Below are positions 1 through 64,000 of a stretch of 64,000 nt of DNA, in pieces. Where the stretch lies: positions 1 through 64,000 of the forward strand of contig JADEYG010000015.1 in assembly GCA_016906335.1 (NCBI GenBank). Reading direction: 5' to 3'. How positions within the stretch are numbered: position 1 is the stretch's first letter; every line of letters starts with the position of its first letter. The DNA is from Novakomyces olei. Its lineage: Eukaryota > Ascomycota > Novakomycetes > Novakomycetales > Novakomycetaceae. The translations under genes and the position numbers were made by a program. A model generated the notes under the pieces. It made no database searches, was not told the origin of the DNA, and worked only from the letters and a program-made list of their open reading frames with translations.

Positions 1-92
1 AACCCTAACTAACCCTAACTAACCCTAACTAACCCTGACTAACCCTAACCCTAACTAACCCCTAACCCTGACTAACCCTAACTAACCCTGAC
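1..92. repeat. Telomere repeat tract
   Basis: Near-perfect 10-base repeats AACCCTAACT (GGGTTAGTTA on the other strand), with interspersed AACCCTGACT units (GGGTTAGTCA) and a few slipped units. The C-rich strand reads 5'->3' from base 1, as expected at the left end of a chromosome. GGGTTAGTCA is the repeat known from Yarrowia lipolytica. The mixture suggests a related or variable telomerase template. Confidence 0.95.
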
Positions 93-340
93 ACAATCTT
101 TCTTTCAATTACTCTCCTTTTTCAACCTTTTTTTGCCAAAATCTACATAAATCTATTCCCATTTTCTACTTCTATTTCCCATCTCAACTCCAACTCTCTC
201 CATCCTTTTCTTTATCCAACAATCTCAACAAATTTCTCTACTCCACTCCCTGATAAACAACCCTAACCCTAATAAAACAACTTCCTCATACATTATAATA
301 CCACATACATTATCCCAATAATTACCCCTAACCCTAACTG
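93..340. other. Telomere-adjacent C/T-rich spacer with two telomere-like scraps
   Basis: No gene. The DNA is rich in C and T on this strand and contains two short AACCCTAACCCTAA-like scraps near 260-275 and 317-332. Confidence 0.6.
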
Positions 341-1170
341 AACAAATCTCATACATTATGCCCCCATACATTAATGCCCATACATTAATTTACCATACAT
401 TATTCCTCTATACATTATTCATCCATACATTATTCATCCATACATTATTCCTCCATACATTAATGCCCATACATTAATTTACCATACATTATTCCTCTAT
501 ACATTATTCATCCATACATTATTCATCCATACATTATTCCTCCATACATTATTCCTCCATACATTATTCTACCATACATTATTCTACCATATATTATAAT
601 ACCATACATTATAATGCCATATATTATTATACCATACATTATAATGCCATATATTATTCTACCATACATTATTATACATACATTACTTTACCATACATTA
701 TTCCTCCATACATTATTCTACCATATATTATTATACATACATTACTTTACAATACATTATTTTACTATATATTATTATACCACACATTATTATACATACA
801 TTATTCCTCCATACATTATTCCTCCATACATTATTATACATACATTACTTTACAATACATTATTATACCATACATTATTATACATACATTATTCACTTTA
901 CAATACATTATTTTACCATATATTATTATACCACACATTATTATACATACATTATTCCTCCATACATTATTCCTCCATACATTATTATACATACATTACT
1001 TTACAATAACTTTACAATACATTATTCTACCATATATTATTATACCATACATTATTATACCATACATTATTATACATACATTATTCCTATACATTAAATT
1101 ACCATACATTATTATACTATACATTATTATACATACATTGCTTTACAATAAATTATTCTACTATACATTA
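341..1170. repeat. AT-rich minisatellite, ATACATTATT core
   Basis: Tandem units of about 14-16 bases of the form CCATACATTATTCCT, with variants ending in TATAC, TTTAC or AATG. Higher-order doubling is visible (for example 400-480 resembles 480-560). The open frame across it only translates the repeat. A short outlying block of the same motif occurs at about 2446-2535. Confidence 0.9.
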
Positions 1171-1439
1171 TTATAATGCCACATAAAATGCATCCTGCGC
1201 CGTCATGAGCTTTTTATAAATCTTTAAACCCATATATCTCCATAATTACTAATCCAATCTTGTAAACAAGTATATATTTACACTCCTACTGCACCCCTCT
1301 ATCCAACCATACACTTTTTGTAAAAACACTTGTTCATTCGACGTTTTGTCACCTCTACACATGGACTACACACTCTTAATTTTTCTTATTTTTCTGACGT
1401 TTTTCTTATTATACTTTATTACTATGGGGCTCTCTCTAT
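1171..1439. other. AT-rich subtelomeric spacer
   Basis: No gene or clear repeat. The last part (about 1410-1440, TTACTATGGGGCTCTC) is duplicated near 1920-1945, marking the left edge of a repeated subtelomeric unit. Confidence 0.5.
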
Positions 1440-1905
1440 AATATTTTTATTATATTATCAGATAGCTATAATATGTGTAGACCATCTTGTATAATAATTA
1501 TATTTTATAAATTCAGCAACCCTACCCTCGCCGCAATATGGTTTGCCAATGTTTTGGAATTAAGGCGGAAACTATTTTTGCTCTTACGTCGTTCTTACCC
1601 CCGTTTATGCCAATTTCCTTAGCATTCCCGCGCAATTTCCCATATTATAATTTGGAATTTAGTCGGAAAATTCTCCCTAAAAAACCCTGCCTCCACGTTT
1701 CTCCTACCATTCTTATTAGAATTACGCCATAATTCGCGGGAATGCTAAGGAAATTGGCATGACCCCCCCCTCATACATTAATTATTTTTCGAAATGGAAT
1801 TATGGCGTAAAGGAAAAGCGAAAACCCTGACTAGAATTATACATAATAAGAATCGCATTACATAAAAATGGAATTTCGCCATAATTCCGTCTTGAATATA
1901 TCTAG
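1440..1905. repeat. Subtelomeric foldback unit A
   Basis: Composite repeat. It starts with a TATTATATTATCAGATA-like segment and a CAGCAACCCTACCCTCGCCG segment, followed by two stem-loops. Stem 1 pairs 1607-1632 perfectly with 1735-1760 (26 bp). Stem 2 pairs 1796-1807 with 1877-1888 (12 bp perfect). The stems are joined by ATGACCCCCCCCTCATACAT. Each loop holds AAACCCTG. Related units occur near 2.1, 6.9, 7.2, 10.4, 16.5 and 24.7 kb. Confidence 0.8.
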
Positions 1906-2360
1906 TTTTTCTTATTATACTCTATTACTATGGTGCTCTCTCCATAATAACTATATTATATTATCAGATAACTATACTATGTGCCATGTGCGATGCAATA
2001 ATATTATTATTTATAATATACCCTTACCCTACCCCAAGCAATGGCTGTGATGAATTTATCAAAAATCCACAGCCTATCAATATTTCGTCGATATGTCAGC
2101 TTGCGCTACTGTATTATCCAATAGCATCGCTGTATTCAGCGATATTTCGTCGAAATGTCGCAACTTTTTTAGGGGAACTTTTCGCAGTTTAATATATGGC
2201 AATCCACTAGCGCCTTGCGACATTTCGCCGAAATATCAGTGATAGGGTTTTCTCGAATTTTAGACATAATGCAATTATTATACAAAAAAAATAATACCAG
2301 CTGACATTTCGTCGAAATGTCGCTAGTAATAATAGCTAGGCGTAATGCGCGCTGGAATAT
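1906..2360. repeat. Subtelomeric foldback unit with GACATTTCG palindromes
   Basis: Starts with the same TATTATATTATCAGATAAC segment as the neighbouring units. It then carries four palindromes built on GACATTTCG/CGAAATGTC: about 2085-2100, 2138-2161, 2217-2237 and 2303-2321 (the last perfect). An AGGGTTTTCTC core lies at about 2243. It ends at GGAATATGTA, a boundary shared with other units. An inverted relative lies at 16470-16700. Confidence 0.75.
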
Positions 2361-2718
2361 GTACGTCTTGTATAATAATTATAATTTATAAGTTCAGCAA
2401 CCCTACCCTCGCTGCAATATGGATTGCCAATGATTTGGAATTAGGGTCCTCCATACATTAATCCTCCATTTATTAATCCTCATACAATAATCTTCATACA
2501 ATAATACTCCATACAATAATCCTCCATACATTATTGCATAACTTGCGCATTACTTATAAAATTGCTCTCCATACTATAGTTATAGTTGAATAAATTCGTG
2601 ATGCCACACTCGACATATAATAGGTTTCAATTCATAAATTTTCCATTATATCTATGAATCCTGCATACGTTGAATCACATATTAATACAATAAATGAAGA
2701 TAAATTAGATCCAACAAA
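2361..2718. other. Partial repeat unit and spacer downstream of helicase
   Basis: 2361-2450 repeats the TCTTGTATAATAATTATA...CAACCCTACCCTCGC segment of unit A. 2446-2535 holds a few CCATACATTAAT units. The rest, up to the helicase stop codon, shows nothing recognisable. Confidence 0.55.
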
Positions 2719-5271
2719 CTACTTTTGTTCCGCCATTTTGGTTGGCCTGTCATTGCTGAAATACCAATGCACGAACTTTACACCCGCTATTTGTGTGGGA
2801 CCGATTGTGATTTGACCGGCCCACAATAAGCATGCTGTGCCTTTGGCCGGTAAAGCTTCACCAGTCCAGGTTTTTAGTTTGTCTTTCATTTCTAATTTTT
2901 CGTGTGCTAATTCAAATATAGTAAATAACGATGGCATGATCTTGTCTGAATATTGACATTGCCGTTCCTCTTTCTCAAATGCCGTCCGACATATTGTTTG
3001 AGGTAGGTAGCACCGATAGCAAACGCTCCCAGATTTTATCCAATTTCGCTGATTTGCTTTCAATACTGTTCTTTTGGCGTCCAAGTACAAAAACTTTATC
3101 CTGTTCCGGCATTGGCCAAAGCCGTGTGAGTACTGACTAGCACCGGAAAGGAGACACAAAACACATTTGTCTGAAAGATAAAGCATTAAATTGTGAATAT
3201 CTTCAGCAATTATGATGTTCGACCGATCTCTCTGTAACACGGCTTGTCGACCATATCGGCAATCGGGCTGCCTCTCGTTTGCTTCAGCCCGGACCTTGCG
3301 GCGCTTCGACATCTGACATAAGTCACAATGATTCTCGTCCGTCTGACATCGCGCTAAGTCTTCATCATAGTCGTTGAAATATCTGTCTAGTACTAATCTC
3401 CTGCACTCTGTTTCATGTACATATCTTCTCAATGGTTTCTCCATTGTGCTTAGATCATCCTCACTAAATATGATTAGGCTCTCGGCTCTTCTGCCATCTC
3501 TTCCAGCACGTCCTGATTCTTGGAAATAGTCTACCAAACTGTAAGGCGCTTTGGCATGCACAACCAGTCTCACATGTTGGAAATCAACACCAGTTCCAAT
3601 AGCAGTCGTTCCAACTAATACTTTGCTTTTCTCACCTAATATCCACCGATTTATTATTCCAGCCTTCTCAGCAAAGCTAAGCTTTGATGTTATGCAATGC
3701 GCACGACTAGCAATAGCAATTGTTTCGGCGTCTGACTTTGTTCTTGCGATACACATTACGCGATCATCTTCATCTTTGAATTCAAATTGTTTCAGAGTAT
3801 TTATTACTTCGGACTGTAGTGCTCCAGTAGCTTGCCTCGCTTTGTAAACAATGTTGTGTCTACGACATCGTACTTTAAACCAAGTCGGATTCTCTAGCAC
3901 AAAATGGTCTATAAATTCGCTCCTTTTGCACGGAGGAAGCGTTGCCGACAAGAGCACTATTGGTACATCCAATAGTCTTAAACTAGGTATTTGTTGAATT
4001 GCCTTTCTGTATGACGTAGTAAATGCCAAATGGCATTCATCGACTACCAATCGATCAAGAATTCCTCTTTGGCGTAAAAGTGTTAAATATTGCCGTCCCG
4101 AGTCCGACACAGCTGTCTCCACCGACATCAAGGTTAAGCGATAAAACTTTTGCGGCGAATCATTCGCGGTCCATATTCCAGTGTCGATCCCCACTAGTTT
4201 GGACCGACGTTCCACATCAATCATCAACGCCACAAATGGTAAAACCATCACTGTGCATGAAGCTTGCGGCAAGCAAGCTGCAACCTGGATTACACATGTC
4301 TTTCCAAACCCAGTAGGAAATACAATAACTATTTCCTGTACCTTTCGGGCAACTGCTACAATAGCATCCGCCTGTATTGCAGCACGGAATTCAAAATCAG
4401 AACCAAACAGCTCTTTTGCTTTTCTAAATGCATTCTTTTTCAGTTGACCAATGGAGACTTCCAAATCTTCTGGTACTGCTTTAGTATTTTCGATCTTGTC
4501 CGTAGCATGAATATATTGTTCAGACATTTTGAAGAAATCCGCCCATGACTGACACGCCTTCCAACTATGGTTGAGCCAAAGATCAGCCGTATTCTTCAAA
4601 CCGCTACTGTTTCCGTACATTGTACTGTGTGTTGCGACACTGTGATTCGATAGGTGTATTAAATTGACAGCATTATGAGTCATAGTAAGACCTTCATCAT
4701 CGTCACTGTTGTCCTCAACGTCTGCGATGTGTTTTGAGAATTTGACATTTATAATGGACGAAGCAATCTGCCGCCAGGCAGATATTGACAACGTTGGAAC
4801 ACTTGCATGTGCGCAAGACTGCTCGAAGTACCGAGAAAGGCACTTACCGTCCCATTCCTTTCCATGTGACACAAATAATGCCGTTTGAGATAGTGCGTTC
4901 CCGAGGACACCCTGTAAGTATTCAGTAAACGGTTGAATATAAATCAAATAATTCAGAACCAAGTTCCCCACTTCGTGAGTTAGAAACCGTGCAAGGACTC
5001 GCGGGCGCCCAGTAATGTTTTGTGTTTTAGTATAGGTTGTATATACTAGCATCTGTCCATCTTTAATAAATATATTTCGCCCTCTCCTTCCATTTCTGAA
5101 CCATATAGTTATGGTTTCCGTACCGCGCAATGGGGGCGCTGATATTGTTAATAGTGTCCATATCCATCGCAAAAATGTGTGTACCGCAGCCAAATACCGC
5201 GCAATGGCTGATTTGTCCCAGTCTCCTGTTCCGTTATGAAAATAAGTTGTTAGACGTGTATTTGATTGCAA
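2719..5271 (-). CDS. Telomere-linked RecQ-type DNA helicase, C-terminal part
   Basis: ATP-dependent helicase of the subtelomeric RecQ family. Seen: motif I FPTGFGKT near residue 325, DECH box near 412, LLSATLPP near 442, and QESGRAGRDG near 585. A Cys-rich tail (about 670-760, with CLLSG and CYRC) may bind zinc. Upstream of the helicase core, residues 30-170 contain PPLRGTE and a fold-like stretch common in fungal telomere-linked helicases, possibly derived from a tyrosine recombinase. The listed start is a TTG. The frame is open upstream to about 5320 and clearly continues the protein encoded at 5291-6829, so this is one gene broken by a frame change. It is transcribed toward the telomere, as is usual for such helicases. 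Natural substrate and role are inferred only. Confidence 0.85.
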   Translation of the reverse strand: MQSNTRLTTYFHNGTGDWDKSAIARYLAAVHTFLRWIWTLLTISAPPLRGTETITIWFRNGRRGRNIFIKDGQMLVYTTYTKTQNITGRPRVLARFLTHEVGNLVLNYLIYIQPFTEYLQGVLGNALSQTALFVSHGKEWDGKCLSRYFEQSCAHASVPTLSISAWRQIASSIINVKFSKHIADVEDNSDDDEGLTMTHNAVNLIHLSNHSVATHSTMYGNSSGLKNTADLWLNHSWKACQSWADFFKMSEQYIHATDKIENTKAVPEDLEVSIGQLKKNAFRKAKELFGSDFEFRAAIQADAIVAVARKVQEIVIVFPTGFGKTCVIQVAACLPQASCTVMVLPFVALMIDVERRSKLVGIDTGIWTANDSPQKFYRLTLMSVETAVSDSGRQYLTLLRQRGILDRLVVDECHLAFTTSYRKAIQQIPSLRLLDVPIVLLSATLPPCKRSEFIDHFVLENPTWFKVRCRRHNIVYKARQATGALQSEVINTLKQFEFKDEDDRVMCIARTKSDAETIAIASRAHCITSKLSFAEKAGIINRWILGEKSKVLVGTTAIGTGVDFQHVRLVVHAKAPYSLVDYFQESGRAGRDGRRAESLIIFSEDDLSTMEKPLRRYVHETECRRLVLDRYFNDYDEDLARCQTDENHCDLCQMSKRRKVRAEANERQPDCRYGRQAVLQRDRSNIIIAEDIHNLMLYLSDKCVLCLLSGASQYSHGFGQCRNRIKFLYLDAKRTVLKANQRNWIKSGSVCYRCYLPQTICRTAFEKEERQCQYSDKIMPSLFTIFELAHEKLEMKDKLKTWTGEALPAKGTACLLWAGQITIGPTQIAGVKFVHWYFSNDRPTKMAEQK

Positions 5272-5290
5272 TAGACGAACGAGCCAGTTT

Positions 5291-6829
5291 TCATGTTCTT
5301 TTAAATAAATAATGTTTGTTTTCAGCTGCTATCCCAAACCAGTAGCCAGGCTGTGAAATATGAATTAAATCACGAAGAGATTTTGTCGAAAGAAATTTGT
5401 AGTTGATTCCAAACAAAAGACTGTCGCTTAAAATTCCGTAGGCTGCCAAAACTGCGCGTTTGTATAAAATTGTGATTTCGGCCATTCGTAGAGAACTTCC
5501 TCTGTAAGAGACTTCTCTCTCTGCAATATCCCAGGTACATTGGTGCGGATTAACATAATATTTTGTATACTGAAAAAGATAAGCTCTCCAATTAAGAAGA
5601 ACTCCAACCGCAGTACTTCTTGATGGGTTGAGAAACTGCTCAACTAAAATGTCCAAGTTTGAACTAGCCTCTCCCGGCTGCGAGCAAGCCTCTTCAAACA
5701 AAGTTAATTGAGCGCAGTAAATCAATCCAGATAATATCGTATTAAATCCATTAGGCGGTTTCCAGCCTTTTGAAGCATCTCCTTGATATAAATAAGCACA
5801 TGATGCACAAAAGCTTAAGAGTGCAGAATCAAAATCGTTGTTTTTAATTGGTTGTTTTAAAAGATATAAACCAATATAAAAAAGAAACCGTCGCGCAGTA
5901 TCAAATAGACCAGCTTTGATTGCAAGTACAGTCCCCTCGACATTAGCCCTTTGAGCGTCGTCACAGTTCAACATCAGTCGAGTAATGAAAAATCGAATTG
6001 CCTGAGCCCAGTACGAAAAATATCTTTTCTTAGTCGCAGGTAAAGTTGTTCGTCGAAAGTGGCGCACTCGTCCAGAATTGTCCGGCACAAAACTACTCAG
6101 TCTAGTCGCCATAGCTGAAGTCATTTTCATATTGCTTTCATCAAATATATTGTTATATAAAAGCTCGATTTGTTCATCAATACTGTCAAGCACTGTGGAT
6201 TCGAAATTGCTCAGGTTTTCCGTTTGTAAACAGACTCGATCAAACCCAAACTTCGTGACCCACGGTGGAATGTCTCTTTGATCGACATCACTTTCTGTTG
6301 CAGCACTGGGAAGGGTTATAAGGGTCTTTTCCAAGAACTTTCCTACAACGCCCTCCGCGGCTGAATTTGAGCTTGGTTTTAAACCATCTTTCGCAGCAAC
6401 ACGAAAATATTTCAGAAATTGATTCTCTGTAAAACAAGTTTGTAGGGGTGAACAAACAATATGATCTTTTGATGTTCGAACAGTATGTTCTTTTGAGATA
6501 TGCTGCTCAATGACCTTTCGCGATGTTGAAGCAGCATCATAGCAAAAACTGCAGTAGTAGCCTTGGCAAACCTTTAGAAATAATAACGGTTCAACCACTT
6601 CACGCAGGCTCGGCGTGCTCCAATATATATTCAAAACAGGAGCGATATTCACGTCGTTTGCATTAATTACAGAAAGTGCAATTTGAAGTTCAGTTGACTT
6701 TAGCTTATGCGCCTGACGCAAATGCCTTTCGGCTGCGTTGGTTCCAACCTCGACCTTTACGCATGCCCGACAAGCCTTGCAAGCAACTACCTTTAAACCA
6801 AAGGCCTCCTCGATTCCCAAGTACTCCAT
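5291..6829 (-). CDS. Telomere-linked helicase, N-terminal zinc-finger part
   Basis: 512 residues from a good ATG. Two Cys2-His2-like fingers are visible: CKACRAC...HLRQAH at about residues 18-44 and CSFC...HISKEH near 94-114. These resemble the OrsD/DUF3505-type N-terminus that precedes RecQ cores in fungal subtelomeric helicases. The end of this frame reads QPGYWFGIAAEN and runs directly into the next frame over a run of four A bases near 5300-5303. Removing one A would place both parts in a single protein of about 1,375 residues. It is therefore either a true pseudogene or a homopolymer sequencing error. No intron with GT...AG ends explains the break. Confidence 0.7.
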   Translation of the reverse strand: MEYLGIEEAFGLKVVACKACRACVKVEVGTNAAERHLRQAHKLKSTELQIALSVINANDVNIAPVLNIYWSTPSLREVVEPLLFLKVCQGYYCSFCYDAASTSRKVIEQHISKEHTVRTSKDHIVCSPLQTCFTENQFLKYFRVAAKDGLKPSSNSAAEGVVGKFLEKTLITLPSAATESDVDQRDIPPWVTKFGFDRVCLQTENLSNFESTVLDSIDEQIELLYNNIFDESNMKMTSAMATRLSSFVPDNSGRVRHFRRTTLPATKKRYFSYWAQAIRFFITRLMLNCDDAQRANVEGTVLAIKAGLFDTARRFLFYIGLYLLKQPIKNNDFDSALLSFCASCAYLYQGDASKGWKPPNGFNTILSGLIYCAQLTLFEEACSQPGEASSNLDILVEQFLNPSRSTAVGVLLNWRAYLFQYTKYYVNPHQCTWDIAEREVSYRGSSLRMAEITILYKRAVLAAYGILSDSLLFGINYKFLSTKSLRDLIHISQPGYWFGIAAENKHYLFKRT

Positions 6830-6889
6830 GACTGAGTATATCTGTTCAAGTCTTTAATTACTACTAGAAACATGCTGTAATCTATTTTC
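6830..6889. other. Short 5' region of helicase gene
   Basis: AT-rich, no clear promoter element assigned. Confidence 0.3.
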
Positions 6890-7214
6890 GATATAATGCG
6901 AATCTTATTATTAATAGTGTGAATTTCCTTTCCGTCGTCGCGATTTTTACCATATATTAACCTGGAATTATGCAGTAAAATCTACCCTCGAAAACCCTGT
7001 TTGACTATTTGTTATTCAATTCTTATTAGAATTACGCCGTAATTCGCGACGACGAGCAGCAAATTCACATGACCCCCCTCCCATACATTAATTAATTTTC
7101 AAACTGGAATTACGCCGTAATTCTACGTAGAACACCCTAACAAAAAATATAGCTAATAAAAACTACGATACATATATTTCGAATTACGGCGTAATTCGCG
7201 CAGGAATATGTATA
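6890..7214. repeat. Subtelomeric foldback unit B
   Basis: Two stem-loops as in unit A but with different arm sequences. Stem 1 is 6919-6942 with 7045-7068 (paired at both ends, unpaired in the middle). Stem 2 is 7107-7123 with 7181-7197, each arm itself nearly palindromic (GAATTACGCCGTAATTC). The joining segment is ATGACCCCCCTCCCATACAT. The cores are GAAAACCCTG near 6990 and ACACCCTAAC near 7133. It ends with GGAATATGTATA. Confidence 0.75.
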
Positions 7215-7373
7215 GGAAATTGGCATGACCCCCCCCCCTCATACATTAATTATTTTTCGAAATGGAATTATGGCGTAAAGGAAAAGCGAAAACCCTGACT
7301 AGAATTATACATAATAAGAATCACATTACATAAAAATGGAATTTCGCCATAATTCCGTCTTGAATATATCTAG
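7215..7373. repeat. Second copy of the right half of foldback unit A
   Basis: Nearly identical to 1749-1905: the visible differences are the length of the C run (10 versus 8) and one G/A change. It contains stem 2 (7264-7275 with 7345-7356) but lacks the left partner arm of stem 1. This indicates a recent partial duplication or conversion. Confidence 0.85.
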
Positions 7374-7378
7374 AGCCA

Positions 7379-7915
7379 TTGCCAGAGCACAAAGGAAACA
7401 GTACGAATTGGTCGTCGACCATGACACCTGCCGGGACATTTACAAACGTCCACATTGACCCTGTGGCGTACGGCAGTGTTATATTTGGGATATCAGGAAC
7501 GAAGGTAGTGCTGATGTGGCCTCCTACAGAAGTGAATCTAAGAACTTACGAGGAATATCATCGCTCTACTCAGGGTCGGGTCATACCAAGACACCTCCCT
7601 ACGCTTAAGAGCCTCCATTACAGTGTTTTGAGGAAAGGGATGATGTTGAATATGGAACCGGGAACGCTTCACGCGGTTATCGCTGTCTCGGACAGCTCGT
7701 TACTTGGATACAACTATGCCGCGAAGGACTGTGAATGCCTTCAGCGAGTGGTCGACTGGGAAGCCAAGTTAGCCCAGAAGAGACCAGGGATCAAAAGCGC
7801 GGTGATACAGGAACACCGGACTATGGTGGATTTTTACAGAGAGGTCTACGGGACGGACCTACCAGGGACAGCGAAAAGAGTGTTGTCGGGACTTACTCTC
7901 TTGGAGGGGGAGTAA
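7379..7915 (+). pseudogene. 5'-truncated JmjC-domain protein
   Basis: About 178 codons of a JmjC-type cupin fold. Visible: STMTPAGTFTNVHIDP carrying the HxD iron-binding pair, KVVLMWPPTE, and the distal histidine in MEPGTLHAVIAV. Members of this family are Fe(II)/2-oxoglutarate oxygenases. No proper start is present: the frame is open to the left edge, where a foldback repeat ends at TATATCTAG, and recognisable JmjC sequence begins immediately. The first ATG (7421) falls inside the domain. The left half of the gene was therefore lost when it was joined to the repeat. The TAA stop directly abuts a possible LTR beginning TGTCAGGGG. Whether a short cupin is still made is unknown. Confidence 0.7.
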
Positions 7916-8232
7916 TGTCAGGGGTTGCTTAGAAAGGTGCTGGGAGCACTTGAATAAGCAACTTCGTAGTTTAGTTAGTTAGTTTATTTAGTTGTATTGT
8001 AGGAAGTTGCTTAGAGTAGCGCTTGGAGCGCAGACTCTAGCACTTCTGCAATAAGTTAGTTACTTTAATAGTTTCGTAGAGTGGGATCTTCGGCAAGTAA
8101 CGAGCCGAGCCCAAGTATAAGAAGAGGAGTTCTTCTACTGGGTTCGGGGCGTTACAACAACCAAGGTTCCGCTTAATATAAGTGTCTTGAGATTAGTTCT
8201 TCTATCTGCCTATCCTTTGCTACTCCCTGTCA
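7916..8232 (+). repeat. Possible solo LTR, TGTCAGGGG...CCCTGTCA
   Basis: 317 bp bounded by TG...CA, directly preceded by a purine tract (GGAGGGGGAG) like a polypurine tract. It contains two diverged direct repeats of about 75 bp starting TTGCTTAGA (near 7925 and 8006). No second copy is seen in the window, so the LTR call rests only on end sequence and context. Confidence 0.35.
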
Positions 8233-8242
8233 AGGCCAACGT

Positions 8243-10157
8243 GTGATCTTGGCCGACTTAAGATTACTTTGTATTGAGTCACCCCCTAACATAGAGCTTA
8301 TCAGCCCAGGAAATCAACCTGCGCGAAAAAGAAAAACGTCATCAGAGCAACTAGGAGACGAAAAATTCAGAAAAATAGACCCGCTGCAGGAAATCCTTTC
8401 TGGTGAAAGAAAATTAAATCTTGAAGGGATCTCCAAAGAAAAATTGAAGAAAATCCTTTCCCCCCTTTTCCTTAAAAATGGTCAAAGGAAAATATTAAAC
8501 AGACCCAAAGGAGGCGTTAATCACATTGAAGCTCCTGACATTGAGCCTCAAAATTACAATGAAGCCATCACTGGGCCATTTGGGAATCAGTGGAAAGAAG
8601 CAATAAATAAAGAACTAAAAGCAATGGAAAGAAATGAAGTATGGAAAGTCGTTTCCCAATCACAAAATATACGTACAGTTGGATGCAGATGGGTGTTTAA
8701 ACTGAAACAAGGAGAACAGTCGAATGAAATAATTAGAAAAGCAAGACTAGTAGCACAAGGGTACTCACAGATTTTTGGAAAAGACTATGAAGATACATAC
8801 GCCCCAGTCGCTCGTCCTGACAGCATACGGTGGTTATTAGCTTACAGCGTAATTAAAAATTATGAAATCTATCAAATCGACGTGGATACAGCCTTCCTAT
8901 ATGGTACACTAAAGGAGTCAGTGTACATGAAAAAACCCGATGGAGTGAAAATTAAAAAACCCGGCCTTGTCCTAAAATTAAACAAAAGTCTCTATGGTCT
9001 CAAACAGGCACCAAGATCGTGGAACAGTGAACTGGATTCTACATTGACAAAATACGGTCTAACAAAATCAAACAAAGATTCTGCCATATATTACAATGAC
9101 TCTTTAATTATTGCTGTCTACGTAGATGACCTCATGATCGTCGAAAAACAGAAAGGAAAGAGACTTGAATTTGAATCCTTTTTGAAAACATTTTACTCCA
9201 TCAAGTCACTTGGAAAAATAAAGAGATATCTTGGTATGGACATTACATATGACCGCGACAAAGGAATACTCAAATTGTCACAGTCACAATTTGCTAAGTC
9301 AATTATACGCACTTACGGAGACACTAACCTAAAATACATAAGTCAGCCCATCACAAACATCAATTCACTCTATCATCCCGCGGATGAAAATTATGATTGT
9401 CTGGAAATCTATCCAACTATTATAGGAAAATTAATATATTTGACTGAATGGACAAGACCAGACCTCAGATTTGCAATAAGTATGTTAAGCAAACATACAA
9501 AAAGACAAAATGAAGAACAAATACAGGCCTTAAAACACACCATGAGATATCTAAACGCTACACTGGACACATGTATCACCTACACTAGAGAAAATGATCT
9601 ACAGATACACTCGTGGGGCGACTCTGATTTCGCCGGAGACACTTGCGACAGAAAATCCCGATCAGGATACGTTGTCTCACTAGGAAAAAATAACGGCCCA
9701 ATAGCCTGGAACTCGCAAAAGCAAAAAATTGTAACACCAAGTACAATGATGGCGGAGTTCGAAGCTATGAAACTAACAGTCAATCAAGCCTTGTACTACA
9801 AATATCTAATGGACGAAATTAATAAAGGGCCCGATAACATCCCAATCGTCTACTGCGATAACAACGCCTGCATATTACTTGCAACTAATGGTGGAAACTA
9901 CCAGGGTTCAAAACATCTAAGTAACACCTGCTACTATGTGATGGATATTGTGAGAAATGGACTGGTAAGCATACAGAGATGCCCCTCACGAAACATGAAG
10001 GCAGATGGATTGACCAAGAACCTACTTGGAAACAAATTCACTAAATTTACAAAAATGCTATACAATGAAGAATAACAAAAAAAAAAATAAATACAAGAAT
10101 ACAAAAAGGAAATAAAAGATTCAAGGGGAGTGTTGAAATATGAATCTATTATCCCCT

Positions 10158-10195
<38 letters not shown>

Positions 10196-10408
10196 ACTCG
10201 CCGACTCACTGACCGGCTAAGACAACTCAACCATGAGTGTCAGTTGTTTGACTTTTAGCTTTACAGAATACTCACTCAAAAATACATAGTTACATATATA
10301 TAGCTCAAGCGAACCCTCACACCCTCGGGGGATTCAGCTGAAGCAATCTAGAGTATCTAATTCATTTAATCTACCATAAGAGCAAATTCCAACCTTCTAT
10401 ATTCAACA
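8243..10408 (+). mobile_element. Ty1/copia retrotransposon fossil (RT-RNase H part plus 3' LTR)
   Basis: Copia-type reverse transcriptase with RWVFKLK, LYGLKQAPR and YVDDL, followed by RNase H (GDSDFAGD, near the end of the frame). A purine tract AAGGGGAG lies just before the 3' LTR at 10131-10408. Only the 3' portion of the element is present: no gag, protease or integrase part and no 5' LTR were found, so it is a broken fossil. The reading frame over RT and RNase H is still long, which argues against great age, but without paired LTRs the age cannot be estimated. A diverged relative of its LTR lies at about 22790-22975. Confidence 0.9.
10131..10408 (+). repeat. 3' LTR of the copia fossil
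   Basis: 278 bp starting TGTTGAAATATGAATC and ending TTCTATATTCAACA, so the ends form an inverted TGTTGAA/TTCAACA. An (AAT)11 microsatellite lies at 10159-10193. A TACATATATATAGC segment in the middle may be the TATA region. Confidence 0.85.
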
Positions 10409-10862
10409 TATTATATTATCAGATAACTATAATATGTGTAGCACATCTTGTATAATAAATATATTATATAAATACAACAACCCTACCCTTGCCGCCATTC
10501 TCTGCCCTGACATTATGCTGTAATCCTGTTTCGATCTGACGCTCTTTTTATAGCCTCCAGCCTCCACTGTGAATTACCTTAACATACCCGCGCTTTTTCC
10601 CATACATTAACGGCGCATTATGCAGTAAAATCCGTCCCTGAAAACCCTCCCTACAAATTTCTACTGCATTTCTTATTTACATTACGCCGTAATTCGCGCG
10701 TATGTTAAGGTAATTAGCATGACCCCCCCCTCATACATTAATTTATTTTTTGGACCGCATTACGCCGCAAAATCAAACCGAAAACCCTGTCCAATTTTCA
10801 ATGCTATAATAATCACATAACAAATTATTGATTTTGCGGCGTAATGCGCGCTGGAATATGTA
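10409..10862. repeat. Subtelomeric foldback unit C
   Basis: Begins TATTATATTATCAGATAACT and contains CAACAACCCTACCCTTGCCG as in unit A. Stem 1 pairs 10572-10592 with 10695-10715 (20 of 21). Stem 2 pairs 10756-10774 with 10830-10848 (19 of 19). The joining segment is ATGACCCCCCCCTCATACAT. The cores are GAAAACCCTC and GAAAACCCTG. The end is GGAATATGTATA. The copia LTR ends exactly where this unit begins. Confidence 0.8.
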
Positions 10863-11003
10863 TAAGTAATATCAACCGTTCGAACTTCAACATAACTTCA
10901 ATTAATTCAACAAAGATTATTATATAGACCGTTCGAACAATATATCCAACATCAATAATTTTAACACAAAAGCTTAGTTTTATAAATATTTTTTTATTTT
11001 AGA

Positions 11004-12182
11004 ATGTTAGGGTTTATACAGATCAAAAGACGTACGCGTAGTGCGGTCATGTTAAATCGCCGTAAACGAAAGCCAGACGTGGCTAATGTTGACCGTGCTG
11101 GTGAAGCAAAATTGAAAATGATTGATAATGAGGAAATCGATGAAATGCGTTTGAATTCCTCGTCCGCAGTTAATGATAAGTTTCACGTCAGCGCCTTCAG
11201 GACTGCGTTTGAGGCATGGATCCCGCTTGAAACGCCGGTGACCGTTGCATCCAGTTCTGGAGTTAAGATATGCAATATACCATCTGCGTTTATTCAGCGC
11301 AGTCATTATGCAAATTGCGCTTATCTTGAGTTTGTCGTCGCATCTATCATACAAAACAAAGGTGTTCTCGAGTTCAATGGAACCCGTTGCCTACCGAATG
11401 ATCCCATTCAGGTGGGGAAATATGTTTATATAGTTGATGGTAAGTCGCAGATGAGAGGATGTTTAGACTGACTGTTTAGAAGATGCAGAAGAACTGAGAC
11501 CGCAAGAGGGACCCGAATCAAAAAGCAAAGCAAGGCCTTTTCGAAATTTACATCTTGATGAGCTTACGTCGACGTACAGCAAGTCTTCACGGAGCTCATA
11601 CGGACAGGTAGGGGAGGAAGAAATTTTCTTTGGTACTCACATGAACCTAGAATCGGTTCAGGGAGCGTTTGATGATGAGAGATGGCGGCTGTCTAGTGTT
11701 TGGTGAGTTTGGAGAAGACAGATGTGAGGCCTGCCATATTATTCCCAAATCGCGCGGAAATTATGTATGTTTGACCGGAACCTAAGTTGTTTAGAGTTGT
11801 TGCTTACCTGTCTCAGCTTTTGCACGGAATCCTTGATGCTAGCATAGCTGACGCTTTCGATATCGATTCTGTGCAGAACGGACTGTTTCTTTCCTATGAA
11901 CTGCACAAATACTTCGACAAGTATATGTTTGGTATTTATTGTCCGGTAAGACAGTATACTGGAGATTAGAGTACTTAAAATTACCAGGAAACAGAGGTTT
12001 TCGAAATTCATTGTTTTGTGCCGAAGGACAATTTGTTGGACTATCACGGAAAGCAGCTTCTACTAAATCCGAGGTTTAAAAAATACTGGCCCCGTAAAGA
12101 GTTTCTTGACTGGCATTACCGTCAATGCGTGATGGCCAGACTTCGAAGACATTCTTCATTCATGAGCGCAGAACAGGCATGA
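11004..12182 (+). CDS. HNH-nuclease domain protein, five exons (member 1)
   Basis: No long single frame exists, but five exons give a continuous 333-residue protein: 11004-11439, 11480-11607, 11651-11764, 11817-11945, 11988-12182. Introns are 40-52 nt with GT...AG ends (GTAAGT..TTTAG, GTAGGG..CCTAG, GTATGT..CTCAG, GTAAGA..CCAG), and every junction keeps the frame. The protein has a family-specific N-terminal module (ASSSGVKICNIPSAFIQRSH) followed by an HNH domain (RDGGCLVFG...CEACHIIPKSRGN, then QNGLFLSYELHKYFDKYMFG). It ends with DWHYRQCVMARLR. The exon layout matches the copy at 21489-22658, which supports the model. HNH domains cut DNA using a metal ion. The target and role of this subtelomeric family are unknown. 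Confidence 0.75.
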
Positions 12183-13009
12183 TTTCATGAGCCGAGACGC
12201 GTAACAATTTATCCGTCTGTAAACCATGGACAATGTATATCGATTATTTTGAGAAATTAAGAGCCAAAATTTTGATTATCGAGGTGATCCGATCCAGCAA
12301 TATAAAAATGATAGCTGTCATCTTTTTATTGGCCTGGCTACGGACATATATTGTCAACATATGAAGTTTTGACACATCTGGAGCGATATGGTCAGAACGA
12401 ATGCCTATTTCACTAGTCAATTCTACTAATTGCTCTTGAATCAGTCCAATGTCCATAGGACATATGGGCCTAGCAGCTGGTTCGAAAGTTCAGCCAGTGG
12501 GCCGTCGCCAAGATCAGAATATGAAGGTCAACCAATGAATCGTACGTGAGTTTGATTCTTTCTGCCCAACCAATCACGCTTAAATCGGCGATCTTGTCAA
12601 ATATATTTCACCCTTTAGCAATACGACATCAAAATATATTGCTGTAATAATTTGCATCAACCGTTGTCTCCAAGATTTTAGAAGCATGGCTGGCCTTAGT
12701 CGTCATAAATGGCTCTTCTTTCGGATCTGTGCATGCACACAATAGTCCGCAACTAAAATTGTTTTGGAATAGCTAGGCTTTGCATGGAAAGTCTCCAAGA
12801 AAGCGAGGTCAATACCGCATGGAGAGGCAAGTTCAGTAGTTTCATACCGCGAGATGCATTTGAACGTCTCAGGAAAGTGCGGTGATCCTTTAAGGTAAAT
12901 TTAGTACCATAAAGTTGTGGCGGCACATCTTGTCTGTCCGGCTCGTGATTTTTTAGTGTCTTTCGGGATACCTCTGGTCTCTTGAGAATTTCAATATCAA
13001 TTTACGTCC
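12183..13009. other. Gene-free stretch
   Basis: Stops are frequent in all frames and no recognisable domain or repeat is seen. It is probably decayed accessory DNA. Confidence 0.4.
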
Positions 13010-13010
13010 A

Positions 13011-13570
13011 TTAGCGCAGTTTGATATATGTCTTCAATCCAGGATTGGCCTCTTTCCTGGTCGTATATTTAAGTTCGAGACACTGACGCCTCAATATTTG
13101 AACAATGATAACTATTCTTGCGATAGAAAAAATTTTATTCGCAAATCCCCACATACGGGAGAGACGGCGGTGGCAATATCTAACCCTGTAAACATTTATT
13201 TCACAGCAGTGAACTTTCTGGTACGATGCGCCGAAAATATGCACTACACATTTTGTCACTTCTGAAGGAGGTATTTGTCAAACTTGATCTGCAGAGCCCG
13301 GTCAAATGTCAGGCCATTTGATGGTGTAAACAAATCAACAAAGCTATGAGCAATTGCACGCGAAAACCTTAACCAAGACCGTAGTGTACAATAGTATATG
13401 CCATTAACGTGTTTCTCGTTACGTTCTTTGAAGGGATACATCCATGGTCACGAAAGAAATGGTTCTATGCGAAATTCTAAATATCTCTGCAATGGCATTA
13501 CCAAATTGCTCACGGGACAAAAAGATGCAGTCTCGTTAAGTTTTCTGCTTTTTGATCTCTCCTTCGGACC
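13011..13570 (-). pseudogene. Decayed HNH-family member
   Basis: Frames on this strand contain FTPSNGLTFDRALQIKFDKY, closely matching YSPRNGLTLNKSLHAMFDRY of the whole gene at 61.7 kb. Downstream, CVVHIFGASY resembles its YYVHSF segment. Upstream, CPVSNLV and YLEFRIEPF lie where CLVS and LEACHIVPY are expected, so the Cys and His of the HNH core appear lost. Several interruptions are present. The match is real in the second half of the domain and weak further upstream. Confidence 0.45.
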
Positions 13571-13659
13571 GAGCGCAATGCTCAAAGCCTTCGTACAATG
13601 TGTTGAGCGTGTAGTCTTATTTGACCAGTGATCACTCGGTCCGTAAAACGGAGCCACCG

Positions 13660-15400
13660 GTCAAGTCGATACCACCAAAATCGCCATTGCTACGGCTTAT
13701 CAGCTCTAGGCTACTTGACAATTAAAGCGTGAGCCACGATATACAAGTTACGATTATCGGCTCTTCCCTGTTGCGCAAAATAAACGGAGGCTTTTCATTT
13801 GGAATCTAGATTTGCTAGACCTCACCGGCCATTAACGGTATGGCTTGTATCTGATCCTGTCGTTTGCTTGCTTTGCTTGTAAGCCATCGTCCAGATCCAA
13901 TGATAGATCCAGGCCAAGAACTATTTTTGCCCCCATAAAGGTATTAAGGGCTGGGTTTGGTTGAGAAAATCAAAAAGCCGTGCACGATAGCGTCACACAT
14001 GCATCTCTCCCATATCATGGATTCGAGGAGTCCACAAAGACATAACTGTTCTACCTAGCGCCATGTGCTAGGCAAAAGAGAGTTGCTGATGAGCAGTACA
14101 GAACACGCTAGTATTTGTTCTGCAGCAGATACTCTAGAGCATATACCAGTCGGTATCAGAATAAAAAACGACAGCACGGAACTTTCCAAAGAACGGAGCT
14201 TCCTTGAAGACTTGGCAGACATACCAGGCGTTCCGAAAGTCATTTTGTACTTCGTGGAAGATCGCTATCAATATCTCGCACAAGAAAGGATTGGAACGCG
14301 CATCAGCAAGAACTGCATGGAAATTTGATTTAGTCAATCTGATTTCGCATTTCTTTTAATGGTCTAGCTCTTCAGCTTCTAAATAGGTATTCTGGTTGCA
14401 CTGCGGGCCGATTGCCACGGGACAAAAGCATCCGAATATTTGGCGAGACCATTCGAAGATCAATTGCCAATCATTAACAGGTAATGTTATTGATGATGAA
14501 TTGTTTCGTGGCTGCAAAAATCCACTGCAAACTTGCAGTTGAGCTCATATAGAGTCGTCCTCAGCCAAAGGCAGTAAGAACAGCCAATGTGCATTCCCAA
14601 GCGCCCGAGTAACTTCTCCAAAGGCAATTGACGGCGTGGGAATACGACAGCCTTTAAAACTCCACATACATTCTGTTGGTGCTCGCTTAATCCGGCACAA
14701 CTTTTTTAAAGCTGGAGCTTTTATCGAAAATAGCCACGAAAGAGAGACGACGTCAAGAGCTCGACAACAACTGGTCTTTTGAGCAGTAATGTGCCAGTTA
14801 TCTTGATTCAAACGCTCCTCTGCTGGCGACGGCGACATACATACGGTCATACGGCCGGCACGGCAATCAAATGACTCGCCACAGCAAATTCGGAACTCAA
14901 AAAATGAGATGTCTAAGAAACTTGCACGTCATGGGCATTGCACGTCATGGGCAGCGGCGCACCGCAATTTGGTCGAGCGCTACTATCAGATACAAAGGAG
15001 TCAATTATCATGGACATGGCTGAATTAATCTTGAGACAAACTTTATTTTTCTCCCAGCTTTCGGTGTACCGCGATTTCCCCTGAATCAATGGCTCAATTG
15101 AGGTCTTAAATTGTTGCGAATTTTGTGTCTATGATGCTGCTCTTAAGAATACATCCAGTATGTAGAGAATATAGAATGCAAAGTTTAAAGAGTAGCTCGT
15201 TAGAATTCAGAAGAATCTGGTTTGTGTACAGTTTTTCCTGGAATCTGCATGTCCTCCAAAGCTACCAGCCGACAGCATTAACTCATAGTACGGCACAATT
15301 TGTTGTCATTGTCTCGATATGGCTAACAAAGTTCATATTGAAGACGGGGCTCTGAGCATTATAATTCTCCTACAGAGCACTGGCTGCGCTTTTTGGATAT
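13660..15400. other. Gene-free stretch
   Basis: Only short frames (up to about 100 codons) without family resemblance on either strand. A decayed gene cannot be excluded. Confidence 0.4.
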
Positions 15401-15410
15401 CAAATGCTCA

Positions 15411-16227
15411 TCATACCATGGATACTGCAAAACCTCTAAATCTCGTCAATACACATTGTGTGTAATGCCAGCGTAGAAGAGGAGGGTAAGGCTTATCACG
15501 GTCGCGAACTAAATCTATGAACATGATCTCCTTTCCGTGATATTCAGATACATCATCTAGAAATGAATGAACATAATATCGTCCATTCTCAACCCAGATA
15601 CCAAAGACATATCGATCGAAAGCTTTATGCAATGAAGAACTGAGGGTCAGCCCGTTTCTCAACGCTGTACAAACCAACACGACCCTGAGTAAGCTCAAAT
15701 AAAAAGTTTTGGCCAAGGCTGTAGGGAATGATATGGCACGCTTCATTATAGTTTATATTTCTTTGGCCGCTGACCATACAGCGACCAAAATCGCGTATGA
15801 AGCATTCGAGACGAAATTGTGTTTGTCTTTGCGAGCTCCTCGAAGAACTACTTACGGTCGACAAACTATCAGTAACTGGGAGCGTTCGCATTCGCGATTT
15901 GCTCTGAGGTCCTGGTCAAAAGTTAATCTCGTAAGATGCAGGCTCGGCTAATATATACGTGGTCGGTAAAATTTCCGCATCTGACTCGCATGATCCTTCA
16001 TCGCAACATAACTTGATCGTCTCAGGTGCGTTCGTAATGGACGCAACGATAACTTCATAGAGATACTGAACCTTTTTCACACTGGCAAGTTTGGCACTAG
16101 CACAGAACTCAAAAGGCAGCTGAATAATCAGCTTGTTGTCGGAATTAACAATTTTGATGGTAAGGATGCTAGCCCAACTCTCCACAGAGGTTTTGTAAGT
16201 AGTCTCGTACAGCGGTTCACAAGACAT
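15411..16227 (-). pseudogene. Broken HNH-family gene (intronless subgroup)
   Basis: Collinear with the whole gene at 61671-62495 over its full length: an N-terminal module (SVKKVQYLYEVIVASI versus SVQKVAYLHYIVHAAL), then SSSSRSSQRQTQFRLECFIR, the HNH core (CMVSGQ...EACHIIPYSLGQ), NGLTLSSSLHKAFDRYVFG, YYVHSF and WHYTQCVLTRFRG. About two interruptions separate the segments, neither explained by an intron. HNH core residues themselves are kept. It faces the telomere, opposite to member 1. Confidence 0.75.
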
Positions 16228-16469
16228 TGTAGATTTAGTGCTCCAGCAGTCAATCAAGACCCCCAGTTAAGCTGACAGCGGTCGAACTGACATGGGCAAG
16301 GGATCAATTATTCAATTGTATAGGCTGGAGGCGTTATTGAAAATCATTACCAGGTTTTTCTCTACTGGAAATATAACCTGCTTCGTTTCTGACGATTTGA
16401 AGACGGAATGAGTGACGAGGTGATGTCGCAGGAAGTGTTTAGCAATCTTTCAAATTGAAAGACACGGCT
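16228..16469. other. Short spacer
   Basis: No gene or repeat recognised. Confidence 0.35.
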
Positions 16470-16700
16470 ATCTATTATTGCTAGCGACATTTTGATGTAT
16501 GTCAAGACTGAGAAAACCCTTATCACTGATATTTTGGCAAAATGTCAGAGCGCGCTAGTAGATTACCCATATATTAAACAGCAAAAAAAATCACTTTCGC
16601 AGCAATATCAATGAAGGAGACATTCTATTGGATAAAACGGCAGGGCTAGCTGACATTTCGCAGCAATATTGATAGGTTGAGGATGTTTTATGAATACATA
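16470..16700 (-). repeat. Inverted, diverged copy of the GACATTTCG foldback unit
   Basis: The reverse complement matches about 2170-2345: TTTAATATATGG, CACTAGCGC-like, AATATCAGTGATA and GGGTTTTCTC appear in order. The palindrome at 16528-16546 (GATATTTTGGCAAAATGTC) differs from its relative at 2219-2237 at two symmetric positions, so pairing is kept. A GGAATATGTATA boundary motif lies nearby at 16849. Confidence 0.65.
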
Positions 16701-16895
16701 TAGATTTCATTCATTGCCTTTAGGGCGAGGGTATATATTTATAAAGATCATATTGCAAAGTGCATTTGCATATTTTATATTTATTTGATAATAATATACT
16801 ATAGATATAGCCTACCTGAATAAATATCCGTCTTGACTTAAGTCCAGGAATATGTATAGAATAAATGTAGTCGCCGGCCGCATACACGACCGTTG

Positions 16896-18500
16896 ATGGA
16901 GCATGATGCTTACTATGAATTTGGGCCTATTTTGGACGTGACAGAATACAATACAGTATTGAGCGTCTTTGGTATTTGGCTGAGATTGAAGATTTTACTT
17001 ATTCTGTTTTTAGGTCTATCTGTTGTAGTCTTTGGACTGGCTTCAAAATTCGTGAAGCATCGTCTTTTTATCAATGAGCCCCGTAAGCCAAATCTTTAGA
17101 AAAACCCGTAATAATTTGTGCAGTCATTTATTTCCTTGTTGGGATCGCGCTTGGTCCGGAAGGCGCCAATTTCATTCGGCCATCATCGTGGGGCCCTGTT
17201 GACCAGATTACTCATGTAATATAAACGACTTTTTGGTTTAATATCGGTGATCTCTCTGACATTGAAGGGATTGGCCCGTCTGGTTCTCGGCATTCAGCTT
17301 TTCATCATTGGGATTGATCTACCGGCACAATTTATTTACCGGCAGTGGAAAAGTCTTGCAGTCCTTTTGCTTCGTATGTTTTATTTAATATTCAAATGCT
17401 CACATTTTAGCGTGTATGACGTTGACTTGGATAATTGCGTCAATAATTATCTATCTCTGTTTTAATATACAAAAGTTCGTAAGTTTTGTTTCATTATTGA
17501 AAACGCTATTTACCTTCTTTCTGACTCTACATAGTTACATGCTATGATCATTGGAGCTTGTGTCACCCCAACTGATCCTGTCTTATCAAACTCAATTGTG
17601 ACAGGCGAATTTGCGGAAAAAAATGTCCCCTTAATTTTGCGTCATATTGTTGTTACAGAGGCAGGAGCCAATGATGGTAGGCACTGTACAAGCAGACTGG
17701 AAAGCTTACAGTTAGGTTTTGCTTACCCGTTCCTATTTCTTGCTATATACTTGGCAGATTATAGAGATGGACATTCTACCGGACTTTGGTTTGTCAATAC
17801 AGTCATCTACGAGGTTGTATTCTCCGTTGTTTATGGTTTTTGCGTTGGATATCTGTTCAAGCAATTTCTGTATTTTGCAGCACGACGTGATTTGGTGGAC
17901 AGAGAATCATTTGTAATTTTCGCAGTTGCAACTTCACTTTCTATCTTGGGAACAGCGGGCATGATAGGAACAGATGATTTATTAGCTTGCTTCATTGGTG
18001 GAAATGTGTTTGCGTGGGACAATTTTTATCATTCAATGACTGATAAAGAGTCTCTACATCCTATCATTGATATGATGTTGAATATCACTGTGTTTTGTTA
18101 TTTTGGAGCGGTTGTACAATGGAAAATGTTTAACTTTGTTAGTTTGGGTCTGGACTTTTGGCGATTTATAGTGTTTGGAATTACGTTACTACTTTTCAAG
18201 CGTCTTCCGGCGACTATATTGTTGTGGAAAGCTATTCCGGCGGTTACTTCTTTTAAAGAGACCCTGTTTCTAGGGTATTTTGGGCCCATTGGCATTGGTG
18301 CGTTATTCTACGTGATGCCAACGTTAGACGCTATTCGAGCGCAAATCGGTGACCCGTCTAAGCATCGACTATACGAAATCACAACGCCTATAGTTCATTT
18401 TGCAATTATTTCGTCTATATTGGTTCACGGGCTAACATTACCTTCGATGAAATTTGTCAAAATCCTGCACAAATATATGAAGTCTAACTCTGAGAGCTGA
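16896..18500 (+). CDS. NHA1: Plasma-membrane Na+/H+ antiporter, six exons
   Basis: Cation-proton antiporter of the fungal Nha1/Sod2 family, which exports Na+ (and often K+) in exchange for protons. Exons 16896-17082, 17124-17215, 17268-17373, 17411-17478, 17535-17676 and 17716-18500 join in frame to 459 residues, close to fission-yeast Sod2. The introns are 41, 52, 37, 56 and 39 nt. The last has no stop and is a multiple of three, but its removal restores the family motif EAGANDG-FAYPFLFLAIYL. Also seen: IALGPEGANF, the SACITATDP-like IGACVTPTDPVLSNS, and GMIGTDDLLACFIGGN with the ion-binding DD pair. About 11-12 membrane segments. The long hydrophilic tail of budding-yeast Nha1 is absent. 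It looks whole although its surroundings are decayed. Confidence 0.88.
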
Positions 18501-18720
18501 GCGATGTGCTCTCAGTTGAGAATTGACGCGTGATGAAAGGTTCGGTCTCACCTTCTTGCACAACTAATCCTAACCCTGAATATAGAATTTAGAGGAGTTT
18601 TCAGTGAGTAATGTAGAAACAGAATTATCCATGTAAAGGGCAATTTATTTCAAAGAAATTTTATTAGATATAAGTTTTATAGAGTCATTTTCTCAACAAA
18701 ATTATTATATAGATATTTGT
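18501..18720 (+). repeat. Dispersed repeat, copy 1, with telomere-like scrap
   Basis: 18596-18705 resembles 46091-46180 (shared segments GTAATGTA, CAGAAT, TTCAAAGAAAT/TTTAAAGAAAT, GATATAAGTTTTATAGAGT, TTCTCAACAA). Both copies are preceded by a telomere-like scrap, here CCTAACCCTGAA at about 18569. The nature of the repeat is unknown. Confidence 0.55.
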
Positions 18721-19879
18721 CAGTAGTAAATAGAATAAGATCGAAGCCAATACAAAAGACTAGTTTTAAACCGAATAATGCAACTTTACGGAGAGAATGC
18801 GTTTTACATTGGCCCTGTACCTTGTTCTTGTCATTCATTCCTTATTTTTATCTTAGTGTAAACAAAAGACGTCTAGGCCTCCTTAGAAGGCAATGCAGTA
18901 ATCCTTTATTTGATCACCTTTTTCATCATTCTCTCTATTGCCAGCGAATGGTTTTCTCTTCTGCTAGCATATGAAATTAGATATGTCGACTTCATTATAA
19001 AAAATAATGTCATTACGCAGTTCGAAAAAGCCGAGATTAGGATTGTATGCCATCTAGATATTGAAGATTTTTGTGGCTGCAGATTCCAAAAATCAATTTT
19101 ATCAATGAATCCCGATGATCAATATATTCTATTCAAATTTCCTACTACAATTAAGAAGGTCTTGACGTTACCAGCACTTATATCAGTAACCAGCTATTTC
19201 ATCAATCGCAGTGTATATTCGCAATGTGATACTCATTCCTCCAAATATAATACTCTGCTGCATAATATTTTTTAGACGAATACAGAATGATAGCATTCTA
19301 AATTACTGCAGCACTCAAACCAACGGGTCATCTTTATCTAGCCTGACAGATTGTTCATAGCGGACTCTGACTGACTACAAGGTCCTTACCAGACTTTTAC
19401 TAACACTTTCAATTTAAAAGGCATGAACGACGCTCAGCGTCATGGCCCACTGACCCACTGCGCTCTTATCGAGACACCTTTGTCGCTGCGTGGGAGCGGT
19501 AGGAATTTCCTGATATAGTCACTGTCGTATTCTTAATTCAGTTTTGGTTTATATTAACTGTGTACTGGACATAGATCCAACAATATTTTCTTTTTCGTTT
19601 CGCTAATTGGAACAGATTATCGAAATGTGTCCGGAGCTGTTGTACTCGCTTTCGGTATCAAATAGCTAAGTCGGAACCGCTGTGAAATTCGAAAAAGCAT
19701 ATATATGAATAAATCTCAGATTGTGGACACAATGGCTATTGTCGCGATAGATAAGATAGCTCGGCTCGTGGCTACAACATATTTGCTGCGAGGTTTCTAA
19801 AGCGCGTCATTTTTCCTTCGAGTTGCCGCGTAGCAATCGCTACTGCGTCTTCGCCACGTCAAAAGTTCCTGCGATGAAA
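18721..19879. other. Gene-free stretch with a hydrophobic relic
   Basis: An interrupted frame near 18780-19000 encodes a hydrophobic stretch (LITFFIILSIASEWFSLLLA) suggesting a decayed membrane protein. The family is not recognised. Nothing else is seen. Confidence 0.35.
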
Positions 19880-21020
19880 GACGTGGAACTAATCTCAGTC
19901 TCATCATGAAATGGCGAAGCCATTGGCAAACCAACACGCGATACTCGGTTCGCGCTTTAATTTATGGAGCACTCTGGGGCTTGCTTTCTCATTCACTACC
20001 ACGCCATTGAGCACTTTATTGTATCTTACCTTTAGCTTATTGCAGGTGGTAGTTCTCTTTTCTTTTGTAGCTATGTAGTAGAGGCGATTTTGAACTTGCT
20101 CGTCTGGGCTAGCCTAAGCGAAGTTGCCGCTTTTCTTTTATACTATTCTGGTGAGCAAATCGTTCTTACGGCGTTTTCGCTAACCATCATTAGGTTAAGC
20201 TTGGTGGACCGCTCGGCTTGCATCAAAGTACGGCCTTTTCGGACTATTTACAATTTGCGAGCCTTCATTTACGGCTGAATCTTATCAGACGTATCTCCTT
20301 TACGTATGCCTGGCTCTATTTGCGGTGCCCATGAATACATTTGGGATCAGATTAATGCCATACATTTCGAAAGTAATGTTACTTTTAACGCCCGCTCATT
20401 GTTCACCTTCATTTTATTGGTACACTCGCATCCAAAAAGAAGAGCAACTGTAGTATTTGTCATGATTGTTAAAGAAACAGGCTGGGGCTTTATTGGTCTT
20501 GTTTTTTCCTGAGTCTACTTCCGACTGCAACAGCAATTATTGAATTCGATACAGCTGCTCACATGGCCGACGAAATATCTAATCAGCCGTGCCGTGCTCC
20601 ACAAGTCATGATGGGCACAGTTTTATTATGCGCACTGGGCAGTCTCGCTTATGGTGCTTGTGTATCTTCTGTAGATGAAACCAAAAAACCTGTACAACCC
20701 TGTTGGGCGGGCAGGTTATCTTACGGCTAATGGTAGACAGTTGTCACTCCCTCGCACTGGAAATAATTTAGGCATTGACATTTATCTATCTTTTTATGTT
20801 CTCATGCGCGTCTGTTATGACGTCCGGTAGCATAGTTTCTGGGGATTTGCAAGTCGTTGTCCCATTCAAAGCGGCTGGAAAAGGTTTACTCTACGCGTAT
20901 AAGATTCCTGTAGATGCCATTCTGAGCATTTTCGGTTTTTGTGTACTCTTGGGTTTTCTCGTCTTTGGATGGGCTAATGTGTTGACAAGCATCATTAAAA
21001 TGGAGCTTAAAATCTTGTAA
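19880..21020 (+). pseudogene. Decayed amino-acid/GABA permease (APC family)
   Basis: Fragments in changing frames line up with fungal GABA/amino-acid permeases: FNLWSTLGLAFSFTTTPLS (about 19960), LLVWASLSEVAA, ETGWGFIGLVFS, then EFDTAAHMADEISNQPCRAP and MMGTVLLCALGSLAYGACV near 20545-20660, which match the family's YDxAAHxxEE...RAMxGxV region. Several stops and frame changes are present. A C-terminal membrane segment ends near 21018. The gene is dead. Confidence 0.65.
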
Positions 21021-21488
21021 ATAAATTAGACATTTAAAACCCGTTGATGGGTAGCGGCATTTTCACATACAATTATATTCACATTATGTATATAAAAGCC
21101 AAATACATATATTTATATAGGGATGTGAGGCGTTTAGTTCAATTTTATAGTTGTTTGTACTCAGCATTTAGGATCACGAAGGTACGAAAATTAAAGTATC
21201 ATTCATGGGGCGACAGAAAATTTCAGAATTCTGCATTTTTTCAAATTGAAGTAACTCTAAATAAACGAAATGCTCCGCTAAATTGCATATTTGAATAGGG
21301 GCTTGAATCCTTCTTTCACAAACCGCTGTAAGCAGCCTTAAAGAACATTTAAAGCTTTCAAACGATTCAATAGATGACGCAGAGATTGTAGGGATAGTGC
21401 GCTCTTTTTACCTCTACTACGTTGATATGTTGATGCAGAGCGTTGCCAGCAAACAAACATCAATAGCAGCCAAAGGCATAGGTATCAT
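21021..21488. other. Gene-free stretch
   Basis: AT-rich with nothing recognised. It lies downstream of the HNH gene on the other strand. Confidence 0.4.
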
Positions 21489-22658
21489 TCAAATAAAAGA
21501 AGAGTGAGTGCGGAGTCTAGCCATAGCGCACTGGCGGTAGTGCCAATCGAAACATTCCTTCCAAGGCCAATAATCGCGGTAGTTTGGGTTGAGTTTTAAT
21601 TTTTGTCCATGGTATTGGGGAAAATAGTCAAAACAATGAATTTCATAATCACCGTTCTTCACTCATATTAGCAAAAATATTAAATCTTTATTTAGTCATA
21701 TACCCTGCAATATATCCCAATTTTATATTTGTCAAACTGCTTATGCAGCCCGGATTCTAGAATTAATCCATTTTGCATGTCGTCAATGTTTGCCATTAAC
21801 GCGATAGGCTCAGGGAGTAATTTCCTTAGAAGCTGTTTTTAGTCAAAAAATTTGCCCAAGATATTACAAATAAAGAAAATAAAGAGTTTAAAAAGCCTTT
21901 TTAGATTGGAGCCCTACGTCGTTGCCTCTGCTCTTTGGGATTATATGACAAGCTTCACAGCCGTCCCTGAACATTGGAAGTCCCGATATGAGACATCCGC
22001 CATCTCTATATCCGACCACATTTCGAAATTTATTCTAGACACAGAATAGTCAGTAAGCGAGCCAACTCAAAGAAGAATGAAGACTAACTTGAGTAGGAGA
22101 ACTACGCGACGATTTGCTGTAGGTAGATGAATATTCGTCAATATTAGGTCGTTTGAATGGCAGAGCAGGGTTTTTGGACTCTGGGCCTTTGCATAACTCA
22201 ATTTCGCAGTCGTCTAGGGTAATTAGAGCAGACAAAATGTGAGCAAGGTAATTACCTTCAATACAATAGGTATAACGCGTAAACTGTAGCTTTTCGCCGA
22301 GTTTACATTTCACATCGTTCAATTTCAGTGTGCCTTCGTTCTTCACAATAGATGAAACAACGTACAGTAGATATCGGCAATCAGCATATTGAATCGCCTC
22401 AAGAAAGGCCGATGGAATTGCACAGATAGTCACACCTGAATTTGATACGACAGAGACTACCTCTGGTGCTTTGGAGGGGAGCCATAAAATGACGGCAGTG
22501 TCAAACTGTTGTGGCTTGAAAGAAGTTGAAGCTGCCAGCGCGTCTTGTCCTACAAAATCAGACTCATTACTCCCTGTTTCTTGTTCTGTTTCCTCTAGAG
22601 GTCGGTTTGCCCGCTGATGAGATTGCTCGCCGCCCACTTTGCGCCTTTTACGTACCAT
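21489..22658 (-). CDS. HNH-nuclease domain protein, five exons (member 2)
   Basis: Exons, in gene order: 22658-22256, 22213-22089, 22034-21918, 21832-21704, 21656-21489. Together they give 313 residues with no stop. Introns are 42, 54, 85 and 47 nt with GT...AG ends. The first has no stop, so an unspliced reading runs on and ends at about 202 codons before the HNH domain. Order: basic N-terminus (VRKRRKVGG), family module (VSNSGVTICAIPSAFLEAIQ), STYSKSSRSS linker, HNH core (RDGGCLISG...CEACHIIPKSRGND), QNGLILESGLHKQFDKYKIG, EIHCFDYFPQYHGQKL and DWHYRQCAMARLR. Exon 4 is exactly as long as in member 1 (129 nt), and the intron positions agree. The basic start suggests nuclear entry. Function unknown. 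Confidence 0.78.
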
Positions 22659-22789
22659 GTATATTGTCGTATGTCAGAGCTTTTATTCACTATGAAGAGA
22701 TTAACCCTTAATAAATAAATTGAGGATTAACCCCAAACCTATATAGTTCTTAGATATTGTAATAATGGAGCATGTTAGTAATAACTCCA
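22659..22789. other. 5' region of HNH member 2
   Basis: AT-rich with no assigned element. It contains TTAACCCTTAA and TTAACCCCAAACC scraps. Confidence 0.3.
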
Positions 22790-22975
22790 TGTTGGAGTTA
22801 TTGTTATTTTATCTTGAAGTAGAGTTCTTGAGGTAGAAATAGTTGCATTAGCGACGAACAGTAGCTTCAGCTGAATCCCTCGGAGGTTCTAGGAATTTGC
22901 TTGGGCTACATATATGACTATGTATTTTTCTAGTGAGATCCAGTAAAACTAAAGTCATAACAGGCACGAAGGACG
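22790..22975 (-). repeat. Diverged LTR relic of the copia family at 8-10 kb
   Basis: Compared with the reverse complement of the LTR at 10131-10408, it shares GCTTCAGCTGAATCCC, a TATATGACTATGTATTTTT-like segment and GTAAAACTAAAGTCA in the same order. It starts TGTTGGAGTT. No coding part is nearby, so it is probably an old solo or truncated LTR. Confidence 0.6.
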
Positions 22976-23746
22976 TATCTGAATTTGAAAGGGTTAGCGA
23001 GAATTTCAGTTAGGTGGCTATTTTCCGATAAGCCGACCGTGCAAAGGTCGTAAAAGTCGTCAAAAATAGAAAAGCATTCATGCAGGGCAAAAGAAACGCC
23101 AGTGCCCCTTCAAGCATTACCCTTGCCGTCAAGAACAGAGCTTGATATAACACTATATCATGTTCGAGGCTTTCATTCGGCTGCTTCATCGTGGCTTCAG
23201 CAGACAAGTGAGCTGGAATCTTGTTATGCCGTTCTTGCAAAAAGTTACCAATCACTCGTGCCTTGCGCAATTTAACTGCTGCGGGAATGGCAGAGATTGT
23301 TTAACGTAGAAGCGCGAAGAAACGCGTAAATGCGACCAAATCATATCCATTGCATTAATACAGCAAGCCCAGCCGCTGAGTAATTCTGCTTTTGCACCAG
23401 TGACGTTGTTGGGTGGAGTACGGAACCGGTCTATAGAAAGCACTTCCTGTGTACGCCTAGCATCGTCAGAGAAAGACGTAAACCGCCTCTTTCGCTGTAC
23501 TGGACCGTAAAATTCCAGGATGTGTTGAAGCCAGCGGTTAGGGTTAGTTAGGATTAGGGTTAGAACTAAACCCTATGGAGATGGAACAGGCATAACACGG
23601 ATTTACGCTCTGCTTGGTGGCCCCATCCAAGGACATTATCTCATCTTGTAGTTGCAATGTTCGGAGATAAGCGGCATATCTGCGAATGCTTACAAATTGA
23701 AGTGTTCTATTAATACTCGGGATCTACGGGATGGATAGCACAGAAA
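22976..23746. other. Gene-free stretch with interstitial telomere-like sequence
   Basis: 23537-23562 reads GGTTAGGGTTAGTTAGGATT and on, an imperfect telomere-repeat scrap in G-rich orientation. Otherwise nothing is recognised. The last part must hold the promoter of the quinone reductase. Confidence 0.5.
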
Positions 23747-24529
23747 ATGAAGGTCCTTATTGTATATGCGCATCCTGAGCCAAAGTCGCTAAATGCAGCT
23801 CTTCGCGATGTGACTGTTGAAGAATTCAAGGCGGGGGGGCACGATGTGGTGGTCTCGAACCTATACGCCATGAATTTTAAGGCGTGTGTGGATAGAGACG
23901 ACTTTCCTGAGCTCAAACCCGACGAGCGACTTCGTGTTAGTAGCGCATCATCCCACAGCTTTAAAACTGGCTCCTTGACGGACGATGTAAGAGCGGAGCA
24001 AGACAAGCTGCTCTGGGCAGATTTGGTGATTCTGCAATTTCCCTTATGGTGGTACTATATGCCAGCTATACTCAAAGGATGGGTTGACCGTGTTTTCTCA
24101 TACGGTTTTGCTTACGGAGTAGGCGAGCACAGTGACTTGCGCTGGGGCGACCGCTTTGGAGAAGGTACGTTAGTGGGGAAACGAGCTATGCTTATCGTAA
24201 CTGTTGGCGGCCGACCAACACATTACAGCCCGCGTGGCGTCAATGGGCCCATTGACGACCTCTTATTTGCGATAAACCACGGTATATTGTTCTATCCTGG
24301 TTTTGATGTTTTGCCCGCCTTTTTAGCGTATCAAGTGGATAGGTTGAGCTCAGAGGAATACGCATCTTTGGTCAAAGAATTGCAACAGCGCATACGCGGA
24401 ATTGAGTCAGACGCTCCGATTCCATTTCGGAAACAGAATGGCGGCGACTACATGATTCCTAGCCTGGAATTGAAGCCAGATCTAGAGAAACCTGGTGAGA
24501 CGGGCTATGCTTTGCATTTGAGCAGATAG
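23747..24529 (+). CDS. NAD(P)H quinone oxidoreductase-like flavoprotein
   Basis: 260 residues from a clear ATG, flavodoxin-like fold of the NQO1/MdaB type (Flavodoxin_2). Seen: N-terminal beta strand and loop MKVLIVYAHPEPKSLNAAL, which binds the flavin phosphate, then LWADLVILQFPLWWYYMPAI with the flavin-contacting FPLWW, and KRAMLIVTVGG. Such enzymes carry out two-electron reduction of quinones with NAD(P)H, usually in the cytosol, and protect against redox cycling. The length fits the family. Compared with the decayed DNA upstream this gene is intact, and it marks the start of the better preserved part of the arm. Confidence 0.88.
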   Translation: MKVLIVYAHPEPKSLNAALRDVTVEEFKAGGHDVVVSNLYAMNFKACVDRDDFPELKPDERLRVSSASSHSFKTGSLTDDVRAEQDKLLWADLVILQFPLWWYYMPAILKGWVDRVFSYGFAYGVGEHSDLRWGDRFGEGTLVGKRAMLIVTVGGRPTHYSPRGVNGPIDDLLFAINHGILFYPGFDVLPAFLAYQVDRLSSEEYASLVKELQQRIRGIESDAPIPFRKQNGGDYMIPSLELKPDLEKPGETGYALHLSR

Positions 24530-24881
24530 ATATCTATAAACTGAGTTGAGCGGCTTAATTACAATTATTTTACAACTCTTCGTTTCCACTTCTCTCTATT
24601 TATTATTTGTATTCATTCTTCAATGTTTTAATAAAGCAATAAACTCCCCTTAACCTCACGCCACGGATCGCAGAGGGCTATGCGTTTATTTTCGAATTTA
24701 TAATCATAGCGTGAAGGAAAAACCGAAAACTCAGACTATATTTCTACATAACTAGAACCACACTACATAAAGACCGAAATTCGCCACATGAATATATATC
24801 TCGGCTATAAGGACGCAGACCTAAGATAATCGTGTCCTGGTTTTATTAAACCGCGGAACAGAGTTTAGGTCGCGTTCGCCG
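24530..24881. repeat. Intergenic region with a worn foldback-unit remnant
   Basis: 24685-24800 resembles the right half of unit A (1780-1905): TTATTTTCGAATTTATAATCATAGCG, GTGAAGGAAAAACCGAAAA, CATAACTAGAACCACA and GAATATATATCT in order, with many changes. The stem is largely lost. The remnant lies within the presumed promoter of the following gene. Confidence 0.5.
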
Positions 24882-26210
24882 ATGTTCATGTTTGATAAGT
24901 CTGGGGAAATGGGTCCGATGCATGGATTTTGGGCAGTTGCAGCCATTGCGTACTTTGCAATTCAAATTGCAGCACGGCACAAAAGAAGGGCTGATTTGGA
25001 GCGATTCTGCACAACACTGAGCCCAGATTATAGTGATATGACATTAGCCCAAGCCCAAAAGATCCAGTGCACTATCGGTGAATTGGAGTTTCCGTTCATG
25101 TTCCAAAAATCTCTAGAATTCGCTTTATTCAAGGTGTGTTTGAAGTTATTGATGATTGCTGAGCTGAAAGACATACGGAATACCAACAATTGCAACATTG
25201 CTAGTTCAAACACGGCAACTTTCGAAGGCAGAAAACGCACCCAAGCGCTATGCTGACACCGCCGTGTTTGTAAATGAGGTTTACGGAAATGTCCCCGCAG
25301 ATCCAAGAGCAATCAAAGCTTTTGCTCGAGTAAACTTCATTCATAACGTTTATATCAAAGCGGGTAAAATCAAAAACAGTGATATGCTTTACACCCTCAA
25401 CTTGTTTGCTTGGGAGCCAATTGTATGGATTGAGCGGTATGAATGGCGGAAGCTTACTGATCTTGAAATATGCGCTATTGGCGTTTTTGCAAAGGCCATG
25501 GGCGATGACATGGAAATCTCTTATCATGTTTTGCCTTCCTATCAAACGGGCTGGAAAAATGGGCTTGCTTGGCTTGAAGAATTGCGTGAATGGTCGATTG
25601 AGTATGAAAAGACCGAAATGGTGCCACATCCTGACAACCATCTACTCGCCGAGCACACTATTTCTTTGTTAGTTTGTGTTCTACCTGCATTTTTGCGACA
25701 GACGGCAAAAAGTCTAGTAGTTGTTTTAATGGAGGACAGACTTCGAAAGGCTATGATGTAAGGACAAAGAACGTGAAAATGTTCAATACATATTACAATA
25801 TCCCTGAAGCTAATAATCTGTTTTATAGATATGAAAATCCCTCGTTGCTATATTCCGTCTTTACTCGATGGTTTCTTTTTACACGTCGGTTTATATTGCG
25901 ATACTTTGCTCTTCCAAGACCAGATTTCATGCGGGCACGCAATATTTCTGATATCAACCAGTGTGGGAGATATAACGCTGTGCGGTATGATGCTTATCCT
26001 TTCTATGTAAAGCCAACTCTGTGGGAACGTTGGGGGGTTCGTGCTTGGATTCGGTGGATTTGTAACTTGCCTCTTCCTGGCGATTCTGGAAATCAATTTG
26101 GCCCCAAAGGCTATAAGATAGAAGACATTGGGCCCGAGAACATGAAAGAAGGACTTAAGGATTACGCTGAAATTGCTTTGAAGCGGACTGGAGGGTGTCC
26201 ATTTGCTTGA
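24882..26210 (+). CDS. MpaB/DUF2236-type oxygenase-like membrane protein, three exons
   Basis: Exons 24882-25133, 25171-25757 and 25829-26210 give 406 residues. Introns of 37 nt (GTGTGT..AAAG) and 71 nt (GTAAGG..TATAG) are in frame. The protein matches the ER-bound oxygenase MpaB / rubber-oxygenase-like (DUF2236) family: an N-terminal membrane helix (FWAVAAIAYFAIQIAA), ELEFPFMFQKSLEFALFKTY, RYADTAVFVNEV, ARVNFIHNVYIKAGK, EPIVWIERYEWRKLTD and MEDRLRKAM. Family members hold heme through conserved histidines, and MpaB cleaves a polyprenyl side chain in the mycophenolic acid pathway. No biosynthetic cluster is seen here, so the substrate is unknown. Confidence 0.82.
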
Positions 26211-27070
26211 CTTTATTCTGTGCATGTTTTTCCTATGTAGTTTTTGTTTGATATATTTGTTAAATTAATTTGGTGCTTCTCGTGTTTAAGTCTTGTATAA
26301 ACTTTTGTTGGGAAGAGATGGAAGGCTGCACCGTTTTATGCTTGGGCAATCGCGAATAGTGTGTACAGACTGGTTTCATCTCCCTTTTTCTTTTTTAATC
26401 ATTTGTCTTGTTTGTTGAAACCAGCTATATGACAGCTCAGCGGTCAGTTTGATATTTCAGAAGTTCAACTATTACGAATTATTGGCCTTACTTTATTCAG
26501 TTTAGACTAACCAAACCAGCAAGTGCAATTGAGGCGAGCAGCTAATTTGCCTGCAAATAATTCTTGGCAAGAAAAATCATAAGCAATTTTGTAAATCGAC
26601 GTTCTGTTAAGTCATACGAAAATAAGAGACGAATGGGTTCGTGTATCGAGTTCAACGTCAATTGCTTGAGAAAATCGCTTTGGCGTTGAATTGCCGAGAC
26701 TTAACTGTTTTAAATACAGATAGGAATATAATTATAGGGTTGATTAGGGTAAAGGGGAATTATACTATAGTTTTACGTATTATATTTTTTTTTCATACGT
26801 ACAAATAAGAGCAGAAAAGAAATGTAGAATAATTAGAACTGGTCTACGAGCACATTGAAACTAGTCTTTATATTAATTAACGAATCAAACAACCAAACAA
26901 AAACTTTACCGTGATTGGCATATCTTATTTTTAATTTATTTCAATATATGTTTTTTTCGATGTCTATGACAGGAAAAGCGACGGAGAAAATTGGAGTTAG
27001 TCAATGGTATTACGGTCTTGAATTATACTGTTCCTTTCGAATTATAATAACTGCTGATATCTCAATAAAT
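26211..27070. other. Gene-free convergent intergenic region
   Basis: 3' regions of two converging genes, with no gene of its own. A telomere-like scrap TAGGGTTGATTAGGGT lies at about 26735-26751. Confidence 0.5.
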
Positions 27071-28642
27071 TTACGGGCTTTCGCTCTTAACAGTCTTGAT
27101 GCCATGTTCATGACTGAGAGCGAGATAAAGAGGGTCGGTTCTAAACGGCAACTGACGGCTCTCGAAGATCATGCCCATATCTTCGAGCGTATGACCATGA
27201 GTCTCGGGGAATCCAATAAAAACGTGTATCATAACGACGAATCCGAGCACTGCGAAAATAACGTACATTCTCCAGGAAATATTTATGAAACCAGCCGGCG
27301 TTGCGATAGTAATCGCGAAATTAAATAGCCAATTAATCGCAGACCCAAAACTGTTACCAATAGACCTTTGATCGACGGGAAAAATTTCTGATAGGTAAAG
27401 CCAAGCAGCTGGACCCCAAGTGCAAGCAAAAGCGCCAAAAAATACATAAGTAAAAGCTAAAGCGGTCTTTGCGTATTGATTTTCGCTAGGTGGAAGTGTC
27501 TGTGAAATAGTGGGATCTCCATAAAGCCCATTGGGCCCAGTATCTACGCCTTTGGCGCCTAAAATTGCGGCAATTATTGCCATTGAAGTCATCATGAGGA
27601 ACGCACCAATAATAAAAACCCATCGGCGAGACCATCTGTCCATCCAAATCAAAGCAGGAATCGTCATTCCCACGTTAATCGCAAAGAGAATAACAGTAAA
27701 TCGAAAAGTGTCACCGTGATGGCCCGTCATATCCATTATGGAGGTGGCGTAAAACATGACAATGTTAGTTCCAATGATTTGCTGATGCATTTGTGATGAA
27801 AGAGCGGTGAGTGTTCGATACAGACTGACGCCTCGGAAAAGGTCGCCAACAGTAGTATTTGTGGCGGTTTCTGCCTGAATAGTTTTACGGTAGCCTTCGT
27901 ATTCCTGGCTGACCTCTTCCGAATTAATATCGGCTTTTCGTAAAAAGCACAATATATCTCGGCATTCGTCCCACCGACCCAATTTCGCCAAATACCGTGG
28001 ACTTTCTGTCAGAAACAATGAGCCCACAAGCAACACTGCACCGGGTATCATTTGCAGGCCCCAAGCGAGTCTGAAAGACGCGGGGCCGTGCATTGTTGAG
28101 CAGCCGTAAGAGATAAAATACATGATAAGAATACCAATTGTTTCGGAAAATTGAAAGGAGGAAACAAGCCGTCCACGAATGTTTCGAGGGCTCAGTTCAG
28201 CCAAGTAAAGTGGTACGTTTGACGAGGCCATCCCTACAGCAGCTCCGGCTATAATACGGCCCATACAAAGAGCGGCAATATTGTTGGCAGCGCACTGAAT
28301 AGCCGCTCCAATAATCCAAACACCCGCCAGTAACTGGATCATACCTCGACGACCGAGCTGGTCACCAATCACACTGGAGATGACAGAGCCCACAAAAGCT
28401 CCTGCCGGGAAAGCCGCGGAAATTCCGCCCTGGGCGATAGCTCCGGGGTATCCGAAATATTCATTATAATTAGAGTTGCCGATAAACGTTGTCATATTAC
28501 TGCCTGCCCATCCGAAAATCTGCCCACCCATTGTCGCTATAGCTGCTATGATGTAAGGGTTTCGGAACTTGAACTTTGTGGAAAACCGCCGTTCTAGCGC
28601 AGAGGGCTTGTGCACGTAAGTGTCCTTCATTGTCGAGCGCAT
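27071..28642 (-). CDS. MFS sugar transporter
   Basis: 523 residues, twelve predicted membrane helices, sugar-porter family of the MFS. Signatures: DQLGRRGMIQL between helices 2 and 3, PLYLAELSPRNIRGRLVS after helix 4, LTESPRYLAKLGRWDE before the central loop, QQIIGTNIVMFY in helix 7, and WLYLSEIFPVDQRS in the last part, with PETHGHTLE at the end. Such proteins carry hexoses or related sugars across the plasma membrane. Which sugar cannot be told from sequence. The start is the outer of two in-frame ATGs. No partner enzyme is adjacent. Confidence 0.9.
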   Translation of the reverse strand: MRSTMKDTYVHKPSALERRFSTKFKFRNPYIIAAIATMGGQIFGWAGSNMTTFIGNSNYNEYFGYPGAIAQGGISAAFPAGAFVGSVISSVIGDQLGRRGMIQLLAGVWIIGAAIQCAANNIAALCMGRIIAGAAVGMASSNVPLYLAELSPRNIRGRLVSSFQFSETIGILIMYFISYGCSTMHGPASFRLAWGLQMIPGAVLLVGSLFLTESPRYLAKLGRWDECRDILCFLRKADINSEEVSQEYEGYRKTIQAETATNTTVGDLFRGVSLYRTLTALSSQMHQQIIGTNIVMFYATSIMDMTGHHGDTFRFTVILFAINVGMTIPALIWMDRWSRRWVFIIGAFLMMTSMAIIAAILGAKGVDTGPNGLYGDPTISQTLPPSENQYAKTALAFTYVFFGAFACTWGPAAWLYLSEIFPVDQRSIGNSFGSAINWLFNFAITIATPAGFINISWRMYVIFAVLGFVVMIHVFIGFPETHGHTLEDMGMIFESRQLPFRTDPLYLALSHEHGIKTVKSESP

Positions 28643-31155
28643 TGTGTATAGTTTGTTTGCAGGTACAGTCTTGTATTTCAGTCCCGCGTTGATTGTACGA
28701 AAAGGCAGTTCCTTTTAATTAATTTTTATTTCCCACAAGAATCGATTACTTGCTGCAAAAAGTATTTGTTTCTTCAATGCGTGCAGACGCCGGTTGGCAC
28801 GGCTGTTTAATGTATTGAAGATTGCTGCCAATCAAAAACAACCTCTCCGATACGCGATATTCAAGGATTGCGTAGACGCAATTTAAATCATTTAAAAGTT
28901 GGAAGCGTACAGAAAATGGTTTGAGTCCCACATTCTTCCTTTTTATTTTCAGATCTTTGCGATCTAACCACGTTGCCGAAATCATGCGATTATGTACGCT
29001 TACAAACCTTATAACGGCTCATGTCTATCACACTACCTAATGCAGACGCCGACCCGACATTTCCTTTAGTACTGGCACACCCCAATAGAATCAGTATGGT
29101 ACAATTTTATTAGTCTGACATTCTAAGCAGGGTTTTCTGATCGGAACGCCGGCACCGAGTAATTATGGTAACAAAAGTGAAATAATCAGTAAATCTTGGC
29201 CGATAAAGAAATTCCCGATGTGGGTCAAACGATTAGGCGTATACATGGAATAGAAACAGATGGGACTAAGTGAAGAAAAAAGATCATATGTTTCATTCGT
29301 AAATTTTAACAATCTGTCAATGTCTTCAAATTTAAGTTTCCTGTGTTTGTCATTATTACGGAATTTTTTGCATATTCAAACACTAAGGGTGCAAAAGTCC
29401 CTTGCAAATCTTCTTTGGTGCTCCACGGAATCTTCTGCCGAGATCCCGAAATTACCGGATCCGTATTTATTATGTAATCACGATTGTTACTTGGGGAAAT
29501 GTATCTTCGACTATCACATATTAAAAAGTACCACTAATTAATTATTAACGTAAAAGCTGTGTTGACGGTATCGGAGACGCCGTTCCACAAGATTTATGAA
29601 ACGAAAACCAATAAAGTTTGCAATCCAATAATAAATAAGAACTGTCAGCTTTTTCCTTACAGTTAAAGCAAAGTAAAGACTAATGCCATCCAGGCTTTGC
29701 ATTGTTCCCTTTACGCTCCGTCTTAAAGCTTTTTGATTTACAATGTTTTATTGCCAGAGCAGTAGCGCAATACATTTAGTACCAGTAGGCAAAATCTTCG
29801 CTCGCTTTTGATGGGCAACATTCAAACAGAATCTTACCCCTAGCATCAAATATTTCTGCTTTGAACGCCTGTACCATTTGTATATAAGCGTAGTGCTTTT
29901 GAATACGATCGGTACCTGAATTCACTTATCTGTGGAACAAGGCAATTTCCATCTTCGCTTCACACGGCTACGGCTCTTCAGAGCTCCAGTTAATCTTAAA
30001 TGTGCTGCTATCAGGCAGTACCTGGGCACTCTTCTTCGGCTTTGAAGACGATTCTAAGTTGTAAGGTAGTTGCGCGTTAGTTTTGCTTCACCCGTGACAG
30101 CATTGACTCTAACAATTTTATTTTCGGCTAGATTGAGGAGCAGCAAATACTGTCTTACCTGGCAAACGTTTTGGAGCCACGTCCGTAACCACGTTGCAAT
30201 CGCCTCAAAGCTAAACAGCTCGTCTCCGCCATTCCACTATAGCGCCCGAAAATAAGTTTCACTTGCTATTCGTACCCGTACCCCGTACCCGTACCCGTAC
30301 CCGTACCCGCACCCGTACCCCACAAACACCGTACTGAAAATGTACGGGGCCGACTGACAAAGTCGGGAGCGACCTCTCTATGTCCCATAGTGAACGGTTC
30401 AAAAATCAAGTAAGTGTGCCATGTTTCTTGAGCCGCAGCAATTGTAGTCTTAGCCCGAGCGGCAATAAGTCTGGTCGCGATAAACCTGCCATTCCTCTCG
30501 CCCGGCCAACAGCCTAGCAACAGCAAGCGAGGCCAACGTTCATAGCGTAAACAATTCTGAGCAAGAACCCATGATCTACGCATTCATAAATACGAAGTCA
30601 AACGTGGAAGGCGGTGCCATGTAAACTGCTGCTTTACTCTGTCGGCGTGGAAAGGCGAACTGCCAAAGTAGTGGCAAAACGATCTTATTGGTCGATAGGA
30701 ATTTAAATCGAAAAGCGTGTGTACCTAGTCTTGCGCACAATTTTACATGTTTGGATTGGTGTACTAGTTGTGACAAAAATCCAAGAATTTTGACTATGGT
30801 AATATAGCGTATTTTACATCTTATACAGTTCAAGTTTTGTGTAAATGGCTTCTAGGTTAAAACATAGAGTTAGGGTTAGCCAGAGTTAGTTATCTATTTC
30901 GGATGGCAATGCAACAAGTGCAAAATACACTACATAAACTACGATGGGTTTGGCAATACTTGCATGAATGTTTCTACGACATTTATCATCGTTATTAATG
31001 GGAACCAAAAAGAGAATGTTCAAAACCAACCACGTAAACTAAATCTCAATAACCAATTTTTAGGGCCAAACAGCTCCCAACTAACGAACAAAAGGTACTA
31101 AATCAAAGAATCAATCAAAATAGCAGTATTTTCTTGGTCAAGAAAGGAGCGTTTC
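28643..31155. other. Long gene-free region
   Basis: 2.5 kb without a frame resembling a known family on either strand. It contains the GTACCC minisatellite (30271-30325) and a telomere-like scrap AGTTAGGGTTAG at about 30868-30880. It may include decayed genes too worn to name. Confidence 0.5.
30271..30325. repeat. GTACCC minisatellite
   Basis: About eight tandem copies of the hexamer CGTACC, with one CCCGCACCC variant and one extra C. Confidence 0.9.
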
Positions 31156-32916
31156 CTATTGACCCGAACTGATCTTGATTTGCGAGGAGCCTTTTTCATT
31201 AGTCTCAACGCCAAATTCAGAGGGATAAGCTTTTGGCGACGATGTTCCAGCAGTAGACTGTGCTTCAACTGCGGGCTCACGGAAAGCAGGATCTTGCCAG
31301 AACCGTTTGTCACCTTTGGCCACACGTTTGACCCATTGAGGTAAGACTCCGCCCTTGATTTTGTACGTCCAACCTTCGCGGTTCTCATAGTCCCGGGGAA
31401 GGATACGGCCACCGGACAATTTGGCAATAATATAAACGACCGAGTTGATGCAAATATAAGCGCAGATACCGGCAATAAGACCGTAGGCGATGGAATAAGT
31501 AAACGGCATTAGAGCAATTGTAAGGAAAGCAGGAACCGAATCTCCATAATAGCGCCAATTAATTTCGGTAGTAGACCGCATCATCATCGATCCAACAATC
31601 ACAAGAGTGCCTCCCGTGGCCCAAGTTGGTATAGAAGCGAAAATTGGAGCGAAAAATAGGGAGATGAAAAAGCAAATACCGATAACGATACCAGTGATCC
31701 CAGTTTTACCGCCATCCTCAATGCCGGACCCGGATTCGATAAAGGCAGTAACGGGGCTGCATCCAAAGATAGACCCGATACTAATACAAAAGGCGTCGAC
31801 AATATAGGCCATAGCAGAGCCCTCAAAGTCGTGAGTTTCCTCATCCAGAAGCCCGGCAAAATTTGCCATAGAGTACAGGGTACCCGTAGTATCCATAATA
31901 TCCACGTACAAAAACGTAATTAGAGCAATCCAAAACTCACCAGTACTAGCATCCCAATGAAAGACATTCAGCGTCTTTTGAATCGGATGAAAACTGACAA
32001 CGTGCCGGAAGAAATCAAAATTGCTGTTGCCCATTTCGTCATGAGGGAACATAGTAACGGACGTGGGCCTAGGCCAGGCGGTAATGGAAACGAGAATAAT
32101 GCCGGCGAGGAAAGCACCACGAACGCGGTAAAGCAAGAGTAATACGATGAAAATGCCTCCGCAAAAGATACCAATCCACACTTTGGGATCCTGCAGGACG
32201 TGAGAAGTACACGCACCCGTATCCGGGTCGAGGTACTGAGCGGGGCAGCCAGCGAGAGCGAGCAAATTAGTTGGATCACTTCCAACAACGCCAATGCCGG
32301 CACCACTTTTAAGGCCGATAAGTGTCAAGTAAAGCCCGATGCCGGCACCGGTAGCGGCCTTGAGACTAGCGGGGATAGCTCGGGCGAGCCATTGCCGAAG
32401 GCCGAGGATGGCTAATGCGACAAAGATGAAACCTTCCACAAACACTGCAGTCAAAGCTTGGCGATAACTTACGTTGCCAGTCCCATGGAACCCGACGACC
32501 TGGTAGGCAAAGTAAGCATTGAGACCCATACCAGGAGCGAGGCCCAAGGGCAAGTTGGCAAGAAGGCCCATCGCGATAGAGGCAAGGCAAGCAATACCGG
32601 CAGTTGCGGTTACAAGGTCGCGGCGTACAACATTCACACAAGCCAAGTACTCTGTATTATTTTCACAGATAGGGTCCGCTTCAGAGCCATTGCATACACA
32701 GGTGCCCCCTGTATCTGACAGGATTGAAGCATTAACAGCCAAGATATACGCCATCGCGGCAAAAGTAGTCAAACCCGCACGGATCTCGGTGGTAAACCGC
32801 GATCCAAAGCGTTGACGTGCCTGTACAGATCGCGGGGCTTCCAATCCGAACCATTTGCCTACAGGCGAATGAGCTACGGCGTCATTGAGCCTTTCAACCC
32901 ATAAAGATGGCCCCAT
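31156..32916 (-). CDS. azgA: AzgA-type purine (adenine/guanine/hypoxanthine) permease
   Basis: 586 residues of the AzgA family of purine-proton symporters, which take up adenine, guanine and hypoxanthine across the plasma membrane. Seen: GSRFTTEIRAGLTTFAAMAY in the first helix, APGMGLNAYFAYQVVGFHG with the family NAYFAY motif, TLYSMANFAGLL, and the substrate-site segment CSPVTAFIESGSGIEDGGKTG. About 12-14 membrane helices. An extracellular Cys-rich insert (CVCNGSEADPICENNTEYLACV) follows helix 1. Length and ends fit the fungal family and no break is seen. A TATA box stands about 95 bases upstream. Confidence 0.93.
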   Translation of the reverse strand: MGPSLWVERLNDAVAHSPVGKWFGLEAPRSVQARQRFGSRFTTEIRAGLTTFAAMAYILAVNASILSDTGGTCVCNGSEADPICENNTEYLACVNVVRRDLVTATAGIACLASIAMGLLANLPLGLAPGMGLNAYFAYQVVGFHGTGNVSYRQALTAVFVEGFIFVALAILGLRQWLARAIPASLKAATGAGIGLYLTLIGLKSGAGIGVVGSDPTNLLALAGCPAQYLDPDTGACTSHVLQDPKVWIGIFCGGIFIVLLLLYRVRGAFLAGIILVSITAWPRPTSVTMFPHDEMGNSNFDFFRHVVSFHPIQKTLNVFHWDASTGEFWIALITFLYVDIMDTTGTLYSMANFAGLLDEETHDFEGSAMAYIVDAFCISIGSIFGCSPVTAFIESGSGIEDGGKTGITGIVIGICFFISLFFAPIFASIPTWATGGTLVIVGSMMMRSTTEINWRYYGDSVPAFLTIALMPFTYSIAYGLIAGICAYICINSVVYIIAKLSGGRILPRDYENREGWTYKIKGGVLPQWVKRVAKGDKRFWQDPAFREPAVEAQSTAGTSSPKAYPSEFGVETNEKGSSQIKISSGQ

Positions 32917-34448
32917 TCTGATTGCGAAATAGGCGTATGATCACGGCTAAAAGAGGTCAAGGGACAGAGAGGCAAACAAGGACAAATTTAAAAAATTGTT
33001 TTTGCCCGCATTATATATAGATCCATTTTTAATTTTTAATTTTTTTTGGCATCAATCTTCGCTAGATAGGGAAGTGCTGATAACACGCAAAATTACTTAA
33101 TACGGCCGTGTGAGATTCTGCCGAGCAGATTGGCTATAAGCGAGGAGAGAGAACGTGTAGAACAGCCTTTTTAGGCACAATTGGAACATTGAATTAGGTA
33201 ATATTTAGCAATTTTCATTTTCGTGTAATGCTATTGGTGAGTTTTTCATATAGGCTGCAGCGGTCTCTCCGTCTTGGAATATCTCGTATTTTGATCAAAC
33301 TCAAATAATTTGAGTCATAAAGTAAGCAAAGTGCGGTAAAGCGGGTGACCTGAAGTGTTCCGAGATCAGCTGTCTAGCCACAAATTTTCCGTATATGAAA
33401 ATCGTATTCCATACGTGCTCGAGGGCAAAAGTGCCTCACCCAGGTCTGTCGGTGATTGCAACGAATGAACCGACGGTTCAAAATTTTTGAGGCTACCGGA
33501 TAATATAGCTAATACCTCTGGCACAGCCCATGAACCGACGGTTTGATGTTTCGCCTCGTAACGAGTCTCTATGGTTTTTGTGGTGCATTCTAGGCCGATA
33601 GAGTGAGTCTACGAGGAAATACATCGAGCTGTATTCCAATGGTTCAGCAAATGCTGTTTGTAACATCATATTTCTATCGTTTATATTTTAATAAACCTAA
33701 TCAGTCTCGTGCATAAATTTACGTGGGTGGCGTTCACGTAAACTGGTGGCGTTCCAACCAAAACTTTCCGTCTTTGTTTAACATTATTCCTAATAGCAGC
33801 TTTTTGTAAGCTAATTAATTTAGCCAATTTTGGTAACGAGCACTTGTCAAAGTGCTCCGACAAATTTTAATTGAATTGCCGAAATTCATTGAAAGCCACC
33901 TGAGTTTTCTTTATTTGCGTGCTTTGCTGTAATTGCTCGCTTTTATACTCTGACCATTCAACTTTAAGCTACTTTTGTTCCTGAAGGTACACTGTCGGAA
34001 GATGGCAATATAATCTTTAACCGGCATATTATTAATTGGCTTGTCTTACTACTAAATTAGTCTGCAGACAATAGTATTGATATTTTCAAGAAGCAGTCTA
34101 TTCCCAAGTAATCGAGCAAGCAAGTGGTGGCGTAAATCTTCAAACAAATTGGAGTTTTGTTGCAAGTTTTCAATAACGTTTAGTCTCCAAGTAATCTTAA
34201 CGTGCCTAATTTTGTCATATGATATTAATTTGGCAGAAATTTATCTAGTTCAAAAGTTTCCAGGTAGAATTATGGTATATTCAACGTGATCATTAGTCTA
34301 CGTCCGAGTAACCAAGTAATCTGCCACCGCGAATCAACCTCAATCATATATCAAATACATCTGTGCCAGACTAGTGCGCATCTAATTTCCAAACCTTGCT
34401 ACAAGACACTGTGCGTTTCAAAATTCAAATCGAATTAGCAATATGCTT
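32917..34448. other. Gene-free region
   Basis: Holds the purine-permease promoter on its left and the 3' region of the next gene on its right. The phrase TGAACCGACGGTT occurs twice (about 33467 and 33531). No gene is seen. Confidence 0.45.
33012..33019 (-). promoter_or_regulatory. TATA box of the purine permease gene
   Basis: TATATATA read on the minus strand, 96-103 bases before the ATG at 32916. Confidence 0.5.
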
Positions 34449-36007
34449 TTAGAGAATATAACGGTAATCATCCGCAAAGTCTCCATCGGCTAAAGGATCC
34501 GTTTCGCCCTTTGCTGCCCTTTGATCGCGTCTCAAATTCACGTGCCGCAGACCAAAAAACATTAAACAGTAGCCAACAACGCAAACACAGAGGCAGCCCA
34601 AAGTGAAAGAGTGTCCCAAGATGTATCTGGGAGCATTATTAGAACGGTATATCTGGCCGGCTACAATTCCACCACAATTTGCAATTGTCTGTTGCATTCC
34701 AACTGCCGTAGCGCGCTTATAATGGCCCGCCACATTGTTACTGAGCCAGCCCAAATTGAGGCCCGGCCCTATGTAAGCTCCAACACCGACCAGGTAAACT
34801 GCACCGAGCCGGGCATGGTGGCTGGTCTCGGGAACGGCGACAAGGACAATGTAACCGATAATAGATATAAGAACAGCGGGCAGTAACACTAAAAACCTTT
34901 GTTGAAACTTATCGGAGATGTACGCCAGAATAAGGAAACTTGCGGCAATGACAACGTACACTGGGATAGTCATGTACTGTGAACTCAGCCCAGTATACCC
35001 GAGGCCATGCATAATACTGGGCAGGAAGGAAGATAGGCCGTACAGGCAAACATCCAAGCAAAACTGGCACAGAGCAGAGAGATAGACTTTGGGGTCAGCG
35101 GCGGCCCGCTTGACCTCCTTCCACTCAAATTCTTCACTGCCCAAGTACCGGGCATCTGCAGCCTTTCGCAAAGTGATGACCCGCCTTTCCCTTTCGTTCA
35201 AGAACCAAGCCGTCTCCATATCGTTAGGCAAAACAAAGTAGGCCAGCGGGACGCCGATGAACGAAACGAGGCCCTCGATGATATAGATCCATTGCCAACT
35301 CTGCACGCTCGATGTATGAATACGCTCGCAGCCATAAGCAACAAGACCGCCAAAAGCACCGGCGAGCGCGCTAAACGTGAAAAGGTACGATAAACGGGTA
35401 GCGTTCTCGGATCGACGGTAGACCGTGGCCAAGTACAAGTTTAAGGATGGGAAAAGCATTCCCTCTAAACCTCCAAGAATAAGCCGCGTTACAATCAGAC
35501 CAGCATAGTTCCTGACAAAACCTGAGCCGATTACTACAGCCGACCAGGCAAGGGAAATAAAAGCCAGTATTCTGTTTGGACCGATCCATTTGAACATTAT
35601 AGTGCCGGGAATTTCGACGAGGACGTATGTGCAGTAAAAGATACTTACACCGACGTTCAGCCGATCACCGTGCAAGTCCAGTGCTTCACTTGAAACTGTT
35701 AAAACTACATCCGACCATGAAAGAGTACAAGAGAACGACCAATAGAAATAAAATAACAAAAGCAAATTTAGAAAATGGTTGAAGTAATGAAAAGAGTATC
35801 ATACGTCATCCCAGCGACAGCTGCGTTGCCGATATTCGCCCGGTCCAGGGCAGCCATCATGTATAAAAATCCGATGATTGGAGAAATCACAAGGTCCATT
35901 TTGAAAAGGCATCTCTTTTCAATTTTTGGATCTATCACCGTGTCAATAGAGCCATTGGCCTCATTAATTTCCTCGAATTCGTTCTTTGAGTCGTGCTTCC
36001 CCTCCAT
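34449..36007 (-). CDS. MFS anion:cation symporter, Dal5/allantoate-permease type, two exons
   Basis: Exons 36007-35805 and 35688-34449, separated by a 116-nt intron (GTATGA...TTCAAG), give 480 residues in frame. The junction restores the family order LDRANIGNAAVAGMT-EALDLHGDRLNVGVSIFY. The ACS family carries organic anions such as allantoate, nicotinate, pantothenate or dipeptides with protons. The LDRxNIGNA motif of helix 1 and about 12 helices are visible. It is transcribed divergently from the DUF1445 gene, with 5-oxoprolinase beyond. The context suggests uptake of 5-oxoproline, D-glutamate or a related acid, which is an inference. Confidence 0.87.
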
Positions 36008-36491
36008 CTTCCGAAATCACGAGTATCGTGGCAGCTGTGGGGTTCAAGGAGAAACATGCGATCCGTCTACGTTTTAAATGTCCTTCAGAAAAGGATGCCA
36101 GCGCCAAAAGACTACAATGAGGAGCTCCTCCGATAAGATAAGCAGATAATATTGATACTAGATTGTGGGGCTTCTATGATAAGTTATCTTTTTTCGCTTC
36201 GGAGATTTTCTATAGTAAAATTAGACGCCGATAAGTAACATAAATACCGAATATGGCGATGTACATACAAAAGCTTTGCAGACATATCTAATAGTCGCAA
36301 GAGGAGCCGATTGAGGAGCTCCTCCATATCGTGGAAATGGCCAACGACGAATCTGGCCTACTCAAAAATCTGCCAGAAATCGGGCAATTGAGTGCAATGG
36401 TTAAACAAGACTGAGCAACAAACTTTATTGTGTTTTGGAAAGGCAGAGGAAATATACTACTGCAATAAGTTTATTTGCGAGCCGATTAATA
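36008..36491. promoter_or_regulatory. Divergent promoter with GAGGAGCTCCTC palindromes and GATAAG motifs
   Basis: Two perfect 12-bp palindromes GAGGAGCTCCTC, at 36119-36130 and 36313-36324. GATAAG-type motifs occur at 36132-36142 (two overlapping), 36178-36188 (GATAAG followed by TTATC) and 36230-36235. GATAAG is the site of fungal nitrogen-control GATA factors. The palindromes share a GGAGCTCC core with the one upstream of 5-oxoprolinase. Confidence 0.6.
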
Positions 36492-37343
36492 ATGCACAGC
36501 AGGCAGACAACTGAACCGCGTGAATCGCGTTCACTGATCAGAGCTGGGAAGCTTAAATCTTCAACTACTGGCTGGTCCGACGGGTATTTGCAAGCAAATT
36601 TGCTGGTACTTCCTTCCAAATACGCAGACGATTTTCGCAACCTATGCCTGCGTAACCCTGTACCTTGTCCCCTGCTGGCGGAGACAGAGAAAGGTGACCC
36701 GACAAGACTGTCGCCCGCCTTTTGTGCGCGTGGTGCTAATGTGGCGAGCGATATTCCGTGGTACAATGTCTATGTGAATGGGAGACTAGAGCAAACAAGG
36801 GCCAATATTGCGGATGAGTGGACGGATGACTATATCGGCTTCCTGATCGGTTGCTCATTTTCGTTTGAAGCTGCTCTTTGCGAGGCTGGATTAGTCCCGC
36901 GCCATCTGCCATCTGGCCGATCTCCGCCCATGTTTATTACGACCTGGCCGCTAAACCCGGCCGGTCGATTTACGGGTACCTTTGTTGTTTCAATGCGACC
37001 TTATGCCCCGAGGGACATTGATCGTGTACGCAAGATTTCGGGGCGCTACAAATACTGCCACGGTGAGCCTATTGCCTGGGGGTGGGAGGCATGCAGAAGT
37101 CTGGGTATAGCGAATATCATGAAGCCAGATTTTGGTGAGCCCTCGGAGGTGTTTGGGGATGAGGTTCCCGTATTCTGGGGGTGCGGGGTCACACCTCAGG
37201 TTGCTGTTATGGCGAGTAAAATACCGGAACGCGTATTTTCCCATAAACCAGGCCACATGTTTATTACCGACATGACTAATCAGGACTCGGAAACGTTGTA
37301 TGACCGAGGCGAAAGGTCGGCCCACGTCTCTGCCGTTTTATAG
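36492..37343 (+). CDS. DUF1445 / D-glutamate cyclase-like hydro-lyase
   Basis: 283 residues from the first ATG; the frame is open a little further upstream without an ATG. It matches the DUF1445 (YcsI, putative hydro-lyase) family along its length: IRAGKL...GYLQANLLVLPSKYA, RNPVPCPLL, DDYIGFLIGCSFSFEAAL, RPYAPRDIDR, HGEPIAWG, VPVFWGCGVTPQVAVM and HKPGHMFITDM. The mammalian D-glutamate cyclase with this domain converts D-glutamate to 5-oxo-D-proline reversibly. Its place between a permease and 5-oxoprolinase fits metabolism of 5-oxoproline. The actual substrate is inferred. Confidence 0.88.
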   Translation: MHSRQTTEPRESRSLIRAGKLKSSTTGWSDGYLQANLLVLPSKYADDFRNLCLRNPVPCPLLAETEKGDPTRLSPAFCARGANVASDIPWYNVYVNGRLEQTRANIADEWTDDYIGFLIGCSFSFEAALCEAGLVPRHLPSGRSPPMFITTWPLNPAGRFTGTFVVSMRPYAPRDIDRVRKISGRYKYCHGEPIAWGWEACRSLGIANIMKPDFGEPSEVFGDEVPVFWGCGVTPQVAVMASKIPERVFSHKPGHMFITDMTNQDSETLYDRGERSAHVSAVL

Positions 37344-38025
37344 GCGACGAGGGCAGTTTATCGATTTATTATTATATGTGCAGCCATAATAGCAAACTAA
37401 TAGAGATCGTCAAGGTTAGATATTACAAAGTCAATCAGTAAAGTTAGAAAGAGCGATAATGTTAGATAGAGTGATAAGGCTAGATATAACGCGATAATGT
37501 GAGTATAGTAAAATAAAGTCGGGTAGAGTAAAATAAAGTTAGATATAGTGAAATTAATAGAGAATAGTGTTAGTGAAGCAATCGAACAACGAGCAAGTGG
37601 ACAAGTTCAATTCCATAAACGCTGAAGGCACCTCTGAGCAAACAGCGCGTCCATAATCAAACACTGAAATGGGATTGCTTATCGCCGTGCTTCCTCCTCG
37701 GTGGCGGAGTGCTCCTCCGCAAGTCCCGATTCAATCTTAGATTGCGGGTTGCGGAGCTCCGCAAACCTATCATTCATATAATGATGCAAGCGTCTGGCCG
37801 GGCTTTAAGAGCACCAGCTCGTCGGCACTAGATTCGGAAATCTTTAAAGCCTGGGTTCCACTATACTGCCTTTTAGTTGTGAGCAAACTTTCCCTGAGCG
37901 CGACTTGACTTGGTACAAGGACAATTCGTGAATATTTCATCAAACCACATCAATCCTTGTAAAGGACTTTTAGCTCAGTCTGCGTTTCATCTATTCCGGC
38001 ATCGTTGATATATACATTGAAAATT
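37344..38025 (+). promoter_or_regulatory. 5-oxoprolinase upstream region with GCGGAG inverted repeats
   Basis: Contains TTGCGGAGCTCCGCAA, a perfect 16-bp palindrome at 37749-37764, and GCGGAG-5 bases-CTCCGC at 37704-37720. 37440-37560 is a run of loose AGATAGAGTNA-like repeats. No gene. Confidence 0.55.
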
Positions 38026-41000
38026 ATGGGCTTGAGAGTCCATATCGACCGCGGCGGGACGTTTACCGATGCGATTGCTACGTTTGACGGAAATGAGCGA
38101 GAGCCGATTGTGATCAAGCTTTTGTCAGAAGACCCCGATAACTATCGCGATGCGCCGCTGGAGGCTATTCGGCGGGCTTTAGAAATAGCCACGGGAACCA
38201 AAATTGACCGCCGCACAAAGCTTGATACTAGCCAGATCAGCAGTATTCGGTGTGGTACTACAGTAGCGACAAATGCCCTACTGGAACGAAAAGGAGAGCG
38301 TGTTGCTTTTATTACTACTAAAGGCTTCCGGGACTGCTTGATTATAGGCAACCAGACGCGGCCGGATATATTTGCCTTGGATATCAGGAGACCCGGAGTG
38401 CTTTATTCTACTGTCCTCGAGGTGGATGAAAGGGTCACATTGGAAGACTACGCGGAAGACCCGCTGCGTCATACAACGAGCCGGCAAAAGATCGAGCAAT
38501 CTAACGGTGACCTGGTCGAATCTGTCTCGGGCCAAGTTGTGCGTATTATTCGTCGACCCAACGAGTCCCAGATTCGTCGAGATTTGCTAAATCTCCGGGC
38601 CCAAGGCTATGAAAATATTGCAGTTTGTCTTGCTCACGGGTACATATTTCCAGACCATGAGCAATTGGTGGGCAATCTGGCAAAAGAATTGGGGTTCAAG
38701 CACGTCAGCCTCTCTCACGAATTAATGCCCATGATCAAGTTTGTTCCGAGAGCAACATCGGCCACAGCAGACGCTTATCTTTCGCCAGTAGTGAAAAAGT
38801 ACCTCGAAAGTTTTGAAGCCGGGTTCGCTCAAACTGATCTTACTGCCGGAGGAATGCCAACAGCACAAACTCAAGAAAAAGGACAGGAAGAAGGAGAAAC
38901 GACTAGATGCGATTTTATGCAGAGCGATGGAGGACTAGTGAACGCTCGTCTTTTCTCTGGCCTTCGAGCCATCTTGTCCGGCCCGGCAGGAGGAGTTGTG
39001 GGGTACGCATTGACATGTTTTGACAGGAAAACTGCCATCCCAGTCCTGGGCTTCGATATGGGCGGGACATCAACCGACGTTTCGCGCTACGCGGGCGAGT
39101 ATGAGCACGTATTTGAGACGACAACTGCCGGCGTTACTATACAATCGCCTCAGCTGGATATAAGCACAGTAGCTGCTGGTGGGGGTTCACGTTTGTTTTG
39201 GCGGAACGGGTTATTCGTAGTCGGTCCCGAAAGTGCGGGTGCCCATCCGGGTCCCGTTTGTTACAAGAAAGGAGGGTACTTGACCGTTACCGATGCCAAC
39301 CTCGTCCTGGGCCGATTGCTGCCCGAATTTTTCCCCAAACTATTCGGCCCCAATGAGGACGAGGAGCTTGATGTTGCACAAGCAAGGGCTCAATTTGCCA
39401 AACTGACAAAGGAGATTAATGCCGACTTGAACGGGCAAAGTGCGGGCAAGCAGCTATCAGTGGACCAAGTGGCCTACGGCTTCATCAAAGTAGCCAACGA
39501 GACAATGGCGAGGCCCATACGAGCACTGACAGAGGCTAAAGGCAACGACACTGCCGCCCATAGACTGGCCTCCTTTGGCGGAGCTGGGGGCCAGCATTGT
39601 GTAGCAATTGCAGAGAATTTGGGTATTTCTCAAGTCCTGATTCACAAGTACAGTTCGTTGTTAAGTGCCTACGGAATGGCTCTAGCGGACGTTGTCACAG
39701 AGGAGCAAGAGCCGGCTGCTCTTGTTTTGGGCGCTGAAGGGACACTGTCGGCTATTCAGCAGCGGTTTTCCGAGCTGCGGGCTCGTGCTAGTGCCACACT
39801 GAAACGACAGGGATTTCAAGAGCCACAGAGGGTGTTCAAGTACTATTTGAACTGCCGATACAGGGGCGCGGAAAGCCCTTTGATGATTGCCAAGCCGGGC
39901 GATGGGTCATGGGATTTTGCTGCTGCCTTTACGCAGCAGCACTTGAGGGAGTTTGGCTTCAGTTTCCCAGACAAGGATATCATTGTGGACGATGTCAGAG
40001 TTCGAGCGGAAGGAAAAGCGAGTAATATTGCTGCAGAGCAGAGCGTCGATGAGCAGTTGCAGAGTATTGCATTTAAAAGCGTCGATAGCGAAGCGGCTTT
40101 TGCCTATAAAGATGTTTACTTTGAGACAAATGGAGCCGATCATGGAGCCGGAGGAGGCGGCCGATTGCGGACGGCAATTTACGAATTAAGTGATCTCTGC
40201 CCGGGAACAAAGGTTCCTGGACCAGCAATAATAGCAGACAAGACACAGACGCTTTTGGTTCCGCCTTTGGCTCACGCACTGCTCCTCAAGACACACGTGC
40301 TCGTCAACATTGGGCGGGACAGTGTTGGCACTAGTAATAATAATACAGACACAAAGAGTGATGTCAATACTAATGTTAATACTGACGACAAAAACCCTGG
40401 TATAAACGTAAAAAAGTTACGAGCCTTCCCCTCTGCCGGACACCAAGTGGACCCAGTTTATTTGTCCATCTTTGGCTCACGATTCATGGCAGTGGCAGAG
40501 CAGATGGGCCGCGTTTTGCAAAAAACGAGTGTCTCTACAAACGTAAAAGAGAGGCTCGACTATTCCTGTGCTCTGTTCGATGCAGATGGAGGCCTCGTGG
40601 CCAATGCTCCTCATTTGCCGGTTCATCTAGGCTCCATGTCGACGTGTGTACGTACTCAGGCACAGCTACACGCCGGCAAATTGAAACGTGGCGATGTTTT
40701 GGTGACCAACCACCCCTCGTTTGGCGGCACCCACCTTCCCGATATCACGGTAATAACTCCACATTTTGATGAGCAAGACAAGATTCTATTCTACGTGGCC
40801 TCAAGAGCTCACCATGCGGATATCGGTGGCATTCTGCCCGGGAGCATGCCTCCGTCGAGTAAAACTCTGAGTGACGAGGGAGCAGCAATTGCCTCAGAGA
40901 AGCTGGTTGTTGAAGGCGTCTTCCAGGAAGAGTTGATGACAAACCTGCTTCTCCACGAGCCGGTTAAAGTTCCCGGAGGATCGGGAACACGGTGTTTGGC

Positions 41001-42267
41001 AGACAATTTAAACGATCTCAAGGCCCAGGTAGCAGCCAATCAAAAAGGCATTAGCCTTATTAATGCTATGATCCGGGAGTATGGCACTTCAGACACAATC
41101 CTGTTTTACATGGGAGCCATTCAGACAAACGCAGAGGCGGCTGTCCGCAGCCTGCTGACAAAAGTCAGCGAGAGGTTCCAGGGCCAGGATCTAGTGGCCC
41201 AGGATTTTATGGACGACGGGTCGAGAATTGCTCTACGCATCACTATCGACGCGGCCAAGGGGAGTGCCGTGTTTGACTTTACCGGCACATCGGACCAGGT
41301 CTACGCCAATACGAACGCTCCTGCTGCCGTCTCCTACTCCGCCATCATATACTGCCTGCGTGCCCTAATATCTCAACCCATCCCGCTCAATCAAGGCTTT
41401 CTAGCCCCGATTCAAGTAATCTTACCGCCGGGCTCGTTTTTAAATCCGAGTGCGAATGCTGCCGTTGTGGGGGGGAACGTGTTGACGAGTCAGCGTGTTA
41501 CAGACACTGTTTTAAGGGCCTTTCAAGTATGTGCCGCCAGTCAGGGCGATACAAACAACCTGACTTTTGGTATAGGCGGGGTCAAAAAAGGCGATATTAA
41601 TAGCAATAATGGCAGTACTGGCAGTACTAGCAGTAATAGCAGTACTGACAGTACTAGCAGTAATAGGAATAATAGCGCAGGGCAGCCACCGACTGTGCCC
41701 GGGTTTGGGTACTATGAGACGATAGCCGGTGGATCAGGAGCGTGTGAGACTGGTAGCGGCACTAGCGGAGTCCATACTCACATGACAAATACGCGTATAA
41801 CAGACCTGGAAGTGTTTGAGAAACGGTACCCTGTCCTTTTGCACGAGTTCCGTCTCCGGCCCGGCTCTGGTGGGCGAGGGCAGTTTTGTGGGGGCGATGG
41901 TGTAGTTCGCGATATCGAGTTTCGTATCCCTATGACCGTCTCCATTTTATCGGAGCGGAGAGTCTTCCAACCGTACGGAATGAAGGGCGGAGAACCCGCT
42001 CAGTGTGGGAACAATACTTGGATCTGTCACACAAGAGACGCTGAGGGCAGCATTACACAGACCCGGCGTATCCGTCTCGGCGGAAAGAACTCGGCTCTCA
42101 TGTCGCCGGGAGACAGAATCGTTATTGAGACTCCGGGAGGTGGAGGGTTTGGCCCTGTGGGAGAAAGCCACGGAGCCTGTCCGCCAGCAAGGCGAGGCAG
42201 CCAGGCCCCGTACCGACGAGCCAATGGCTCCATCCACCAAATAGCAGAGATGCAAGAAACCAATTGA
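38026..42267 (+). CDS. OXP1: 5-oxoprolinase (HyuA-HyuB fusion)
   Basis: ATP-dependent hydrolysis of 5-oxo-L-proline to L-glutamate, cytosolic, last step of glutathione breakdown. 1413 residues from the first in-frame ATG, giving the expected start GLRVHIDRGGTFTDAIATF. The HyuA half shows GTTVATNALLERKG, FDMGGTSTDVSRY, AAGGGSRLFW and GAHPGPVCY. The HyuB half begins near residue 805 (YLSIFGSRFMAVAEQMG) with HLPVHLGSM, NHPSFGGTHLPD, SRAHHADIGG and GGVLTSQ-like GGNVLTSQRVTD. The ATP-site and metal-site motifs are all present. Two low-complexity inserts, Asn/Thr/Asp-rich near residues 765-795 and Ser/Asn/Thr-rich near 1190-1225, come from expanded AAT- and AGTACT-like repeats. They make it about 100 residues longer than the usual fungal enzyme. 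No intron. Confidence 0.95.
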   Translation: MGLRVHIDRGGTFTDAIATFDGNEREPIVIKLLSEDPDNYRDAPLEAIRRALEIATGTKIDRRTKLDTSQISSIRCGTTVATNALLERKGERVAFITTKGFRDCLIIGNQTRPDIFALDIRRPGVLYSTVLEVDERVTLEDYAEDPLRHTTSRQKIEQSNGDLVESVSGQVVRIIRRPNESQIRRDLLNLRAQGYENIAVCLAHGYIFPDHEQLVGNLAKELGFKHVSLSHELMPMIKFVPRATSATADAYLSPVVKKYLESFEAGFAQTDLTAGGMPTAQTQEKGQEEGETTRCDFMQSDGGLVNARLFSGLRAILSGPAGGVVGYALTCFDRKTAIPVLGFDMGGTSTDVSRYAGEYEHVFETTTAGVTIQSPQLDISTVAAGGGSRLFWRNGLFVVGPESAGAHPGPVCYKKGGYLTVTDANLVLGRLLPEFFPKLFGPNEDEELDVAQARAQFAKLTKEINADLNGQSAGKQLSVDQVAYGFIKVANETMARPIRALTEAKGNDTAAHRLASFGGAGGQHCVAIAENLGISQVLIHKYSSLLSAYGMALADVVTEEQEPAALVLGAEGTLSAIQQRFSELRARASATLKRQGFQEPQRVFKYYLNCRYRGAESPLMIAKPGDGSWDFAAAFTQQHLREFGFSFPDKDIIVDDVRVRAEGKASNIAAEQSVDEQLQSIAFKSVDSEAAFAYKDVYFETNGADHGAGGGGRLRTAIYELSDLCPGTKVPGPAIIADKTQTLLVPPLAHALLLKTHVLVNIGRDSVGTSNNNTDTKSDVNTNVNTDDKNPGINVKKLRAFPSAGHQVDPVYLSIFGSRFMAVAEQMGRVLQKTSVSTNVKERLDYSCALFDADGGLVANAPHLPVHLGSMSTCVRTQAQLHAGKLKRGDVLVTNHPSFGGTHLPDITVITPHFDEQDKILFYVASRAHHADIGGILPGSMPPSSKTLSDEGAAIASEKLVVEGVFQEELMTNLLLHEPVKVPGGSGTRCLADNLNDLKAQVAANQKGISLINAMIREYGTSDTILFYMGAIQTNAEAAVRSLLTKVSERFQGQDLVAQDFMDDGSRIALRITIDAAKGSAVFDFTGTSDQVYANTNAPAAVSYSAIIYCLRALISQPIPLNQGFLAPIQVILPPGSFLNPSANAAVVGGNVLTSQRVTDTVLRAFQVCAASQGDTNNLTFGIGGVKKGDINSNNGSTGSTSSNSSTDSTSSNRNNSAGQPPTVPGFGYYETIAGGSGACETGSGTSGVHTHMTNTRITDLEVFEKRYPVLLHEFRLRPGSGGRGQFCGGDGVVRDIEFRIPMTVSILSERRVFQPYGMKGGEPAQCGNNTWICHTRDAEGSITQTRRIRLGGKNSALMSPGDRIVIETPGGGGFGPVGESHGACPPARRGSQAPYRRANGSIHQIAEMQETN

Positions 42268-42437
42268 TCATAGGTATATATAGACATTTGTATAGGGAAT
42301 AAAATAAAGCATTTGGCCTTTGCGCCCTTTTAATCTGCTCCTTTAATCTGCTCCTTTTATCTGCTCCTTTTAATCCGGTCTCAGACCAGATGGCGCCGCA
42401 ACCAGTGCTTCCATTTCGCTCAGTCTCGCTGCCACGC
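42268..42437. other. Short convergent intergenic region with tandem repeat
   Basis: Three direct repeats of about 13-14 bases (TAATCTGCTCCTTT) at about 42330-42375, between the converging 5-oxoprolinase and KIX genes. Confidence 0.6.
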
Positions 42438-42980
42438 TCACACATTTGAATCGTTGTCGTTACCGGCAAATTCTGGTACGGTAGAGAATAAATTGTCGCC
42501 ATCTGGCGGTAAGCAAGTCGCCGGAGCAGACTGGTACAACGCGGTAAAAGCATCAAAATCAATATCCGCAGCCGTAATCATATTAAGGACCTCAAACGAC
42601 AAATCTGGCTGACGAGGTTCGGGCGGCACTGACCCTCTACTCGCGGCAGTTGCGTCTATTGGCTCGACGGGTGCCGTCTCTCCCTGTAGCGGAGCTATCG
42701 GCGGCCCTGCCGATTTGGGCGTCGGCACCCGACTGAAACCCATCGGCCCGTAATCTGCCAGATCAGCCGGCGGCACTGATAGCCCATAAGTACAGACTTT
42801 CTTTTGTATCATGGACAAGTAATCGCTCATGCTCCTGGCCTTTTCAAACGCTGTCTTTTCATAGCTCGTGGCTACTTTCCAGATCTGTTTCATCGGGATT
42901 TGCTCGCAGCCCTTGTGCAATGCAAGCATAAGCAGCTCTTCCATCCGCTTTCTCAGCCTCTGAACGCCTTCGTCCGCCAT
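42438..42980 (-). CDS. Small KIX-domain protein (Med15/Gal11-like N-terminus)
   Basis: 180 residues from the first ATG (MADEGVQ). Residues 5-60 resemble the KIX domain at the N-terminus of Mediator subunit Med15/Gal11, the docking site for activators: RKRMEELLMLALHKGCEQI, then IWKVATSYEKTAFEKARSMS and DYLSMIQKKV, with the conserved FEK...YL pattern. The rest is Pro-rich and then acidic and hydrophobic (LSFEVLNMITAADIDFDAF), like an activation or docking segment. No other Mediator part follows, so this is far too short to be Med15 itself. It lies between 5-oxoprolinase and an Adr1-like regulator. It may act as a co-regulator or competitor of Mediator, which is an inference. Confidence 0.6.
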   Translation of the reverse strand: MADEGVQRLRKRMEELLMLALHKGCEQIPMKQIWKVATSYEKTAFEKARSMSDYLSMIQKKVCTYGLSVPPADLADYGPMGFSRVPTPKSAGPPIAPLQGETAPVEPIDATAASRGSVPPEPRQPDLSFEVLNMITAADIDFDAFTALYQSAPATCLPPDGDNLFSTVPEFAGNDNDSNV

Positions 42981-43948
42981 TGCCAACGATCTATTGCGCA
43001 AACTGCCACCCGTTACTGGGACGCCAAATCGTACACTTATAGAGGTTTGCGCTCAATGTTCTTGCTATACAGCGACCGCGTCAGCGTCCACACTGGCAGA
43101 GCAATTTGCCTTACTAAAAGTTGTGCTTTTGTAGCCACTGCGCTTTTAGTCGCGGCCTCAAGTAAACGCCGTTCCCGTCCTCGTCATCGTTACTGTGCGC
43201 TAGACATGTAGATTATAAAGATTATATAATTTTGAATAAATTATGCTGTGGATATAGATTATGTAGTCAATATAGACAACTATTGTCTGACAATATAGAA
43301 AGATTATAAAGGTGTCGAATCTGCCATACGTTTCATGTATAGATGGCCTGGGCGCCGTAACAGACACTTGTAGAAAACCAGTTAACAATAATGACACTTG
43401 GAGGCCCTTGGCCACTCTTTGAAGACAAGGAACAAGAAATAAGGACAAGCAAGGGAGCTACAAAAATATTATTACCCTTTTAGGAAATTATATTTACTTT
43501 GGAGACTGGAATCCCATAGTCGTCTTGTGTAATACTACTCACACTTTTCCCTCGAAACTTACTAGGTAATTTTCTTTGGTTTAGTCATATAAGGCGCTCT
43601 TGGCATTGGCCCTGCTAGACAGGGCTTTCAACCGTGTTGCTGTGTTTTGCTTTTATTTGTCGTTGTCTAGTTACCGGTTTTTGTTTAAGCCTTCTTGTGC
43701 TTGCCTTGTAATTATAGTATGTCAAAGTATATTGACTTGTTTGCACTGCCAAACTATCTGTCTGTATCTGCCTATCTATCTATCTATCATTTATTGTCTA
43801 TTTATCATTATTGTCTATTTATCATTATTGTCTATCTGTCCATTAATCTTTTATTTTGTCTGAATAATGTAATTAATCCTGATCAGAAATGCCGGCAAAC
43901 CTGTCGGGACGGAATTACCGCACTTGTTAAAACCATATAAGTCTACGC
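42981..43948. other. Divergent intergenic region
   Basis: Between the KIX gene and the C2H2 regulator. 43771-43840 is low-complexity (TCTA then TTATCATTATTGTCTA repeats). No gene is seen. Confidence 0.5.
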
Positions 43949-45667
43949 ATGAAAGGCGCTCGACTTACGAAAAACGCGGAGCGGAAACGTCAGCAGCGTG
44001 CAGAGTCAGAGAGCGATGAAAGGCGAAAGTTTGTATGTGATACGTGTGGCGAAAAGTTCACGAGGTACGAGAACCTGAAACGGCACCGCCAGGCCCACCA
44101 GGGCCCCCAGCGGTGGCAATGCCAGTTTTGCGAGCGTGCGTATATGCGGTCGGACCTGCTGAGGCGGCATGTAAAAAATGCGCATTCACAGGGCAATGGC
44201 GTTGCTGCTGCAAATGACGTCAGTCTAGATCCAGTGAAAGGCCACAAGCGTGTGGAGAAAACGATACGGTGGCCGACGTTTCATTCGGAAGATATACCCG
44301 ATGAGTTTAATCAGTACTTGGAACGCTATCTGACAGAAATGCCTTTGCTCCCGGCCGACTTTCTGGCTCATTATATCGAAATATATATTGATCGGTTTCA
44401 CCCTATCCTTCCCTTTATTCATTTCCCCACGTTCGAGTTGACCACAGTTGCCGCATCGTGTCTAAGATCAATCGCTGTTATTGGCTGTCTTTTCACGGAT
44501 TTGGATTCTGATCATCAGTTTGCAGGAGAGTTTCTGGATAGCGGGTTCCGTCTATTGCAGCTCTTACTGCAAAAAAAACGGTACAAGTTGAAAACACTCT
44601 GGGTATCACAGACCATCCTCCTCATGACCGTATCTTCTTTCCAACTAGTAGAGGATCACCGATGTCAGTCGTGCGGTGTGCTGCTTAACGAGGTTGTCAA
44701 TAGTATTCGCCAGCAGGGCTGGCTTTCTTTGACTGCTAATTTTACGGTTCGTGAGGAATCTATTATACGCACAGTAGCCAGCATCTACATTCTCGGTCTC
44801 GTATCAACCGTGTTGAATAACACACGTCTGCCTTTTTCGTTTTTGGAATTTAGAAGCAGATTGCCCTTGAATTTTGAGCTTTGGAATCACGCCCAAGACG
44901 TAATTAATGTTCCAGAGGGCTACCAAGCCCTTACGCTTTCAGACGCATTAAAAAGTCTTTCTAGCGGTCCAATCGTTTTTGAAGAGGATACGATTACTCC
45001 ACTGCTTTTGCTCTGCTCTGTCCTGGAAATGATACGACAAGAGCATAGTTTTGCACTGTTCGGCATAGAAAGAACGCGCTCCCTGTACTTGAAGACTTTG
45101 ATGACGAATTTGGGCCAAAGCTTAAAGTCTACCCCAAACCAGGCAGGGACAAATGACCTTTTCTGGGCAATTTGGAGACTTGCTCACTCGTACCTTTTTG
45201 TAACACCCGCAATCTTAGTCAGAGGCCAAGTAGCGTTCAGTTTGCCGTCTTTTGTTGAAACATATCACACTCTACGGACAATGGAAAAATCCGATTTTGA
45301 ATGCAACGAGTCCTTTCTGTTATCGATCGAAAAGAACTTTGAAGATGCTAGTTGGGCTATCGAGAAATTAAGGCTGCTTTCTGTGCAGCGGAAGTTTGAT
45401 ATACCTTTGACCCGCTCCATCCTGCTCTGTATTCTTCTTGAGAGCTATGTTCTGCTGAAAACTGCGTCGCATTGCACTGTACAATCTCTGCCATTCTCGT
45501 CTCAAATTGAGTTTCAAATATCGCGTTTTCTTCGCGTTGCCCAGATCGATATACGATCTCCGTCATATTGTGCAGAATATGGTCAGTTTTTGAAATCCTT
45601 ATTCGATGTCTCTGGCTGCTGGGGCTCAAGTCGTGCATTATCCAACATTTTTCGGCTGTCTAGCTGA
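43949..45667 (+). CDS. Adr1-like two-finger C2H2 transcription factor
   Basis: 572 residues. It starts with a basic segment (NAERKRQQRAES) and two C2H2 fingers at about residues 29-80: CDTCGEKFTRYENLKRHRQAH, whose helix reads RYENLKRHRQ, and CQFCERAYMRSDLLRRHVKNAH. This pair resembles the two fingers of yeast Adr1 (which end in LKRH and DLLIRH). The rest matches the fungal-specific regulator middle region (FLAHYIEIYIDRFHPILPFI...). Adr1-type fingers contact GGAG half-sites, and inverted GGAG/CTCC pairs lie upstream of the permease, DUF1445 and 5-oxoprolinase genes. It may be the pathway regulator of that cluster (inference). No intron. Confidence 0.85.
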   Translation: MKGARLTKNAERKRQQRAESESDERRKFVCDTCGEKFTRYENLKRHRQAHQGPQRWQCQFCERAYMRSDLLRRHVKNAHSQGNGVAAANDVSLDPVKGHKRVEKTIRWPTFHSEDIPDEFNQYLERYLTEMPLLPADFLAHYIEIYIDRFHPILPFIHFPTFELTTVAASCLRSIAVIGCLFTDLDSDHQFAGEFLDSGFRLLQLLLQKKRYKLKTLWVSQTILLMTVSSFQLVEDHRCQSCGVLLNEVVNSIRQQGWLSLTANFTVREESIIRTVASIYILGLVSTVLNNTRLPFSFLEFRSRLPLNFELWNHAQDVINVPEGYQALTLSDALKSLSSGPIVFEEDTITPLLLLCSVLEMIRQEHSFALFGIERTRSLYLKTLMTNLGQSLKSTPNQAGTNDLFWAIWRLAHSYLFVTPAILVRGQVAFSLPSFVETYHTLRTMEKSDFECNESFLLSIEKNFEDASWAIEKLRLLSVQRKFDIPLTRSILLCILLESYVLLKTASHCTVQSLPFSSQIEFQISRFLRVAQIDIRSPSYCAEYGQFLKSLFDVSGCWGSSRALSNIFRLSS

Positions 45668-46495
45668 ATTCGTAGTGCTATCTGGTTCTTCGTGAGCTGC
45701 CAACATTGGGGTTTTTGGTGTTTTTCCCAGTGAAGGGCGCATTATTTTTGAAGGAAAGCTGGACAAAATTTGGGCACCAAGTTGCCCAAATTTGGGATTC
45801 TATTACGCTCTTCTATTTCACCTGTTAAAAAGATTTGTTTTTCTGTGCCCTGTGAAACGCGCGGGATTTTATAATTTGGTTTGTAGCGCAAAGTATACTG
45901 AAGGATACTGCATTAGATAAACTTTGATTTAGTTAAAAATGCGTTGTGTTTTACATACGTAATAGCAGGTAAAAAATTAGCAACGATAGGTAAATAATTA
46001 GCAATAGATATGTTGAATTGTTAAAGTTATTTTGAAGTTCGAATGGTTGGCATTAACTCTGACTGTAGAAAAGGGTTAGTTAGGGTTTGGAAAATTCAAT
46101 AAGTAATGTAAAGACAGAATGATTTTAAAGAAATAATATTGAATATAAGTTATATAGAGTAAGTTTCTCAACAAGATACATAGGAACAAAAGACGTTCTA
46201 TAAAAAGTTTATTGTAAATTAGAATCGTCCTATATATGTTTCACATTATTAATCTGAACGCGCACTAATCCTTCGGCAATCCATCGGCATTTGGGTATTA
46301 ATGTTGTGTCATATTGTGTGCCCTCAGTTTATTACCAATTGTAATTATGTAATAGAGTTTCGGCTGAAACCCGAAATATTAACATTTATAATAGTGTCAA
46401 ACGTCATTTTCTATATCGTATAAATTGTTGCCTGCGTCACACGTCGAGCGGGCAAAAGGCCGACCAATTTTTACAAGGTATTTAAAAGCACAGTT
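45668..46495 (+). repeat. Intergenic region with dispersed repeat copy 2
   Basis: 46073-46088 is the telomere-like scrap GGGTTAGTTAGGGTTT. 46091-46210 is the relative of 18596-18720. 45963-46008 contains a repeated GATAGGTAAA/TAGCAATAG phrase. No gene. Confidence 0.55.
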
Positions 46496-47578
46496 ATGAC
46501 TTTACCCAAAACTTTCAAGGCCGCTGTCCTCCCCGAAAACGGCGCGGACCTTGTTGTTACCGACAGATCTCTGGAGGAGTCGATACAGCCTGGCGAAGTC
46601 GGGATAAAGATCAATGCTACGGCTGTAAACCCTGTGGATTGGAAATTGAAGGATATGATGAGCTCGTTTTTGGGAAGCTATCCTGCAGTGTTGGGAACAG
46701 ATGCCGCTGGAGAGATTGTGGCAGTCGGCCCTGACGTAGCTAATGTCGCTGTTGGAGATCGTGTCTTTTTCCAAGGCATTTTGGGCAAGTATGATTACTC
46801 TACCTTTCAGCAGTATTGCAAAATGCCGTCCGTTTTAGTGGCCAAAACTCCTCAGAATATTAGTGACGAGGCGGCCGCTGGTATCAGCTTGGCTACTGTC
46901 GCTGCCCTTGTGGCCTTTTACGACGGCACTGGCCACGCATTACCTCCACCGTGGGCTAGTGGGGGCGCAAAAGTGGGAGAGGGCAAATCCATCGTTGTCA
47001 TTGGCGGGTCCTCTTCCGTCGGGCAGTACGGGATTCAGCTGGCCCGTCTTTCCGGGTTCACCCGAATCATTACAAACGCGAGTCTGCACAACAAAGAGCT
47101 CCTTACCGGGCTTGGAGCCGACGTTGTACTAGACCGGCACAAGGCTACTGCGCAAGATTTTACGGAGGCTATTGGAGATTTGCCGCTTGAACTAGTATTT
47201 GATTCAATTGCTTCCGATTCTACTCACATTCTAAGCGCCCGAATCGCCAAAGGGTCGCAGACAAAAAGTACGGGAGTCGTTGCCGTATACTCTGGTGATC
47301 CACCAGAGGTAAACGAAACGGCAAAGGAAATCCTAAGCACAGAGCCAAAGATTGAATTCAAAACGACGTTTGGCGTTGGCAGTCTCCCCGCCCTACGACA
47401 CGTGAGCGAGCCTTTGTTTGCTCATCTTGGCGGTGAACAGGGGTATCTGGCAAAGAAACTGTTTACGCCCAACCGAACACGGCTTATCAAAGGCGGGCTG
47501 AAAGCTGCTAATGAAGCTTTGGAATTGAACAAAAGGGGCGTGTCTGGCGAAAAGGTTATTTTTGAAACGTACGTTTAA
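46496..47578 (+). CDS. Medium-chain dehydrogenase/reductase (quinone or enoyl reductase type)
   Basis: 360 residues from ATG, NADPH-dependent MDR family without the structural-zinc cysteines. Seen: GroES-like N-terminus (INATAVNPVDWKLKD, GTDAAGEIVAVGPDV, VGDRVFF), then the Rossmann fold with IVVIGGSSSVGQYGIQLARL, GADVVLDRH and LELVFDSIAS. It resembles the fungal ToxD/trans-enoyl reductase-like group (GGAKVGEGKSIVVIGGSSSVG). Many of these reduce activated double bonds or quinones. No polyketide or other pathway partner is nearby, so the substrate is open. Confidence 0.88.
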   Translation: MTLPKTFKAAVLPENGADLVVTDRSLEESIQPGEVGIKINATAVNPVDWKLKDMMSSFLGSYPAVLGTDAAGEIVAVGPDVANVAVGDRVFFQGILGKYDYSTFQQYCKMPSVLVAKTPQNISDEAAAGISLATVAALVAFYDGTGHALPPPWASGGAKVGEGKSIVVIGGSSSVGQYGIQLARLSGFTRIITNASLHNKELLTGLGADVVLDRHKATAQDFTEAIGDLPLELVFDSIASDSTHILSARIAKGSQTKSTGVVAVYSGDPPEVNETAKEILSTEPKIEFKTTFGVGSLPALRHVSEPLFAHLGGEQGYLAKKLFTPNRTRLIKGGLKAANEALELNKRGVSGEKVIFETYV

Positions 47579-48189
47579 TCGTGCCCTATCGCGATCGGTT
47601 CGATGGTGCAATGAGCGCTAAGTTACATAGGTCTTGTATTTTTCCCCTCGGGTTACAACTAAATTTTCATAGTTTCAGAAGCGATACGAGGTAATTAATT
47701 AAGGAGCTTGATGTCCAAACATATGTCTAGTAAATCCAGAATTTTCCAAATTGTGTGTTTATTATCCATAGTGTGATCGATGGCTAATGGTAGCTGCTAA
47801 TTCACTCTAAACAAGTCCAAGATCGTCAATTAGTCATGTCAGTACATTTTTTGGTTACGAACGTTCGTTCTACCGAATATTCGGTGCTTCTATTGGTACA
47901 ACGAACCCCCTTCTTACTGATCTGCAACAAGAATGCAATTTAGTTCGAATCGGGTAATAAATAGTGTTCTAGCGCAATAAAGAATATAGTGAACATAACG
48001 ATACACTAGCAGCTAAGTAAGGTTACACGCGGTTGCATTTGCACATTTAACGCCAATACTAACTGCATCAAGCATGACAGATGCCCCGTGGCATTCAGCC
48101 ACTGAATATGATATTACAAAAAGCTACCTATTAAATTCATAAAACCATCTCCCACAAACGATCAATCAATTTCATGCGGACCATCAATT
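47579..48189. other. Convergent intergenic region
   Basis: No gene. It contains a short inverted phrase ACGTTCGTTCTACCGAATATTCGGTG near 47868. Otherwise unremarkable. Confidence 0.4.
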
Positions 48190-49119
48190 TCATGCGTTCT
48201 GAGGGAGAGCAATCTCCACTGCGGCGGGACCAGCGACAACAGTATCGTCGCTAACTACCATGTCACTCGTAATCAACACATAAACTTGCCCATTCAAACC
48301 GGACCCGGGAACCGTGGCAGTCGCCATGTTTCCCGAAATTTGCACGGAGACGAACTGAGGATCACCTATACCACTAACAAAGGCAGCATAATGAGCAGAA
48401 GAAGCATCAATATCACTCTCGCTAGTCAACGTTATCTCCGCATTTGATTGGGCCTGATATCCTGGTGGTACGGACAGGGCGGGGAAGGCTTTGAGGGGAA
48501 GTGTAGGGCTTGATTCCGGGCAAGACATGATAAAAGGTGCAGCCAAGGAATAAACTTCGTCAAAGCCCAGTGGAGTATCGAAGGGCGAAGGATAGGGCGA
48601 AAGATGCAGAGCGCTACGCAAGTACGAAGAGTGCCGCGCTTCTGTTGCCAAAATTGAGCCAGCGGCATCAAGAATTTCCGGACTAGAAATACTGCTGGCT
48701 GAGCCCAAGTAGGCTGAAGTCCCGATATTTTCCAGCACTTTGGCCAGTGTGATAAATTGGCCTGGCGAATTGTGGGGAAAATTATACGTACATCGTTGTA
48801 CGGCCGGAACTCCAGCTGTTTGAAGTGCGCTTGCAATAAACTCAATATGCTGAGCTTCGTCGTACACTAATCTTTGCAGATTAGCATAGAACGGGTAAGG
48901 AAATCCGGCATCAATAAAATCTTGTTCAGTATAATTTTGTAGGCCGCCAGTATAAAAAGTCGACTCGATATATTCGAGGGTAAGAGCATAATTGAGAATG
49001 ACTCCATCATTAATCATGCTTTGACGTTTGCCAACAGCTGCTGCTTCAGCTGGAGCGAGTGTTTGACTTGCGCTGTAAAAAAAGCCGAAGCTGATCAGCG
49101 AAAAGAGTGACGAAAACAT
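48190..49119 (-). CDS. RDS1: Rds1-type ferritin-like secreted protein
   Basis: 309 residues from the first ATG, which gives a clear signal peptide (SSLFSLISFGFFYSASQTLA) ending in a small-residue region. The ferritin-like (Ferritin_2) domain spans about residues 35-185: ILNYALTLEYIESTFYTGGL, RLVYDEAQHIEFIASALQ, and ILATEARHSSYLRSAL, whose Glu/His pairs follow the four-helix pattern. Fission-yeast Rds1 has this domain and responds to starvation and stress, and biochemical function is unproven for the family. The C-terminal third is a beta-rich tail (SVQISGNMATATVPGSG). No GPI signal is evident. Confidence 0.82.
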   Translation of the reverse strand: MFSSLFSLISFGFFYSASQTLAPAEAAAVGKRQSMINDGVILNYALTLEYIESTFYTGGLQNYTEQDFIDAGFPYPFYANLQRLVYDEAQHIEFIASALQTAGVPAVQRCTYNFPHNSPGQFITLAKVLENIGTSAYLGSASSISSPEILDAAGSILATEARHSSYLRSALHLSPYPSPFDTPLGFDEVYSLAAPFIMSCPESSPTLPLKAFPALSVPPGYQAQSNAEITLTSESDIDASSAHYAAFVSGIGDPQFVSVQISGNMATATVPGSGLNGQVYVLITSDMVVSDDTVVAGPAAVEIALPQNA

Positions 49120-50389
49120 GTTGCAAGCTTCAGATTTTACAAGCGATTTGAAGGACAAACGGCCTCTTTTATTTGTAACAATGAGGATTGCTTCTTGTTG
49201 CCTAGTTCTTTGGAGCTGTCTTTCTACTAAAGGTGGAAGCGCAATTTATAATGAATCGAGACGGCTTAAATATTGACCATAAAATTTGTAAAAGCCTTCA
49301 AAATGGTCTTATAGTCCACAACTCTGAGAATTAGGCCGAGTTAAACTAATTTCATCTCATCTATTTCATCGCGAAACGGTTAGCTACAAATGCGCGCTCG
49401 ACTAAGTTTAGTGGGGAACTTGACGGATTAGATTAAATAATCAACAATTGGCCGTAAAGGTAATTTATGATCTCATTAGTGCAAATTAAAGGGTTTTCAT
49501 TATCCGAATTAGTGCGTCTGATGTAACTTACCACAGAAAGCAAGGGACCAAAAGGCCGAAAACGAACATCCATAGGCGACAGTCTATTTGGCGCTGCTTA
49601 CATCATAGAAGAGACTAATCGAAAATTAACGGAAATTGGCCATTTACTGGTAAATAATAATGGCACTTCATTTGTGATTGATTGCCTTTAGTCGAACGCC
49701 CCACAAAATTCTTTAAGATGACGTGTCCAATTCAAGTAATCAAGCAGAAATTATGGATGATCACATCCTGAGGCTTGCGCCTATTATAGTTTGCGATGAG
49801 AAATACAGAAAAATTTACGTCTTTGGTTAATCAAAGTTTGGCGCAAACTAATTGCCGATCTCGATACCAGAAACATGCCGTCACTTGGAACTGTATACGA
49901 AATCAATCTCGCAATTAAATTTACTTGCGTTTATCATGTGTCATTTATCATCTACTGTTTATTCCTTATTATTTATTTTCGAAGGGAGGAATGATGTATA
50001 AATTTTATTCACACAGTCGCTGGTACTAAATTCTTGAAAGAACGCGCTAGAGAACGAGAAATAAAAGCGAAAAAAGAATCCAAAGTATTTGCAAATACTT
50101 CCTGTTGTCAACGAACTGAAATTGATAGACAAATTTATTTATCATAGTGGTATACCAGATTTGGTCTCGTCTTAAGGTAGCCGAGACCTATGGATTACTT
50201 TTGCTGTTCTTTGTTGTTGAAAAACAAGATAAGTAAATGAGAATATGCATATTAATCAAATAATTAATGCATAATTGATAATATAACAAAATTAAATGAT
50301 AATTGTAAAGTCATTACAATTTGAACATTTTTGAACGTTCGGTTTTTCCAAAATGGACCAATTCTTCCTAGTCGACTATCCCCATAATA
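49120..50389. other. Gene-free region
   Basis: 1.27 kb, AT-rich, no family resemblance on either strand. Presumed promoter of the Rds1-type gene on its left and terminator of the maltose permease on its right. Confidence 0.5.
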
Positions 50390-52093
50390 TCAAACATTGG
50401 AAGAGTCAATTTTTTCGATATGAACAAAATTCTGCTTCATTTCCGATTTTTCTGCAATGTTAGAATTGGCCTGTTTCTCGGCTTGCGCAGCCGTCAAATG
50501 GTCTCCTTCAAAAATATCCACCTTTGTCTGTGCAAATTTACGAGCGGATACTTTACGCTCGAAAAGCACATCAAGCTCAGCGTATGTGCGGTCTTTCGGT
50601 TCTGGTAGACGGAAAAAGATCCAAATGACACAAACCAAACAGGCACCGGACCAAAAAAATCCAGCTTTGGGGCCCCAATTCCACGAAGTTGGGTTCAGCA
50701 TGCGCGGGGTAATAATACCACAAGCTAATCCCACAATATTGTACCAAACACGGGCGATGGAAATAGTTTTTGTCCGCAAACGCGTCGAGGGCAGTTCAGC
50801 AACAAGAGTATAGCAGACAGGACCCACTGTCATATCGTAAGAAAAAGTGTAGATCAAAACAAGAGATCCAATTGCCCATTGTTGCCGACTGCTTTTCGGA
50901 GCCAAAGCCGCACAGCCAATAATGAATAAGAATATCATTAGAGCAATATTTCCAAAGAGATAAATCTTGCGACGACCAATCTTGGGCATCATTACCCAGG
51001 AAATCACTGTGCCAGCTGCTCCCATAACATATTGTCCTATTGAAAGATTAAAGGCCTGTGAGACGGGGAGCCCGGCTTGCAGGTAAAAGTAAGTCGAATA
51101 CGTCATAATCGTTGCCCCACACAAGTTTTGAATAATCCACGTAGCACAGACACATTCCGTGCGACGCAAGTCAATCCCTTTAAAACAGTGCCAGTATGAA
51201 GTTCCGTCTTGCACTTGCCGCTCCAGCTCGTTTGTATGAATAATCAAGGCAACACTGGCATCAATGTCGCGATCACTAACGTCGCGGGTGCTGTTTTTTA
51301 GGCGGCGTAATTCACGCTTAGCCTCGTTGATCTTGCCGTGCCGTACTAACCACCAGGGCGATTCTGGAGCAAAATAGCCGCCGATAATGATAGGCAGGGG
51401 CCATAGCCACTGAATTGCAAAAGGAATACGATAAGCCCATTGATCGTCACGCGCCAAACAGGCACGTAAAACTCCAGACCCGATAATCTGACCGAAAAGC
51501 CAGCAAACGTTGACATAGGCAGTCAAAATAGGACGTAGTGCAACAGGGCAGACATCGGCAGCATAAGTCGTAGTAACGACCTGGAAAAGGCCCCACGGGA
51601 TCCCACATAACAGTTCTCCCGCAGTCAACATCGCCTTATTGACAGCAAAAAAGACGACAAAAATAGCAGCACAAGCGGCAATGAGCCCACCAATCATTGT
51701 GCGACGATACCCGAACCGATCACAGATGTAACCGTTTATGAGCAGACCAATGACCTCTCCGGCAAGAGCGGCATTGCTCATGCCAGACTGCCAGGCAGAA
51801 GAAATGACGCTGGTACCATCGGGCTGAAGGGTCCCGTACTTGTTTTCGAATTGTGGCTGGGCAAACAAATTGGCAATGAGCAGTGTATCGTAGCCCTCCA
51901 TAACAACAGCAGTAGATAGCAGTATACTCCAGCCAACGGCAGCTGGATAAGCACGCACTGATTGCCAAAATGAATACTTGTGCTCTGCTTCAGTAGCCCG
52001 CCGGGCGTCCTCAACAAGAACGGCAAAGTCGTCAATGGTCTCTGCCATTCCCTGCAATTTCGTGTCATCTACACGAACCTCAGAGCTCGCCAT
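50390..52093 (-). CDS. MFS alpha-glucoside/maltose permease
   Basis: 567 residues from the first ATG (MASSEVRVDD). Fungal Mal-type proton symporter. Signatures: STAVVMEGYDTLLIANLFAQP in helix 1, GYICDRFGYRRTMIGG, FAPESPWWLVRHGK, the long central loop, QNLCGATIMTYSTYFYLQAG, and MMPKIGRRKIYLFGN. Twelve helices. A hydrophilic N-terminus is typical of MAL permeases, which are removed from the membrane when glucose is added. It is divergent from the maltase gene, sharing the 1.05-kb region between them, and a Zn2Cys6 regulator lies just beyond. This is the normal arrangement of a MAL locus. The frame extends upstream of this ATG without another ATG. Confidence 0.9.
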   Translation of the reverse strand: MASSEVRVDDTKLQGMAETIDDFAVLVEDARRATEAEHKYSFWQSVRAYPAAVGWSILLSTAVVMEGYDTLLIANLFAQPQFENKYGTLQPDGTSVISSAWQSGMSNAALAGEVIGLLINGYICDRFGYRRTMIGGLIAACAAIFVVFFAVNKAMLTAGELLCGIPWGLFQVVTTTYAADVCPVALRPILTAYVNVCWLFGQIIGSGVLRACLARDDQWAYRIPFAIQWLWPLPIIIGGYFAPESPWWLVRHGKINEAKRELRRLKNSTRDVSDRDIDASVALIIHTNELERQVQDGTSYWHCFKGIDLRRTECVCATWIIQNLCGATIMTYSTYFYLQAGLPVSQAFNLSIGQYVMGAAGTVISWVMMPKIGRRKIYLFGNIALMIFLFIIGCAALAPKSSRQQWAIGSLVLIYTFSYDMTVGPVCYTLVAELPSTRLRTKTISIARVWYNIVGLACGIITPRMLNPTSWNWGPKAGFFWSGACLVCVIWIFFRLPEPKDRTYAELDVLFERKVSARKFAQTKVDIFEGDHLTAAQAEKQANSNIAEKSEMKQNFVHIEKIDSSNV

Positions 52094-53147
52094 TGTCGTG
52101 GGCTGATAGTATGATTTTGTTGACGAGGCACAAAGGGATAACGTTGTGATGCAATTAGAAAATCTCGTATTTCGCTTTGTCAAGAGGATGCTTGCAACGT
52201 GATGCGAAACCAGTTCCTTTTAAATCTTTTCTGGGGACGGCGTCAGAAAAGTATACACGCGTTCTGGCTCTTCCTGTTTGGGCCAAAGCATCGAGAACCC
52301 CTGAATGTCTTCAACCCCATGTTTTTTGCAGGCTGATCTCCCGTCAAGCCAATCTAGTCAACTGCCGATCATAATATTGATTGTTTGGTTTCCCCACATT
52401 TCGCATCGTTTCCCGACCGACTTGTAGGCTAATATTGGAAAAAAAAAGAATCTGGAACATAAAATCGTATGTTGTATACTGTATTATCATTGGTCCAATC
52501 TCGGTCTCTAATAATTGTTGGTGGGCGCCGACAATGGTCCAATAATATTCAAGGAACAAGGAACTGGTAATAATAAAGCAAACGGGCTCTTGGTACAGCG
52601 AACATAATTTTACTGGCAAGGTTATACCCCACAAAAAGCAAGTCAGCTGTCCAATCACTATGCTTACCGATATTGAGCCAATAGGACGTTGCAGCCTGCA
52701 CCACCTTACTGAATTAAGGTTTTGCCAGTCGTGGTAAATTGGTGGAGGGCTCTTATTCGGAGCATTCTCTATCTAAATTTACATATATAAACCGACAGTT
52801 ATAAATTAAAATGATTTTTGAAGTACATCTCGAATCAAAGGTTGTAAGCGGAAATTGAAAGTTCCATTTAGCCACCGACGCTCTGATCTACCTGAGCGAC
52901 TATAAATATAGGCCGTCCGTCCCTCCTCCCCGAACTAGTCCATCATCTACCTTGATCAGACTCGGTATCTTAACACCGAGACTTTTGCTTGATTTTACCT
53001 TTGCAAAGGCACTCATTACCCAAGAATTGCCGACTCTGACGTTTGCGGCTCACGTACTCTTCAGAGCACACACTGATTAGCCTTTAAGTGTTTGGAATTG
53101 ACTATATTACTGCGTACGTCTTTGCCTATTAGTTTTTTCCCCTCACA
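52094..53147. promoter_or_regulatory. Divergent MAL promoter
   Basis: Shared upstream region of permease and maltase. TATA box TATAAATATA at 52901-52910 for the maltase. A Mig1-like TTTTCTGGGGAC segment lies near 52228-52239, close to the permease. CGG triplets are scattered but no certain paired site was found. Confidence 0.5.
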
Positions 53148-54887
53148 ATGACGGTACATTGGTGGAAAGAAGGTGTCATTTACCAAATTTACCCTGCATC
53201 TTTCCAGGACTCAAACGGCGATGGCATCGGAGATATTCCGGGCATTATTTCGCGCCTGGATTACATCGCGTCGTTAGGCGTGGACATTGTGTGGATCAGC
53301 CCACACTACAAGTCGCCCCAGATTGATATGGGTTACGATGTGGCTGATTATACGGATATCCACGAGCCGTACGGTACGCGGGAGGATTGCGAGAAGCTTA
53401 TTGCCGAAACGCATGCGCGTGGGATGCGGATTATTTTTGACCTCGTTGTTAATCACACGTCGGATCAGCACCACTGGTTCCGTGAATCGCGTTCGTCACG
53501 CGACTCGCCGAAGCGTGATTGGTACATTTGGCGCCCGGCACGGTATGACGAGCAAGGTCAACGGCACGAGCCCAATAACTGGGCCAGTTTCTTTGGTGGC
53601 AGTGCCTGGAAGTGGGATGAGGAGACACAGGAATACTATCTCCATCTTTTTGCTGTTGAACAACCCGATTTGAATTGGCGAAATCCTGAAGTACGCGAGG
53701 CAGTCAAGCGGGATGCCATGCGATTCTGGCTGGATCGTGGTGTTGACGGCTTCCGTATCGATACTGTCAACATGTACAGCAAACCTGAGCAGTTCGTTGA
53801 TGTCCCCTGTGCTTCCCCAGACTCAGAGTTCCAAAATGCATCCCACATATTTTGCAACGGGCCGGAAATGCACAATTACTTGCGAGAAATGAACGATGTC
53901 TTGAGCGAGTATGACGCAATGACGGTGGGAGAGCTGCCGAGCACACCTGATCCCGCACACGTTCTAAGGTACGTGGGCGCCTCAGCTCGGCAGCTGAATA
54001 TGGTCTTCCAGTTTGATCTTTGTACAATCGGGTTTGAGAAAAAGTCTAACGAAGGTCGTTTGTTCCAGGCGCCCTATACCTTGACGGATCTCAAGGAAAT
54101 TGTCGAGCGGTGGCAGACTTTCATTGAGGGCAACGATGGCTGGACTACGAATTTTCTGGAGAACCATGATCGACCAAGGGCTGTTTCCTACTTTGCCGAT
54201 GATAGTCCCGAGTTCCGTGTGGCGTCGGCTAAAATGCTGGCAACATTACTGCTCACACTGACGGGCACGTGCTTTGTTTACCAAGGCCAGGAGATCGGAA
54301 TGACTAATGTTCCGCGTGATTGGCCGATCGAAGAATACAAGGACGTTGATTCTATCAATTTCTATGCTGAGCATTACGCAAAAAGCGGGGGAGATGCCAA
54401 AACAATGACCCGAGTAATGACTGACTTACGTATGCTCGCACGTGACAATGCTCGTACTCCTGTTCAGTGGGATGGAAGCGAATATGCTGGATTTTCAAAG
54501 ACTGATACAAAAGACAAGAAGGTCATTTCGAAACCCTGGATGCGTGTAAACGACAACTACCCAGAGATTAATGTTGCTCGGCAGGTGGGCGATAAGACCA
54601 GTATACTCTCGTACTACCGTAGCCTGTTGGAGTTTAGGAAGCAACACAAGGATTCACTTGTTTATGGTGGGTTTACAGTTCTGGATCGTGAAAATCAAAA
54701 TGTTTTTGCTTTCAAGAAGCGAGGACAAAGCGAAACTGCTGTCGTTGTGCTCAATTTTACAAATCGAAAACAGGATTTGCCTGCGGGAGTTTCATCAGGC
54801 TCTTCGAAATTGGCAAAGTCGTCGTTGGTAACGCCTTCAACTTCTGCCTCTCTTGAGCCTTTTGAGGCTCGCATTTACCTCGGTTAA
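53148..54887 (+). CDS. Maltase (alpha-1,4-glucosidase, GH13)
   Basis: 579 residues, intracellular alpha-glucosidase of glycoside hydrolase family 13, hydrolysing maltose and related sugars to glucose. Domain A begins WWKEGVIYQIYPASFQDSNG. The catalytic residues are the nucleophile D205 in GFRIDTVN, the acid E262 in TVGELPS, and D341 in ENHDRPR. The calcium/loop region reads DSNGDGIGD. The residue after the nucleophile is Thr, as in yeast maltase, rather than the Val of isomaltase, which favours alpha-1,4 substrates. No signal peptide is present, so sugar must first be imported by the adjacent permease. No intron. Confidence 0.95.
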   Translation: MTVHWWKEGVIYQIYPASFQDSNGDGIGDIPGIISRLDYIASLGVDIVWISPHYKSPQIDMGYDVADYTDIHEPYGTREDCEKLIAETHARGMRIIFDLVVNHTSDQHHWFRESRSSRDSPKRDWYIWRPARYDEQGQRHEPNNWASFFGGSAWKWDEETQEYYLHLFAVEQPDLNWRNPEVREAVKRDAMRFWLDRGVDGFRIDTVNMYSKPEQFVDVPCASPDSEFQNASHIFCNGPEMHNYLREMNDVLSEYDAMTVGELPSTPDPAHVLRYVGASARQLNMVFQFDLCTIGFEKKSNEGRLFQAPYTLTDLKEIVERWQTFIEGNDGWTTNFLENHDRPRAVSYFADDSPEFRVASAKMLATLLLTLTGTCFVYQGQEIGMTNVPRDWPIEEYKDVDSINFYAEHYAKSGGDAKTMTRVMTDLRMLARDNARTPVQWDGSEYAGFSKTDTKDKKVISKPWMRVNDNYPEINVARQVGDKTSILSYYRSLLEFRKQHKDSLVYGGFTVLDRENQNVFAFKKRGQSETAVVVLNFTNRKQDLPAGVSSGSSKLAKSSLVTPSTSASLEPFEARIYLG

Positions 54888-55459
54888 TTGGGTGAATTTT
54901 ATCGATTCGAGCAAAAAACAGTGAAACAGCAGACCAGCATAGGCGTAATTGTGTAAATGTCACCTGCTCTGAATTAAAACTTTCATGAATTTCAATAATA
55001 AAGCTATTGTATACACTTATATATTGTTTCGTCATATTCAATTTGTTTGCTTCGGATTGGGTTAGTGATTTTGTGGATTTATTCTTTTATTAGTGAGTAT
55101 ATTGTCATCGTATTGGCAGTGCAGCAAAGTGAAATGGTCTTGTATACAAGTTTAAGAGAGTTGTGAATTAACCTGGCACGTGGAAAATAAAAGAATAGAA
55201 TGAGTTGGTTCATCATATAAAAATGTTCAGGGACAGCCTCGATAAAAGCGTAGAAAATAGAATCTAATAAGAATGACTATTACAGGGCAATATCAAAGCG
55301 GTTTATTCTTTTTGATGGGGAATACAAGAGAATCAGGATTTCAAGCTGTATTTTGTTTCATTTCGAACTAATTAATTATTGACTTATTTATTTATTTATT
55401 TATTTGACTCGCAACGTTTTATCTGCATTTCCACATGATAACGTAGCCAAAACTTACAC
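54888..55459. other. Convergent intergenic region
   Basis: 3' regions of maltase and the regulator. A short TTTA repeat lies near 55384-55405. No gene. Confidence 0.45.
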
Positions 55460-57007
55460 TTAAAAACTCCGGGGTAAGCGCGACAATGTCGCCTGAAACA
55501 TTTCTCTAACGCTCAATTCAAAGGCATCGTTTGCTTGGATATAGGCTCCAACATTGATCAGTTCACGTACGTGAGCCACGTACTCGGGTTGTAAAAGTGG
55601 CAGGCCACAATCAACAACATCGAAAATAGCATCGAGAATATCAAGTAACTTTCTCAGCAAACCGAAGCCCTGGCTGAGTAAGGAAGCCGGTTGAGCACTG
55701 CGCAACAAGAAGCTTAGCCTCGATGAAAGTGTGAGCGGAAAAACAAGCGACATTATGCTCTGCCCTTGAGCTCTCAGTGGAAACCGGGCAATAATAATTC
55801 TCCATAAAATAGTCTGCAGCCATTGATGGGTCACAATAATATCCACCTGGTGTAACTCTAAAAGATCCTGCAAAATTTCTGGGTTAATTTGAAAACTGTC
55901 CTGCATACGATTGAGCCAAGCTTTAGTAACTTTGTGTTTACTACTAGTACAAGCACGCAACAGCTCGCCGTCCACTAAGGAAAATGTGCGTACCATATGT
56001 GTAAACCACCGTTGGGTTTCCATTGAAATATCCTGCAACCCATCAATTTCTTTTACAAAAAACTCCGAACCGCGGTCACTAGTCATTAGCCCTTCATCTC
56101 CGTTCGCCTGGGAAAACCTGGTAACTTGCCCAGTCTCTTGATCGCCTTGTTCCATTGTACCCGAGTCAATATCCGCTTGTTCCATACTTTGCAGTTCAAC
56201 ATCACCCTCTTCCGTTTCCATATCGTTAACTGCCTTTAGTCGTAACTCTCGTCCAGCGTGCCTTAGCGCCTCGTACCTCTCGTGCATAAATAAAATCCAA
56301 AAAGAAGCACAAATAACTCGTTCCTGTTTATTCCTGGACCTCAAGAACTTGACTATAGTCAGTGCTTCTTGCAGGTAAACGTAGCACAAATCGTCCATTC
56401 CCAGCGCAGCGTAAGACTGTTGCACAAATACTGCCACCATCATTGCCCGGAAATCTATCGGCTTTAGAACTCCCGGGGGTCCACGAGCAATAAGCGCAAA
56501 CTTTACCAACTCTTCCGTGTCCCTCCGGTCATTCTCTTCCTTTTGTAGAGTCGGACGCAGAGACGCAATCGTCGCTGCCGCTGCTGCTGCTAATAGAGCA
56601 ACTGACATTGGATCCGAGCCCATACTCGCCTGCTCTTTTCTCAAGGTTTCAACATGAAGGATGGGCATCATTGGATAAACAAACGTTTCGTACTCCTGCC
56701 AACGGCGTTCAAAATAGTCAGTATCAAACCTGCCGAGCACTTTGGCGTTACTCGCCTGCACTGTCAAACTTGGCGACCCGATCTGTTCAGATTCAGACGG
56801 TTTCTCAATCAAAGAATTTGGTAGAATTGGCGCATTGCCAATAGGCGCTCGCTGGAAGGGCCGGATACGAGAATTTCTGCGTCGCCCACCCGTCTGTGAC
56901 GTATAAGTGCAGCGTAAAAACAGATGAGCGCATGTTTGGCATTGCCGTTCTCCATTGCATTTGACTTTACGGTGCCTGCAAGCATCGCAAGCGCCTTTTG
57001 CAGTCAT
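55460..57007 (-). CDS. Zn2Cys6 transcription factor, probable MAL activator
   Basis: 515 residues from the first ATG. The binuclear zinc cluster sits at the very N-terminus, CDACRHRKVKCNGERQCQTC and on, spacing C-x2-C-x6-C-x5-C-x2-C-x6-C, followed by a basic linker (GGRRRNSRIRPFQR). The middle region (EYETFVYPMMPILHVETL...) is the usual fungal activator regulatory domain. An acidic, Glu/Asp/Gln-rich insert occurs near residues 260-300. It lies next to the maltase and permease, so regulation of the MAL pair is the simplest reading, by analogy with MAL activators and AmyR-like proteins. Confidence 0.85.
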   Translation of the reverse strand: MTAKGACDACRHRKVKCNGERQCQTCAHLFLRCTYTSQTGGRRRNSRIRPFQRAPIGNAPILPNSLIEKPSESEQIGSPSLTVQASNAKVLGRFDTDYFERRWQEYETFVYPMMPILHVETLRKEQASMGSDPMSVALLAAAAAATIASLRPTLQKEENDRRDTEELVKFALIARGPPGVLKPIDFRAMMVAVFVQQSYAALGMDDLCYVYLQEALTIVKFLRSRNKQERVICASFWILFMHERYEALRHAGRELRLKAVNDMETEEGDVELQSMEQADIDSGTMEQGDQETGQVTRFSQANGDEGLMTSDRGSEFFVKEIDGLQDISMETQRWFTHMVRTFSLVDGELLRACTSSKHKVTKAWLNRMQDSFQINPEILQDLLELHQVDIIVTHQWLQTILWRIIIARFPLRAQGQSIMSLVFPLTLSSRLSFLLRSAQPASLLSQGFGLLRKLLDILDAIFDVVDCGLPLLQPEYVAHVRELINVGAYIQANDAFELSVREMFQATLSRLPRSF

Positions 57008-58649
57008 ATATAAATCTAGTACATTTTTGTGGGGACTGTATGTGGGCTGAGGGCAGTAAACTGGTCCAAAACCAAGCTGTGGATAACTCGAACCCGGATT
57101 AGATTGCAATTACTTATTTTAAAGGTGAAGTAACAAGATGAATGTGGGGATGGATAAATTTGGGTCGAATTTACATATGTTTGGCTTGTCATTACATAAT
57201 GTACTGTACCACATGAAACTTCTAGGCCGGGTTTTGCGATTAGAAGAAATTATAATAAAAATTGACTAAATTTAAAGAACTTTTGGTTAAAGCACTTCTC
57301 AGACGAATGATTGATTGCATCTTGATTTTTGGAATTTAAGAAAACGTAAAAGGAGAACCTTGATAATTGTTTTAGTATCTGCTAAACACCAATATGACCT
57401 AATTCCGCCCTAATCAATCAATTATTTCATATACTGAACATCAACTCATGTCAACAACAAAGAGCAAATAGCGTCGCTTGTGCTCTTAGTCAACTCATCT
57501 ACATGTCTCTTGACTTGCAATGCTTATCGTATGTGTGATTGTTCTTCCTTCTTGTCATCGAGTAGGAAACAGAGAGTGTCATGATATCGGAATGGCTAGA
57601 GATGACGGATCTCGGTCCTCTCACTCGATTACTTAACATCGCTAATAGACGAAAACTATTTGTGATGTAGGTTTTAATTGAAGCATCAGAATTAATTAAA
57701 AATCAGCCAATAAAACGATTCATTTACGTATGATATTTAGAATCGGATTAGAGAGAAATAGCATTTGTAACCTGTAAGCGAGATTAGTTTTATCCCATTA
57801 TCAAATTTACCAATATATTTGTTGCAATTGTTTTACACGAAGACAATTTTTTAGCTGCTAATTGCCTCCCTCGGCCGCTGAATTTTTGATTTATTCTTAA
57901 TTTCTTTACTGTCGGATCTCGCTTACTCTGTGCACACCCGAGTTCCTTTGCGTGGGACGTTCTTCTTCTGAACACTACAAACTCAAATTGTTTTCTGTGG
58001 TGTATCTTAAATAATTTGTGCACGCGAATACATTAACATATAAACTGGATATAAATCACAAACGAACCCCACTAACTACCGGTCAGCATGAGCATATCTG
58101 AATCGCATTTTGCAGCCCGGCCATGTACAATGCGCTTACTGGAATATTCAATTGTATTCATATCATCTATAAATACAGATGTAATTAAGAGGAATAATAT
58201 TTACAAAGTATTCACCAGAAAACCTGCAATGTTTTAATTATTTTTCACATGTTATAGTGCTCGTTCGTGTGTGCTCCCTTACGCTTATTGGCCCTTTGAA
58301 ACAACATATTGGAAACAAGGTCTAGCACTTTTCATTTTGATGAACGATTACTCTTGAATTCGTTTCATTTCCACGCTGTCGTTAATAAACATGGCAAAAT
58401 ATCAATAGAGGGCTTTTATTTAGCACTACTTTTCATACATCGATATGTATATAATATGTTTACCAAAAAGTATTCCTTGTCGTTTATTTGCTCCTTATAT
58501 CGTTAAACCGATACTCATGATTACTTGTCGAATCTGATGATACGTGGGCAAGTGCGGATTCACTGATAACGGCGGCAGAGCGCAAGAAGCCAAAACATCC
58601 AAATTTTCAGCTTCAGGTCGACAGGGATAACTCTGATTTTATTCCTACA
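57008..58649. other. Gene-free divergent region
   Basis: 1.6 kb, no family resemblance on either strand. It holds the promoters of the two zinc-cluster genes. Confidence 0.5.
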
Positions 58650-60817
58650 ATGGAGGAATCAAGCTGCCTTATCTGCCGCAAACGAAAAGTGAGTCTGAAC
58701 GCGTTTTCCTTGCCTCCACTATGAAATGGCCTTCTATTACTATCTTCGTCTTTTGTCCTAAGTCGCTTTCTCCACTTCGCCTTCCTTTGTCTTTGTTTCT
58801 GTTTTGTATTCGCTTGTTTTTTGAACAGGCTCTGACTCTGATCAATTCTAACTTGTAGATAAAATGCGATCGCACTCCCGGCTCGTGCCTTGCCTGCAGC
58901 AAGTTTGGTGAACGTTGTGTTTATAGCGCTGCAAGGCCACACATCACAGCACGACCCAGCTGGACTGACTCGTCAACTACACAAGCAGGTTTAAAAAGGC
59001 GCAGGGTGTTGGCGTCATGTACATCTTGTAAACGAGCCAAGGCCAAATGCTCGGGGGACTCGCCTTGTGCCCGGTGCGAATCAAAAAGCATTTCATGTAA
59101 TTATTTAAATATTGAAGTAGCCGCTAGCGACGGCGGCAATACCATTCCAGCTAGATATGCCTGGTTATTCTCGCGTGATTTACCTTTGGCAGATCGAGTG
59201 AGGGAACTTGTTGATACTTTTTTTGCGCGTGTTCATAATGTACGCTGCCTCGGGTTTATACACCCGCCTTCTTTTATCGAAAGGCTCCAGCACGGGACGG
59301 TAAACAGTGCACTTTTGTACATAGTATGCGCACTCGCAGCACCTTTTGTGGCGGCCGAATTTGACGCTTTTGATTCTCAGTATCAGAGTATTACAGCTGG
59401 CAAAGATTGGGCTGAAATAGCATTACAGCAATGTGTTTTTGATAACTTTGGAGACAGCAGCATTGAGAAATTGGAGACGGAAATTTTATTACACGAATAT
59501 TTTCTCCGTGTCGGAGAGTACGGCAAGGCTTTCTGCTTGTCTGGGCTCGTCGCTCGACATTTGCAGGTGCTGCAACTTAGCATCGAGGCAGATCATGATG
59601 TTTTATGCCTTAAATCCAGCAAGGTTGCTTGGATTGCAAAAGAGAGCAGGCGGAGGCTCGCTTGGACGTGTTATCTAATGGATGCTTTCATTGAGTGTGG
59701 AATTGATCAGCTTTGTTTCGTTTCCAGTCAACATATACACGTCCAATTACCTTGTCGTGAAGAATTTTTCATCGCTAATGTACCCTGCGTGACGGAGATG
59801 CTCTCTGCCGGCAAAATCTTACCTTTTTTAGACGCAGGCAGTAAAGGTAGTAGTTTTTCATCAACTGCAGCATGCTGGAGTCAAAATTTGGACATGAGAG
59901 CCTTGTACATACGTGCAATGGCGCTGAGATCAAGGATATTAAAGTACGTTAAACATTTGGAAGCCGAAGTGCCCTGGAACGCGACTTCGGGGTTTAAAGC
60001 GCTAAAAATGGAACTTTTATCGCTTGAATCTTCGATTCCGGATGTGTATAAAATGAATCGGGAAAACACAGATCTTTACAAGTCACTGAACCGGTTGAAC
60101 CTTTATTTTGGTCTTCATATTCTCATTGCACAAACATTTAACGACCTTTACCGTATTGGAGTCGCCAGACTTGTTCATCCGGATTTTGCAACCAGATGGA
60201 TCCGTGATAATTGCCCATTTTCGTTTGCGTTAGAATGTCATCGCACGTGTGCCGGTAAGGCTGTTTATATTGCTCGATTACTACGCGAACTGTTCCACTG
60301 TCATCGGCCTAGTTTCGTCGACACGCCTTTTGCTCTTCATATTCAATTATGCAGCAATGTTCTGGTTACAACAGTAGATTCCTGGCGCGGATGGGGGCCG
60401 TCATTAACTGCGGACGGCTGCAAGACGGAGGAAGACTCTTACGAATTGTACCAAAGTTTATTGGAAAATAATGTGGAAATGATAAAGTACTTGCAAAAGT
60501 ACCTTAAAGCCGACTTGTACTATGAATCCGTGACGCAAGCATTACTCCATTTTAATCGGACGTATCAAAAGCTATCCGCGTCCGGGAACGATAAAAAAGC
60601 TGTTGCCAATAAAGAAACAGCAAGCAATAATGGCACACTTAAAGAACGGCCGGGCAGTTGCCCGCCTCAGTTCTCTTTGGAATACATTCTAAATCCTTTG
60701 GGAACGTTGCCGATGGCACAGCAAGAAGCAAGTGAAAAGAACATGCTAGAATCGAGTGACGAGACTGAACAGCCGCCGCCGCTGAAGGGGATCGTAGTCG
60801 CTAACGGCATCGGCTAG
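58650..60817 (+). CDS. Transcription factor with two tandem Zn2Cys6 clusters, two exons
   Basis: Exon 1 58650-58688 and exon 2 58859-60817, joined over a 170-nt intron (GTGAGT...TTCTAACTTGTAG), give 665 residues. The intron falls inside the first zinc cluster: CLICRKRK joined to IKCDRTPGSC. Splicing yields C-x2-C-x6-C-x6-C-x2-C-x6-C. A second full cluster follows after about 30 residues, CTSCKRAKAKCSGDSPCARC and on (C-x2-C-x6-C-x5-C-x2-C-x6-C). No ATG precedes the second cluster in its frame, which supports the spliced start. The remainder matches the fungal regulator middle domain (FARVHNVRCLGFIHPPSF). Tandem clusters are uncommon. Possible second regulator of the neighbouring MAL genes, or unrelated. 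Confidence 0.82.
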
Positions 60818-61670
60818 AATTCAGTGCTAGATCAAATTACGGATTGGGTATCGTTCATACCCGATCAAGGATACCCCACATTTCTAGAACATGAGGTTCG
60901 TCGTGTAGAAGGTGGTTTGTGAGCGAATTGTTATGATGCCTATTAGTATTAGGATGGCGATATTTTTAAGTGGGTAGATGTCAAATTGCGTTTTATAAAT
61001 CGGTAAACCCCCATTTAAACGGTGCACAGCCAATACTCGAATCGTGCAACCCGCACACACATTGTACTTGACACAATGCGTCAGCGATCACACCTACTTT
61101 GACTAATGAAATCAATAAACTGCACACGTTCCCTTGGTTTTCTGGTCTGGTCTGATTTTTGTAGACCTCTTTGGCGGCTTGAAGGTGGGACAATGGGTAG
61201 GAAGCAGACTAGTCTATAAAGCTCTATTGAAGATCAAGCCTTGCAGTTATCGGCTAAGGACTAACAAAGCGTGGCTCTTCAATGCCAGCGTCGAAAGGGC
61301 AAAGTCCATAGGTCAGCAGCTGAGAAGGTGCATTACCTAAAAGGGAGATTGTTCATCTTGGTACTGTATAGAGGTCAAGGGCTAATCCAACGATAGCTTG
61401 TGTAAAACCCGTGTTAAATTATCACGATAAACCCTATATTAAACAAAAATCAAGCAGCCATGAGAGCGCCATAATATAGCAGATCAATAGCAATATTTGT
61501 ATGCAAGTATAGGCCATAAATTAAATCAAATATTTATTCAGCAGTTTATACGGCAGTGTGTGCACTAGAACGCGTGGCATCTGGCCCATTTAGTCTGGGC
61601 TGTGTACGAAGCGCGGCGACAAAGTCTCTCAATATCGTCGGCATACTGTGCGGTATTGGACGTGTCGCGA
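60818..61670. other. Gene-free region
   Basis: No gene is seen. The frame of the next gene is open for about 70 bases upstream of its first ATG but without a convincing exon. Confidence 0.45.
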
Positions 61671-62495
61671 ATGGTTCGCGAACGGGACTACGGGACGAGC
61701 ACAGAGTCGTGGGGCACTCCGGCCGTGACGGTTGTGGACTCTGACAACGCTGTTTTTCTGACAATACCATTGGCTTTTATCTCTACTGCGGGCACGGCCA
61801 GCGTGCAAAAAGTCGCATACCTCCATTATATCGTACACGCTGCGCTTGAAAATGACAAAGTGGAACTGCGCCGGGGCTCGAGTATCTGCGCGCTGGATGA
61901 CGAGATAATCGCGGGCTCGTACAGACTGACGCATCCTGTTGCAAGCGACATTTTATTCCGCCCTGGTCCACAGGGCAAATCGGCCTCTAAGAATATGTCC
62001 GCAACATCCTCCGAATCGACTGTGAGCCGGTCGTCTAGAAGCTCAGTAGGGCAAAACGAGTTTCGGCTTAAAGTACTCGGGCGCGATAGCCTTGGATGCT
62101 TGGTCTCCCATGACAGGGATCCGATTCCACTGGAGGCCTGCCATATTGTGCCATACAGCCTGGGACAGGTGTTTTTGGATCGCTTAACTGATTTCGCGAA
62201 TACAGGAGCGAGCGTTGGGCTGTACAGTCCGAGGAACGGGCTGACGCTAAACAAAAGCTTACACGCCATGTTTGATCGGTATCAGTTTGGTATCTGGGTT
62301 GAGGACGGGGTATACTATGTGCACTCGTTTTATATGGGCGGGGGCAAGTACCACGGCGAGCGGCTCCGGTGGTTCGTAGACGTCACTGATTCTGAAAAGC
62401 CTGATCCCTGCTTACTGGAATGGCACTACAAGCAGTGTACCATGGCACGGTTCCGGGGATTCAAGGTGCCAATGACAGAGTACGATACCCGCTAA
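61671..62495 (+). CDS. HNH-nuclease domain protein, uninterrupted member
   Basis: 274 residues from ATG (MVRERDYGTS). Family module first: VTVVDSDNAVFLTIPLAF and SVQKVAYLHYIVHAAL. A Ser-rich linker (TVSRSSRSSVGQ) follows. The HNH core then reads FRLKVLGRDSLGCLVSHDRD and LEACHIVPYSLGQ with the conserved Cys and His, then SPRNGLTLNKSLHAMFDRYQ, YYVHSF and EWHYKQCTMARFRGF. It is closest to the broken copy at 15.4 kb. The copies at 11.0 and 21.5 kb form a second subgroup with PKSRG instead of PYSLG and with four introns. This member lies about 40 kb inward of its relatives, next to the double-cluster regulator. DNA cleavage is expected from the domain. Role unknown. Confidence 0.85.
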   Translation: MVRERDYGTSTESWGTPAVTVVDSDNAVFLTIPLAFISTAGTASVQKVAYLHYIVHAALENDKVELRRGSSICALDDEIIAGSYRLTHPVASDILFRPGPQGKSASKNMSATSSESTVSRSSRSSVGQNEFRLKVLGRDSLGCLVSHDRDPIPLEACHIVPYSLGQVFLDRLTDFANTGASVGLYSPRNGLTLNKSLHAMFDRYQFGIWVEDGVYYVHSFYMGGGKYHGERLRWFVDVTDSEKPDPCLLEWHYKQCTMARFRGFKVPMTEYDTR

Positions 62496-64000
62496 CGCTC
62501 CCTCGCTGACTGTGTGTACAAGGGCACGCTGACCTGATGACATACGGCTCTGATATACTCTTGTATGGGCACACCGTAGAATTGGTCTTGCTTGTTTAGC
62601 AGTAGGCAAACCATTTATCCAGAGTCAAGCTTTTCTTGTATACTTATCCACCTCGATTTGACGCTACAAGAAATTGCCTGGCACTATTAAGCTGGACTAA
62701 TATTATAATCGTCAAATGGGCATGAGTCTAGACCGCCAGCTGTGGCTTTGCTAGCAATGCGGCAGCAGGCGGAGATCGTGGATTGGTCGGTTTTGTTCAT
62801 TCGTGATTTGCTGATATTGTCTCGTTTTTCATATGGATCAGGATCATGGTACAAGATCTTACAAATTCTTTGGAAAAGTCTGAAGACGGAAAGTGCAGTC
62901 GTTTGCACTCATGGGCAAGGCAAGGCCATTGTCAGCAATGGCAGACCGTTACCACAGTCAAACGAGGCAGTTTACATTGTAAAAGAGGTCTGTAAAGGCA
63001 AGTCTTGGCCAGTCTTACTGGCAAGGCTCCCTTTGCTCTCGAGTATGAGGTCGAATTGTACGATGAAGAGTCGAGACTGGTTTCGCGGGAGAGCCAGACT
63101 CTGCAGTCTACGAGCGTTAATGTCTGCCTCGTCACTGTGGGCCTGGGCAAAGCAAGATCTATACCTCCAAGCCAGGGACTTTTTGTTACCAGCTCACTGC
63201 TCTATCAAGTGCCTTTACAGGACTGGCTCTTTTGACGCTAGGCATAGAGGCGAAATTGAAACTGACGCTAGTCTTGTCAGCACTACAGTGTCAGATTATT
63301 TGCTGGTACGATGTACAACACAGAGCCCGAGAGGAGGCTCGATTAGTACGCTGCCGAATAAGCTAATGCGCGAATTGCGTTACTGTCTTGAATGGTACCA
63401 GATTGGATTAAACGTGCATGTTTTTACAGTTACTCTACATATACATAGACATAATTTTAATAGTACAGCATTATAAATAGACAAAAAATCATATTTGAAT
63501 TATAAAGTGATTGTTCAGGTCCCCCTGACTAACCCTGGCACTTGACAGCGCTCTTAAACCCTCAAATGCCAAGCAGCAATAAGGTGTATTATGGTATAAT
63601 TTGATTACATTTACTGTACATTTTTTGTCACATATTGTATGTTTATACGTATCTTGACCGCCTCAATATGTCCAGTCAATTATAGCTATAATATTCTTAT
63701 TATATTATTGACTATTTGTATTTAAAGTGCGCAAAATAAAATCACAGAACGCGATTAGTGCTATTACTTGTTTGGAACACAGAGAACGAAAACGTGCCTT
63801 AATACATTAGACTGACCAATCACATACGGCCCTAAAATTGATATATCGGCCAAACAGGTCGATCGTCACGAAAACAGGATCTGCCTCAATTTCGAGTGTC
63901 GGCACCGACGATTATGAACACGAAAACAGGACCAGCGTGACTCATTTATGAACTTTTACACGTTTTCGAAACAAATAGTGGGGTAATGAAAGGGGTAATG
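62496..64000. other. Region without a convincing gene
   Basis: Open frames of up to 244 codons at 62742-63476 and 77 codons at 63005-63235 overlap in different frames. The shorter one has a protein-like part (LTGKAPFALEYEVELYDEES) and may be a gene relic. 63522-63539 contains CCCTGACTAACCCTGG, a telomere-like scrap. 63680-63720 resembles the TATTATATTAT start of the foldback units. Confidence 0.4.

What the first reader, a model, noticed from the sequence alone, without database searches (positions are those of the whole stretch)
1440..10862. Family of foldback units whose stem arms change together while an AAACCCT core stays fixed
At least three units (near 1.6, 7.0 and 10.6 kb) each form two stem-loops joined by ATGACCCCCC(C)TCATACAT. 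The arms differ in sequence between units, yet each pairs with its own partner (26/26 bp at 1607/1735, 20/21 at 10572/10695, 12/12 at 1796/1877, 19/19 at 10756/10830). Each loop keeps AAACCCT, the telomere repeat core. Arms that differ between loci but still pair suggest that pairing itself is maintained, by selection on a transcript or cruciform, or by a copying mechanism. This could be a non-autonomous foldback element, an end-protection or origin element, or a structured RNA.
Basis: partly seen in the sequence, partly recalled or inferred. Interest (0 to 1): 0.78.

Follow-up and report, generated by a model that had tools for sequence, protein, structure and literature searches.

The report
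Chromosome-end caps with hairpin inner ends
In a fungal genome, small DNA units that can fold into hairpins mark the inner edge of the blocks that cap chromosome ends, and that edge is joined at the same base to many different sequences, as if ready-made caps had repeatedly been fixed onto broken ends.

Summary
The window is a fungal chromosome end. Three diverged unit types (A 1435-1905, C 6860-7215, B about 10408-10866) each form two stem-loops whose arms change together; a fourth type (D) supports the second stem. The linker occurs 55 times in the genome, control 0.

The new point is the unit's inner end. All 31 A copies listed, five of them strongly truncated on the other side, run to the same base...GAATATATCTAG|. 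Types B and C run to ...GGAATATGTATAG| or a near variant. What follows varies: 34 distinct flanks in held DNA, noisy duplicate contigs dropped. The second stem ends 17 or 18 nt before the join. Where an uninterrupted target is held by a strict match, the base before the join is G in 19 of 19. Of 53 unit ends on nine large contigs, 50 lie within 45 kb of an end and 51 point inward.

I read the units as structured inner ends of chromosome-cap elements, some carrying a RecQ-type helicase gene, joined one after another to broken ends. The joining enzyme, and whether an RNA or a DNA end is used, is not shown. Pairing alone does not prove an RNA.

The parts
1..89 (+). Telomere repeats, AACCCTAACT with AACCCTGACT variants
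90..1434 (+). Outer part of the first cap: leader (90-349), CATACATTA minisatellite (350-1172), spacer shared with other ends
1435..1905 (+). Unit A; 31 full or nearly full copies in held DNA, 25 once noisy duplicate contigs C8, C13, C14 are left out
1607..1632 (+). Unit A stem 1, left arm (pairs with 1735-1760)
1735..1760 (+). Unit A stem 1, right arm
1796..1807 (+). Unit A stem 2, left arm
1877..1888 (+). Unit A stem 2, right arm
1889..1905 (+). 17-nt tail GTCTTGAATATATCTAG; 1905 is the exact inner end
1906..7215 (+). Second cap: D unit, RecQ-type helicase gene on the opposite strand, C unit; its outer end is cut by the A cap
1906..2364 (+). D unit, with dyads like TTTCGTCGAAA spaced 62, 78 and 84 bp
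2719..5271 (-). Helicase ORF (DEAD, Helicase_C; RecQ_Zn_bind below its cut-off)
5291..6829 (-). ORF with an OrsD domain, probably the N-terminal part of the same helicase gene in another frame
6860..7215 (+). Unit C: stem 1 6918-6942/7045-7069, stem 2 7106-7126/7178-7198 (18 of 21 paired), tail to 7215
7216..7373 (+). Outer-truncated A unit, keeps the TCTAG inner end
7374..10407 (+). Retroelement-like stretch: an ORF without a Pfam match (7379-7915), LTR-like sequence by inspection, and an RVT_2 reverse transcriptase ORF (8243-10075)
10408..10866 (+). Unit B: stem 1 10568-10592/10695-10719, stem 2 10756-10776/10828-10848, tail 10849-10866
16847..16859 (+). Isolated unit tail GGAATATGTATAG beside a diverged D-like unit on the opposite strand (about 16390-16819)
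24693..24801 (+). Degenerate A-like relic beside the flavodoxin-like gene; loop and tail recognisable, stem lost

Best explanation
The units are the structured inner ends of a family of terminal cap elements. When a chromosome end is broken, an enzyme that recognises the stem-loops joins the unit's end, 17 or 18 nt beyond the last stem (...TCTA(G) or ...TATA(G)), to the broken DNA at a site that reads A-H-G or similar. The chromosome thereby gains the unit, the block lying outside it (minisatellite or helicase gene) and telomere repeats. Later breaks inside the cap are healed the same way or by telomerase, which leaves the layered, outer-truncated copies seen in this window. Shown: stem-loops, co-changing arms, exact inner end, many different flanks, G at the testable joints, near-uniform orientation. 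Inferred: that the targets were broken ends, that an enzyme reads the stems, and that the events are joinings rather than ordinary recombination. Open: whether the joined end is an RNA 3' end copied by a reverse transcriptase or a DNA end moved by a nuclease (the first two rivals are these two routes within this reading).
For: All 31 A copies listed run to TCTAG; their right flanks fall into 25 different sequences. Over all unit types, 48 tails in held DNA give 34 distinct flanks after dropping C8, C13, C14 and flanks under 40 bases: 24 A-type, 7 C-type, 2 B-type, 1 other (35 if tail type is counted too). For 20 an uninterrupted target is held by a strict match; one is the locus itself. In the other 19 the base before the joint is G each time; -2 is A in 12, -3 is A in 15. 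Random positions in the same 20 targets give on average 3.0 joints with one or more matching bases, at most 10 in 20,000 draws. The flank matches its target from the first base, so no base was added at these joints. In those 19 the other half of the target was not found cut off on the outer side: 10 gave no hit reaching the joint, 8 gave only uninterrupted repeat copies, 1 matched telomere repeats. TTGAATATATCTAG occurs 43 times and GGAATATGTATAG 20 times in the genome, reversed controls 0. Of the 53 of these 63 on nine large contigs, 51 point inward and 50 lie within 45 kb of an end. Outer-truncated copies lie stacked, each keeping its inner end. Stems covary; a deep relic has lost its stem.
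Against: No joining enzyme was identified. RVT_1 gave 85 matches in this genome, not classified one by one; one lies beside the telomerase-domain matches on C1. Helitron_like_N gave none, but its control also rang nowhere. With a looser target match the base before the joint is G in 20 of 25; of the five others two are weak matches, one is the noisy duplicate of the same locus, and two start at the third base, one of which (C4:1489853) has an exact G target. For 14 of 34 flanks the strict match found no target. The A at -3 does not match the unit's own T, so simple base-pairing does not explain the target. Three unit ends break the rule: a facing pair on C7 at 1.836 Mb and one on C4, 153 kb from its end. 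For the test of the lost half, the outer DNA held was short at several right ends (0.8-1.8 kb). The joints come from a single assembly.
Confidence: 0.7

Rival explanations
1. RNA-templated capping: a transcript ending in the two stem-loops and ...UAG-3' is bound by a reverse transcriptase and copied onto the 3' end of a broken chromosome, as in Drosophila HeT-A or telomere-associated Penelope-like elements (recalled); telomerase or recombination then completes the end.
For: Fixed end; 1 to 3 matching bases at each of the 19 testable joints; outer (5'-like) truncation and stacking; a 3'-terminal hairpin at a near-fixed distance.
Against: The helicase gene would be antisense in such an RNA; no added oligo(A) at the joints; no suitable reverse transcriptase picked out, though the RVT_1 matches were not classified; A at -3 of targets is not explained by pairing; non-Watson-Crick pairs in stem 1 are not rich in G.U (2 of 7).
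Confidence: 0.3
2. DNA strand transfer: a nuclease or transposase that reads the hairpins and dyads cuts after ...TAG and joins this end to A-H-G sites, with replication carrying over everything out to the telomere (one-ended transposition, as proposed for some HUH-type elements; recalled).
For: Target preference A-H-G (16 of 25 against a mean of 0.8 and at most 6); hairpin at a near-fixed distance from the end; whole blocks with an opposite-strand gene share the same inner end; dyads ATTWCGNCGWAAT 64 sites against 10 in the control.
Against: No transposase or Rep-type protein found, but only Helitron_like_N was searched for, with an uninformative control; the element has no recognised second end.
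Confidence: 0.4
3. Ordinary subtelomere recombination: homologous exchange and break-induced replication spread blocks among ends, and the unit is only a passive block edge.
For: A units are about 98-100% alike between ends; some joints are shared by several ends; S. pombe subtelomeres are mosaics of shared segments (PMC7840980, passages).
Against: Homologous exchange does not create 34 different flanks at one base of the unit, with G before each of the 19 that could be tested strictly.
Confidence: 0.15
4. The arms stay matched only through template switching between the arms at the DNA level (quasi-palindrome correction, recalled), without any selection on the structure.
For: Arms are perfect or near perfect in A stem 1 and B; mismatches show no wobble bias.
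Against: The second stem sits at a near-fixed distance from the joined end in three types; the relic at 24.7 kb has lost its stem, as expected once selection ends, but this is one case.
Confidence: 0.25

Closest known systems
HeT-A/TART/TAHRE telomeric retrotransposons of Drosophila (recalled; only listings seen)
   Same: Elements stacked at chromosome ends in one orientation, exact inner end, outer truncation, joined to non-telomeric broken ends
   Different: No gag or non-LTR reverse transcriptase seen in the caps, no oligo(A) joint, telomerase-type repeats present, structured end, target preference A-H-G
Fungal telomere-linked RecQ helicase regions and FoTeR telomeric retrotransposons (PMC12857005: abstract, sections 19 and 20)
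   Same: RecQ-type helicase genes next to telomeres, truncated copies, mobile elements at the same ends
   Different: FoTeRs encode a reverse transcriptase and are bordered by telomere-type motifs; here the tested joints are not telomeric and the end is a hairpin unit
Yeast Y' and X subtelomeric elements (recalled)
   Same: Helicase-bearing block and core element at many ends
   Different: Y' blocks adjoin telomere-type repeats and spread by homologous recombination; here the inner end is base-exact on many targets
Helitrons and other HUH elements (recalled)
   Same: Hairpin shortly before a CTAG-like end; one-ended events possible
   Different: No Rep protein found (control uninformative); the helicase is RecQ type; types B and C end in ATAG; targets are not A|T

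Membership tests
HeT-A-like terminal retrotransposon | Exact end attached to various chromosome-end sequences in one orientation | tested here: met
   51 of 53 tails
HeT-A-like terminal retrotransposon | Element or helper encodes gag and non-LTR reverse transcriptase | tested here: inconclusive
   none seen among the ORFs of the window caps; 85 RVT_1 matches in the genome were not classified
HeT-A-like terminal retrotransposon | Oligo(A) added at the joint | tested here: not met
   strict targets match the flank from its first base; 1 of 34 flanks begins AAA
Foldback or MITE DNA transposon | Two fixed ends, with both halves of the target beside the element | tested here: not met
   0 of 19 joints show the target's other half cut off on the outer side; outer DNA held is short in several
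Helitron | CTRR 3' end and insertion between A and T | tested here: not met
   CTAG only in type A; the first flank base is G 14, A 12, T 6, C 2 of 34
Helitron | Rep-helicase protein in the genome | tested here: inconclusive
   no Helitron_like_N match, but the control rang nowhere either
Telomere-linked RecQ helicase region | RecQ-type helicase gene near telomeres | tested here: met
Structured RNA family known to Rfam | Score at or above a gathering cut-off | tested here: not met
   0 matches in the window; 7 weak matches in 1190-2460, all below the cut-off
Structured RNA | Transcript exists | not testable with these tools
   no RNA data

The most novel reading that the evidence does not exclude
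A so far undescribed end-healing system: a hairpin-ended cap element, linked to a telomere-adjacent RecQ-type helicase gene, that is joined to broken chromosome ends at A-H-G sites by its own recognition end, so that fungal telomere-linked helicases belong to a mobile chromosome-capping element rather than being passive subtelomere genes.
Probability: 0.4. Interest if true: 0.88.

Novelty: new variant of a known kind. Interest (0 to 1): 0.7.

Why it matters
If the reading holds, this genome keeps a readable record of successive chromosome-end repairs, each layer marked by an exact joint. It would give a concrete role to test for the RecQ-type helicase genes that sit beside telomeres in several fungi, and add a second way, besides telomerase repeats, by which a cell can cap a broken end.

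Tried and rejected
A known RNA family: none at gathering score in the window; the microRNA-type matches in 1190-2460 are weak and what a long hairpin can give. Covariation inside the A family: not testable, since the stem-1 arms do not vary in 31 copies; apparent block changes in contigs C13 and C14 look like indel noise and were not used. A simple-foldback reading was dropped when no two-sided insertion was found. A first stitching of loci used the wrong strand, and its position list was discarded (corrected). That the joint is only 1-3 bases of end homology was kept open but weakened by the A at -3. One literature search by telomere sequence did not identify the species; protein matches (best 120 of 7,996 listed) point to an ascomycete with no close relative in the list. 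Paper searches mostly gave capped lists (for example 20 of 821 papers); among the titles and abstract openings listed I saw no description of such units. One paper search was rejected for its wording and not repeated.

Rows dropped before counts: contigs C8, C13 and C14 and flanks under 40 bases; the 10 of 63 tails on C8, C10, C13 and C14. In one search the matched 'target' of C3:1635 was a telomere joint on C2; the intact gene copy also gives G, with T instead of C at -3.

Full report
Setting. The window is contig C15:1-64000 of a 14.34-Mb, 15-contig genome. It begins with telomere repeats AACCCTAACT/AACCCTGACT. Its genes look fungal (Fungal_trans and Zn_clus factors, sugar transporters).

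Observation. Units A, B and C are about 69-72% alike. In a three-way alignment I tested 25 pairs of stem 1 and 21 of stem 2 against shuffles of the 3' letters among the three types: stem 1 has 13 doubly changed, still paired comparisons (mean of shuffles 4.0, p 0.0001), stem 2 has 11 (4.4, p 0.00085). A covariance model of stem 2 also found the D core at C1 right, whose arms pair 19 of 21 plus one G.U; with it the count is 26 against 8.1, and 0 of 20,000 shuffles reach it. Limits: few lineages; the structure was defined from the same sequences; the arms of C and D are near-palindromes themselves. The units carry copies of a dyad, ATTWCGNCGWAAT (TTACGCCGTAA in B and C, TTTCGTCGAAA in D, altered in A), in C and D 74-84 bp apart where listed; the genome holds 64 such sites against 10 for the reversed pattern.

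The inner end. In one search every one of 31 listed A copies continues to TCTAG and then into its flank. The 31 flanks fall into 25 different sequences: helicase gene pieces, retroelement pieces, the inside of another A unit, other DNA. Five of the 31 are strongly truncated on the outer side and still keep this end. Of eight C copies, seven end at TATAG or GTGTAG by exact match; the eighth, in noisy contig C14, has the same end after a missing base. Removing noisy duplicate contigs, short flanks and identical flanks leaves 34 distinct flanks of 48 tails, or 35 if the tail type is counted too. For 20 an uninterrupted copy of the target is held; one of these is the locus itself. In the other 19 the target base before the joint is G each time; at -2 it is A in 12, C in 4, T in 3; at -3 it is A in 15. 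Random positions in the same targets give on average 3.0 of 20 joints with at least one matching base and at most 10. A looser match gives G in 20 of 25, and 16 of 25 A-H-G against a mean of 0.8 (at most 6 in 20,000). The base after the joint is G in 14, A in 12, T in 6 and C in 2 of 34. The joint lies 17 nt beyond the second stem in A, 18 in the window's B copy, whose tail has one extra A, and 17 beyond the last stem column in C, where the outermost pair is a mismatch.

Two-sided insertion was tested. For the 19 joints I looked for the 150 bases before the joint in the outer DNA held at the same end, up to 12 kb. Ten gave no hit reaching the joint base, eight gave only uninterrupted repeat copies that run on into the same flank, and one matched telomere repeats. 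No target is seen split around the element, though little outer DNA was held at some ends.

Place and direction. The A tail occurs 43 times in the genome and the B/C tail 20 times, with no site for the reversed patterns. Of the 53 on nine large contigs, 51 point away from the nearest end and 50 lie within 45 kb of an end. The exceptions are a facing pair on C7 at 1.835-1.836 Mb and one on C4, 153 kb from its end. Ends C5 left and C7 left show telomere repeats but no unit in their first 10 kb; the first tails listed there lie at 26-32 kb.

Reading of the window, from the telomere inwards: telomere 1-89; A cap 90-1905; helicase cap with D and C units 1906-7215; a 158-bp outer-truncated A 7216-7373; retroelement-like pieces to about 10407; B unit to 10866; then other DNA. 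On C9 left four joints follow one another in the first 3 kb. Deeper relics lie at 16.8 kb (a tail) and 24.69-24.80 kb, where loop and tail are recognisable but the stem is gone. I read this as a record of successive end repairs.

Mechanism. A fixed end on many targets, near-uniform orientation, and truncation on the outer side fit a specialised joining of the unit's end to broken DNA. Two routes remain: copying an RNA whose 3' end is the unit, or transfer of a cut DNA end. The short homology at the joints favours the first. The A-H-G target, the opposite-strand helicase gene and the movement of whole blocks favour the second. Homologous recombination alone explains neither the exact end nor the G. 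The enzyme is unknown: 85 RVT_1 matches were not classified, one lies beside telomerase-domain matches, and the Helitron search was uninformative.

Literature. In Fusarium, telomeric retrotransposons (FoTeRs) lie with telomere-linked helicase regions at the same ends, with telomere-type motifs at their joints (PMC12857005: abstract, sections 19 and 20 read). S. pombe subtelomeres are mosaics of shared segments with tlh genes (PMC7840980: passages). The listings, most of them capped, showed no title or abstract opening on units such as these; most subscription papers are not in that library. Statements on HeT-A, Penelope-like elements, Helitrons, HUH elements, Y' elements and quasi-palindrome correction are recalled.

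Verdict. The units are better described as hairpin-bearing inner ends of chromosome-cap elements.

Noticed in passing
G000:C7:1835091-1836546: Two A-like units with D pieces face each other far inside the largest contig, as two chromosome ends fused head to head would. The sequence between them was not read.
   Followed up: partly
L032 (C2 left) 1-150 and L033 (C3 left) 1635: At C2 left the telomere repeats sit on the helicase gene at the same base at which an A cap is joined at C3 left, so one break point carries two kinds of cap.
   Followed up: partly
L033 (C3 left) 9740 and L039 (C9 left) 2784: A C-type and an A-type tail are joined to the same base of an A unit at two different ends.
   Followed up: no
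L037 (C7 left) 1-130: Telomere repeats pass directly into a retroelement-like stretch; RVT_1 matches follow at C7:2385 and 6695.
   Followed up: no
C8, C13, C14: Short contigs that look like noisy near-copies of C7 right, C12 right and C15 left, from matching unit layouts and many single-base gaps.
   Followed up: partly
C15:1316307-1315850 and C4:1497667-1497209: Another unit type (E) with the same head and a related tail, a different core and an internal tract of telomere repeats.
   Followed up: partly
window about 7917-8294; C4 about 1484.2 kb: LTR-like stretches beginning TGTCAGGG or TGTTAGGG and ending CCCTAACA, like telomere repeats, by inspection.
   Followed up: no
window 350-1172: A minisatellite of CATACATTA units; the same word stands in the linker between the two stems.
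   Followed up: no
window 2719-6829, - strand: The helicase gene is split between two reading frames near 5271-5291; frameshift or intron was not decided.
   Followed up: partly
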